Of a DNA stretch of 34,224 bases, positions 1 through 34,224 are shown one piece after another. Within the stretch, counting starts at the first letter, position 1, and every line of letters begins with the position of its first letter. Below the pieces are notes generated by a model. That model searched no databases, was not told where the DNA came from, and saw only the letters and a program-made list of their open reading frames with translations. Location: positions 1 through 34,224 of the forward strand of contig QHXS01000048.1 of the NCBI GenBank assembly GCA_003223975.1, in the 5' to 3' direction. This DNA comes from Acidobacteriota bacterium (GTDB lineage Bacteria; Acidobacteriota; Blastocatellia; Pyrinomonadales; Pyrinomonadaceae). Made by a program: the position numbers and the translations under genes.

Positions 1-19
1 AAGGTCGACGTATGTCCCC

Positions 20-90
20 GAGACTCTATAGGCTGGCGAAAAAATTGCGTCGCCTATGGATGGTAAAGGTGTAGGATTTGCCTGAGTCTC
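20..90. repeat. Inverted repeat GAGACTC/GAGTCTC at left edge
   Basis: The 7-base arms lie at 20-26 and 84-90. The right arm overlaps the stop codon of the gene at 89-418. A second short pair, ATAGGC (28-33) and GCCTAT (52-57), sits inside it. I find no ATG-started minus-strand gene in 1-88. It may be a transcript-end structure, but there is no convincing U-run in the sense direction. Confidence 0.3.
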
Positions 91-418
91 AGGAAGTCCT
101 GCCCCCACTAGAATCGTTACGAAAGTTGTCGTGAGCACCAATTTTGCCATCGTAATTGCCCTCCTTGAGCGCCTTGCAGATCTCACACTCAGGATCTTCC
201 CAAGTGATCGGTTTGCCATGCAGAATGCATGTTGGTGTGGGGTGAGGTGGATATTCGAATGTCGGTTCTACAGATTCCCTTTCATACTTTACTAGAGATT
301 CATTGACGGCGTCGAGGGCCCTGAGAATCAGATTCCTGGACATTAAGGGTTCAAGTTGTTGTACGATTCCTTTCAGTTCGATCACGCGGTCTCGGATTTG
401 TTGTACTTCAGCTGCCAT
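89..418 (-). CDS. Hypothetical protein, 109 aa, possible zinc-binding C-terminus
   Basis: I do not recognise the family. The N-terminal half (residues 1-55) is a charged helical stretch rich in Leu, Ile and Gln that could form a coiled coil. The second half has a Pro-rich turn followed by Cys and His residues (Cys-x-x-His near 64-67, Cys-x-x-Cys near 78-81) that could hold a metal. The ATG at 418 overlaps the end of the primase gene by 37 bases, so it is probably translated from the same leftward transcript. It is the last gene visible before the window edge. The function is unknown; a small accessory protein of the replication module is only a positional guess. Confidence 0.6.
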   Translation of the reverse strand: MAAEVQQIRDRVIELKGIVQQLEPLMSRNLILRALDAVNESLVKYERESVEPTFEYPPHPTPTCILHGKPITWEDPECEICKALKEGNYDGKIGAHDNFRNDSSGGRTS

Positions 419-2397
419 TGAGTACCTACTCTCTGAACTGTTCCGTTGATTTCTGCTCGTGCCAACTGGTTATAGACTCCGCCTTGAGTTATCCTAGCTG
501 CATCAGCTAATTCCTTCAGTGTATGCAGACCAGGACCCAGTTCTCTCAGGGCAACAATGGCTTTGCCTTCTCGCTTAGGACCTTTCTCCTTGGCTTGGCG
601 AATTCGTGGTTCTTTGGGTGGTTTCTCAGCTGGAGGTAGAACTACCTGCGGTTGCCACACCGCATTGTTGAGGTTCGTGATGCGGAATCCTCTCGAGGTG
701 CTGCTCTTGGATTCCTGCTCGACATAGAGTTCCCCTCGCTTGCCTCGCTTGAGATATAAACTATCCTCAGCCCATGCATGATTCGCCATCGAGCCCAGCA
801 TCATCTGCCCGCCTCGTTGAGGGAACCGAGGGTCATTCTTTCTCAGGTGGTGAACTAGCATGAGAGCTGAGCGATGTTTGCGAGCGAGCTGTTTGAGAGG
901 CTTGAAGATCTTCTCGGTCATCTGTTGTGCCCGAGTCTCCTCGACATCTCCCGCCATCATCATCAGAGGATCGAGAATGCAGAGTTTATACTGACCCTCC
1001 TCGAGAACTTCATCTAACCAATACTGCCAGGCCCCATCGCTGATGGTGAAGTGCTTCCCGATGAACGCATCCACCGCCAGATCTTTGGGCATTTCCTGAG
1101 CAGGCTCCCAAAATACCACACCCTCGTCAGAGACTACCTTGTCCAGCATCTTCGAGGGAAAGATCTTATCCAGGCGAACCTTTACCAGAGGTAGAGGATC
1201 TTCTTCCTGCATCCAGAGTACTCGGCCGGGGTCTATGACCTTGAAGTGATCGAGGAAGGGCACTCCAGTTGCGACTGAGATCGCAAGGTCTAGAGAACAG
1301 AAACTCTTATAAGACTTTGGCTCGCCAGCAATAAACCCCACAGCCCCTTGAGTCAGGATATCCTCGACCAACCACCTGGGGGGTTTGATATTTCTCATCA
1401 AGTCCAGCAATGGTGTGGGCTTCTGAAGGCGAGTCTCCTCATCCTCGTCATACTTATCTACCTGACGTAAGACATCTTCACTACGCTCAGCTAATGCCTT
1501 GGCAGTCTCAGTACTCAGTCGTTTGAACTCATCAGCCCTGCCGGCATATTTATTCCACACTGAATGTTTGACCAGCGCAATGATCTCAGCGAAGGAACAC
1601 TTGGCATCAGCCAGTTCACGTTCAACTTCCCAGAGAACCTCGCTGCGATCACCCGAAGTATCGGGGGCTTTGAGAAAGTCACGAGCTCGTTTGGAAACAC
1701 CGAGCCTTACCTTCTTCTTCCACAACTCATGGCGATCTACTCGCTCGACCTCTTGTTCGATGATGTCTGAGACTACAGTGACTGCTGGCACGTCGGGCAA
1801 CTCATTGAAGTCATCTGGCAGGTATGTTCTGCCTGCTGCCCAGAGCAGTTTGCCTTGCGGTGCCTCGCCATATTGCTGGACGTATTCGGGCTTGTGATTA
1901 CGCCACCCAGGGATTCTCAGTAACTGTGTGGTATCCCACCCGCCGAGGTCAGCCTCGAGATAGTAGGTCATGCACTGGTTCTCACGACCTGGCCATGATG
2001 CGCCCTGGATATCCCCCGATACAATCCACAGCGCCTGGTATCTTCCCGGCGATGTTTCCCATGCGATAGTCGGTGGATAATCCTTGATGTCCTTGGGCTT
2101 TACCCCATCTAGGTCAGCCCATAAAGCGTGCTCATCCATAGCATGCTCCAGGCGTCGTCGGGGTACTTCGAAGAGGGAAGGGCACCAGTAAAGATCGTCA
2201 TCCACATGTGCAGCCATATGTTTGAGTATCTCTGGTCTATCCTTCGGCCACTTGAATGCTTTGCCCTCCTTGTAACTCTGGATTCGTTCGGTCTTATCGA
2301 CTGCAGTGCCTGAGATATACGGAAAGAAACAATACCCAATTTGCCTCCCCCACGCACGCGAGATTACATTGAGCATTTCGTCATGATTTCCCATCAT
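382..2397 (-). CDS. Primase-helicase (AEP-type primase fused to RepA-like ATPase)
   Basis: This is a 671-aa multidomain replication protein. Residues about 60-200 look like a RepB/archaeo-eukaryotic primase domain: acidic pair in WADLDG (92-97), SPGRYQALW (116-124, with Gln where many relatives have His), and a basic IPGWRNHK segment (162-169). Residues about 335-560 form a RepA/AAA_25-type helicase: Walker A-like GEPKSYKS (358-365), Walker B LCILDP (472-477) and a LMLVHHLRK sensor segment (512-520). Residues about 610-665 resemble a winged helix. It probably primes and unwinds DNA for the phage family A polymerase. No DnaB-like helicase or separate primase is seen in the window, which fits one protein doing both jobs. 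The start is the first of two ATG codons, with GGGAG upstream. Confidence 0.88.
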   Translation of the reverse strand: MMGNHDEMLNVISRAWGRQIGYCFFPYISGTAVDKTERIQSYKEGKAFKWPKDRPEILKHMAAHVDDDLYWCPSLFEVPRRRLEHAMDEHALWADLDGVKPKDIKDYPPTIAWETSPGRYQALWIVSGDIQGASWPGRENQCMTYYLEADLGGWDTTQLLRIPGWRNHKPEYVQQYGEAPQGKLLWAAGRTYLPDDFNELPDVPAVTVVSDIIEQEVERVDRHELWKKKVRLGVSKRARDFLKAPDTSGDRSEVLWEVERELADAKCSFAEIIALVKHSVWNKYAGRADEFKRLSTETAKALAERSEDVLRQVDKYDEDEETRLQKPTPLLDLMRNIKPPRWLVEDILTQGAVGFIAGEPKSYKSFCSLDLAISVATGVPFLDHFKVIDPGRVLWMQEEDPLPLVKVRLDKIFPSKMLDKVVSDEGVVFWEPAQEMPKDLAVDAFIGKHFTISDGAWQYWLDEVLEEGQYKLCILDPLMMMAGDVEETRAQQMTEKIFKPLKQLARKHRSALMLVHHLRKNDPRFPQRGGQMMLGSMANHAWAEDSLYLKRGKRGELYVEQESKSSTSRGFRITNLNNAVWQPQVVLPPAEKPPKEPRIRQAKEKGPKREGKAIVALRELGPGLHTLKELADAARITQGGVYNQLARAEINGTVQRVGTQWQLKYNKSETA

Positions 2398-2415
2398 GCT
2401 CCCTTGTCGGTCTTC

Positions 2416-2583
2416 TCATGTCATTTTATCAGGCTCATTACTGTCGGTCAAATGACCGCTTCCCTCAAGTTCTTTTCGATACCTCCTCATTCTATCGGCA
2501 ACCAAGTATGACACACCAGCATTGCCGGGCGCGGCCTCCAGGTCTTCGATCATACCGTCGAGGATTTGCTTGAGCCTATTCAT
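2416..2583 (-). CDS. Small hypothetical protein, 55 aa
   Basis: This short gene lies between the primase-helicase and the acid-flanked DNA-binding gene. It starts with ATG at 2583, preceded by GTGGAG, with AAAGGA slightly further up, and ends in TGA 18 bases before the primase start. The product begins MNRLKQILDGMIEDLEAAPG and has a basic middle (RMRRYRKELEG), then a polar tail. It is likely helical. I know of no family for it. The position and the tight fit between neighbours support a real gene cotranscribed with the primase. Confidence 0.6.
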   Translation of the reverse strand: MNRLKQILDGMIEDLEAAPGNAGVSYLVADRMRRYRKELEGSGHLTDSNEPDKMT

Positions 2584-2611
2584 CTCCACTGATTCCTTTC
2601 ATAACACGGAG

Positions 2612-2647
2612 GGAGGGCAGGGGAAATGGTGAAAACCCCTACCCTCC
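2612..2647 (-). terminator. Strong GC hairpin after the acid-flanked DNA-binding gene
   Basis: On the minus-strand RNA a 12-bp stem (GGAGGGUAGGGG pairing with CCCCUGCCCUCC through one G-U wobble) closes a 12-base U/A-rich loop. The wobble keeps the stem intact in the minus-strand RNA only. No U-run follows, so it may attenuate, pause or protect the 3' end rather than act as a classic intrinsic terminator. Confidence 0.5.
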
Positions 2648-2655
2648 GTCCTTTC

Positions 2656-2675
2656 CTCAGGGACCTCCCCCTGAG
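2656..2675 (-). terminator. Second hairpin directly after the stop codon
   Basis: Arms CTCAGGG and CCCTGAG (7 bp, 6-base loop) lie a few bases past the TAA of the gene at 2681. With the larger hairpin at 2612-2647 it makes a double stem-loop between this gene and the small gene at 2416-2583. There is no U-run, so partial termination or RNA processing are both possible. Confidence 0.4.
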
Positions 2676-2680
2676 AAACC

Positions 2681-3052
2681 TTACCCGATCTCGATCTCGT
2701 CGAGTTCGTCGACCTCGAGTGCCTCGTCGTCGAGCAGATCTTCGAAGTCATCGACCTCGGCATCTGCGGGTGCGAGGAGCACCTTCACCTCTGCGGGCTT
2801 CGGCTTGTTGAAAGCCTCGAATCCCTTGCGGAGTTCGTCGATCTCCGAAGCGTCGATCGCCCAGCGATTGCCCTGTCCCACCCGACCCTTGATCGAGCGG
2901 AGGAACTTGCGGAAGGTGCGCCCGTCAGTCCCGAACATCGTGGCCACCGCCTTGGCGGAGAGCGTCTCCATCACCTCGGCCTCGACTTCGACCTCGTCGA
3001 GGTCGTCGATCTCGTCGTCGGGAACTTCCTGTACCTTCTTGCCCTTTGCCAT
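2681..3052 (-). CDS. Acid-flanked putative winged-helix DNA-binding protein, 123 aa
   Basis: The protein has an acidic N-terminus (residues about 9-32, mostly Asp/Glu), a compact central domain (about 33-85) and an acidic tail (about 95-123). The centre begins LSAKAVATMFGTDGRTFRKF and ends around a GQGNRW motif. This looks like a small winged-helix or HTH domain in which the RTFRK segment could be a recognition helix. I chose the ATG at 3052 because the promoter at 3102-3130 would start RNA near 3095, inside any longer reading. Its architecture, promoter and leader match those of the plus-strand gene at 18672, so the two may be paralogous regulators or nucleoid-type proteins. The acidic flanks resemble DNA mimics or SSB-like tails. 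DNA binding is inferred. Confidence 0.72.
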   Translation of the reverse strand: MAKGKKVQEVPDDEIDDLDEVEVEAEVMETLSAKAVATMFGTDGRTFRKFLRSIKGRVGQGNRWAIDASEIDELRKGFEAFNKPKPAEVKVLLAPADAEVDDFEDLLDDEALEVDELDEIEIG

Positions 3053-3101
3053 GACCCTGATTCCTTTGTTCGTGGGGGGTTTCCCCTGATTTGATATGAT
3101 C

Positions 3102-3130
3102 ATCATATAAGATCTCGTCAACCCTGTCAA
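3102..3130 (-). promoter_or_regulatory. Sigma70-type promoter of the acid-flanked gene, with palindrome and leader hairpin
   Basis: TTGACA (3125-3130), a 17-base spacer and TATGAT (3102-3107) are near-consensus boxes read leftward. The perfect palindrome ATATGAT-c-ATCATAT (3094-3108) overlaps the -10 box and could be an operator. The leader contains GGGG-aaa-CCCC (3076-3086), then AAAGGA before the ATG at 3052. The same boxes, spacing and leader plan occur at 18595-18650 on the plus strand. Confidence 0.85.
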
Positions 3131-3495
3131 CCACTACTTGTCCCCGCGGACCATCGGGGCCATCGCTCGAGGCGTCGATCACGCGCAACTCGTAGGTCCA
3201 GAGTAGCGTTGTTATACTGGCGCTTCTTAACTATACCTAAGTAGGGCCAGATCTTGGGCATAAGATTTCTTAACTGAGCGGCAGAGATAGACCACATATA
3301 CTTATTACCCGAGATATACGGACCGTTGACATGACCGCACTCAGCAATACGGGCTATCTTGTCAAGGACTTCTCGATGTTTCTGACCAACAGTAAGACGA
3401 ATTGAACCTACTCCTCGTCCCCCCTTAGCCCACCGGAAACAACCTTCTCCATCTATGAATCCGGCAAGCCATGCGTAATCAGTTTCGGATGGCAT
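3127..3495 (-). CDS. LAGLIDADG-type homing endonuclease, 122 aa
   Basis: The N-terminus carries the signature LAGFIDGEGCF (about residues 10-20), one copy only. Single-motif LAGLIDADG proteins normally act as homodimers that cut long asymmetric sites, and the length fits. It is free-standing: the DUF1643 gene upstream looks complete and overlaps its start by 17 bases, and no intron or intein boundary is seen. The last codons run into the -35 box of the next gene's promoter, suggesting insertion between two transcription units. The C-terminal 25 residues (RVARDRRLERWPRW region) are basic and less typical of the family. It may be a selfish element or act in competition between related phages. 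Confidence 0.8.
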   Translation of the reverse strand: MPSETDYAWLAGFIDGEGCFRWAKGGRGVGSIRLTVGQKHREVLDKIARIAECGHVNGPYISGNKYMWSISAAQLRNLMPKIWPYLGIVKKRQYNNATLDLRVARDRRLERWPRWSAGTSSG

Positions 3496-3997
3496 CTGGT
3501 TCCCATCTTTCTAATGGACGATTTCGAGCAAGGTAAAGGGGGTGCAGGGGATTGCCTCCCTGTGTCATCCCAAAGATCCACAGACGATTCCCAGCTAGCG
3601 TGCGCACCTTATCTATCTGCTTATCGGCCAGATTCCCTAGGCGCTCTGCGTTCGATCCCCATGCTGCCACGACTGAGTGATGGGTGGTCATGCACTCACG
3701 AAACACGAGGTCGTTGTCCGGTCCCACTGGGTCTACCACCCTCAGGAGATCCTTGGGATCTGGACTACGGTGAGCGAAGAGGTTGACCACGAGGAAACCA
3801 CCGTAACCCCAGTCCCTACTGTACTCAGTACACCGGCGGATAGTGGGATCGTCCTTGGTCCCATCTGCTCTGCTTGGGTTGAGCATGCACCACGTCAGAT
3901 TGACTGGTTTGCTAAGGTCCCACAGTCTCCCGAGGGCATAGCGGTACCGCAGGCATGGACTGATCTTCGCAAACCGATGAACCTTAGCAGGAGTCAT
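3479..3997 (-). CDS. DUF1643 family protein, 172 aa
   Basis: The protein shows the DUF1643 hallmarks in order: CLRYRYALGRLWD (15-27), a LTWCMLNPSRAD segment (34-45), DDPTIRRC (49-56), WGYGGFLVVNLFA (63-75), then AAWG and a C-terminal GNPLHPLYL motif. Length and motif order match complete family members, which occur in bacteria and phages and whose biochemical role is not established. It overlaps the preceding zinc protein by ATGA and the following homing endonuclease gene by 17 bases. The invariant Asn-Pro-Ser, Asp and Arg residues suggest an enzyme, but I assign no reaction. Confidence 0.88.
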   Translation of the reverse strand: MTPAKVHRFAKISPCLRYRYALGRLWDLSKPVNLTWCMLNPSRADGTKDDPTIRRCTEYSRDWGYGGFLVVNLFAHRSPDPKDLLRVVDPVGPDNDLVFRECMTTHHSVVAAWGSNAERLGNLADKQIDKVRTLAGNRLWIFGMTQGGNPLHPLYLARNRPLERWEPDAIRN

Positions 3998-4254
3998 ATC
4001 TCAAGTTTCCTCATCTCACAGCAGTTGGTACAGCACCAACCGATCTCGATTAGATCGTCCTCCCAAGCGTATCCGATGGAGTCACCAACGTCAATGGCTC
4101 CGCTGCACTTACGACAGCGCCCTTCGTACTGAGCCCTCACCAGATATTTTACCAGGTACTTCCTATGAGGTTGCACCGGAGGAACATAACCATCCAGCAT
4201 GCAGTCTCCGCAGGAGGCTGGGTTTCCTAGGCCATGTGGGCATTCTAAAGTCAC
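3994..4254 (-). CDS. Small zinc-binding protein, 86 aa
   Basis: It has two cysteine clusters. The N-terminal one is CPHG with CGDC (about 5-18). The C-terminal one is CRKC (47-50) paired with CCTNCC (74-79), flanking a VGDSIGY segment; this arrangement is common in small phage zinc-ribbon proteins. It starts with GTG at 4254, preceded by AAAGGTGA; no in-frame ATG lies near the N-terminus. The stop overlaps the start of the DUF1643 gene (ATGA). The function is unknown. Nucleic-acid or protein binding through the ribbons is likely by analogy. Confidence 0.68.
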   Translation of the reverse strand: MTLECPHGLGNPASCGDCMLDGYVPPVQPHRKYLVKYLVRAQYEGRCRKCSGAIDVGDSIGYAWEDDLIEIGWCCTNCCEMRKLEI

Positions 4255-4280
4255 TTCTAGTCACCTTTCCGTTTCCGAGG

Positions 4281-4784
4281 TCACTTGCTAGTACCTCCAG
4301 GGGTTCCCTTAGGCGCCAGCTCCCGATCGTAGTAACTGGCCGGGAGGTTCGACTCGAACTGCTTCTGGAACTTCTTACGTGCACCGCATATGGTGCAGCG
4401 AAATGCCATGGGATCAGCGATGTGCGTCAGCGCATGGTGGTGAGAGAACATACTGAATGCGGTTGGCCGCCGGCAATAGCCACACCAATTGTACCCCGGT
4501 GGTGTGGGCCAGTAGTAGCGCTTCCCACGGTACTTGATGATGGGTGGCTTGAACTCATGGCCTTTGCTGTAGAGCACCAGGTCCTGGTAGTCGTTGATCC
4601 TCGGCACGATCCAGTTGTATGCCTCACGGTATGTCTTGAAGTCATGCTTAGGTTTGGTCCAACCCTTCTTGGTCAGCACCCACACCCGCCAGGGGAAAGT
4701 ACCCACCGAAGTTTCCTGGGGAATCTTGGCGAACCACTTCTTGTAGAGAGGGTCCTGTAGTAGTTTGCGTAGGGTGATGTTCAT
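4281..4784 (-). CDS. Hypothetical zinc-binding protein, 167 aa
   Basis: I do not recognise a named family. The N-terminal 100 residues are rich in Trp, Tyr and Lys. A zinc-ribbon candidate follows with CGYC near residues 101-104 and CTIC near 130-133, and the C-terminus is basic. The end of the ribbon (CGARK) matches that of the protein at 18067-18492, so the two may share this element. The ATG at 4784 lies just after the stop of the 37-aa ribbon gene. The coding assignment is supported by its place in an unbroken run of leftward genes. Confidence 0.65.
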   Translation of the reverse strand: MNITLRKLLQDPLYKKWFAKIPQETSVGTFPWRVWVLTKKGWTKPKHDFKTYREAYNWIVPRINDYQDLVLYSKGHEFKPPIIKYRGKRYYWPTPPGYNWCGYCRRPTAFSMFSHHHALTHIADPMAFRCTICGARKKFQKQFESNLPASYYDRELAPKGTPGGTSK

Positions 4785-4786
4785 TA

Positions 4787-4900
4787 CTACCTCTTAGGCT
4801 TGAGCCTAAATCTAGCCCCACACTCAAGGCAGGTTATCTTTCGCCGGTCATAAAAAGGACCTATGAGTAACCGCCTCATGTCACACCATGGGCAGGGCAT
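4787..4900 (-). CDS. Tiny zinc-ribbon protein, 37 aa
   Basis: The ATG at 4900 opens a 37-codon frame ending in TAG, followed at once by TAA and TGA. The product begins MPCPWCDMRRLL and has CLECGAR near its end, giving a Cys-x2-Cys / Cys-x2-Cys pair 18-20 residues apart, the classic zinc-ribbon layout. It fills the gap between the membrane-protein gene (stop at 4902) and the gene at 4281-4784. The paired cysteines and exact fit make it credible despite its size. It may bind nucleic acid or a host protein. Confidence 0.7.
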   Translation of the reverse strand: MPCPWCDMRRLLIGPFYDRRKITCLECGARFRLKPKR

Positions 4901-4901
4901 C

Positions 4902-5150
4902 TTAAGTATCCCGCTCTTCATCTTTCATCTCCTGTTCAGCCTCTTCTTGCTTCACCTCGACCTTCACCGCTTGCCAGCTTGACCAATGGCCTGCGACGTT
5001 GGCGTAGATTGATACGAACACCAGGAATGGTATGGAATACTTCCACCATAGCACCCCAGGTATCACGATCACTAGCCACACAATCGTCGCCCATCCATGT
5101 ATCCTCCGTTGAGTAGTGGCCGCTTGGCACCATTCCCGAAAAGAATTCAC
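4902..5150 (-). CDS. Small membrane protein, 82 aa
   Basis: Two hydrophobic segments (about residues 20-35 and 38-54), separated by a short WWKYS turn, predict two membrane spans. A highly charged C-terminal tail (about 62-82) full of Glu and Lys follows. It starts with GTG at 5150 in a GTGA overlap with the nuclease gene, the same coupling used elsewhere here. It lies in the early region far from the holin, so a lysis role is less likely than an envelope or exclusion role, but that is a guess. No family is recognised. Confidence 0.62.
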   Translation of the reverse strand: MNSFREWCQAATTQRRIHGWATIVWLVIVIPGVLWWKYSIPFLVFVSIYANVAGHWSSWQAVKVEVKQEEAEQEMKDEERDT

Positions 5151-5491
5151 TTGGCTTTGACGTGCCCAGCTTCTAGCAAATCTTTGACCAGGGACTTTCC
5201 TGATTCTAAGTAGAAGTCACCCAGCCATCGACCGTACTTATCCCTCTTGTCATAACCTGTACACAGCAACTGGAAGGGCCAATCAGCCAGAGTAGCAGTC
5301 GCTTTCAGCACCCAGTTCACGACGAAGTCTCGAGCCAGCTTGCCCTCAGGCGTAGATAATTCTGGGCAATCTATACCCAGCAATCTTACCTTGGACTGTA
5401 CATGGACACGAAACCCAGCGTCGATGGTGGCGAGCAAGGTATCTCCATCAGTTACCGCATCAACGCGGCAAGGGTATTTACGTTCGGTCAT
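5147..5491 (-). CDS. Staphylococcal-nuclease-like (SNase) endonuclease, 114 aa
   Basis: The protein matches the thermonuclease fold and keeps the catalytic set. The Asp pair is in TDGDT (D16, D18), RLLGIDCPE supplies Arg36 and Glu44, and KYGRWLGD supplies Arg88 (equivalents of Arg35, Glu43 and Arg87 in the staphylococcal enzyme). These enzymes make calcium-dependent cuts in DNA and RNA. There is no signal peptide, so it should act inside the cell, for example in host DNA breakdown or recombination. It is shorter than the secreted enzyme but holds the whole OB-fold core. Its start overlaps the preceding small gene by ATGA. Confidence 0.87.
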   Translation of the reverse strand: MTERKYPCRVDAVTDGDTLLATIDAGFRVHVQSKVRLLGIDCPELSTPEGKLARDFVVNWVLKATATLADWPFQLLCTGYDKRDKYGRWLGDFYLESGKSLVKDLLEAGHVKAK

Positions 5492-5604
5492 TTTTTCTTC
5501 TTCTTTGGGTAGATTCGAGCTCCGTATTTCTTAACCCATCTGCGGGCTATCTTTGGGTGGCGGGCAAACATAAACCGCCTTTGCTTCGCTGAGCGAAATG
5601 GCAT
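5488..5604 (-). CDS. Small basic conserved phage protein, 38 aa
   Basis: The ATG at 5604, preceded by AGGTGAGCT, opens a 38-codon frame whose product starts MPFRSAKQRRFMFARHP and ends in five lysines. This MPFRS-x-x-QRRFMFA pattern recurs in very small phage proteins of unknown function. Its stop overlaps the SNase start (ATGA), indicating coupled translation. The strong positive charge suggests nucleic-acid binding. Confidence 0.72.
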   Translation of the reverse strand: MPFRSAKQRRFMFARHPKIARRWVKKYGARIYPKKKKK

Positions 5605-5633
5605 AGCTCACCTAGCTTTTTTTTCTCGGGGTT

Positions 5634-5649
5634 CGGATGATGTCATCCG
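5634..5649. repeat. Short inverted repeat CGGATGA/TCATCCG
   Basis: Seven-base arms surround a 2-base centre between the gene at 5659 and the 38-aa gene. An 8-base A-run follows it in the minus-strand sense, which is the wrong base for a leftward terminator. It could be a protein-binding site or a weak hairpin separating the two genes. Confidence 0.4.
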
Positions 5650-5658
5650 TGCTGAGGG

Positions 5659-6096
5659 TCACTCATCATCCCCCGTGTCGTCGTCATCATCGTCCTCGAT
5701 GAAGTCGTCGTCGTCGAGATCCTTGAGCGAGCCGGTGTCCTCATCCAACTTCTCGATGTGAACGAGAGGGATGACATACTTTCGGCTTTGCTTGCCCTTG
5801 GAGGGGCGCCCTGCGTGCGCAGAGGGGAGCTCGTCGACCATGACGATGGCGGAATCGCCCTGCAACTTGACGATGTGTCCGGTGATCCCGTCGAGGTACT
5901 TCGGCTTGATGCCGTTCGTCAGGATGACCTTGTCCATCGCCTCGAGATTGACTGCCAGGCGGCGTGCCTTGCGTCGGATCACGACCTCGCGTCTCATGTT
6001 GATCGTCTTCACGATCTCGTTGAGCCCCTCATCGTAGGTTCCATCGTCGATCTCATCGCAGAGAATGATCCAGTCGCGTTCCTTTGTGGTTGTCAT
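5659..6096 (-). CDS. Hypothetical protein with KOW/SH3-like segment and poly-Asp tail, 145 aa
   Basis: The N-terminal half is helical and mixed in charge, with a basic RRKARR patch near residues 41-46. A segment around 60-90 (KPKYLDGITGHIVKLQGDSA) resembles KOW/SH3-like beta-barrel modules seen in small phage and transcription-associated proteins. The last 25 residues are almost all Asp and Glu. Acidic tails also occur in the proteins at 2681-3052, 7249-7824 and 18672-19208. The gene has its own strong promoter with a large palindrome (6115-6155), so it is probably made early and under separate control. The function is unknown; binding to a polymerase or DNA-protein complex is plausible. Confidence 0.72.
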   Translation of the reverse strand: MTTTKERDWIILCDEIDDGTYDEGLNEIVKTINMRREVVIRRKARRLAVNLEAMDKVILTNGIKPKYLDGITGHIVKLQGDSAIVMVDELPSAHAGRPSKGKQSRKYVIPLVHIEKLDEDTGSLKDLDDDDFIEDDDDDDTGDDE

Positions 6097-6114
6097 TTTC
6101 TTCCCTTCATTTGA

Positions 6115-6146
6115 TTGATTAATTCTATTGTATCAGAACTAATCAA
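6115..6146. promoter_or_regulatory. Operator-like inverted repeat over the -10 box
   Basis: Arms of 12 bases (6115-6126 and 6135-6146, one mismatch) of the form TTGATTARTTCT flank the 8-base centre 6127-6134 that holds the TACAAT -10 box. A dimeric repressor bound here would cover the promoter core. The arm spacing (20 bp centre to centre) fits two turns of the helix. Confidence 0.65.
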
Positions 6147-6155
6147 CCAAGTCAA
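6127..6155 (-). promoter_or_regulatory. Sigma70-type promoter upstream of the poly-Asp-tail gene
   Basis: TTGACT (6150-6155), a 17-base spacer and TACAAT (6127-6132) read leftward. The promoter begins right after the stop codon of the gene at 6160 and would start RNA near 6120, about 24 bases before the ATG at 6096. GAAGGGAAG just before the ATG is the ribosome binding site. Confidence 0.85.
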
Positions 6156-6159
6156 TTTG

Positions 6160-6420
6160 CTAGAGGTCCAAGTATTCTCTGCGCTCCTCTGAGTAATCGG
6201 TCAACTCAGTGCAAAGATGCACCAAGCCAGCCTTCATATATAGTTGCTCGAGAGGTACCACTTCGACATCATCCCCTTCATCCCAATCAATTCCCCACTG
6301 CTCAAGGTCACGCCGCATACTATCCTGCGGATACTTGACAATGGTGATCAGTACTGGAGCATCTGGGGGCAGACACTCGAGCTCCGCAATCAACCCTGCG
6401 ACTGTAAATACATCATCCAT
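6160..6420 (-). CDS. Hypothetical acidic protein, 86 aa
   Basis: The product starts MDDVFTVAGLIAELECLPPDAPVLI, a layout seen in many small phage proteins of unknown function (a helix, then Pro-Pro-Asp-Ala-Pro-Val and beta strands). It continues with an acidic WDEGDDVEVV segment. I chose the ATG at 6420 because GGGGAGGTGAAT precedes it at ideal spacing; a GTG two codons upstream is possible. It follows the 52-aa gene and ends right before the promoter of the next gene. No enzymatic motif is visible. Confidence 0.7.
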   Translation of the reverse strand: MDDVFTVAGLIAELECLPPDAPVLITIVKYPQDSMRRDLEQWGIDWDEGDDVEVVPLEQLYMKAGLVHLCTELTDYSEERREYLDL

Positions 6421-6467
6421 ATTCACCTCCCCTCATCATCTCAGTCATCATCAATAGCATCATCATA

Positions 6468-6626
6468 TCAGAACTTGATCATTTCTGGCAACGCTTTGGA
6501 TACTTTGGTTCTTCTTGGTTTGATCTCCTCATATTGATCACTTCGATTGATCAACTTGAAGCGATTTGAGTCATTCCCTATGCTTCCCTGGGATGACGGA
6601 ATACCCTCATTGATATGATCACTCAT
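6468..6626 (-). CDS. Small hypothetical protein, 52 aa
   Basis: The ATG at 6626 overlaps the stop of the VRR-NUC gene (ATGA), and the frame runs 52 codons to TGA at 6468. The product begins MSDHINEGIPSSQGS and becomes basic toward the end (EEIKPRRTKVSK). It is polar and probably partly disordered. I know of no family. The coupling overlap is the main evidence. The gap of about 47 bases before the next gene holds that gene's ribosome binding site. Confidence 0.55.
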   Translation of the reverse strand: MSDHINEGIPSSQGSIGNDSNRFKLINRSDQYEEIKPRRTKVSKALPEMIKF

Positions 6627-6922
6627 GATCGTTTTTCCAGTGCCCTAAGGATATTTAACGCTTCCTCAGGCGATGAGACTACCTGTGCGATACCCCCAGC
6701 ACGCCTGATGAGATCTATTACATAGTCCTGCTTGACTGATGTGTTTTTACGTTTGTCGGGCATCTTGGTCTCGAAGGCAAAGAACCTGCCAGCGTAGCAC
6801 CCTATCAGGTCCGGCAGCCCCACCATCATGTGCGCTGAGCCCCACACCTTGAACACGAAAGCACCCTCCAGGCGGAGGGCGTTCATGATTCTCCTACTCA
6901 GACGGGATTCTGGCTGGGCCAT
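6623..6922 (-). CDS. VRR-NUC domain nuclease, 99 aa
   Basis: A stand-alone VRR-NUC (PD-(D/E)XK) nuclease. The motif GLPDLIG supplies Asp38, FAFETK supplies the E-x-K pair (Glu51, Lys53), Gln65 follows, and the VSSPEEAL segment closes the domain. Such small phage proteins are related to structure-specific nucleases of the FAN1 group and probably resolve branched DNA made in replication and recombination. The length equals the bare domain. The ATG at 6922 has GGAGAAGTTGA upstream. It sits with the Sak4-like ATPase, ssDNA-binding-like protein and Cas4/RecB-like nuclease, so a recombination role is likely. Confidence 0.88.
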   Translation of the reverse strand: MAQPESRLSRRIMNALRLEGAFVFKVWGSAHMMVGLPDLIGCYAGRFFAFETKMPDKRKNTSVKQDYVIDLIRRAGGIAQVVSSPEEALNILRALEKRS

Positions 6923-7002
6923 TCAACTTCTCCCATGCGTGTGATGGTAGTGGATATCCTGGCAGGATCGTAGGCAACTGTGCGCAGTTGTCGTCGTGTC
7001 GA

Positions 7003-7182
7003 TCACTCCTCCAACATTGGATGCACCTTCTTATCTCCATTCCTTCTCACCCCATGTCTGTAGTGGGTTATGTAAACTCTCCATGCCTCACGGCATTTGT
7101 CGCAGTGGCAGGGGTCCTTGACAGTGCTGCCCGCATACGAAGAGATCGTGCCATGCTTTCTAGGTTTGGTTGGTGGCGCCAT
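7003..7182 (-). CDS. Small cysteine-motif protein, 59 aa
   Basis: The ATG at 7182 has an ideal GGAGG four bases upstream and opens 59 codons ending in TGA at 7003. The product contains KHGTISSYAG, then DPCHCDKCREAW and a basic YRHGVRR stretch. The order His-Gly-Thr, Cys-x-Cys-x2-Cys-Arg-x-Ala is a recurring pattern in small actinobacteriophage proteins, likely a metal-binding knuckle with nucleic-acid contact. It starts right after the hairpin 7198-7239. Confidence 0.75.
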   Translation of the reverse strand: MAPPTKPRKHGTISSYAGSTVKDPCHCDKCREAWRVYITHYRHGVRRNGDKKVHPMLEE

Positions 7183-7197
7183 GTTGCCTCCGGGGTT

Positions 7198-7239
7198 GAG
7201 GGGTGGTCGGATACCCCTACCTCATCCGAACCACCCCTC
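7198..7239 (-). terminator. Long GC hairpin after the ssDNA-binding-like gene
   Basis: GAGGGGTGGTCGGAT and ATCCGAACCACCCCTC (7198-7212 and 7224-7239) pair over about 14 bp with a one-base bulge and an 11-base loop. It starts about ten bases after the stop codon. No U-run follows; GGAGG of the next gene comes instead, so it may attenuate transcription or stabilise the upstream message. The opening bases resemble the hairpin at 19221-19242. Confidence 0.55.
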
Positions 7240-7248
7240 GATCTTGGC

Positions 7249-7824
7249 CTAGAGCTCCTCGATCTCGATCTCTTCGAGGTCATCATCGTCGTCATCTTCC
7301 ACGACGGGTGCTGCCTTGGCCTTGGCCTTTGGTGCTGCCTTTTTGGCAACGGGAGCTTCTTCTTCGACATCGTCCTCGGTGTCAGCCTCGTCGTCGACGT
7401 CGTCGTCATCCCCATCGGTACCGATGTCGTCGAGTTCAGCGAGGGGCACAATGGCTTGGATGTTCGACTGAACCTTGCCGTCGTACTCATCGTCTTCGAG
7501 GATGACCCCAATCTTCTTACCCACTACCAGGTTGGGATCGACCTTCACCCTCTTCTTCGGGATGGTGATGCCTGCGGCAACGAAGATGTTGCGAACCTTC
7601 CAGAGTTGGTTCTCGACGTGCTTGCAGTAGTACGGATACTGTCCCGCCCCCACCTTGATGGTGAAGAGCCACTGCATCACATCGTCCTTCTTCGAAGGAG
7701 CGTCCTGCACCTTGACCACCACTGCGGGATAGCCACCCGCACGCTGATGTAGTTTGTTGAACTGACCGCCGCCCTCTTTGACGTTGGTGAAGTCCATTAC
7801 TGCTTTGGTTACTGACTCAGCCAT
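7249..7824 (-). CDS. Putative ssDNA-binding/recombination accessory protein with acidic tail, 191 aa
   Basis: Residues 1-125 resemble phage DUF669/SSB-like proteins: MDFTNVKEGGGQFN-type start, PAVVVKVQDA strand, QWLFTIKVGAGQYPYYCKHV, then LVVGKKIGVIL near 99-109. The C-terminal 65 residues are low-complexity: poly-Asp/Glu, an Ala/Lys-rich linker, and a final acidic run (DDDDDDLEEIEIEEL). Acidic tips of bacterial SSBs recruit partner proteins, so a similar role is likely. It overlaps the Sak4-like ATPase gene by 8 bases, and Sak4 ATPases usually work with an SSB partner. The assignment rests on fold resemblance and neighbours. Confidence 0.72.
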   Translation of the reverse strand: MAESVTKAVMDFTNVKEGGGQFNKLHQRAGGYPAVVVKVQDAPSKKDDVMQWLFTIKVGAGQYPYYCKHVENQLWKVRNIFVAAGITIPKKRVKVDPNLVVGKKIGVILEDDEYDGKVQSNIQAIVPLAELDDIGTDGDDDDVDDEADTEDDVEEEAPVAKKAAPKAKAKAAPVVEDDDDDDLEEIEIEEL

Positions 7825-8632
7825 TAGCTGTTTCTCCAGTCAACATTAGGTTAATCAACTTTGGTACTGTCGGTCGCCGGATCATGTCTGGCAGCTGGAA
7901 ATCAGATCGAAAGCCAGTGTCATACTTCTCATGGATACCGATCCATAGTCTTCGTTCGGTCTTCTCTACTCCTTTGATCGGGACCTTTACTGTGTACAAT
8001 CTACCAATCACTTCGACCAGTGAGTTGGTGGTTCCTCGTGCTGCTGCCTGCATATCAGGTACATAATATATGCCAGTTTGATCCGCGTCATCATCCGCAT
8101 CATCCGATGATCCAGAAGTTATAACTCGTTCCTGCGCAGTAAAGATGACGTGCATCTTCAGTGTGTGGAAGTTGTGTAGCATCTGCTTCATCAGTTCTGA
8201 GGATTTGCCGTAGTCCTTTAGCTGTACCATGCCCGGCTGAGCATCTAGATCTTTCTCCTCCCGAACCTTCATGGCAAATCGCAGGGCCATGTTGTTCATT
8301 CTCGTCAACCCATCGACTGAGACATAGGTGAAGGGGTCATGAGATGTACCCCCTACGTCAGCAGGGCAGAGTCTACCCGTGCGCAGTGCGCCATAGGCAT
8401 CTTGCATATCCTGCCACTTGTCGATGGGCCAGCGGTAAGGATTCCTAGCCTTCATCGTGTCAGTGCCATTCTCAGGATCGAGCAGCAAGGTATTCTCCAC
8501 ACCGCCAGACAGAGAGAAGGTGGTCTTGCCTTTCTTATTGCGGGCATAGACCAGGATCTTGCGGAATGAATCCACATCTCGAGGCCGCGTGACCCTCTTC
8601 TTGGCAATCTCGATGTAGTTCTTTTCCGCCAC
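7817..8632 (-). CDS. Sak4-like RecA-fold ATPase, 271 aa
   Basis: A P-loop protein of the Sak4/AAA_24 group of phage single-strand annealing ATPases. The Walker A region is ILVYARNKKGKTTFSL (about 26-41), with Ala in place of the usual first Gly. YVSVDG (103-108) is Walker B, and HVIFTAQE (161-168) matches the sensor strand. An Asp-rich insertion (DDADDDAD, about 176-183) interrupts the C-terminal half. It starts with GTG at 8632 in a TAGTG overlap with the 53-aa gene. With the ssDNA-binding-like protein downstream it should promote strand annealing in recombination-dependent replication. The gene lies directly downstream of the nuclease and small gene, as one recombination cassette. Confidence 0.82.
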   Translation of the reverse strand: MAEKNYIEIAKKRVTRPRDVDSFRKILVYARNKKGKTTFSLSGGVENTLLLDPENGTDTMKARNPYRWPIDKWQDMQDAYGALRTGRLCPADVGGTSHDPFTYVSVDGLTRMNNMALRFAMKVREEKDLDAQPGMVQLKDYGKSSELMKQMLHNFHTLKMHVIFTAQERVITSGSSDDADDDADQTGIYYVPDMQAAARGTTNSLVEVIGRLYTVKVPIKGVEKTERRLWIGIHEKYDTGFRSDFQLPDMIRRPTVPKLINLMLTGETANG

Positions 8633-8793
8633 TAGTACTCATCCTTATCTAGCTCAAGGACTACAGTGTGGCCATCAGTATCTATCTTGATCTCTTTGAC
8701 CACGAAGTCATTGACCCAGTCCTCCAGAGCTATGACGTAGTCTTCATCGGGGTCGTAGTCTGAGAGCATGTCAATCAACCGACCTATCTTCAT
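8632..8793 (-). CDS. Small acidic protein, 53 aa
   Basis: The ATG at 8793 overlaps the stop of the Cas4/RecB-like gene (ATGA), and the TAG overlaps the GTG start of the Sak4-like gene (TAGTG). The product begins MKIGRLIDMLSDYDPDEDYV and continues with alternating hydrophobic and charged residues that predict a small beta sheet. The two exact overlaps make it very likely real. No family is recognised; it may be an accessory of the recombination genes it joins. Confidence 0.75.
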   Translation of the reverse strand: MKIGRLIDMLSDYDPDEDYVIALEDWVNDFVVKEIKIDTDGHTVVLELDKDEY

Positions 8794-9848
8794 GTCGGAA
8801 TCTTCCTTTCGTCACTGTCCTGGTCGTAATAATAATCGAGAGGATCGCCTTGGGTATACTTCTTTCTTCTCAAATGATCCGCTGACCCCGTGAATAGTTC
8901 GACAGTACAGATGTCGTTGTATGAGCATCCGAAGCCGCAGCTACGATCAGGGACTCGTTCGATCTTCTGAGGGATATCCCAAGGATAGTTGTGCATTCGT
9001 TGATGGGTGTGGTATGCCTCTTGGACCACCTGCTTGATCATCCGAGTGTCCTTCTCGAGGACATCGCGTCGGAAGAAGGGCGAGGTCTGCAGTTCACCAT
9101 GTCGATACTGCATGTGCTTCAGTCTGAGTATCTGACGACGGTAGTCTTCGAGGTTGAGCTTGTACTTTTTGAGGGCGTTGACATAGGTGAGATAGTCCGT
9201 ATCGACTGACTTCGTTGATATCCTTTGCCCAGACTTAAGAAGGTATGGGATCGTGGGTGCTTTCGTACGAATGTAATTCCAGATGTGACCTTGAACTGGA
9301 ATCTTATTCTTCCATGCCGCCCAAATATACAATGCAGATTGAGCGTCGAGGAGGCGGAACCCAATGTTGGGTAGGACTTTGTGTGACTTGTGGTCGACAA
9401 TCCATAACCCGTACTGGTCTTCCACCAGGAGGTCGATCTTTCCACGATATACGGACCCGTCAGGAAATTCCGTTTCCAGTATGAACTCAACCTCATGGAC
9501 TTTCCAATCGTGCTCTTTGTAGTGCCAGAGATATGCCTTCATGATTCTGTCGCACTCACGAGGCAAGTCACCTAGTGTTTCTTTCTCCTCGTCGAAGAGA
9601 TCGTTGAACTTGACTGTCAATGCTGCGTGCTTCTCTTCCCAGCTGGAGCCAGAGTACATCGCCTCAAGCAAGGCATGTATCCAAGTTCCACGCTCGAGGG
9701 GAAGAGATCCTATCTTGGGCTTCAATCTCTGGACATACTTGTAGTCCGCTTGCTTCGGGCATCGACGGAAGGTCTTGATCATGCTGTGTGTGGTGATGAC
9801 CTTGCCATCGTCGACATATAGTGGAAGCGTATTCACAGTACTCATCAT
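8790..9848 (-). CDS. Cas4/RecB-like Fe-S exonuclease (PD-(D/E)XK), 352 aa
   Basis: A PDDEXK_1-type nuclease with an iron-sulfur clasp. Cys30 (FRRCPKQ) at the N-terminus and Cys304, Cys308 and Cys314 near the end (CGFGC, then C) form the usual four-cysteine cluster of AddB/Cas4 nucleases. RGTWIHALLE (53-62), GKIDLL (Asp139), VDHKSHK (Asp152 and Lys154) and the later Gln170 are the catalytic motifs in order. Phage members act as 5'-3' or single-strand exonucleases preparing ends for annealing. It neighbours the Sak4-like ATPase, which fits an exonuclease-annealase pair. The first of two ATG codons at 9848 is used, in an ATGA overlap. Confidence 0.9.
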   Translation of the reverse strand: MMSTVNTLPLYVDDGKVITTHSMIKTFRRCPKQADYKYVQRLKPKIGSLPLERGTWIHALLEAMYSGSSWEEKHAALTVKFNDLFDEEKETLGDLPRECDRIMKAYLWHYKEHDWKVHEVEFILETEFPDGSVYRGKIDLLVEDQYGLWIVDHKSHKVLPNIGFRLLDAQSALYIWAAWKNKIPVQGHIWNYIRTKAPTIPYLLKSGQRISTKSVDTDYLTYVNALKKYKLNLEDYRRQILRLKHMQYRHGELQTSPFFRRDVLEKDTRMIKQVVQEAYHTHQRMHNYPWDIPQKIERVPDRSCGFGCSYNDICTVELFTGSADHLRRKKYTQGDPLDYYYDQDSDERKIPT

Positions 9849-10057
9849 ATCACTTCCCGATTAGGGCGAGCAAATCCATGTTGATTCTTAGTTCCTCGAA
9901 TCTCTCGATGAATCCTCGCTGCTATCTCGTAAGGATGTTCGTGTGGACGGTCGATGAATCTCTCAGCCATTCTAGCGGTGTCCTTACCAAACTCTTTCCT
10001 CAACCAGTCGAGCATCTCCTCTCGAGATTCATCTTTGTGTTCAGAACGAGAAGTCAT
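9845..10057 (-). CDS. Hypothetical helical protein, 70 aa
   Basis: A charged, mostly helical product starting MTSRSEHKDESREEMLDWLR and ending with a basic segment. The ATG at 10057 overlaps the end of the polymerase gene by 17 bases, and the stop overlaps the start of the nuclease gene (ATGA). Both overlaps argue that it is translated. There are no cysteine pairs, membrane segments or catalytic motifs. A polymerase or nuclease accessory role is a positional guess only. Confidence 0.65.
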   Translation of the reverse strand: MTSRSEHKDESREEMLDWLRKEFGKDTARMAERFIDRPHEHPYEIAARIHREIRGTKNQHGFARPNREVI

Positions 10058-12521
10058 ATACTTCCTCCGGCTTTAGTTCTCGAGCGTCTCCCCAATGGGT
10101 TCCAATCTTGAGGTCTGAGATGATAGGGACATCAAGATCAACACCGAACCACTTCTTGAGCGGGAGGTTTTCCATGGTATCCTTGATGATTGGAAGAGCC
10201 AGTGGAACATGGTCGTTGTGGATTTCGAAGTTGAGTGCATCATGTACTAGTCCTAAGCATGTCCCCTTAATCCCCTGCTCTTTAAACTGACGGTTGACCA
10301 GGATCATTGAGATGAGATTCATATCCGAGGCGAAAGATTGCACAGGTGAGTTGATTGCTTGGCGTTCAGCTTCAGCCATGACCCCTTGATCACTGCTATA
10401 GATATCAGGGAGATGCCTCACACGTCCTATGGGCGACTGGACTCGACCGTATTGCTGTACTATTCGTCGCTGACGGTTGTGCCATCCGTAAAGCCCTCGG
10501 AATCTTTCAAAAAACGAACGTCGGATATCAGTCGCCTCTCCGATGGAGAAGACGAGCTCGTACTTCTCGAAGGCCGTAGTGACGAATTTCTTAGCTCCCA
10601 TACCGTAGACGAATCCGAAGTTAACTGCCTTAGCTTTCTTACGGTCTTCCTTTGTAACTTTAGACATCGGTATGCCAAGTACCCATGATGCAGTAGCAGT
10701 ATGTATATCTTCATTCCTCTGGTAGATGCCCAGCATCGTTTTGTCTCGGCTGAGAAAAGCGACCACTCGTAGTTCAACCTGCGAGAAATCAGCCTCGACA
10801 AAGGTGAAACCAGGAGGGGCGCCAAAGAGTCCGCGGATGAAAGGGTCCCGTGGGACCTGCTGAAGATTGACTCCTCTAAGGTTCGTCTTTCCTCCAGTGA
10901 TCTTCTCAGCATCCTCCTTACCAGAGGAGAGACGTCCCGTGACAGTCCCGAAGAGTTTAAAGGTGGTATGTATGCGGTCATTCTCATCCCTCAATGCGTC
11001 GTATCTGGTTACGTATGTAGAGCAATACTTCTGCCACTTCGCTCGTTCCATGAGCAGAGTGATTACTTCGTAGTTCTTGTGATTCTTCTGCGAGACCTTG
11101 AGATCCATCATCACTGCTTCTCTTACACTCGGATCACCCAAGCTACCGTCAGACTTTTCTTTTCCTCTCTCAGTAATTGGAAAACCCAGATAGCCGAAAA
11201 GCCACCATCGCAGGAAGTTAGAAGCATTGAAATTAACCTCCACTGGTTTTCCTTTTGAACTGGATGGCCAACCCATACTTCCGGCTTCTGGGACATGTTT
11301 CATCAACTCCTGGTCTATCGCATCCCGCATGTCGAATGAGATCTTGATGGCATTGTCGAGGCGTTCCCGATCAATCCAGATCCCATACATCTCAGTCCCG
11401 ATGAGATCTTCGTTGGCTGGCATGATCATCAACTTGAACAACCGCAGCAACCTTGGTTGCTCGATCAGTTGTTGACGAAAGATCTTATAGAGATGGTAAG
11501 TATAGTAAGTGTCCAAAGCGTTATACCGCAGTACAATACGTAGCGGTGTATTGAGCAGGTTCTTAGTTTTGATCGCCCACCCTGGTACACCAAGAAGGAT
11601 GCGAGCCAATGGCTTAAGTCCTTTAACGCGGTTTTCGTCCAGAAGGTGAGCCGCCAAGAGAGTGTCAAAAGTGACGCCAATATTAACACCGAAGCGCCTA
11701 AGCCACTTAGCATCGTACTTCCCATTGTGTGCGATCTGCTTCTTTATCTCGCAGAGATCTATGGATAGATACTTCAGAACTTTCTCCCAGGAATTTCGCC
11801 AGGGCGATTCAGGGTGGTACAGGGGCAGGGCCCATACTTTCTCCACACCGTCATGGGTTATGCATGTGCCTGCCAGAGAGACGATAGCTGCTCCATCACT
11901 AAACTCGGTATCTCCGGTAGTCTCAATATCATAGGAGATGGTATGGCAACGACGAAGTAACTTTCGCAGCGACCTGAGTTGGGGTTTAGTGTAAACAACA
12001 GAGATCTTTGGGATGTGAACAGCGTCGGGTCGCCCAAGAACCTGAGATACGAAGAACTGGATATCAGCTTGCCATCCTGACTTCTGGCCTGGGTTACGGT
12101 TAACTGAACCAGGGGCCACCGTAGCGACCACGTTATGTGTTTGTTGGGCCAGTACCTGACCTCGGTAATTCGTGATACCCGAATGACCTGTGAGCGCATA
12201 GAGCGCCTCGTTTCCAAAAGCCAGGATCCACTTCGGTTTGATCTTAGCTATCTCTTCCTCGAGATATGGGCGGCATGCCTTGACCTGAGGATTCTTGATA
12301 TCCTGGTCGAACGTGCGGCACTTAGCGGCAGCGGTGAAGTACACCCTCCCTAAGTCCAACCCTGCGTTGACCAGCTCATCCTCGATCATCGACTGATAGT
12401 TCCCTGAGTTGGGCATCCTCGACACCACCATGATGTCCGCGCCCTTCGGCCCAAAGCCCCACTGACACACGACATCAGTGGTCTGATGCAGCTTGCACAA
12501 TGTGCAGTCAGGGTTTCGCAT
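10041..12521 (-). CDS. Family A DNA polymerase with N-terminal UDG-like Fe-S domain, 826 aa
   Basis: Three parts. Residues 1-165 resemble family 4/5 uracil-DNA glycosylases, with four cysteines at cluster positions (C6, C9, C68, C83), but the usual Gly-x-x-Pro-Gly loop reads VSRMPNS and the HPS motif reads VAPGS, so glycosylase activity is doubtful. Residues about 190-350 are a 3'-5' exonuclease: DIET (198-201), NGKYD (266-270), and YNALDTYYT. The rest is a Pol I-type polymerase: DFSQVELR (motif A, D578), KAKAVNFGFVYG (motif B) and VHDAL (motif C, with Ala where Glu is usual). Phe sits at the Pol I 762 position. I chose ATG 12521 (GAGG upstream, Cys pair close behind) over GTG 12602. Confidence 0.92.
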   Translation of the reverse strand: MRNPDCTLCKLHQTTDVVCQWGFGPKGADIMVVSRMPNSGNYQSMIEDELVNAGLDLGRVYFTAAAKCRTFDQDIKNPQVKACRPYLEEEIAKIKPKWILAFGNEALYALTGHSGITNYRGQVLAQQTHNVVATVAPGSVNRNPGQKSGWQADIQFFVSQVLGRPDAVHIPKISVVYTKPQLRSLRKLLRRCHTISYDIETTGDTEFSDGAAIVSLAGTCITHDGVEKVWALPLYHPESPWRNSWEKVLKYLSIDLCEIKKQIAHNGKYDAKWLRRFGVNIGVTFDTLLAAHLLDENRVKGLKPLARILLGVPGWAIKTKNLLNTPLRIVLRYNALDTYYTYHLYKIFRQQLIEQPRLLRLFKLMIMPANEDLIGTEMYGIWIDRERLDNAIKISFDMRDAIDQELMKHVPEAGSMGWPSSSKGKPVEVNFNASNFLRWWLFGYLGFPITERGKEKSDGSLGDPSVREAVMMDLKVSQKNHKNYEVITLLMERAKWQKYCSTYVTRYDALRDENDRIHTTFKLFGTVTGRLSSGKEDAEKITGGKTNLRGVNLQQVPRDPFIRGLFGAPPGFTFVEADFSQVELRVVAFLSRDKTMLGIYQRNEDIHTATASWVLGIPMSKVTKEDRKKAKAVNFGFVYGMGAKKFVTTAFEKYELVFSIGEATDIRRSFFERFRGLYGWHNRQRRIVQQYGRVQSPIGRVRHLPDIYSSDQGVMAEAERQAINSPVQSFASDMNLISMILVNRQFKEQGIKGTCLGLVHDALNFEIHNDHVPLALPIIKDTMENLPLKKWFGVDLDVPIISDLKIGTHWGDARELKPEEVYDFSF

Positions 12522-12726
12522 TCCATGCCTCGTACAGTCGTCGTAGTTTGCAGACCCGCTCGAACTCAGAAGACCATCCGTAGGCAGTCCTGGGCAATTC
12601 ACTGTAGACCCCTTGAGCAGCTAATCCACAAGCCTCTAGCTGAGTCTTCAGCTTCTCCACGTCGCCCAGCGCATTGCTCAGGTCTTGGCGCATCTTCTCG
12701 TACTCTGCGTCATCCACTTCGATCAT
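12508..12726 (-). CDS. Hypothetical coiled-coil protein, 72 aa
   Basis: The product (MIEVDDAEYEKMRQDLSNAL onward) is heptad-like over the first 35 residues and ends with a basic/aromatic segment. The ATG at 12726 has AGGG at good spacing; a GTG at 12732 in a GTGA overlap with the dCMP deaminase stop is an alternative. Its end overlaps the polymerase start by 14 bases. No known family. The link between the nucleotide cluster and polymerase suggests an accessory role, without direct support. Confidence 0.6.
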   Translation of the reverse strand: MIEVDDAEYEKMRQDLSNALGDVEKLKTQLEACGLAAQGVYSELPRTAYGWSSEFERVCKLRRLYEAWNAKP

Positions 12727-12728
12727 CG

Positions 12729-13154
12729 TCACACCCTGATTATATCAATACTAGCTGCTTCGAGTAAATCTTCCCCATCCCGGGTTCGATATTCATTCCT
12801 GATATACACCGTGCAGATTCCGGCGTTGATGATCAACTGAGCACAAGGAAGACAAGGGCTAAATGTAGTATATAACTCAGCGTCAGATAGACGTATGCCA
12901 TGTTTCGCAGCGAAAGCAATAGCGTTTGCCTCCGCATGAACCGCAGTTCTGCATCCCGGGTAATCTGGCGGATCATCACTATGGTTACAATGAGGCATCC
13001 CAGCTGGGCTACCATTATAGCCAGTACTAAGTATTCTTCCCTCATGAGCAATTACCACCCCGACGTGTGCTCGAGAACAGGTGGACCTCTTAGCATATAG
13101 TTCTGCTACCTCCATGAGAGTGAGTGGTCTAGAAGGCCGTTGGTTCATAGTCAT
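12729..13154 (-). CDS. dCMP deaminase, 141 aa
   Basis: A zinc-dependent cytidine/deoxycytidylate deaminase that converts dCMP to dUMP. It keeps the metal and catalytic set: VHAEANA (His73, Glu75) and SPCLPC (Cys101, Cys104). It also has the N-terminal THxR-like region and GYNGSPAGMPHC, typical of dCMP deaminases, with a Cys/His-rich insert that may bind a second zinc. Length is close to the phage norm. GGAGATAGACG precedes the ATG. It overlaps the thymidylate-synthase-like gene by 26 bases. The product dUMP would feed a dUMP-using enzyme, which must be squared with the Asp substitution in the two neighbouring ThyA-fold proteins. Confidence 0.93.
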   Translation of the reverse strand: MTMNQRPSRPLTLMEVAELYAKRSTCSRAHVGVVIAHEGRILSTGYNGSPAGMPHCNHSDDPPDYPGCRTAVHAEANAIAFAAKHGIRLSDAELYTTFSPCLPCAQLIINAGICTVYIRNEYRTRDGEDLLEAASIDIIRV

Positions 13155-13968
13155 CGTCTATCTCCGCCAGTAGGTTGGACATTGTGAAGGCATCTCCTTC
13201 GAAGATGTGTAGAGAACTTATGTGGCATATCATTGATCCCACACCAACATCGGCGTGCCCTGCTACGAACTGCATGAGCCGCCCCGTCATATACATGTCG
13301 TCAGCCCAGTGCCTCAGGAAGTCACAGCTTCTCATCGTGTAGGTGCAGTACAGTTTGCCTTGTCGGATCATGAAATGGTATCCTAGTGAGCAAGGGATCC
13401 TCTCACCATGCACTGCGCCAGTATCCTCGGGAAAGAACACTGGCATATACGCCTGCCTAGTCAATGGATCCCTCACCAACAAAGAGATAACATCATTGAG
13501 ATCTCCATAGTTGAATCGAATTCCTCGGTGCGGAAACCCATACATCTCAATCTCTTTGTAGTACCACTTGCCCGCATGCTTTGGCCAGTACCTCTCAGGG
13601 TATGTGTGGGAGTATACCTCTTCCGTCTTGTGTGCGGAGTTGTTCTGCACTGCGTATGGCCACCATGCCTCTGATGGTGCGGGATTGTGTGGGATACCAG
13701 AGATTCGTTCCTGGAAATGATCTTCAGCCCAGGGTATATTTGCCTGAGTCGCTACTGCCAATTCCCTTGAACTCGGTGGAATATGCACCTCGTAGTTTAC
13801 GAAGGGCAGTTCAATGGAGGGCATATCCGTGGGCTTGGCATGCCAGGTCGTGACTGGAACCTGCTGCGGTAGTGATGTCGTGGGGTGAGTCCAATAACTA
13901 TTGAAGATCTTCACCAGATGTTCGTAGATACCTGGGAAGGTATGTTCAAGTAGACTCGTCATCATCAT
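13129..13968 (-). CDS. ThyA-superfamily pyrimidine C5 (hydroxy)methylase, 279 aa, Asp at the substrate-selecting site
   Basis: The C-terminal 90 residues align without gaps to E. coli ThyA over the active site: PCS with catalytic Cys193 (Cys146), GKLYC, RSCD (213-216, equal to 166-169), and His254 (His207). The residue equal to Asn177, which selects dUMP, is Asp224 (in ADDM); Tyr209 is Phe256. In T4 dCMP hydroxymethylase this Asn is also Asp, and N-to-D mutants of thymidylate synthase gain dCMP activity. A dCMP methylase or hydroxymethylase is therefore likely. The N-terminal 140 residues are aromatic-rich and unlike ThyA. It starts at three consecutive ATG codons with an ATGA overlap. A dUMP substrate cannot be excluded. 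Confidence 0.8.
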   Translation of the reverse strand: MMMTSLLEHTFPGIYEHLVKIFNSYWTHPTTSLPQQVPVTTWHAKPTDMPSIELPFVNYEVHIPPSSRELAVATQANIPWAEDHFQERISGIPHNPAPSEAWWPYAVQNNSAHKTEEVYSHTYPERYWPKHAGKWYYKEIEMYGFPHRGIRFNYGDLNDVISLLVRDPLTRQAYMPVFFPEDTGAVHGERIPCSLGYHFMIRQGKLYCTYTMRSCDFLRHWADDMYMTGRLMQFVAGHADVGVGSMICHISSLHIFEGDAFTMSNLLAEIDDDYEPTAF

Positions 13969-15008
13969 TCATCGTCTCCATCATCGAGCCAGGAATCTTC
14001 CGAGGGCTTTATGAGAGTCGCCCCATAAGTTCCGCCCTCAACGAATGGGATACTGATCACTGAGAAATCCAGCGTATCGACGGTGACACTAGGAAGGGGT
14101 TGATATGCCTTGAAGAATTCTTTGTTCTGTCCCTTGTTCGGGCCTGTCTTGTAGACACTCCACCCCTCAAATTCTTGCGCCCTCTCGTACCCCAACACTT
14201 CGGTGTGGTATCTACGTCGGATCCGCCGGTAGGTATTGTAACTCATGTCTCCGAGAGACTCACCCTTCTGATCTGCCAGGATGATTTTCTTCAACCACTT
14301 ACGAGTGAGCAGTAGTGCCGGGCGGTCAGCCACATAGTCCAGCAGCTCTAGTTCTTTCAGTTTGCGGTCGGACTTCATCATGTATGTGCGGAAGGTCTTT
14401 TGAACTTCAGGGTCAGGGTTGTTGAGCAGAAATGCCATAGACTTGAAGTTGTGATACTGCAGCGCTTCGATCATCCACACGAACTTGATGCGCTCGACTG
14501 GTATACCTAGCTCGTTGGCGACGTATCTTCCACACCACCAAGCGACTGACAGATCGAGTCCAGATAGATATCCAAGGTAACTTGTCCGCGAGTAGAGAGT
14601 GATCTGAGGAGCTGGCAAAGCCTTATATGAGATTGCCAGCATGCAGCTACCCCAGCGTCTCGTCTCTTGATTTCCTTTCTTGACTCCACCCCGAGCCGCA
14701 ACGCTTCTTGTACGAAGCATAGCAATTCCTCGGCCCTTGGTTCCGATGTGCTTGGTGATCTTCTCGATCCACTCAATGAACTCTCCTGGCGGTATGTATT
14801 GACGCACCATCATCGACCAACGAGACTGTGTCAACCACAACCACTTCAGATCAAACTCCCAAGCCATTGACTTAGCCTCGGCTATGACGTTGTGAATCTG
14901 AACATCAGCTGACGTGATGACATCCAGCTCAGGCTTGGTGCTCAACACCAAAGTCTTACAGAGCTTGTCGTGCATCTCAGTCATGGTACGGAATTGGTAT
15001 GCGTGCAT
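13965..15008 (-). CDS. Second ThyA-fold-like protein, 347 aa
   Basis: The middle (about 115-190) can be aligned to the thymidylate synthase core with one gap: WGSC (Cys122 at the catalytic position), YSRTS (Arg141 at the Arg166 position), GLDLS (Asp152 at the Asn177 position) and FVW followed by EALQYH where ThyA has the His207/Tyr209 region, here Gln and His. About 160 further residues (RKLKELELLDYVADRPALLL, then a basic RRIRRRYH stretch and acidic C-terminus) have no ThyA match. It overlaps the 279-aa homologue by ATGA. The pair may be two enzymes or subunits of one complex. The weaker match means this could also be an unrelated enzyme. Confidence 0.5.
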   Translation of the reverse strand: MHAYQFRTMTEMHDKLCKTLVLSTKPELDVITSADVQIHNVIAEAKSMAWEFDLKWLWLTQSRWSMMVRQYIPPGEFIEWIEKITKHIGTKGRGIAMLRTRSVAARGGVKKGNQETRRWGSCMLAISYKALPAPQITLYSRTSYLGYLSGLDLSVAWWCGRYVANELGIPVERIKFVWMIEALQYHNFKSMAFLLNNPDPEVQKTFRTYMMKSDRKLKELELLDYVADRPALLLTRKWLKKIILADQKGESLGDMSYNTYRRIRRRYHTEVLGYERAQEFEGWSVYKTGPNKGQNKEFFKAYQPLPSVTVDTLDFSVISIPFVEGGTYGATLIKPSEDSWLDDGDDE

Positions 15009-15316
15009 TAGTCGGGTAGCTTCCTTTGCATGTCGTAGGCGTCTTCCGCTTGAAGACGGAAGTAATCAGAAATCTTCAGCAATCTAGGCACCAAGCCCGG
15101 TTCACTGCCTGTCACTTTCAAAGCCTCAACCACCACCAGAATAGCGTTGGCATAAGCATCTAGAGCTGGAGGTGCGAACACATCTTGCTTACGAATGACT
15201 ACCGCATCTCTAACTGGTTCACATATGTCAATGTCTGATAGATACTTTAGATGCCAGAAATCAAACTCTTCTCGATTGAAGACGATGTACTTCTCATCAA
15301 CTATCCTGCGCACCAT
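15008..15316 (-). CDS. Hypothetical protein, 102 aa
   Basis: No family is recognised. The first third is mixed (YIVFNREEFDFWHLKY), and the last two thirds predict two or three amphipathic helices (LDAYANAILVVVEALK, then LLKISDYFRLQAEDAY). It overlaps the dUTPase-like gene by 20 bases and the ThyA-fold gene by TAATG. Its place inside the nucleotide cluster makes a metabolic or subunit role plausible, but nothing in the sequence shows it. Confidence 0.68.
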   Translation of the reverse strand: MVRRIVDEKYIVFNREEFDFWHLKYLSDIDICEPVRDAVVIRKQDVFAPPALDAYANAILVVVEALKVTGSEPGLVPRLLKISDYFRLQAEDAYDMQRKLPD

Positions 15317-15818
15317 ATTCTCTCACCTTTCGTCCGTACTCGCCTACGCAAGTTCTGTCGCAGAATGACCCCGCATATAGGGGGCTGTATAAACTGACGC
15401 CCGCCTGATCTAGGTCCTTATGACAGTTGCGGCATCTGTTAGCCACACCATCATAGCCCGTGCGTTGTCTGTCTTGGTTAACTTGATTCTTCGCGTAATA
15501 CTTCTCAGCAAACTCAGCAGCCAATGCTTCGGGAGACATGCCTGGAGAGATGCCCAGCATGATGTTCATGAAGAAGTGCCAGGCATCAACCATCTCTTTC
15601 ATGAACGCTTCCCGATTGAGATGTTTGCTGGTTGCCCAAGGCTTCCACCCACACTCTCGTAGGGCCTCGTGCAGTTCGTCCTCTAGGGCGAGCACATTCG
15701 TACGAATGTACTCCATGAGCTCAGCCCCTTCTAAGTCTCGGGGGTCGCCGATTATTCTCAATTGGAGCTGGAGCTGCTTTTCTAACATCTGGGAAATATC
15801 GGTTGGCGACGTTGACAT
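15297..15818 (-). CDS. All-alpha dUTPase/dCTPase-like NTP pyrophosphatase with C-terminal zinc finger, 173 aa
   Basis: Resembles the dimeric dUTPase/MazG-type all-alpha pyrophosphatases. The metal-binding pairs are ExxE (E48, E51 in DELHE) and ExxD (E75, D78 in EMVD), followed by NQDRQRTGYD (114-123). Family members hydrolyse dUTP or dCTP to the monophosphate; T4 gp56 does both. The last 50 residues add a treble-clef-like zinc finger (C129, C132, C153, C157), an unusual addition. It overlaps the kinase gene by 98 bases in another frame and the next gene by 20. In context it would supply dUMP or dCMP to the deaminase and ThyA-fold enzymes and keep unmodified nucleotides out of DNA. Confidence 0.82.
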   Translation of the reverse strand: MSTSPTDISQMLEKQLQLQLRIIGDPRDLEGAELMEYIRTNVLALEDELHEALRECGWKPWATSKHLNREAFMKEMVDAWHFFMNIMLGISPGMSPEALAAEFAEKYYAKNQVNQDRQRTGYDGVANRCRNCHKDLDQAGVSLYSPLYAGSFCDRTCVGEYGRKVREYGAQDS

Positions 15819-16356
15819 AGCGGCTGAACTCTTCTTTCAACATGAAGGTTAGGTAGTGGATGAAATCTTCGTAGACATCTTGCGTGTAATCCCACACTAT
15901 CACATTGGCTCGTGCGGCATTCTGGCAGTAGTTCGTATGGTACATCCAATAGATGCTGGAGATTGCCTTGCATACTGCCTCGTTGTCGGTATCCGACCGA
16001 AGGACATTGCGAACTACCTCCTCGACTGGAGGCATGCAATAGATGACCAGGGGTCGAGCCTTCCAGAAATGACCCAACTGACGGATGAACCAGATCGAAT
16101 CTTCGAACCCATCTGCGAGTCTTCCCCGCATTATTGGCGCGTATATGGGTTCAGAGATCATGCGATGCCGGTCATAGATCGCAGCCCGAGGCCAAGCGAG
16201 TAGATCCTCATCGACCCATCGCTTGAGCGAGACACCTCCGATAGGGTTCGTGCTTGAATCGACCACCCTTGGTTCCACCGACATCTGGAATTGCTGACAC
16301 AGCCTCATGACTAACTGAGTCTTACCAGCACCGTCTGGTCCTTCAACAACTATCAT
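15721..16356 (-). CDS. Thymidylate-kinase-like dNMP kinase, 211 aa
   Basis: P-loop kinase: EGPDGAGKTQ at residues 5-14, the DRH motif with SEPIY (42-53 region below residue 75) that matches the DRY/DRH site of thymidylate kinases, and a helical lid region. Length fits a dTMP kinase. The last 30 residues, in the 98-base overlap with the next gene, are Pro/Arg-rich (APAPIENNRRPPRLRRG) and look like a late extension. In phages with modified pyrimidines a kinase of this kind phosphorylates the modified dNMP. A promoter-like region with 11-bp repeats lies upstream (16387-16430), so it may head its own transcript. Confidence 0.82.
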   Translation of the reverse strand: MIVVEGPDGAGKTQLVMRLCQQFQMSVEPRVVDSSTNPIGGVSLKRWVDEDLLAWPRAAIYDRHRMISEPIYAPIMRGRLADGFEDSIWFIRQLGHFWKARPLVIYCMPPVEEVVRNVLRSDTDNEAVCKAISSIYWMYHTNYCQNAARANVIVWDYTQDVYEDFIHYLTFMLKEEFSRYVNVANRYFPDVRKAAPAPIENNRRPPRLRRG

Positions 16357-16386
16357 CTTTGTCCCTTCTGCCCCTTTGACATAGTT

Positions 16387-16415
16387 ATATTATCAATAAC
16401 TCGTTCTCGCGTCAA
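16387..16415 (-). promoter_or_regulatory. Probable promoter upstream of the nucleotide cluster
   Basis: TTGACG (16410-16415), a 17-base spacer and TAATAT (16387-16392) read leftward; GATAAT two bases upstream at a 15-base spacer is an alternative -10. The start point would be near 16380, about 24 bases before the kinase ATG, which has AAGGG upstream. The -35 match is good, the -10 weaker. Confidence 0.55.
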
Positions 16416-16430
16416 ATTGCTCGTTCTCGC
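16400..16430. repeat. 11-bp direct repeat over the -35 region
   Basis: GCGAGAACGAG (minus sense) occurs exactly at 16400-16410 and 16420-16430, a 20-bp period that places both copies on the same face of DNA. The copies flank and touch the -35 box. This is a good candidate for paired regulator binding sites. It sits in the only intergenic gap (80 bases) between the helicase and the kinase. Confidence 0.65.
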
Positions 16431-16436
16431 ACTAGG

Positions 16437-17933
16437 CTATTTGAACCCTCGAAGCAAGATCTCAGGTGATGCCATGATCTCCTTGACTGCCATGTCGTCA
16501 CCCTGGAGGACTTCATACTGCGTCTCATCGTAGGTGCCTGTGCAGTGCAGATAGACGAAGCGGTTGGCCTTGCCTGAGAGGGCGATGCGATCCTTGGCCT
16601 GAGTGTAGTCGACGTAGGAACTTGTCAATGAATACCAGATCATAGTCGAGGCAGTCCGCAAGTCAATACCCAACGCACCGGCTTGTGGATTCATAATCAT
16701 GACGGCAGGTCCGGATCTATTGCGGAAGGTCTCGATGTTTTTGGTGCGATCTCGTCGCTTTTGACCACCGTAGATAAGCTGAGGCACGACCTTATGCTCT
16801 CTCGCAAGTTTGCTAATGCTTGCAAGGTCTGCGCGGAATCGGGCACAGACAACGAGCTTTTCTTCTTGTTCGAACCAGTCTTCGAAGAGGTCATCGAGTA
16901 TCCTTAGTTTCTCTTGTCCGATGCGAACTAACCGACCCTTGGGATATTTCTCGCTCGGGGCAGTTCGTGCAATGCCGGAGGTGATCTGGCAGAGGCGCAA
17001 GTTCAGCACGAGTTTAATACTTGCCTCGGTGATCTCGCCCGTCTTGATCTTGGCGATCATCTCCTCAGCCATGTCGATGTAAACTTTGCGAGATTCCTCG
17101 AGAGGAACGTGGATAATTTGCGGTGGGAAGTTTGCAGGAAGGTCGAAGCATTCGTCCCTCGTCACGGCAAACGAATCTGCGTGCACGAGGCGGTGAAGTG
17201 TCTTCTGATTTCTCTCACCTAACCACTGCGGATATCCATTCTTATCAATCCACACCCCATACTTCTTCTTGAAGCTGAGCGAGGTGTGCTCTGCTATCAG
17301 GGGTGAGTCTGGCTTCATGAACTTCCACTGAGAGTACAGATCGAATACCCTCTTCTTCTTCGTGACTGCCGTGCCCGTTGATAGGATTTTGTACTCAGCC
17401 ACCTTGCCCAGTCGTTGCACGGCCATTGTCTTCTTAGCGCTGGGACTTTTGATACGATGCGACTCATCCAGAATGATCAGGTTAGGTTGCCAGGCCTTCA
17501 GCTTCCTGACCACGTCAAACCGACCACCGTTTTTCTTGGATCGTTTGGGGCTTCCGTCGGGAAGTTTCCCGATAATCTCACCAGGAGTGGAGAAGGCGTC
17601 ATAGTTGATGATAACAAAGTCCAGATACTCTGTTCCATATCGAGGTAAGGCAACGGCCTTCCTTCCTTCTTTGTCCCAAATAGTTATACGGTACTTGGCT
17701 GGGCAGTGCATCTTGATCTCATCTATCCAGACGTCGATCACCGACACTGGACATACAACGAGTACCCTCGAGAGTTTGTCAGCTTGGTATAGAATCGAGG
17801 CGAAGTCGATGCAGACCTTGGTCTTACCCGTTCTCGGATCCATCAGGAGAGCGCCACCAAACTGTAATTTCAGCAACCTCCTGAGTGCAGCAACTTGATG
17901 CTTGTACGGCTTGGTCTTAAATTTGTAGATCAT
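16437..17933 (-). CDS. SNF2/SF2-type helicase, 498 aa
   Basis: A superfamily 2 ATPase. A YKHQ Q-like motif (10-13) precedes a Walker A variant MDPRTGKTK (about 31-39), then LVVCPVSVI (Ia), LIILDESHRI (motif II, DESH, about 150) and LSTGTAV (motif III). The C-terminal lobe holds LVVCARFRADL (IV), NPQAGALGIDL (V) and QAKDRIALSGK (VI). The set is typical of short phage SNF2-like proteins that probably remodel or branch-migrate DNA in replication and repair. I use the ATG at 17933, which sits in an ATGA overlap with the small membrane gene, rather than a longer reading to 18050 that would overlap that whole gene and begin with an unrelated Cys-rich stretch. Confidence 0.88.
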   Translation of the reverse strand: MIYKFKTKPYKHQVAALRRLLKLQFGGALLMDPRTGKTKVCIDFASILYQADKLSRVLVVCPVSVIDVWIDEIKMHCPAKYRITIWDKEGRKAVALPRYGTEYLDFVIINYDAFSTPGEIIGKLPDGSPKRSKKNGGRFDVVRKLKAWQPNLIILDESHRIKSPSAKKTMAVQRLGKVAEYKILSTGTAVTKKKRVFDLYSQWKFMKPDSPLIAEHTSLSFKKKYGVWIDKNGYPQWLGERNQKTLHRLVHADSFAVTRDECFDLPANFPPQIIHVPLEESRKVYIDMAEEMIAKIKTGEITEASIKLVLNLRLCQITSGIARTAPSEKYPKGRLVRIGQEKLRILDDLFEDWFEQEEKLVVCARFRADLASISKLAREHKVVPQLIYGGQKRRDRTKNIETFRNRSGPAVMIMNPQAGALGIDLRTASTMIWYSLTSSYVDYTQAKDRIALSGKANRFVYLHCTGTYDETQYEVLQGDDMAVKEIMASPEILLRGFK

Positions 17934-18070
17934 CGGCGGTGTCTTGCGGCCTTCCAGAATCCTACTACCACCCCTATGATGGCAGCAATCATAACACCCA
18001 GGACAAATATAACTACCCCTATCATAAGGAGCACGAATAACGCAAGCCACACCCAGAGTAAGAGGCTCAT
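17930..18070 (-). CDS. Small membrane protein, 46 aa
   Basis: The ATG at 18070 and TGA at 17930 each form an ATGA overlap with a neighbour. The product starts MSLLLWVWLALFVLLMIGVV and is hydrophobic for about 36 residues, long enough for one extended or two tight membrane helices, then ends in a basic KAARHRR. No family is identified. Its place at the start of the early operon suggests early envelope action, such as exclusion or membrane anchoring, but this is speculative. Confidence 0.72.
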   Translation of the reverse strand: MSLLLWVWLALFVLLMIGVVIFVLGVMIAAIIGVVVGFWKAARHRR

Positions 18071-18492
18071 ATTCCCACCCTGTCCTCCTGGATAGCCATC
18101 AACTTCCTGGCCCCACACCCGATACACTTGCATTCCTCTTGGGGGTCAGTGAATGGGTGGCTGTGTGTCTTGAAGCAGAAGTTCATCTCAGCAAGTTTCT
18201 CCACGATCACTCGGCTCATCACCGTCTTGTACTGTGTGGGATTCGTGACTGTGCCTGAGACTACTGATGTCGGATTGCACCATGGGCAGATGATCATCTG
18301 AGTCTTACGCCACTTGGGGGTGCGGGATTTGCCATCCTCGTAGTTATTGACCATGATCATCCGACCGCAGAAGTCGCAGTGTTTGTACTTCGGCTGGACG
18401 TTCTCAGTCATCCCATATTTCAGGGCGTGTGCCTCGAGTTTCTTGTCTTGCTTCTTTTGAGCGACTTCTTCTCGAGTTCCTCTCCGTGGCAT
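18067..18492 (-). CDS. Zinc-binding protein, 141 aa, first gene of the leftward early operon
   Basis: Three cysteine groups: CDFC (about 39-42), CPWC (about 69-72) and CKCIGC near the end, with His residues between. This suggests two zinc-binding sites. The N-terminus (MPRRGTREEVAQKKQDKK) is very basic. I chose the ATG at 18492 because AAGGAG lies seven bases upstream and the promoter at 18520-18548 would start RNA near 18514; a longer reading to 18579 would begin upstream of that promoter. DNA or RNA binding is likely from charge and zinc motifs; no named family is recognised. Confidence 0.72.
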   Translation of the reverse strand: MPRRGTREEVAQKKQDKKLEAHALKYGMTENVQPKYKHCDFCGRMIMVNNYEDGKSRTPKWRKTQMIICPWCNPTSVVSGTVTNPTQYKTVMSRVIVEKLAEMNFCFKTHSHPFTDPQEECKCIGCGARKLMAIQEDRVGI

Positions 18493-18519
18493 TTGAGTGC
18501 TCCTTGATTGATGATGCCC

Positions 18520-18548
18520 ATTATATATGACCGGATCGACCGGATCAA
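18520..18548 (-). promoter_or_regulatory. Leftward early promoter with tandem repeat in the spacer
   Basis: TTGATC (18543-18548), a 17-base spacer and a perfect TATAAT (18520-18525). The RNA start would be near 18514, giving a leader of about 20 bases with AAGGAG before the ATG at 18492. It heads the long leftward run of replication genes. Confidence 0.85.
18530..18547. repeat. Tandem 9-bp repeat ACCGGATC(G/A)
   Basis: Two abutting copies at 18530-18538 and 18539-18547 differ only in the last base. They fill the spacer and part of the -35 box of the leftward promoter, a position where a bound protein would block RNA polymerase. An operator is therefore likely. Confidence 0.6.
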
Positions 18549-18594
18549 TCACCTTGTTCTTCTTATTCGACGAGAACAAAAAAGATCACTCAGA

Positions 18595-18623
18595 TTGACA
18601 ACTGATCGACGACGATATATGAT
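18595..18623 (+). promoter_or_regulatory. Rightward promoter TTGACA-N17-TATGAT
   Basis: Consensus TTGACA (18595-18600), 17 bases, TATGAT (18618-18623). The leader contains the hairpin CGGGG-gca-CCCCG (18638-18650), then AAAGGGAAG before the ATG at 18672. It faces away from the leftward promoter at 18520-18548; the two start points are about 115 bases apart. Confidence 0.88.
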
Positions 18624-18671
18624 GACATCGTAAATCACGGGGGCACCCCGCAAACTCAAAGGGAAGTATTG

Positions 18672-19208
18672 ATGGCACCAAAGACGAAGTCAAGGCCCAA
18701 GGCTGCACCGGTAGTCGACGAAGTGGACGAACTCGACGACGATGTGGAACTCGAGGAACTTGGGGAAGAGATCGACGACACCCCCAAGAAGAAGGCAAAG
18801 CGAGCTGACTCCCCGGATTTCGGGATTCAGGAACTCTGCGCCTTCCTCGAGCGCCAGACCGGCAAGGGCTACAAGCCGCGTGAAGTTCGCACCCTCATCC
18901 GCAAGATGGCACGAGACGGATCGGGTCGCGTCGAACGCGAGATCGTCCCAGGCAATCGGGCACGCTACTCATGGACGGGCACCAAGGATCCTCAGGTTCA
19001 GGCGATCCTGGCTGCCGTCAAGGAGGGCGAGATCGAGTCCAGCCGCAAGGAGGCACTCGACAAGCTGAAGGTCCAAAGCAATGCCAAGAAGGATGCGAAG
19101 AAGGCTCAGGCTGACGCCAAGAACACCGCCAAGGGCAAGACCAAGGTCGCTGAGCCAGATGACGACGATGACGACGCCGATGATCTGGAAGAACTCGACG
19201 ACGAATAG
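18672..19208 (+). CDS. Acid-flanked putative DNA-binding protein, 178 aa, only plus-strand gene
   Basis: Domain order: basic N-terminus, acidic run (about 15-37, mostly Asp/Glu), a KKKAKR patch, a folded domain (about 48-125) starting SPDFGIQELCAFLERQTGKG with REVRTLIRKM and PGNRARYSW, a Lys/Ala-rich helix (about 133-160) and a final poly-Asp tail. The middle looks like a small winged-helix domain, with the RTLIRK helix followed by a GNR motif as in the 123-aa protein at 2681-3052. ATG 18672 is preferred to the TTG just before it because AAAGGGAAG precedes it. Promoter and leader also match the other gene. It may regulate the early/late switch or coat phage DNA; both are inference. Confidence 0.8.
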   Translation: MAPKTKSRPKAAPVVDEVDELDDDVELEELGEEIDDTPKKKAKRADSPDFGIQELCAFLERQTGKGYKPREVRTLIRKMARDGSGRVEREIVPGNRARYSWTGTKDPQVQAILAAVKEGEIESSRKEALDKLKVQSNAKKDAKKAQADAKNTAKGKTKVAEPDDDDDDADDLEELDDE

Positions 19209-19220
19209 ATCGAGCTAGAC

Positions 19221-19242
19221 GAGGGGTAGTCGGTCACCCCTC
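19221..19242 (+). terminator. Hairpin after the plus-strand gene
   Basis: GAGGGGT (19221-19227) and ACCCCTC (19236-19242) form a 7-bp stem with an 8-base loop just past the stop codon. It lies 18 bases before the bidirectional terminator and may add to it. Its 5' arm and loop start (GAGGGGTAGTCGG) resemble the plus-strand sequence of the hairpin at 7198. Confidence 0.5.
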
Positions 19243-19260
19243 ACCTCGAACACCAAAGAA

Positions 19261-19294
19261 GGGCCCCTGGGTTGTGATTCCTTTCCCAGGGGCC
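19261..19294. terminator. Bidirectional intrinsic terminator between converging units
   Basis: A perfect 10-bp stem GGCCCCTGGG/CCCAGGGGCC (19262-19271 and 19285-19294) with a 13-base loop. On the plus strand it is followed by TTTCTT, on the minus strand by TTCTTT. It therefore ends both the rightward gene (stop at 19208) and the leftward late operon (last gene stop at 19310). Confidence 0.92.
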
Positions 19295-19309
19295 TTTCTT
19301 CGTGTGTTA

Positions 19310-19525
19310 TCAACCGGTCGGAGGTTGTTCCTCGACATCGTCATCCGGTCCCGGCTCGCGGCCGTGCTTGCTGACGAAGCGCTCCCGATTGACTCGTTTG
19401 CGCTCCTCTTCCCACTGCTCCTCAGTCATGTCGTCAGGGCGTTGACTGCCCCGCACATGACCAGCTGGATTCGGTTGGCTTTGGTCGGGTCGACCTTGAC
19501 TTCCCGGGTCTGTTGGCTTGGGCAT
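19310..19525 (-). CDS. Hypothetical hydrophilic protein, 71 aa, last gene of the late operon
   Basis: Pro/Gln/Gly-rich, disordered N-terminus (MPKPTDPGSQGRPDQSQ), a helical centre MTEEQWEEERKRVNRERF (33-50) and an acidic Pro-rich tail. AAGGAG at ideal spacing supports the ATG at 19525. It ends just before the bidirectional terminator. No family is known. Its place after endolysin and holin could mean a lysis accessory, but it has no membrane segment or signal peptide. Confidence 0.7.
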   Translation of the reverse strand: MPKPTDPGSQGRPDQSQPNPAGHVRGSQRPDDMTEEQWEEERKRVNRERFVSKHGREPGPDDDVEEQPPTG

Positions 19526-19547
19526 TCTTCTTCTCCTTTTATTCCTA

Positions 19548-19652
19548 TTAATTCCTCAGGCTGAGGATCATTTGCAGTATGTGATGACGCATCATCACGG
19601 GTGCGGATTCGTCAGGGACCTTTAGGGAATGACTGACAGAACTCCTGATCAT
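19548..19652 (-). CDS. Possible small gene, 34 aa
   Basis: The ATG at 19652 overlaps the holin stop (ATGA) and runs 34 codons to TAA. The product starts MIRSSVSHSLKVPDES and ends with a short hydrophobic helix (HHILQMILSLRN). The overlap is the only real support. It could be a lysis accessory or chance; without it the gap 19526-19648 would contain only the next gene's ribosome binding site. Confidence 0.35.
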   Translation of the reverse strand: MIRSSVSHSLKVPDESAPVMMRHHILQMILSLRN

Positions 19653-20032
19653 TCAATTCGAGTCGTATCGGGTGCGGAGGGGCCGATGCCGACATCTTTT
19701 GTAGCCAGGTTGACCTTCGTCGATATCTGTGTGGGTACCAGGAAGCCGAAGTAAGCCGCCACACCGGTGATCCAAGTCATGAAGGCGAGAACCAAAGACT
19801 CTCGACTGAAGACTGCAACACCATCTAGCGCAGTAGCCGTGATGATCAACCCTGCAACCGCAGACAAGAAGGCATGGAGAATCGCCTTCAGCGCCGACGA
19901 CGCATGTAACTTTGTTACTAGCCCCACCAAGATGGGGATGATCACACCACTGATGAACATGGCTACCGTGGCATCCAGTTCAAAGAATGGTTCTTGCATC
20001 TGACCCTCTTGAGCCAGCAGTTGTGATAGCAT
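19649..20032 (-). CDS. Holin-like membrane protein, 127 aa
   Basis: Three hydrophobic segments (about 24-44, 49-71 and 80-100) separated by short charged turns, and a polar C-terminal tail, match a class I-type holin. It follows the endolysin at once, with AAAGGAGAATA before the ATG. It would form the inner-membrane holes that release or activate the amidase. The N-terminal 20 residues contain acidic and Gln residues and look non-membrane. Assignment rests on topology, size and position. Confidence 0.8.
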   Translation of the reverse strand: MLSQLLAQEGQMQEPFFELDATVAMFISGVIIPILVGLVTKLHASSALKAILHAFLSAVAGLIITATALDGVAVFSRESLVLAFMTWITGVAAYFGFLVPTQISTKVNLATKDVGIGPSAPDTTRIE

Positions 20033-20041
20033 TATTCTCCT

Positions 20042-20857
20042 TTACTTAGTCGGTCGCCAGGTCGTGCCAGACTCGACGACGAGTCGTTTGTATTCCTCCC
20101 GGTTGTCCTCGATATAGGTCGGGAGAGCTGAGTATGTTGGTGAGGCATTTTCGATGGGGCTCAAGTGGCTAAGCTTGCCATTGTCCCAGCGAACGAGCCA
20201 GGCCTCGTATGGATCATCTGACCTTATTTTGTAGAGCGGTGCGCCCATGTCTTCATCCTCTTCTGGTGGTGTGGGTGTGGGTACTTGCGGTGAAGGTGTG
20301 GACCCAGACAGATCCCACCATCGTTGTTTTGCTGCGTAGGCATTATCACCGGGGCAGTTTGTGTTGTTCACATCGCGGTCGCCTTTGATGACCAAGTCGT
20401 TCCCAAAGTACCTCCTGATCTCCTTCAGAGCAAAGACCGCAGTCTCCTCCAAGTCCGGAGTGATCTGCTCGATCGTCGTGTTGCCCAGGACGCATATGGA
20501 GATTGACCATTGATCCCATGGCCATCCGGTTCCTCCGCCTTGCGGACCGAGACCGCGTCCATCCATAACGCAGCGGTAGCCGAGCCCGATGTTGTAAGCG
20601 ATATCTGCCCATTTTCTCACAGTCCCATCTGCCCAGTATGTGGGCTTGCCATCCTTGTCAAGGATCAATCGACTTAAGTGGTCGCGTTGGATACTGCGCC
20701 ACTGTTGCTTCGAAGCCTCCACACTCTTGGGCATGCTCGGGTCAGCGGTACCTGAGTGGTGGAAGTATATCTCAGTCGTTGATGGGCGGATGTTTGACCA
20801 CCGGTTCGGTAGGATCAATCCCACATCTTCTCGAGTTAACCATTGAATATCGCTCAT
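20042..20857 (-). CDS. Endolysin: amidase_2/PGRP-type N-acetylmuramoyl-L-alanine amidase, 271 aa
   Basis: The catalytic domain (about 20-182) has YFHHSG (His33, His34), WADIAYNIG (83-91) and the closing NNTNCPGD (Cys168). T7-lysozyme-type amidases bind zinc through His, His and Cys; the second ligand, usually in a GHRD motif, reads GDRD here (Asp160). The codon is GAC, one base from the CAC of His. A Pro/Thr/Glu-rich linker (186-203) leads to a C-terminal domain of about 65 residues (YKIRSDDPYEAWLVRW region), presumably cell-wall binding. It starts in an ATGA overlap with the minor tail gene. The enzyme cuts between MurNAc and the stem peptide. Confidence 0.88.
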   Translation of the reverse strand: MSDIQWLTREDVGLILPNRWSNIRPSTTEIYFHHSGTADPSMPKSVEASKQQWRSIQRDHLSRLILDKDGKPTYWADGTVRKWADIAYNIGLGYRCVMDGRGLGPQGGGTGWPWDQWSISICVLGNTTIEQITPDLEETAVFALKEIRRYFGNDLVIKGDRDVNNTNCPGDNAYAAKQRWWDLSGSTPSPQVPTPTPPEEDEDMGAPLYKIRSDDPYEAWLVRWDNGKLSHLSPIENASPTYSALPTYIEDNREEYKRLVVESGTTWRPTK

Positions 20858-22104
20858 GGATCAGCCCTCAGACTGTATTTGAATCTCTGTTGTGCTCTAT
20901 TAAACTCCGCGTAAACTCGCTTGTTGAAAGTTTGTATCGGAGTCTCAAGGAGAACTTCTTGTGTTTCAGTTTGATCCTGGACCGTAACTGCGATGCCCAT
21001 AACCTGAAACAAACCTCGAATACCTAACTCACTGTTGTCGTAGACAATCTGATCGAACACGTCGTAGTCAATGAAAGCCTTGAAGTCTACGTTGGGAGCT
21101 ATGTGTAATGCGGTTGTTTGAGCAGCTGCCCTCTTGCTATTGGCAAGCTTAGTTGCAATAGATAGGGCATCGGGATAGTTATAATCTCCAGCATCAGTCC
21201 AGTAGAACTCTCGTTTGCCATATCTAAACTGAGCATCTCCATTGAATACACTGACGCGAGAATCAGGGCCCACACTGAAACTGCTCCAGAGATCACTCAT
21301 AGTCGATTCTCGACTGATGACCTTGTCAGCCTGAAGAACATGGCGCCCGAGATGCAACCCTACTTTGCCACTAACATCCTTACGGAAAGTTTGATAGGCA
21401 AACATGTTGGTACTAACTGGGTTACGGCCAGTGAAATCAACCATGAAGTTGAAGCCACCGAAGGATTGTGCCCACTTCAGAAGTTCGAAGAGTCCAGTAC
21501 CCGCCCTGACCTGGAACTGAACACCCATAAAGGTGGCCGGGTCCCAAGATACGTTGGCACTGTCCACGTTTATGATGGTCCCCCCAGAAGTAAACCAGGC
21601 GGGAACCAGGATGGCTGAGGCATTCCTTAACGTAGCCTCTAGACGTAGAGTCTCATAGACAGCGATAGGTGTGCCTGAGAAGATGGGTCGATCCTCTGGC
21701 CCACCCGATAGAGGACCGAAGCTCGAGGGCAGAATGATGGAGCGATTGAGAATCTCACCCAAGCCAGGACCAGAGACTGTGATCTGATGGCTATTCGGTC
21801 CTTGGATGATATGTTGAATACTCTCAGGTACGAACCCAAAGCAGATGTCCGTACCCTGGGCCGTGTTGACATCCACACCATACTTGCCAGGCTTGCAGAA
21901 CGCGAAGAAGACATCTCTATCCAACAGAGCGAGGTTAGCTGGGGTGAGAGACTTCGCGTCGAAGGTTATCGAGCCAGACCCTGAGTCATTGACCACCTTG
22001 GTGAAACTGAAACTCTTATACTCGGGCAGGATGTCCTGCTGGTCCCATGTAGTATTAGCCCAAGTGTTCATATAAAGACGAATTTCCCACCCAAGGTCTT
22101 CCAT
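20854..22104 (-). CDS. Minor tail protein, 416 aa
   Basis: It lies directly after the distal tail protein and before lysis, where siphoviruses encode the tail-associated baseplate hub. The N-terminus (WEIRLYMNT, then KVVNDSGSGSITF near 36-48) and GPGLGEILNRS (about 131-141) fit the beta-rich hub folds of Gram-positive phages (Tal/gp27-like). At 416 residues it ends soon after the hub, with no collagen-like, lectin or enzymatic extension. It is the only candidate in the window for tail-tip contact with the host besides the Dit-like protein. The function is inferred from position and motif style. Confidence 0.75.
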   Translation of the reverse strand: MEDLGWEIRLYMNTWANTTWDQQDILPEYKSFSFTKVVNDSGSGSITFDAKSLTPANLALLDRDVFFAFCKPGKYGVDVNTAQGTDICFGFVPESIQHIIQGPNSHQITVSGPGLGEILNRSIILPSSFGPLSGGPEDRPIFSGTPIAVYETLRLEATLRNASAILVPAWFTSGGTIINVDSANVSWDPATFMGVQFQVRAGTGLFELLKWAQSFGGFNFMVDFTGRNPVSTNMFAYQTFRKDVSGKVGLHLGRHVLQADKVISRESTMSDLWSSFSVGPDSRVSVFNGDAQFRYGKREFYWTDAGDYNYPDALSIATKLANSKRAAAQTTALHIAPNVDFKAFIDYDVFDQIVYDNSELGIRGLFQVMGIAVTVQDQTETQEVLLETPIQTFNKRVYAEFNRAQQRFKYSLRADP

Positions 22105-22111
22105 GGTAATC

Positions 22112-22975
22112 CTAAATATAGAGAGGATAGAAAGTGAAGGCAGTTTGAAGGTTATTAAAGCTTCCCTGCCCGAAACGGCTGTCTACCGTGATCAGGTTAT
22201 CACCCTTCTTAAACTCGAACCAGAATGCTGAGGGTCCAGCCCTAGAGATACTGTTCTGCCAGTTCGTAGTCAAATCGCCAGCACGACTGAGAAAGAAATT
22301 CTCAACATCAATAGTCCAGGGAGCACCCACTGCCGGTGTGGTAACATTTAATGCGAGCGGTGGATTAAAAGACATATTCTTTATGGTAGTAGTTCCGCCT
22401 CCACCGCTAATGAGGGTCATCTGGATAGTCATACGGTGTGTGGAATCATCTCCAGGGTTATTTATCGTAACACCAGTTAGAGTAGGCAGCATCGAAGTAG
22501 TTATAGATCCAGTGGTCCAGTAAGGATCAACCATCTTCAGGTCGACAACCATCTTACCAAAGTTGGGGCCAGTCATCTGAGGCTCTAGCGTCGATATGCA
22601 CTCGGCCTGTGTGGTAAATGCCTGGACGCCATTGAAGAATCGTACGTTCTTCGTAACTGTTAGCAGTCGGTCACGGTTGTAGAAGATGTTCTTCAGGAAA
22701 CGAAAGTTCTCATTGAACTGAGCGCGTCGTCCAGTAGCAGTCTTCGAAGTCAAACCGTTGACATCAGTGGATCGTATCCACATGCCCAGGCTCAGGGTTC
22801 GAGCGGCCGGCATCTTAGATCGCCACACCTCACCTGCTCGGTAGGGGACTTGGTAATTATCACCGGCCATTTCTGGGATTCCCTGACGGCCCCCGATGGA
22901 CTCTACACTATACGCCCAGGTTGAAAGAGGTGCCCCATCAACGAACCACATCTCCTCATTGACTAAGAGGGCCAT
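22112..22975 (-). CDS. Distal tail (Dit-like) minor tail protein, 287 aa
   Basis: Gene order (right after the tape measure, TAATG overlap) and the sequence plan fit a Dit protein: an N-terminal beta domain (about 1-150) with LGMWIRSTDVNG and RFLKNIFYNRDRLLTV (typical of the belt domain), followed by a galectin-like C-terminal half (about 150-287). Dit forms the hexameric ring joining tail tube to baseplate. Length is in the normal range for Gram-positive phages. No carbohydrate-binding insertion is obvious. Confidence 0.8.
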   Translation of the reverse strand: MALLVNEEMWFVDGAPLSTWAYSVESIGGRQGIPEMAGDNYQVPYRAGEVWRSKMPAARTLSLGMWIRSTDVNGLTSKTATGRRAQFNENFRFLKNIFYNRDRLLTVTKNVRFFNGVQAFTTQAECISTLEPQMTGPNFGKMVVDLKMVDPYWTTGSITTSMLPTLTGVTINNPGDDSTHRMTIQMTLISGGGGTTTIKNMSFNPPLALNVTTPAVGAPWTIDVENFFLSRAGDLTTNWQNSISRAGPSAFWFEFKKGDNLITVDSRFGQGSFNNLQTAFTFYPLYI

Positions 22976-25788
22976 TAGAGTACTCCTAGATATTGAAGCT
23001 TCTGAGCAGTGAGGAACATCGAATCTTCCGCAGTTTGCTGAGACGGATTGTGGACAGTGATGTCAATCTTGTTGCCGCTCTGGACATTGACAGGCTGAGT
23101 CCCAGAGTTTTGCACCGGCAGAAGGCTACCGACATCCAGTGTGGAGTTCAAGTTGCGTTGGACTGACGTAATACCATTGATGTCTTTCTCCATGGTATCT
23201 ATGAGCTTGATCATGTTGTCTCGCTCACCTTGCATACCTCTCACCAGGCCTTGCCCGATCATCTTACCGTAGTCGGTGGTAACCTTGGACGGAGAGAACA
23301 ACCCAAAGCCAGACTTGAATCCGTCCTTGATACCTTTGACGACATCGCCAACCGCATCCTTGACATGTCCAGCCATATTCTTGATACCGTTGATCAAGCC
23401 TCGGATGATATCCTCGCCCGTCTGAACCAAGAAACTGGCGATGTCAGCAGTAGACTTGATGGCGTTGATGATCTGCGAGGGTAGTTCCTTGAAGTTATCC
23501 CAGATAACCTGCAGGAACTTGAGCCCGAGTTCAGCTGCCTTAGCAATCATATCCACAACAAACTGACCGGTGTTGCTCAGAATGGTGAGGAAGACCCCCG
23601 ACAACTGACCGGGCAACTTTGGAATCTCTTGTAGAATTGCCCCAACAAAGTCAGTGCTGAAGTGGAAGGCCCGGGTGACCATGTCCCCGATCCAGCCAAT
23701 CAGGAAGGTAACCAGAGCAGTCATTCCGTCGATGAACAGATGTCCGATGAGGTCGAGGAAGCTCAGCAGTGCACCAGGGAAGGCCTGGGCGAAGTCAATG
23801 GCATGGCTGATCAGCCAACCAACAGCCTGTAGGAAGTAGTCCCAGAGAAGCTGCAGCCCTTGCCAGAACAAACCGGCCGCTTTGATGCCGAGATTGACGA
23901 TCGTGGTGTAATACCAGATCTCGAATCTGAGCCACGCACCGATGATGAACCCGATGATGAATCCGACGATGTAGGGCAGTTTCTGCAGACCCTCCAGGAA
24001 AGCCTGGCCCAGAGCAGCCAACCCCTGTACAGCCAGCCCAGGTAGGCTAGCAAAGAATCCGACGACAGCTCGATAGGCAATACCAAGATCTCTTGCGACA
24101 TTCCCGGGCAGGTCGCGGAAGAAGTTGATGATGCTCACGACGGCTTGACCGATACGGACAGCAACATCTGCAGTGATCTGACCAGCCCTGACTAGGGCAC
24201 CTGCGACAGCTTTGAGGAACTCCCAAGTTGCCTGGATGATTATCCAGATAATCTCAGCTGTCCTCTTCAGTGTGGGGTAACTTGCATCCCAGGCATCTTT
24301 AGCTGCCTTACCGGCCCAGATAAATGCCTGACCGATGGAGTACAAGACTGGCAGGACCTTGTCCCAAATAGCCTGCGTCTTTTGCCATGCTGCATCGACA
24401 AACTTATGAAACGCCTCGTTCTTCTTGTAAAGAATGTACAGAGCTACACCCAAGGCTATGAGAGCCAAGATGACAACTAGAATCCCACCGATCAAAGTTG
24501 TCGTAAGGAAGGTAGCCAGACTTCCAAGACCTGAACCCAGGAGACTTGCCAGGGATAGGACTGCTCGTACTGAGGTTATGAACCTGAGGATGGTGCCGAC
24601 GAACAAGGCAAAGGCACCCATGAGAATAAACAGGACACCAACTAGAGCAGTCCCTAGTAAGATCCACCTAGTCCAAGCATGATCTCCCGCAGCCAAGGCA
24701 TTAACTAGGCTCGTGATATGCTCCACAAGAGTCTGAAGTTGCTTCTGGAAAGGGCTACCCGCGTCGATTAGGTATGCCTCTACAGCTGCCTTCAACCGAC
24801 GCATGGATCCACTGAGGTTGTCCAAGCGTGTGGCAGCTACTGTTGCCGCGTCAGTCTTAGCAATAGCTGCGTCCATGTCGACGAAGCCTTGACCAGCCTG
24901 CTCCATCAGGATCAATGCCGAGGCAGATGCTCGAGCGCCGAAGACTGTAGTAACCGCATTGATCTTCTGTTCGTCCGTCAAACCCTTTGTGGCATCACGC
25001 AGGATTGTGAAGATTGAACTCAGATCTTTTGCCTTGCCTTGAGCGTCGAAGAACCTGTTAGCACCATCCGAAGTGATGATGCCGAGCTTCTCAAGTTCCC
25101 CTCGAGCCACCTTCGAAGTTGGAGAAAGGTCGATGAGGATTTTCCGTAGAGAAGTACCACCGGTCGATCCCTTAATACCAGCATTGCCCAATAGAGCCAG
25201 TGCTGTAGCAACATCATCGAGAGGGATATTCAACCCCGCAGCAATACCGCCAGTGTATCTCAGAGATGTCGCCAAGTCATCCACATCGAGTGTGGACTGG
25301 TTAGCTGCTCCAGCTAGGGTATCAACAATCCCATTGACATCCTTGGCCTCGATGCCGAAGGTTCGCATAGCGTTGGCAGCAATCTCTGCTGCTCTAGCAA
25401 TGGGCAGATCGCCTGCCTTGGCAAGGTTAATCGTCGCAGTGCCAGCACCGTCGATGACCTCCTGCGCAGTCAAGCCAGCCTTGGCCAACTCCACGAAGGC
25501 CTGGGCTACTTCGGTAGGACCGAATGGTCCCTTAGATCCCAGGTCCAATGCCGCTTGTCGCAGAGTATCAATCTCGTCTGCACCAGCCGCAGTGACTGCA
25601 GCGATGGTCGAGATCTCTTTCTCGAAGTTAGCAGCAGCACCAACAGATGCTACGAACCCGCCCGTGAGAACTGTTCCGAACCCGATCATCTGCTTTCCAG
25701 CAGAAGTCAGTTTACGACCAGCAGCATCTATACCGGAAGTATCTATGTCGATCAAACCACTAGCAGTACCCAGATTATAATCGGGCAT
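22975..25788 (-). CDS. Tape measure protein, 937 aa
   Basis: The longest gene. The N-terminal domain (about 10-350) matches the TP901-1-type tape measure core: FEKEISTIAAVTAAG, GPFGPTEVAQAFVELAKAG, GNAGIKGSTGGTSLRK and FGARASASALILMEQAG. The central part has two strongly hydrophobic segments (about 375-400 and 430-455) and long helical stretches rich in Trp/Ala; the C-terminal part carries glycine-rich FKSGFGLFSPSKVT. It sets tail length: at 0.15 nm per residue a tail of about 140 nm is expected. The start is the ATG at 25788, right after the chaperone extension stop. Confidence 0.95.
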   Translation of the reverse strand: MPDYNLGTASGLIDIDTSGIDAAGRKLTSAGKQMIGFGTVLTGGFVASVGAAANFEKEISTIAAVTAAGADEIDTLRQAALDLGSKGPFGPTEVAQAFVELAKAGLTAQEVIDGAGTATINLAKAGDLPIARAAEIAANAMRTFGIEAKDVNGIVDTLAGAANQSTLDVDDLATSLRYTGGIAAGLNIPLDDVATALALLGNAGIKGSTGGTSLRKILIDLSPTSKVARGELEKLGIITSDGANRFFDAQGKAKDLSSIFTILRDATKGLTDEQKINAVTTVFGARASASALILMEQAGQGFVDMDAAIAKTDAATVAATRLDNLSGSMRRLKAAVEAYLIDAGSPFQKQLQTLVEHITSLVNALAAGDHAWTRWILLGTALVGVLFILMGAFALFVGTILRFITSVRAVLSLASLLGSGLGSLATFLTTTLIGGILVVILALIALGVALYILYKKNEAFHKFVDAAWQKTQAIWDKVLPVLYSIGQAFIWAGKAAKDAWDASYPTLKRTAEIIWIIIQATWEFLKAVAGALVRAGQITADVAVRIGQAVVSIINFFRDLPGNVARDLGIAYRAVVGFFASLPGLAVQGLAALGQAFLEGLQKLPYIVGFIIGFIIGAWLRFEIWYYTTIVNLGIKAAGLFWQGLQLLWDYFLQAVGWLISHAIDFAQAFPGALLSFLDLIGHLFIDGMTALVTFLIGWIGDMVTRAFHFSTDFVGAILQEIPKLPGQLSGVFLTILSNTGQFVVDMIAKAAELGLKFLQVIWDNFKELPSQIINAIKSTADIASFLVQTGEDIIRGLINGIKNMAGHVKDAVGDVVKGIKDGFKSGFGLFSPSKVTTDYGKMIGQGLVRGMQGERDNMIKLIDTMEKDINGITSVQRNLNSTLDVGSLLPVQNSGTQPVNVQSGNKIDITVHNPSQQTAEDSMFLTAQKLQYLGVL

Positions 25789-25794
25789 TAGGAA

Positions 25795-26067
25795 TCACCT
25801 CCCCGGAGGTTTCATAGGACGGAAGCGTTGCTTATCAGGCAACTGCAGTAGTCGAGCTAGAACTTGATATCTCTTGCGGTTTCTCTCAGTATCATTCTTG
25901 CCTTGCACAGCATCCATTTCAGCTTCCACACTCATACCGAAGTGACCGCAAGCCTGGTCAAAGCAGTATGCTGTGTACTCATCCTTGATCGCCAGCAGAG
26001 CACTAGGTCGCACTGACCAGAGCTTAGCTTCACGATACGTTGTCCATAGCAGTGGCAGATTCTTCAC
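25795..26067 (-). CDS. Tail assembly chaperone extension (T part of G-T), 90 aa
   Basis: This frame has no good ribosome binding site of its own (a GTG at 26067) but holds the classic T-part pattern: EAKLWSVRPSALLAIKDEY, FDQACGHFG, and a basic helical end. It overlaps the G gene and ends just before the tape measure gene. It should be made only as a fusion to G. It is one base downstream of the G frame, so a +1 (or -2) shift is needed; the frame is open from 26076 after a TAG at 26077-26079. Confidence 0.85.
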   Translation of the reverse strand: MKNLPLLWTTYREAKLWSVRPSALLAIKDEYTAYCFDQACGHFGMSVEAEMDAVQGKNDTERNRKRYQVLARLLQLPDKQRFRPMKPPGR

Positions 26068-26076
26068 GAAAAGAAT
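26030..26076 (-). promoter_or_regulatory. Programmed frameshift window (+1 or -2) in the tail chaperone gene
   Basis: The shift must occur between the T-frame stop at 26077-26079 and the G-frame TGA at 26030-26032. A plausible +1 site is TTT-C at 26068-26071, where Phe tRNA could move from UUU to UUC. A second is the GTA TCG TGA end of the G frame, where the stop codon in the A site could promote a +1 slip. No typical -1 heptamer helps, because the T frame is not in the -1 phase. Confidence 0.75.
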
Positions 26077-26569
26077 CTACGTCTGCCGTACCTCCCACTG
26101 AGTAGTTGAAGATGAACATCTTGTCCTCGATGTCTACTTCATCTACATACAGTATGCTCTGCTCTCGATACTCGGGCGTCAGTTGCTGACCCTTGGCGTC
26201 AGTGGGGACCGGAGCTACCCTGGGTTCCACACAAGCCTGGCAAACAACGGCATCTACCAAGGTCATCATATCCCGCATCATCTCAGGGCTGAGATCCAGA
26301 TCTTCTGTCTTCGGCTTGGTGCCACTCTTGAGTGCGGCAGTGACATAACCCATTAGGCTATTGGGCACCATGCCCTGAGCAAGAAACGCCTGTAGACCAG
26401 GGCGCTTGAGCAATGCTACGTTGCCGCTAGGAACACGGATAGGGGTGCCACCACTGGACGCTCTCCTCCACTGTGAAGCAGAGGTAGGTCCAGCGGCAAC
26501 ACCCGGATCCGGTTCCTTCCTCGGTGTTACGCGAGGGTTTCTTTTTACTGATGGCTTCTTGTCAACCAT
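26030..26569 (-). CDS. Tail assembly chaperone (G part), 179 aa
   Basis: It lies between major tail protein and tape measure, where lambda gpG-like chaperones are always found. The disordered N-terminus is rich in Lys/Pro, followed by a folded region: RVPSGNVALLKRPGLQAFLA, then a helical part to LVDAVVCQAC, and EYREQSILYVDEVDIEDKMF near 131-150, ending in SVGGTADVDSFRE. This pattern recurs in actinobacteriophage chaperones. It and the frameshifted G-T product should bind the tape measure and recruit tail-tube protein. Not part of the finished particle, by analogy. Confidence 0.9.
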   Translation of the reverse strand: MVDKKPSVKRNPRVTPRKEPDPGVAAGPTSASQWRRASSGGTPIRVPSGNVALLKRPGLQAFLAQGMVPNSLMGYVTAALKSGTKPKTEDLDLSPEMMRDMMTLVDAVVCQACVEPRVAPVPTDAKGQQLTPEYREQSILYVDEVDIEDKMFIFNYSVGGTADVDSFREESATAMDNVS

Positions 26570-26593
26570 GGGCTCCTAGGCCTCCTATGTAGT

Positions 26594-26653
26594 GAGCATG
26601 TGCGGTGGGCGAGCGCCAAAGGACGAAAAACGCCCGCCCACCAAACCATGCTC
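26594..26653 (-). terminator. Large hairpin between major tail and tail chaperone genes
   Basis: Outer stem GAGCATG/CATGCTC (26594-26600, 26647-26653) and inner stem GGTGGGCG/CGCCCACC (26604-26611, 26635-26642) with small internal loops, in a 96-base gap. No U-run follows. Such hairpins after the major tail gene probably attenuate transcription, giving high major-tail and lower chaperone/tape-measure expression. Confidence 0.65.
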
Positions 26654-26665
26654 AGGGATTTATTA

Positions 26666-27502
26666 CTACGACCCGCCCTGGTGATTGGTGCGGATCGTCA
26701 AGCTGCCACCTGTGAGCGAACCCACACCGGCAGTCATCTGGGCCACGTTCACACCGGCATAGACACCCTTGAATTCGACGATCCAGTCACCGGGACCACC
26801 GGTAACGAGGACATCGCCTGGGGCGATATTCGACAAACCCTCGAGCGCTGTCGTGAGTGCTGCCGTGCTGATGTTGTAAGCCAGTGCGCCGGTCGTTTGA
26901 GCGGCAAACGTGAGCGTGAATGTACCGCCAGTGGCGTCCGAGATGATCTCTTGGATTTCATTGGAGGTAAGGGCAATCGCAGTCTGCGTCTCATTCCAAG
27001 TGATGCGATAGAGGTTATCATTCACATCGCCCAGTCCTCGACCAGAACAGTGCGTCACGAAGAATACACCGTCACCGAACTCGCCCTCGAGAGTGTCATC
27101 ACACTTGCACTTGTAGATGATGACGTGGACGTCACCACCATCGTCGGCAATGGATTGACCCTCGATGCGGAAGTATCGCCGTGTGTCGGTGATCTTCTTC
27201 AGGAAGTCCTTGACTTCCGTGGTGCCTGTACCCGAGGTCGTAATAGTACCACCGCTGAAGACATTCCAGGCTTCAATGGAGATACCACCTGCCTCAAGTT
27301 CCCACTCAACTGTCGGACCTTTACCGTGGACAGCCACGAGTCGATCATCACCACGCAACTCTTCATAGTCCTCAGCTTCGCTGAATGACAATGTCTGAGA
27401 CACTGGGAGATCAACCGTGGTAGCCAAGGTACCGTCCGTGTTGATAGGCGTTATTTTCACATCCCTCAAGCCAAACGGCAATACGGGATCAGTTAGAGCC
27501 AT
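26666..27502 (-). CDS. Major tail tube protein, 278 aa, with C-terminal extra domain
   Basis: Residues 1-185 fit the siphovirus tail-tube fold: FGLRDVKITPINTDGT near 10-25, LSFSEAEDYEELRGDD (38-53), WELEAGGIS, and a conserved RITWN end. It carries four cysteines in the middle. The last 85 residues (TFTLTFAAQTTGALAYNIST onward, with VLVTGGPGDWIVEF) form a separate module resembling beta-sandwich repeats found in many phage and bacterial surface proteins; it would project from the tube. The gene has the usual place before the chaperone gene, and overlaps the small zinc gene by 14 bases. Confidence 0.9.
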   Translation of the reverse strand: MALTDPVLPFGLRDVKITPINTDGTLATTVDLPVSQTLSFSEAEDYEELRGDDRLVAVHGKGPTVEWELEAGGISIEAWNVFSGGTITTSGTGTTEVKDFLKKITDTRRYFRIEGQSIADDGGDVHVIIYKCKCDDTLEGEFGDGVFFVTHCSGRGLGDVNDNLYRITWNETQTAIALTSNEIQEIISDATGGTFTLTFAAQTTGALAYNISTAALTTALEGLSNIAPGDVLVTGGPGDWIVEFKGVYAGVNVAQMTAGVGSLTGGSLTIRTNHQGGS

Positions 27503-27701
27503 TTCGTTTCCTTCCCTGAGATGGGTGTGGAGGAGTTTTGAACCTTAGCGTTTCTAGCAGTTCTCCCTTGACCGAGAAGCGATGGATGACTACAATGCCA
27601 GGGCGCTTGCCACACCAACGACTATCGCAACGAACCTCGATGACATCATCCTCCATAGTTCCATGGAGTTTGTTGGGGCATCGCAATTCAATCATTCCCA
27701 T
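27489..27701 (-). CDS. Small zinc-finger-like protein, 70 aa
   Basis: The motif LRCPNKLHG (6-14), then EVRCDSRWCGKR (22-33) and IVVIHRF follows a pattern common in actinobacteriophage small proteins next to structural genes. Cys8, Cys25 and Cys30, with nearby His, make a probable zinc site. The C-terminal 25 residues are basic and Pro-rich. A start at the third codon is possible. It is co-transcribed with the major tail gene. The role is unknown; possibly RNA binding or translation control of the late message. Confidence 0.75.
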   Translation of the reverse strand: MGMIELRCPNKLHGTMEDDVIEVRCDSRWCGKRPGIVVIHRFSVKGELLETLRFKTPPHPSQGRKRNGSN

Positions 27702-27738
27702 TACTTCCCTACGTCACGGGATCAAGTGACCGATATGA

Positions 27739-28098
27739 TTACGCCCTCGGCGTAGTCCGTGTCGCCCGAGAAGTCCGTGCCGTCTCTGGCGGTGCTTCGG
27801 TTGACATATCGTCACCCTCATCGGTGTCGAGCTTCTCCACCCATTCACGACCTTGACCAGCGCGTTCTTCCTGCATTGATCGCGGCCCACGGGTATCCGG
27901 CTCATCCGGTGCTGCTTCTTCAAGCTCCCCTGGAAACTCATCGAGCAACTTCCTCGCCTGGGCGTCTGGCACCTCGACGATGAAGTTGTTATCAGATTCC
28001 CACACCAACTCCTCAGGATCCTCATCGGTCCGGTTGGGGTCAGGGTTTGGAATGATTCTCCTGTGATTTGGAGAAGCAGCATTATATTTGAGTCTCAT
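27739..28098 (-). CDS. Hypothetical acidic protein in the neck-tail region, 119 aa
   Basis: The product starts MRLKYNAASPNHRRIIPNPD and is strongly acidic in the middle (EELEEAAPDEPD). The VPDAQARKLLDEFPGELE segment resembles a small conserved fold in tail-module proteins of unknown role. It has a TAATG overlap with the tail terminator gene, and the C-terminal 25 residues are Thr/Arg/Pro-rich and disordered. The overlapping frame that starts at 28082 was rejected because it lacks this coupling and has a biased composition. Confidence 0.68.
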   Translation of the reverse strand: MRLKYNAASPNHRRIIPNPDPNRTDEDPEELVWESDNNFIVEVPDAQARKLLDEFPGELEEAAPDEPDTRGPRSMQEERAGQGREWVEKLDTDEGDDMSTEAPPETARTSRATRTTPRA

Positions 28099-28493
28099 TA
28101 GACCTCCTTGTAGAGAACGCGGAATCGTATGAACCTCGTGTTGGTCCCCATGTCGGGGTCCTTGAAATCTTCACTAGAGTCGATCCACCGAGTGATCTCC
28201 ACACCCTCAGCCTTGTCAGAGGCATTGAGAAAGAGATTCTTGAGCACCCCTATGATCTCATCAATACGCAGGAAGTCACCCACTACATCATGCACAAACA
28301 CCTGGAAACTCTGGGTGTAGACCTTTGGAACGTCATCACCCATCATCTCAGGTTGAATTACGAACATCTTATACATGATGTAAGGCTTAGTAGGAACCTC
28401 TTGCAACCGGCTTGACTCGTAGATACGACTACCAACATATGCCGTCAGAGGAGCATGGCCCGTCATCTTACCATATATCCATGATCTAATCAT
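28098..28493 (-). CDS. Tail terminator protein, 131 aa
   Basis: Size, position between the head-tail genes and the major tail gene, and sequence plan fit lambda gpU-like terminators: MIRSWIYGKMTGHAPLTAYV (a small helix), PYIMYKMFV, QSFQVFVHDVVGDFLRIDEI (strand and helix) and a final RFIRFRVLYKEV strand. It would cap the finished tail and join it to the head. It overlaps its upstream neighbour by 8 bases. Confidence 0.82.
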   Translation of the reverse strand: MIRSWIYGKMTGHAPLTAYVGSRIYESSRLQEVPTKPYIMYKMFVIQPEMMGDDVPKVYTQSFQVFVHDVVGDFLRIDEIIGVLKNLFLNASDKAEGVEITRWIDSSEDFKDPDMGTNTRFIRFRVLYKEV

Positions 28494-28854
28494 AGTATAT
28501 AATCCCTGATAGGATGTCGGAGATGTCTTTCATCAACTCAGGACCGAGAGTCTCTATGGTGGGCAGGATAATTGCGTAGGTACCACCCCAACGGATCTCT
28601 AGCCAGATGCCGTAATCCATGGTGTGGTATAAAGAAACTCCGAAGGAATCGTTCGTGATCAACGCCTGAGACTGTAGTCCCGAGCGAGCGTCACCGGTGC
28701 GGTCTTCCCAAGGTGCGTTAGCCTGGGCGTACTCCGCTAGCTTCGGTGCGAATTCTTGAACTTTTTCTTCTAGCTTCTGCCGCGTCCTCTCGCTGAAATT
28801 ATCCAGCCCTTGCCATAGGGTATCGACTCCCCAATCCCAGTTAATTTGTGGCAT
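28486..28854 (-). CDS. Tail completion protein (HK97 gp10-like), 122 aa
   Basis: The motif ANAPWEDRTGDARSGL (45-60) is the signature of the HK97 gp10/neck family, followed by SLYHTMDYGIWLE (75-87), another conserved stretch, and a helix near the end. The N-terminal 40 residues are a helical coil. It lies between the head closure and tail terminator genes, as expected for a neck or tail completion protein, and overlaps both. Confidence 0.87.
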   Translation of the reverse strand: MPQINWDWGVDTLWQGLDNFSERTRQKLEEKVQEFAPKLAEYAQANAPWEDRTGDARSGLQSQALITNDSFGVSLYHTMDYGIWLEIRWGGTYAIILPTIETLGPELMKDISDILSGIIYYD

Positions 28855-29254
28855 CCGGACCTCTGTAGATTATACCGGCTTGCTTATGGTCGTGCCTCCT
28901 GACTTGAACGAAATTGACCTCGAAGCGTCCTGGGTTGAACACCGTTTCGTCAGTCCAGATGAAGTAATCATTCTTCTCTATATCTGACTCTGGCGTCCCT
29001 ATCAGGACATACTCAATGAGGCTCGTTTCATCCTCGCCAGTTTTGAGGGTTGCCTTGGCAAGTTCAATGGTGAGACGACGCTTGAAAGGCATGAAGGAGA
29101 ACTTCTGTGCCTCGAGAACCGTCTCTCCAGTGATGACCCTACCGCCTGCTGCCGTGGTTGACCAGATAGGCCGGTGCAGAACGATGGTTATGTAATCAAG
29201 GTCAATGTATTTGTGCATCAACCTATCGCGTACCTGTCGTTCTGACCAGCTCAT
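28841..29254 (-). CDS. Head closure / head-tail stopper protein, 137 aa
   Basis: Beta-rich protein in the stopper position. LDYITIVLHRPIWSTTAAGG (19-38), then a long strand region ending in a DYFIWTDETVFNPGRFEV stretch (94-111, a typical strand-turn in the SPP1 gp16/lambda FII fold) support the call. GTG or other starts are not needed: the ATG at 29254 overlaps the adaptor stop (ATGA). It should plug the portal channel until tail joining. Confidence 0.78.
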   Translation of the reverse strand: MSWSERQVRDRLMHKYIDLDYITIVLHRPIWSTTAAGGRVITGETVLEAQKFSFMPFKRRLTIELAKATLKTGEDETSLIEYVLIGTPESDIEKNDYFIWTDETVFNPGRFEVNFVQVRRHDHKQAGIIYRGPDATN

Positions 29255-29586
29255 CTCGATGACCTCTGTCTGCGGATATCCCCGATGACAGCTCTACCCC
29301 GTCCAGAGGTTGGGGCAAAGCCGGCATACAGGTCAACCATCCGCTTCGCTGCTTTGTGAAGTTCCGTCAACTCCCGCATGGCATTGCCCTCGTTCACTGT
29401 GACCAGGTTCGCGTAGTTGGCCATCTTCGCCATCCACCCATGCCATGCCGCGGCCTCTACAGTACTGCCAGTCTCGAGGAAATCGTCGACCTCCTCGTTA
29501 CTGAACATCGTATCTGCATCAGTCTTACCAGCAGGAATGCTTTCACCTAGAAGCAAACGAAGGCGCTCATGTGGGGTTTGATTCAC
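29251..29586 (-). CDS. Head-tail adaptor (connector) protein, 111 aa
   Basis: Predominantly helical with the form of SPP1 gp15/HK97 gp6-type adaptors: FSNEEVDDFLETGSTVEAAA (28-47), WHGWMAKMAN, a long helix with LTELHKAAKRMVDLYAGF (73-90), and a basic RGRAVIGDIRRQRSSR tail. It starts with GTG in a GTGA overlap with the SAP-like gene. It would sit on the portal ring. Confidence 0.82.
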   Translation of the reverse strand: MNQTPHERLRLLLGESIPAGKTDADTMFSNEEVDDFLETGSTVEAAAWHGWMAKMANYANLVTVNEGNAMRELTELHKAAKRMVDLYAGFAPTSGRGRAVIGDIRRQRSSR

Positions 29587-30050
29587 GAGGGTCGATCCTC
29601 CGCTGTGAGTTGGTCACTGTCGAACCGACGCATCCGTTCGATGAGCTCCTGCTTCTTCCCACCCACTACGAGCTCATTCTCTCGCAGTGAATCACGGAGT
29701 TCTTCGGTGGTCCAAGTGTCGTAGTCGTCATCCGTGGCTTCTTCACCGTCGACCATGCCTTCGGTTCCGTATCCACGAACTTCGACCACACCACCTTGAT
29801 CACCGATGCGAGGAGGGCCTTCCTCTTCCTCTTTCTTCTTGCGACGGTAAAACTCTTTGAGCTGTTCCGCCGAGAAACCCTTGACGACATCCCAGCCATC
29901 ACCTTCGTCCACGTAAGCACGACCCGTAAACGGATCCCGCTTTAGAGGCGTGATGTGTGGAGGGAGGAGGCCTCTGTCCTGAAGATAGAGAATGTCATTC
30001 TCATCAAGATCACCCGAGGCAATCTTTTCTGGGTCGATTTCTTTACTCAT
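29583..30050 (-). CDS. Head-region protein with C-terminal SAP-like domain, 155 aa
   Basis: The N-terminal 60 residues contain LYLQDRGLLPPHITPLKRDP, followed by a charged KKKEEEEG region. Residues 112-142 (TWTTEELRDSLRENELVVGG followed by KKQELIERMRR) match the helix-loop-helix of SAP/Rho-N-like domains, which bind DNA or RNA. Such a domain next to the major capsid gene is found in several actinobacteriophages. It may bind DNA at the portal or inside the head. The gene is in an unbroken run, with a GTGA overlap at its end. Confidence 0.75.
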   Translation of the reverse strand: MSKEIDPEKIASGDLDENDILYLQDRGLLPPHITPLKRDPFTGRAYVDEGDGWDVVKGFSAEQLKEFYRRKKKEEEEGPPRIGDQGGVVEVRGYGTEGMVDGEEATDDDYDTWTTEELRDSLRENELVVGGKKQELIERMRRFDSDQLTAEDRPS

Positions 30051-30061
30051 GTCAGGCCTCC

Positions 30062-31237
30062 TTACGCGTACTGCGATGGAATGGTGTATGAAGCACTGGC
30101 AACGACCTGCTGAACCACACCAGCTCCACGTTGCCTGACTCCAGTTCCGAAGCCATGCAGGTAGAACGAGTCGATCAGCGGGTAGTCAGGGGTACGACCC
30201 TTGACCAAGCGCAGACCGCGAAGTGACGCATTGTCGTGCTGCCGGATGCCAACCGGGTTGCGAATGTCGAGTTCGCCACCAGAAGCTAGCATCACCATGT
30301 AGCCTGCCGGAATGTACTCTTCCTCGACCACGACTACCGGACCATAGGTACCGATGGTCTGAAGACCGGGGTAGTTTACAATGTTCGGTCGGCCCACAAT
30401 GCCGCTGTTCGCAGGAAGGAATACCCCGCCACCAACGCCTTCACCAGGGATGAAGGTGTAGAGAGAACCGGCAACACCAGCCTGAAGGGTACGAATGACC
30501 GCACCTTCCTGTTGGTTGACCAGCAGAATCAGACGATAGCCATTGGCCAAGCTGTACCCATGGTGGGTAAGTTGGTTGATCATCGCCTGAATATCACCCG
30601 CATCCACAGTGGCACCGTTACTACCGAAGTAGTGATTGTGACCTGTGGTGTGGACAATGTTCTTCCAGCTGGGCGGAACCATGGTGTCACCATTGTAGAA
30701 CGGGTACACATTGAACGAGTTGCCCTCAATGGTTGCCGTGTTGGTGGTGTTGTTGAAGATTCGCTTGAAGATCTTCGTGAAGAGGAGCCGGTTGTCCGCT
30801 TCCATTGCCTGGTTATTGAGCGCAGCGAGTTGCTCCGAAGAGGTCTCTGCGAGAAACATCCAGGTGTAGCGGATAGCCAAGTCCCACCACTTGAAGTCAA
30901 AGCCCATTTGGAACGCAGGGCCCAAGCGAATGCCGGTCGGCTCACCGTACTCCGAGGCTTCTTGGAAGTCTTCCTGCACTGGGTATCGAACATTCTCGAT
31001 TGGGTTCGATACGTCAAACGTAAGAAGATTTACCAAGGTGGAACGTTGACGGTTCCACATAGCAATGGTACGAGAGAACTCGGCCCACATATCAGCCAAC
31101 GGTACATGATCAATTGTCTCGGTGATCAGGTCGGCCATCTCGTTGTAACCACGAGCTCCACCGCCTGCCTGACCGAGCTTCTTGATGATGTCATCGGTGC
31201 TGTAGTGATTGGGGATGAGTAGCTTGTCACTAAACAT
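30062..31237 (-). CDS. Major capsid protein, 391 aa
   Basis: The size, position after the scaffold and decoration genes, and sequence indicate an HK97-fold capsid: an N-arm with LLIPNHYSTDDIIKKL, a long helix, NPIENVRYPV, and a P-domain/A-domain region with GDIQAMINQLTHHGYSL and VNQQEGAVIRTLQAG. The ATG at 31237 is used because its ribosome binding site GGTTGGTGG lies upstream and it overlaps the decoration gene by only 8 bases; a reading to 31315 would overlap more. There is no protease gene in the window, and the N-terminus lacks a long delta domain. Confidence 0.92.
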   Translation of the reverse strand: MFSDKLLIPNHYSTDDIIKKLGQAGGGARGYNEMADLITETIDHVPLADMWAEFSRTIAMWNRQRSTLVNLLTFDVSNPIENVRYPVQEDFQEASEYGEPTGIRLGPAFQMGFDFKWWDLAIRYTWMFLAETSSEQLAALNNQAMEADNRLLFTKIFKRIFNNTTNTATIEGNSFNVYPFYNGDTMVPPSWKNIVHTTGHNHYFGSNGATVDAGDIQAMINQLTHHGYSLANGYRLILLVNQQEGAVIRTLQAGVAGSLYTFIPGEGVGGGVFLPANSGIVGRPNIVNYPGLQTIGTYGPVVVVEEEYIPAGYMVMLASGGELDIRNPVGIRQHDNASLRGLRLVKGRTPDYPLIDSFYLHGFGTGVRQRGAGVVQQVVASASYTIPSQYA

Positions 31238-31583
31238 TGACCACCAACCGATCTGCCTCAACTGTATGGCCGACGTAGATCTGCGTGGCTGATGCCGCGG
31301 CAGATGAAATAACACCAGTGGTGGTGTTTGCGGTGTAGGCAGTACCGGCTACGAGAGCCGCTTCTACGAGTTCACCGTGTTTCATCACGTCCACAATATC
31401 TCCAGCATTCTTGTTCGACGGGATACAGATGACGCCTGCAATTCCGGACTGTCCGGCACCGACCACCACTCTACCACTGCTATTGAGACCAACTGCAATG
31501 GGTGCAGCTGCTCCTGTGTAGCTAGCGGCGAGAGGCGCCCGGAAACCGCTACCGACCGGATTGTACTTGTCAATCCTAGCCAT
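31230..31583 (-). CDS. Capsid decoration/stabilisation-like protein, 117 aa
   Basis: Rich in Ala, Gly, Val and Thr, with SGFRAPLAASYTGAA (12-26), then VVGAGQSGIAGVICIP and VDVMKHGELVE (65-75), the strand-turn pattern of lambda gpD/SHP-like capsid trimers. The place between scaffold and capsid genes is usual for this class. It would bind the outer surface and stabilise the head against DNA pressure. The function is inferred from composition, length and position. Confidence 0.75.
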   Translation of the reverse strand: MARIDKYNPVGSGFRAPLAASYTGAAAPIAVGLNSSGRVVVGAGQSGIAGVICIPSNKNAGDIVDVMKHGELVEAALVAGTAYTANTTTGVISSAAASATQIYVGHTVEADRLVVNV

Positions 31584-31600
31584 TAGGCTTCCCTTCTTGG

Positions 31601-32293
31601 TTAACGTCCCATCCGAAGCGCTGGGTATTTATCCTTCAGAGCTTCGTCAGGATCTGGTTCTTGCTTACCATGCTTTCCGCCACCGAACTTCGAACCGCTG
31701 GGAAGAGGCTTTGTCTCACCGATGAGGTGTGGCTTCTTGCTCACCAAAGACTTCAGCGCATCATCCACCGACTTCTCGTCGATGGTGATCTCGTCAGGCT
31801 CATCCTCATCCTGCTCCACGTCGATCAACTCTCGGTCGATCAGACGTAGCGCATCATCCAAGTCAACGAACTTCATGTTCATTGCCTTCTTCTGAATGAG
31901 GTTGTCCAATGCTGATTGCTTCAGCTTCGCAGCAAGCTTCTCTGCCTTGGTCTTGTTTTCCGTGGCTTCATTCTTTGCTCTGTCCAGGTCCGAAGCATCT
32001 TTGTCTTCGAGAGACTTCTTACCTCTGGCCAGTTTCTTATTTTCCTTCTCGAGTTTCCTCCGAGCATCTCGCTCCTTCTTGAGGGCACCTTTGAGGGCAG
32101 CAGTATCTTCTTTGTCCCCATCATCACCTGAGTCATCGTCAGTGTCGTCATCGTCAGTATCGTCAGTATCGTCGTCGTCAGTTGAATCGTCCGTCTCATC
32201 CTTCGGGTCACCCTTAGGAGGATCCTTCTTATCCTTGTCGTCTTCGAAACCTCGTATGACTATGTCTTCTAGGAACAAGTTTTTCTTACCCAT
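31601..32293 (-). CDS. Scaffolding protein, 230 aa
   Basis: An Asp-rich low-complexity N-terminus (residues about 25-60, poly-DD/TD repeats), a long coiled-coil (about 62-130, KKERDARRKLEKENKKL region) and a C-terminal acidic/hydrophobic part with PLPSGSKFGGGKHGKQEP near 195-212. This is the plan of SPP1/HK97-type assembly scaffolds. The ATG at 32293 is the likely start; a GTG lies one codon earlier. It is transcribed between portal and decoration genes. It should be removed before DNA packaging; a self-cleaving protease domain is not seen. Confidence 0.87.
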   Translation of the reverse strand: MGKKNLFLEDIVIRGFEDDKDKKDPPKGDPKDETDDSTDDDDTDDTDDDDTDDDSGDDGDKEDTAALKGALKKERDARRKLEKENKKLARGKKSLEDKDASDLDRAKNEATENKTKAEKLAAKLKQSALDNLIQKKAMNMKFVDLDDALRLIDRELIDVEQDEDEPDEITIDEKSVDDALKSLVSKKPHLIGETKPLPSGSKFGGGKHGKQEPDPDEALKDKYPALRMGR

Positions 32294-32322
32294 CACGGGT
32301 ATCCTTTCATGGCCTCTCGCCG

Positions 32323-33897
32323 TTAACGTTTGGTAACTACTTCATTACCATCCGACTCATTGACTCGACTCTTGTTGTTCGAGTTCGACTTTTGGTTTGC
32401 TGGAAGAGTAGCTCCAGGCCCTGTCTTACGTCCACCAGGTCCAGGCAATTGGTCTTGCTGACCGAACTGTTGTTGCTGGGACTGCAGTGTCATGTCGAGG
32501 AAAGCCTGCTCCTCCTCCAGAATCTGTTGCTCCATATCGTCTGGGAATATGTAGCCAAGCTTCTCCATCTCGAGGCGGAAATACGCTCTAGAGATGACCT
32601 TGCGATCTATCATATTGGTAAGTTCTTCAACATGCTTTGCCCTGTTGATGGGCAGTTTGTCACCCAGCTTCGCAATGATCTTCAGATCCCCGAAGTCCAC
32701 ACCCTCGTAGACTCTGAACCAAACCTTCAGATCGAAGAACATCTGCGTGAGCTTCTCTATCGCAAATGTATCCCTGAGTTCGATCTTTGCCATGAGCGGC
32801 TCGAACTTGACCGCCAGCGTCATAGGGGATTCAGCCGTAGCAACATCCACACGACCGAGGGTGACATCAGGCGTTCCTGAGGCTTCGTAGAGAGAGCGCT
32901 CGAGGTATTCAATGTGTTTCTCAATCGACGACGTGTTCGTGATTCCGTCGAGCTTCTTGAACAAGGTCTGACCTGGGACAGTCAGAACCTTGCCCGGAGC
33001 GATAGTCCAGGCGATCTCGCGTCCCGCTTTGTCTACGGGAGGAGAAGCGTCAGTGACGTAAGCACCAAGACCAGCAAGAGAAATACCAGTATCGGTATCA
33101 GTAATTGCTTGGTTAACTGCCTGGAAAACTCTCTCAAATCCCTTGAGTTCCGAGGATCCGAAGGGGTCGCCATCCCACATCCCATTCTTGAAGTGGTACA
33201 CTGGAATCTGCAGAATGTCTGGCGCCAAGGTCTCGAGCGGGTGAATCACTGAGATTCGTGTGGCTTTCTCAGGGTCATTCCAACCCTCGAGTTCCCAGAG
33301 ATCCTCAACCCTCCACACAGTTCCGTTGTCGTTATATCCGTACTGGAGGATCTTGACTATGGATTTGTTGGGATCATCAGGGTGTACCTGCAGCTCAACC
33401 AACCGTACTCCGGTGCGCTTGTTGAGGTCATCGGTATCAAACTCAGGGAAGTAACTTCCGGGGTGCACTGAGTTGATCGAAAGACGACTGCCCTCAGGTT
33501 GTTCAGGATCTCCTGTGATGTGTAGAAGCCAGTCACCCTTGACCACCCCTGATAGCTTGGCGATTTGGAACCTCGAGAAGAACTCCTCCCGAGCAAAAAA
33601 ATCCTCCAAGAACAACTGCTGATCTTTGTGCTTGTCCTTATCCTCGACCTCGATGGTCAGACCTTTGAGGAAGTAGTGGGCGGTGATGTCCACAATCTTA
33701 CGAGGGTTCGGGATGAAGATTGGCCCGCCCTCATTCTCCTCATCAACCAGCACAATATCGAAGGTATCCGGGACACTCCAGTACATATCGTCGTACTGAT
33801 CATACGAGGCGATACGTGCTTGTTCTAGGTCAGGAACCCACTCCGGAAATCCAGAGATATATGGAGTTACTGTACTGTAAGGAGTAACTATGTCCAT
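32323..33897 (-). CDS. Portal protein, 524 aa
   Basis: Large protein directly after terminase (TAATG overlap). Portal-like features: N-terminal acidic/aromatic region with YDQYDDMYWSVPDTF, KLSGVVKGDWLLHITGDP (114-131), DPFGSSELKGFERVFQAVNQ (240-259, the conserved crown-wing segment), and a C-terminal stem region with KLGDKLPINRAKHVEELTNM. The last 50 residues are Gln/Asn-rich and disordered (QSQQQQFGQQDQLPGPGG). It forms the dodecameric DNA gate. Length is in the usual range. Confidence 0.93.
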   Translation of the reverse strand: MDIVTPYSTVTPYISGFPEWVPDLEQARIASYDQYDDMYWSVPDTFDIVLVDEENEGGPIFIPNPRKIVDITAHYFLKGLTIEVEDKDKHKDQQLFLEDFFAREEFFSRFQIAKLSGVVKGDWLLHITGDPEQPEGSRLSINSVHPGSYFPEFDTDDLNKRTGVRLVELQVHPDDPNKSIVKILQYGYNDNGTVWRVEDLWELEGWNDPEKATRISVIHPLETLAPDILQIPVYHFKNGMWDGDPFGSSELKGFERVFQAVNQAITDTDTGISLAGLGAYVTDASPPVDKAGREIAWTIAPGKVLTVPGQTLFKKLDGITNTSSIEKHIEYLERSLYEASGTPDVTLGRVDVATAESPMTLAVKFEPLMAKIELRDTFAIEKLTQMFFDLKVWFRVYEGVDFGDLKIIAKLGDKLPINRAKHVEELTNMIDRKVISRAYFRLEMEKLGYIFPDDMEQQILEEEQAFLDMTLQSQQQQFGQQDQLPGPGGRKTGPGATLPANQKSNSNNKSRVNESDGNEVVTKR

Positions 33898-34224
33898 TAC
33901 CTCATCCTGCCTCTGCGTCTTCCGACTACCGCACGTCGAGTAGTGGGCAACTGAATCTTCTCGTCCACTATGCTGAAGTAGCCGTAGATGAACCGACTAA
34001 GAGCCTCTGGACCATGGTTGTCTTTGTCCATGGGCAGCTCAGTTGAATTCTTCTGTTCTGTCTTGTGTCGAGGCCAGCGATATCCCTCCCGCATCTCCCA
34101 TGCGAGTTGCTTACAACTGAAGTCGACGACGATGTCAGCCTTCTGATTCTCCGGAGGTTCGTCAGGAGGCATGGGCTTGAGATGCTTGCGAACTAGGGCG
34201 GTTCGGGTTTGAACCTCTCCTCCG
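33897..34224 (-). CDS. Large terminase subunit, C-terminal end (partial)
   Basis: The frame is open to the window edge, so only the last 108 codons are present; the ATG at 34172 is internal. The visible part has KADIVVDFSCKQLAWEMREG, then LPMDKDNHGPEALSRFIYGY, the late terminase motif that ends the RNase H-like nuclease domain (acidic-Asn-His-Gly-x-Glu-Ala-Leu). It is followed by a basic tail (RRAVVGRRRGRMR). The ATPase domain and first two catalytic acids lie outside the window. Confidence 0.87.
   Translation of the reverse strand, partial: GGEVQTRTALVRKHLKPMPPDEPPENQKADIVVDFSCKQLAWEMREGYRWPRHKTEQKNSTELPMDKDNHGPEALSRFIYGYFSIVDEKIQLPTTRRAVVGRRRGRMR

What the first reader, a model, noticed from the sequence alone, without database searches (positions are those of the whole stretch)
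2681..3130. Duplicated control cassette: same promoter, leader and protein plan at two distant loci
Seen: 3052-3130 (minus) and 18595-18672 (plus) share TTGACA-N17-TATGAT, a leader containing AAATCA, a GGGG...CCCC mini-hairpin, an AAC..AAAGG stretch and a start codon about 50 bases after the -10 box. Both genes encode acid-flanked proteins with an RT(F/L).RK helix and a GNR motif. The second locus is on the other strand about 15.5 kb away. Inference: an ancient duplication of an autonomous regulatory unit, perhaps co-regulated by one factor binding promoter or leader.
Basis: partly seen in the sequence, partly recalled or inferred. Interest (0 to 1): 0.7.

Follow-up and report, generated by a model that had tools for sequence, protein, structure and literature searches.

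The report
Phage regulator genes with hairpin leaders
Two distant genes of a soil bacterial virus encode related small DNA-binding proteins, and each messenger RNA starts with a small hairpin whose letters change between related viruses while its two arms stay matched, so the look-alike control regions are real but belong to a larger set rather than to one duplicated pair.

Summary
Both loci have TTGACA-N17-TATGAT, a leader with a mini-hairpin, a ribosome-site-like stretch and an ATG 48-50 nt after the -10 box, and both encode acid-flanked small DNA-binding proteins. The leaders align better than shuffles (P about 0.003).

The "two-copy cassette, one factor" reading is only partly right. (1) The 3130 promoter belongs to a dispersed set of about ten promoters on a 60.9-kb phage contig, with an extended -10 and TATCAAATCA or ATGATCAA at the predicted start site. 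The composite element occurs four times at 0-1 mismatch, all on this contig of a 3.66-Mb assembly. (2) Each gene belongs to an old family found in dozens of relatives. In both families the leader keeps a hairpin whose arms change sequence but stay complementary; other promoters of these phages show this weakly or not at all. (3) The two protein families are remotely homologous. (4) Across 23 phages the two leaders of one phage are no more alike than leaders of different phages, so a common sequence-specific factor is not supported.

Best mechanism: independent, strongly expressed regulator or architectural genes with protective 5' hairpins. This is inferred; no RNA was measured.

The parts
2681..3052 (-). 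P1 gene, 123 aa, acid-flanked MerR/RacA-like winged helix-turn-helix protein
   Evidence: HTH_17 below Pfam cut-off, phrog_21603; AlphaFold2 core pLDDT about 90; structure matches RacA, MerR, BldC, Xis
3102..3130 (-). P1 promoter, -35 TTGACA 3130-3125, -10 TATGAT 3107-3102
3087..3096 (-). start-site element TATCAAATCA shared with dispersed promoters
   Evidence: composite element 4 times at 0-1 mismatch, all on this contig
3076..3086 (-). P1 leader hairpin GGGG(AAA)CCCC
18595..18623 (+). P2 promoter, -35 TTGACA 18595-18600, -10 TATGAT 18618-18623
18638..18650 (+). P2 leader hairpin CGGGG(GCA)CCCCG
18672..19208 (+). P2 gene, 178 aa, acid-flanked protein with a helical, probably winged-helix core and a long C-terminal helix
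   Evidence: phrog_16498; divergent from the replication operon in C196, Shrew and Triscuit; profile link to P1
18520..18548 (-). promoter divergent to P2, driving the replication operon, variant of the dispersed set (TTGATC-N17-TATAAT, then ATCATCAATCAAGG)
6127..6155 (-). another member of the dispersed promoter set (TTGACT-N17-TACAAT, then AATCAATCAAATGAAGG)

Best explanation
P1 and P2 belong to an old class of small acid-flanked winged-helix DNA-binding genes of soil actinophages. Each is an independent transcription unit with a strong sigma-70-type promoter and a short leader holding a hairpin close to the predicted 5' end, then a ribosome-binding site and ATG. Shown here: the promoter pattern, the conserved place of the hairpin, and complementarity of its arms kept while their sequence changes. 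Inferred: the hairpin acts as RNA, as a structural 5' cap that slows 5'-end-dependent decay and keeps the ribosome site free, so that these regulator or architectural proteins are made early and in quantity. The likeness of the two leaders in this phage comes from this common plan and the phage-wide promoter style, not from a private duplication read by one factor.
For: Best-stem scores exceed shuffles by z 12.6 (P1, n=32) and 7.8 (P2, n=33) against 2.1 for 48 other promoters. Joining halves of different leaders lowers pairing from 15.05 to 8.5 (P1) and 12.79 to 8.97 (P2), near the shuffled level. 26 distinct 5' arms in 28 P1 leaders. The same helix motif GTEAKTLRQFFR goes with different arms. 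Dispersed promoter set. P1-P2 profile homology.
Against: No RNA or start site was measured. RNAalifold on plain alignments found no consensus. The wobble-pair test for RNA was too small. Some other genes also have hairpins (G002 30008, G003 38773) and a few P1 leaders lack one (L070, L153). Expression level and timing are not known.
Confidence: 0.5

Rival explanations
1. The inverted repeat is a double-stranded DNA operator: each winged-helix protein tunes its own gene by binding the palindrome just downstream of the start site, and operator sequences drift with protein specificity.
For: The products look like DNA-binding proteins. Two P1-like genes have 12-13-bp perfect inverted repeats flanking the -10, outside any RNA hairpin (L067, L068). 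A palindrome would also keep its arms matched.
Against: Stems are only 4-9 bp with 3-10-nt loops of variable length; P1 proteins with the same helix motif carry unrelated arms.
Confidence: 0.2
2. Ancient duplication of a whole promoter-leader-gene cassette, both copies still read by one regulator.
For: P1-P2 profile homology; leader alignment P about 0.003 in this phage; 8-phage test P 0.01.
Against: The 23-phage test with composition control gives P 0.30; the promoter is shared with many other genes; P1 is multi-copy.
Confidence: 0.12
3. The hairpin is an RNA operator for translational feedback by the encoded protein, or an RNA element that alters elongation.
For: It lies between promoter and ribosome site in genes for nucleic-acid-binding proteins.
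Against: Neither arm nor loop sequence is conserved, as most known RNA operators need.
Confidence: 0.1
4. Chance: two good promoters picked out by eye.
For: The hexamers are close to consensus and the pair was chosen after reading.
Against: Hairpins are kept in dozens of related leaders, and the leader alignment exceeds shuffles.
Confidence: 0.05

Closest known systems
ESAS/SAS elements of cluster K mycobacteriophages (PMC3203893, PMC11373665)
   Same: A conserved promoter-bearing element (SigA-like -35/-10, 17-18 bp apart) dispersed before early genes of one actinophage, with a consensus that differs between phage groups.
   Different: ESAS have a 15-17-bp inverted repeat and many sit next to the 13-bp SAS; neither was seen here. 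Here the conserved part is an extended -10 plus ATCAAATCA or ATGATCAA.
Stoperators and operators of cluster A mycobacteriophages (PMC9283540 and own knowledge)
   Same: Many short sites dispersed over a phage genome.
   Different: Here the sites sit at promoters; no repressor is known and no integrase was found on the contig.
5'-terminal stabilising stem-loops such as that of ompA (Emory et al. 1992, as cited in PMC2777011)
   Same: Short stem close to the mRNA 5' end, upstream of the ribosome site; shape rather than sequence matters.
   Different: No decay data here; the start site is only predicted, and the hosts are probably actinobacteria.
MerR/RacA/BldC/Xis-like winged helix proteins
   Same: P1 core fold; best structure matches RacA-DNA Z 6.2, BldC and MerR members; PHROG excisionase/regulator family matches 13 of 23 members.
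   Different: Long acidic flanks, no effector domain, Pfam HTH_17 below its cut-off.

Membership tests
ESAS/SAS of cluster K mycobacteriophages | SigA-like promoter repeated before several genes | tested here: met
ESAS/SAS of cluster K mycobacteriophages | 15-17-bp imperfect inverted repeat, 4-14 bp apart, shared by the copies | tested here: not met
   shared sites show only TTTGATA/TATCAAA with spacing that differs by 3 bp between leadered and leaderless forms, the left half being an extended -10
MerR-like winged helix proteins (P1) | winged helix-turn-helix fold | tested here: met
   AlphaFold2 core pLDDT about 90 and best matches RacA, MerR and BldC, though Z is at most 6.2
MerR-like winged helix proteins (P1) | Pfam HTH_17 match at gathering score | tested here: not met
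   16.9 bits against a cut-off of 27
MerR-like winged helix proteins (P2) | winged helix-turn-helix fold | tested here: inconclusive
   weak matches ParA2 N-domain Z 5.1 and pSK1 Par Z 4.6; profile link to P1
Stabilising 5' stem-loops | base-paired stem near the mRNA 5' end | tested here: met
   predicted from DNA, start site inferred
Stabilising 5' stem-loops | longer mRNA life because of the stem | not testable with these tools
   needs an experiment
Known RNA families (Rfam 15) | match at gathering score | tested here: not met
   no match in the window

The most novel reading that the evidence does not exclude
A shape-only leader device: actinophages mark the mRNAs of their small DNA-binding proteins with a 5' hairpin of free sequence that sets those transcripts apart (protection from decay or a change in elongation), in phages whose other promoters are partly leaderless, with the start codon at the predicted +1 inside a conserved ATGATCAA element.
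Probability: 0.3. Interest if true: 0.6.

Novelty: new variant of a known kind. Interest (0 to 1): 0.42.

Why it matters
It gives a testable gene-control rule for a large, mostly uncultured group of actinophages that has cultured members (Shrew, Triscuit, Huwbert): a dispersed promoter code with leadered and leaderless forms, and a shape-conserved hairpin placed on one class of DNA-binding genes. It also shows that an eye-caught 'duplicate' becomes a family-level pattern once relatives are read.

Tried and rejected
Dimeric operator TTTGATA-N9-TATCAAA: weakened, because the left half equals an extended -10 and the leaderless form changes the spacing by 3 bp. Self-training weight matrix per phage: drifted and over-fitted, only the top sites are trusted. 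Wobble-pair test for RNA against DNA: too few cases. Within-phage leader similarity with 8 phages (P 0.01) did not hold with 23 phages and composition control (P 0.30). Foldseek with the P2 model gave no confident match, which excludes nothing. Host origin of the promoter element: rejected, as the composite element is absent from the rest of the assembly at 0-1 mismatch. Integrases: hits lie only on other contigs. Rfam: no match.

Full report
What is there. The window is G000:C196:1-34224, part of a 60,900-bp contig in a 3.66-Mb assembly. The contig encodes a family A DNA polymerase, primase-helicase, Sak4-like protein, Cas4-like exonuclease, terminase, portal, tail and endolysin genes, so it is a tailed phage. 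The nearest cultured kin by polymerase are Streptomyces phages Zuko and KimJongPhill, Curtobacterium phage Shrew and Microbacterium phages Triscuit and Huwbert. Tyrosine and serine integrase searches hit only other contigs.

The observation. Both promoter-leader units are present as described. The 50-nt regions after the -10 align with a local score of 31 (shuffle mean 17, P about 0.003), and the 18595 leader matches no other tested promoter of the contig as well.

Not a pair. A scan of the whole contig shows further promoters of the same style at contig positions 54410-, 57622-, 52454-, 53444-, 49652+, 6155- and 18548-. They share parts of a common pattern: TGA just before the -10 (an extended -10) and TATCAAATCA or ATGATCAATCA just after it. 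Among eight promoters picked by the two hexamers alone, five have ATCAA in the next 22 nt (expected fraction 0.029, P 1e-6) and five have TGA before the -10 (P 2e-7). The composite element TGATATRATN5TATCAAATCA occurs four times at 0-1 mismatch in the whole assembly, all on this contig. Relatives have their own versions. In G004, G003 and part of C196 the element contains an ATG, mostly six nt after the -10, which predicts leaderless mRNAs.

The two gene families. P1 homologues were found in 29 loci and P2 homologues in 46 loci of IMG/VR contigs. Of 28 P2-bearing contigs, 23 also have P1, in one to four copies. P2 lies divergent from the replication-side genes in C196, Shrew and Triscuit. P1 is a MerR/RacA/BldC-like winged helix protein. 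P2 has a confidently predicted helical core followed by a long helix, with only weak matches to partition-protein domains. Profile comparison links the two cores: prob 81%, E 1.2e-5 for the single comparison, against 0.1% for the reversed control. BLASTP alone does not.

The hairpin. Leaders of both families carry a short stem that mostly starts 6-15 nt after the -10. Mean best-stem scores exceed shuffles by z 12.6 (P1, n=32) and 7.8 (P2, n=33), against 2.1 for 48 other promoters of the fully read phages. The arms differ from leader to leader (26 distinct 5' arms in 28 P1 leaders). When the 5' half of one leader is joined to the 3' half of another, pairing falls to near the shuffled level (P1 15.05 to 8.5; P2 12.79 to 8.97; other promoters 10.1 to 7.6; shuffled chimeras 7.7-7.8). 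Complementarity is therefore kept while sequence drifts. Proteins with the same helix motif GTEAKTLRQFFR have arms GCCCT/AGGGC, TCACC/GGTGA, GCCCCG/TGGGGC and TGCTTCG/CGGGGCA, which argues against a sequence-specific site for that helix. Limits: promoters and starts were called automatically and poor calls were left out by hand before the tests; the shuffles are mononucleotide (one search used dinucleotide shuffles on smaller sets, with the same direction); the sequences are related, so z values are not strict probabilities. Hairpins are not exclusive to these genes.

One factor for both? With eight phages the P1 and P2 leaders of one phage looked more alike than expected (P 0.01). With 23 phages and composition-normalised scores they do not (P 0.30).

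Mechanism. Best supported: independent strong units with structural 5' hairpins. The inferred role is mRNA protection, as for the 5'-terminal stem-loop work cited in PMC2777011. The main rival is a DNA palindrome for autoregulation, favoured by P1-like genes whose inverted repeats flank the -10 (L067 13 bp, L068 12 bp). Nothing here measures RNA, start sites or binding.

Known relatives. The dispersed promoter set resembles the ESAS promoters of cluster K mycobacteriophages (PMC3203893, PMC11373665) in arrangement, but the shared inverted repeat that defines those was not met here, so it works like them without being one of them.

Noticed in passing
G004 (IMGVR_UViG_3300021427_000036) 18755+, 20343+, 32828-, 18646-, 17215-; C196 contig 52454-, 53444-: Predicted leaderless genes with ATG six nt after the -10, often ATGATCAA or ATGATGAA; the one at 17215 begins MEPDTELPWLLDLFCGAGG, like a C5 DNA methyltransferase.
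   Followed up: partly
G004 20244-; G003 (IMGVR_UViG_3300008255_000015) 35306-, 30717-: Short predicted leaderless ORFs (e.g. MINDDTSYRKGGKPS*) just before a main gene; at G004 20244 the stop TGA overlaps the ATG of a P1 paralogue.
   Followed up: partly
L067, L068 (P1-like genes with a longer C-terminal part): Perfect 12-13-bp inverted repeats flank the -10 box of their own promoters, which looks like a DNA operator.
   Followed up: partly
window 10041-12602 (-): Family A DNA polymerase with an N-terminal uracil-DNA glycosylase-like domain (PF03167) and a 3'-5' exonuclease domain.
   Followed up: no
window 3127-3495 (-): LAGLIDADG-type homing endonuclease-like gene that ends in the -35 box of the P1 promoter.
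   Followed up: no
G000:C196 and IMGVR_UViG_3300006046_000006: The phage contig lies in a bacterial assembly and is nearly the same length as an IMG/VR contig with identical P1 and P2 (60,900 and 60,886 bp); that the binned bacterium is its host is not shown.
   Followed up: no
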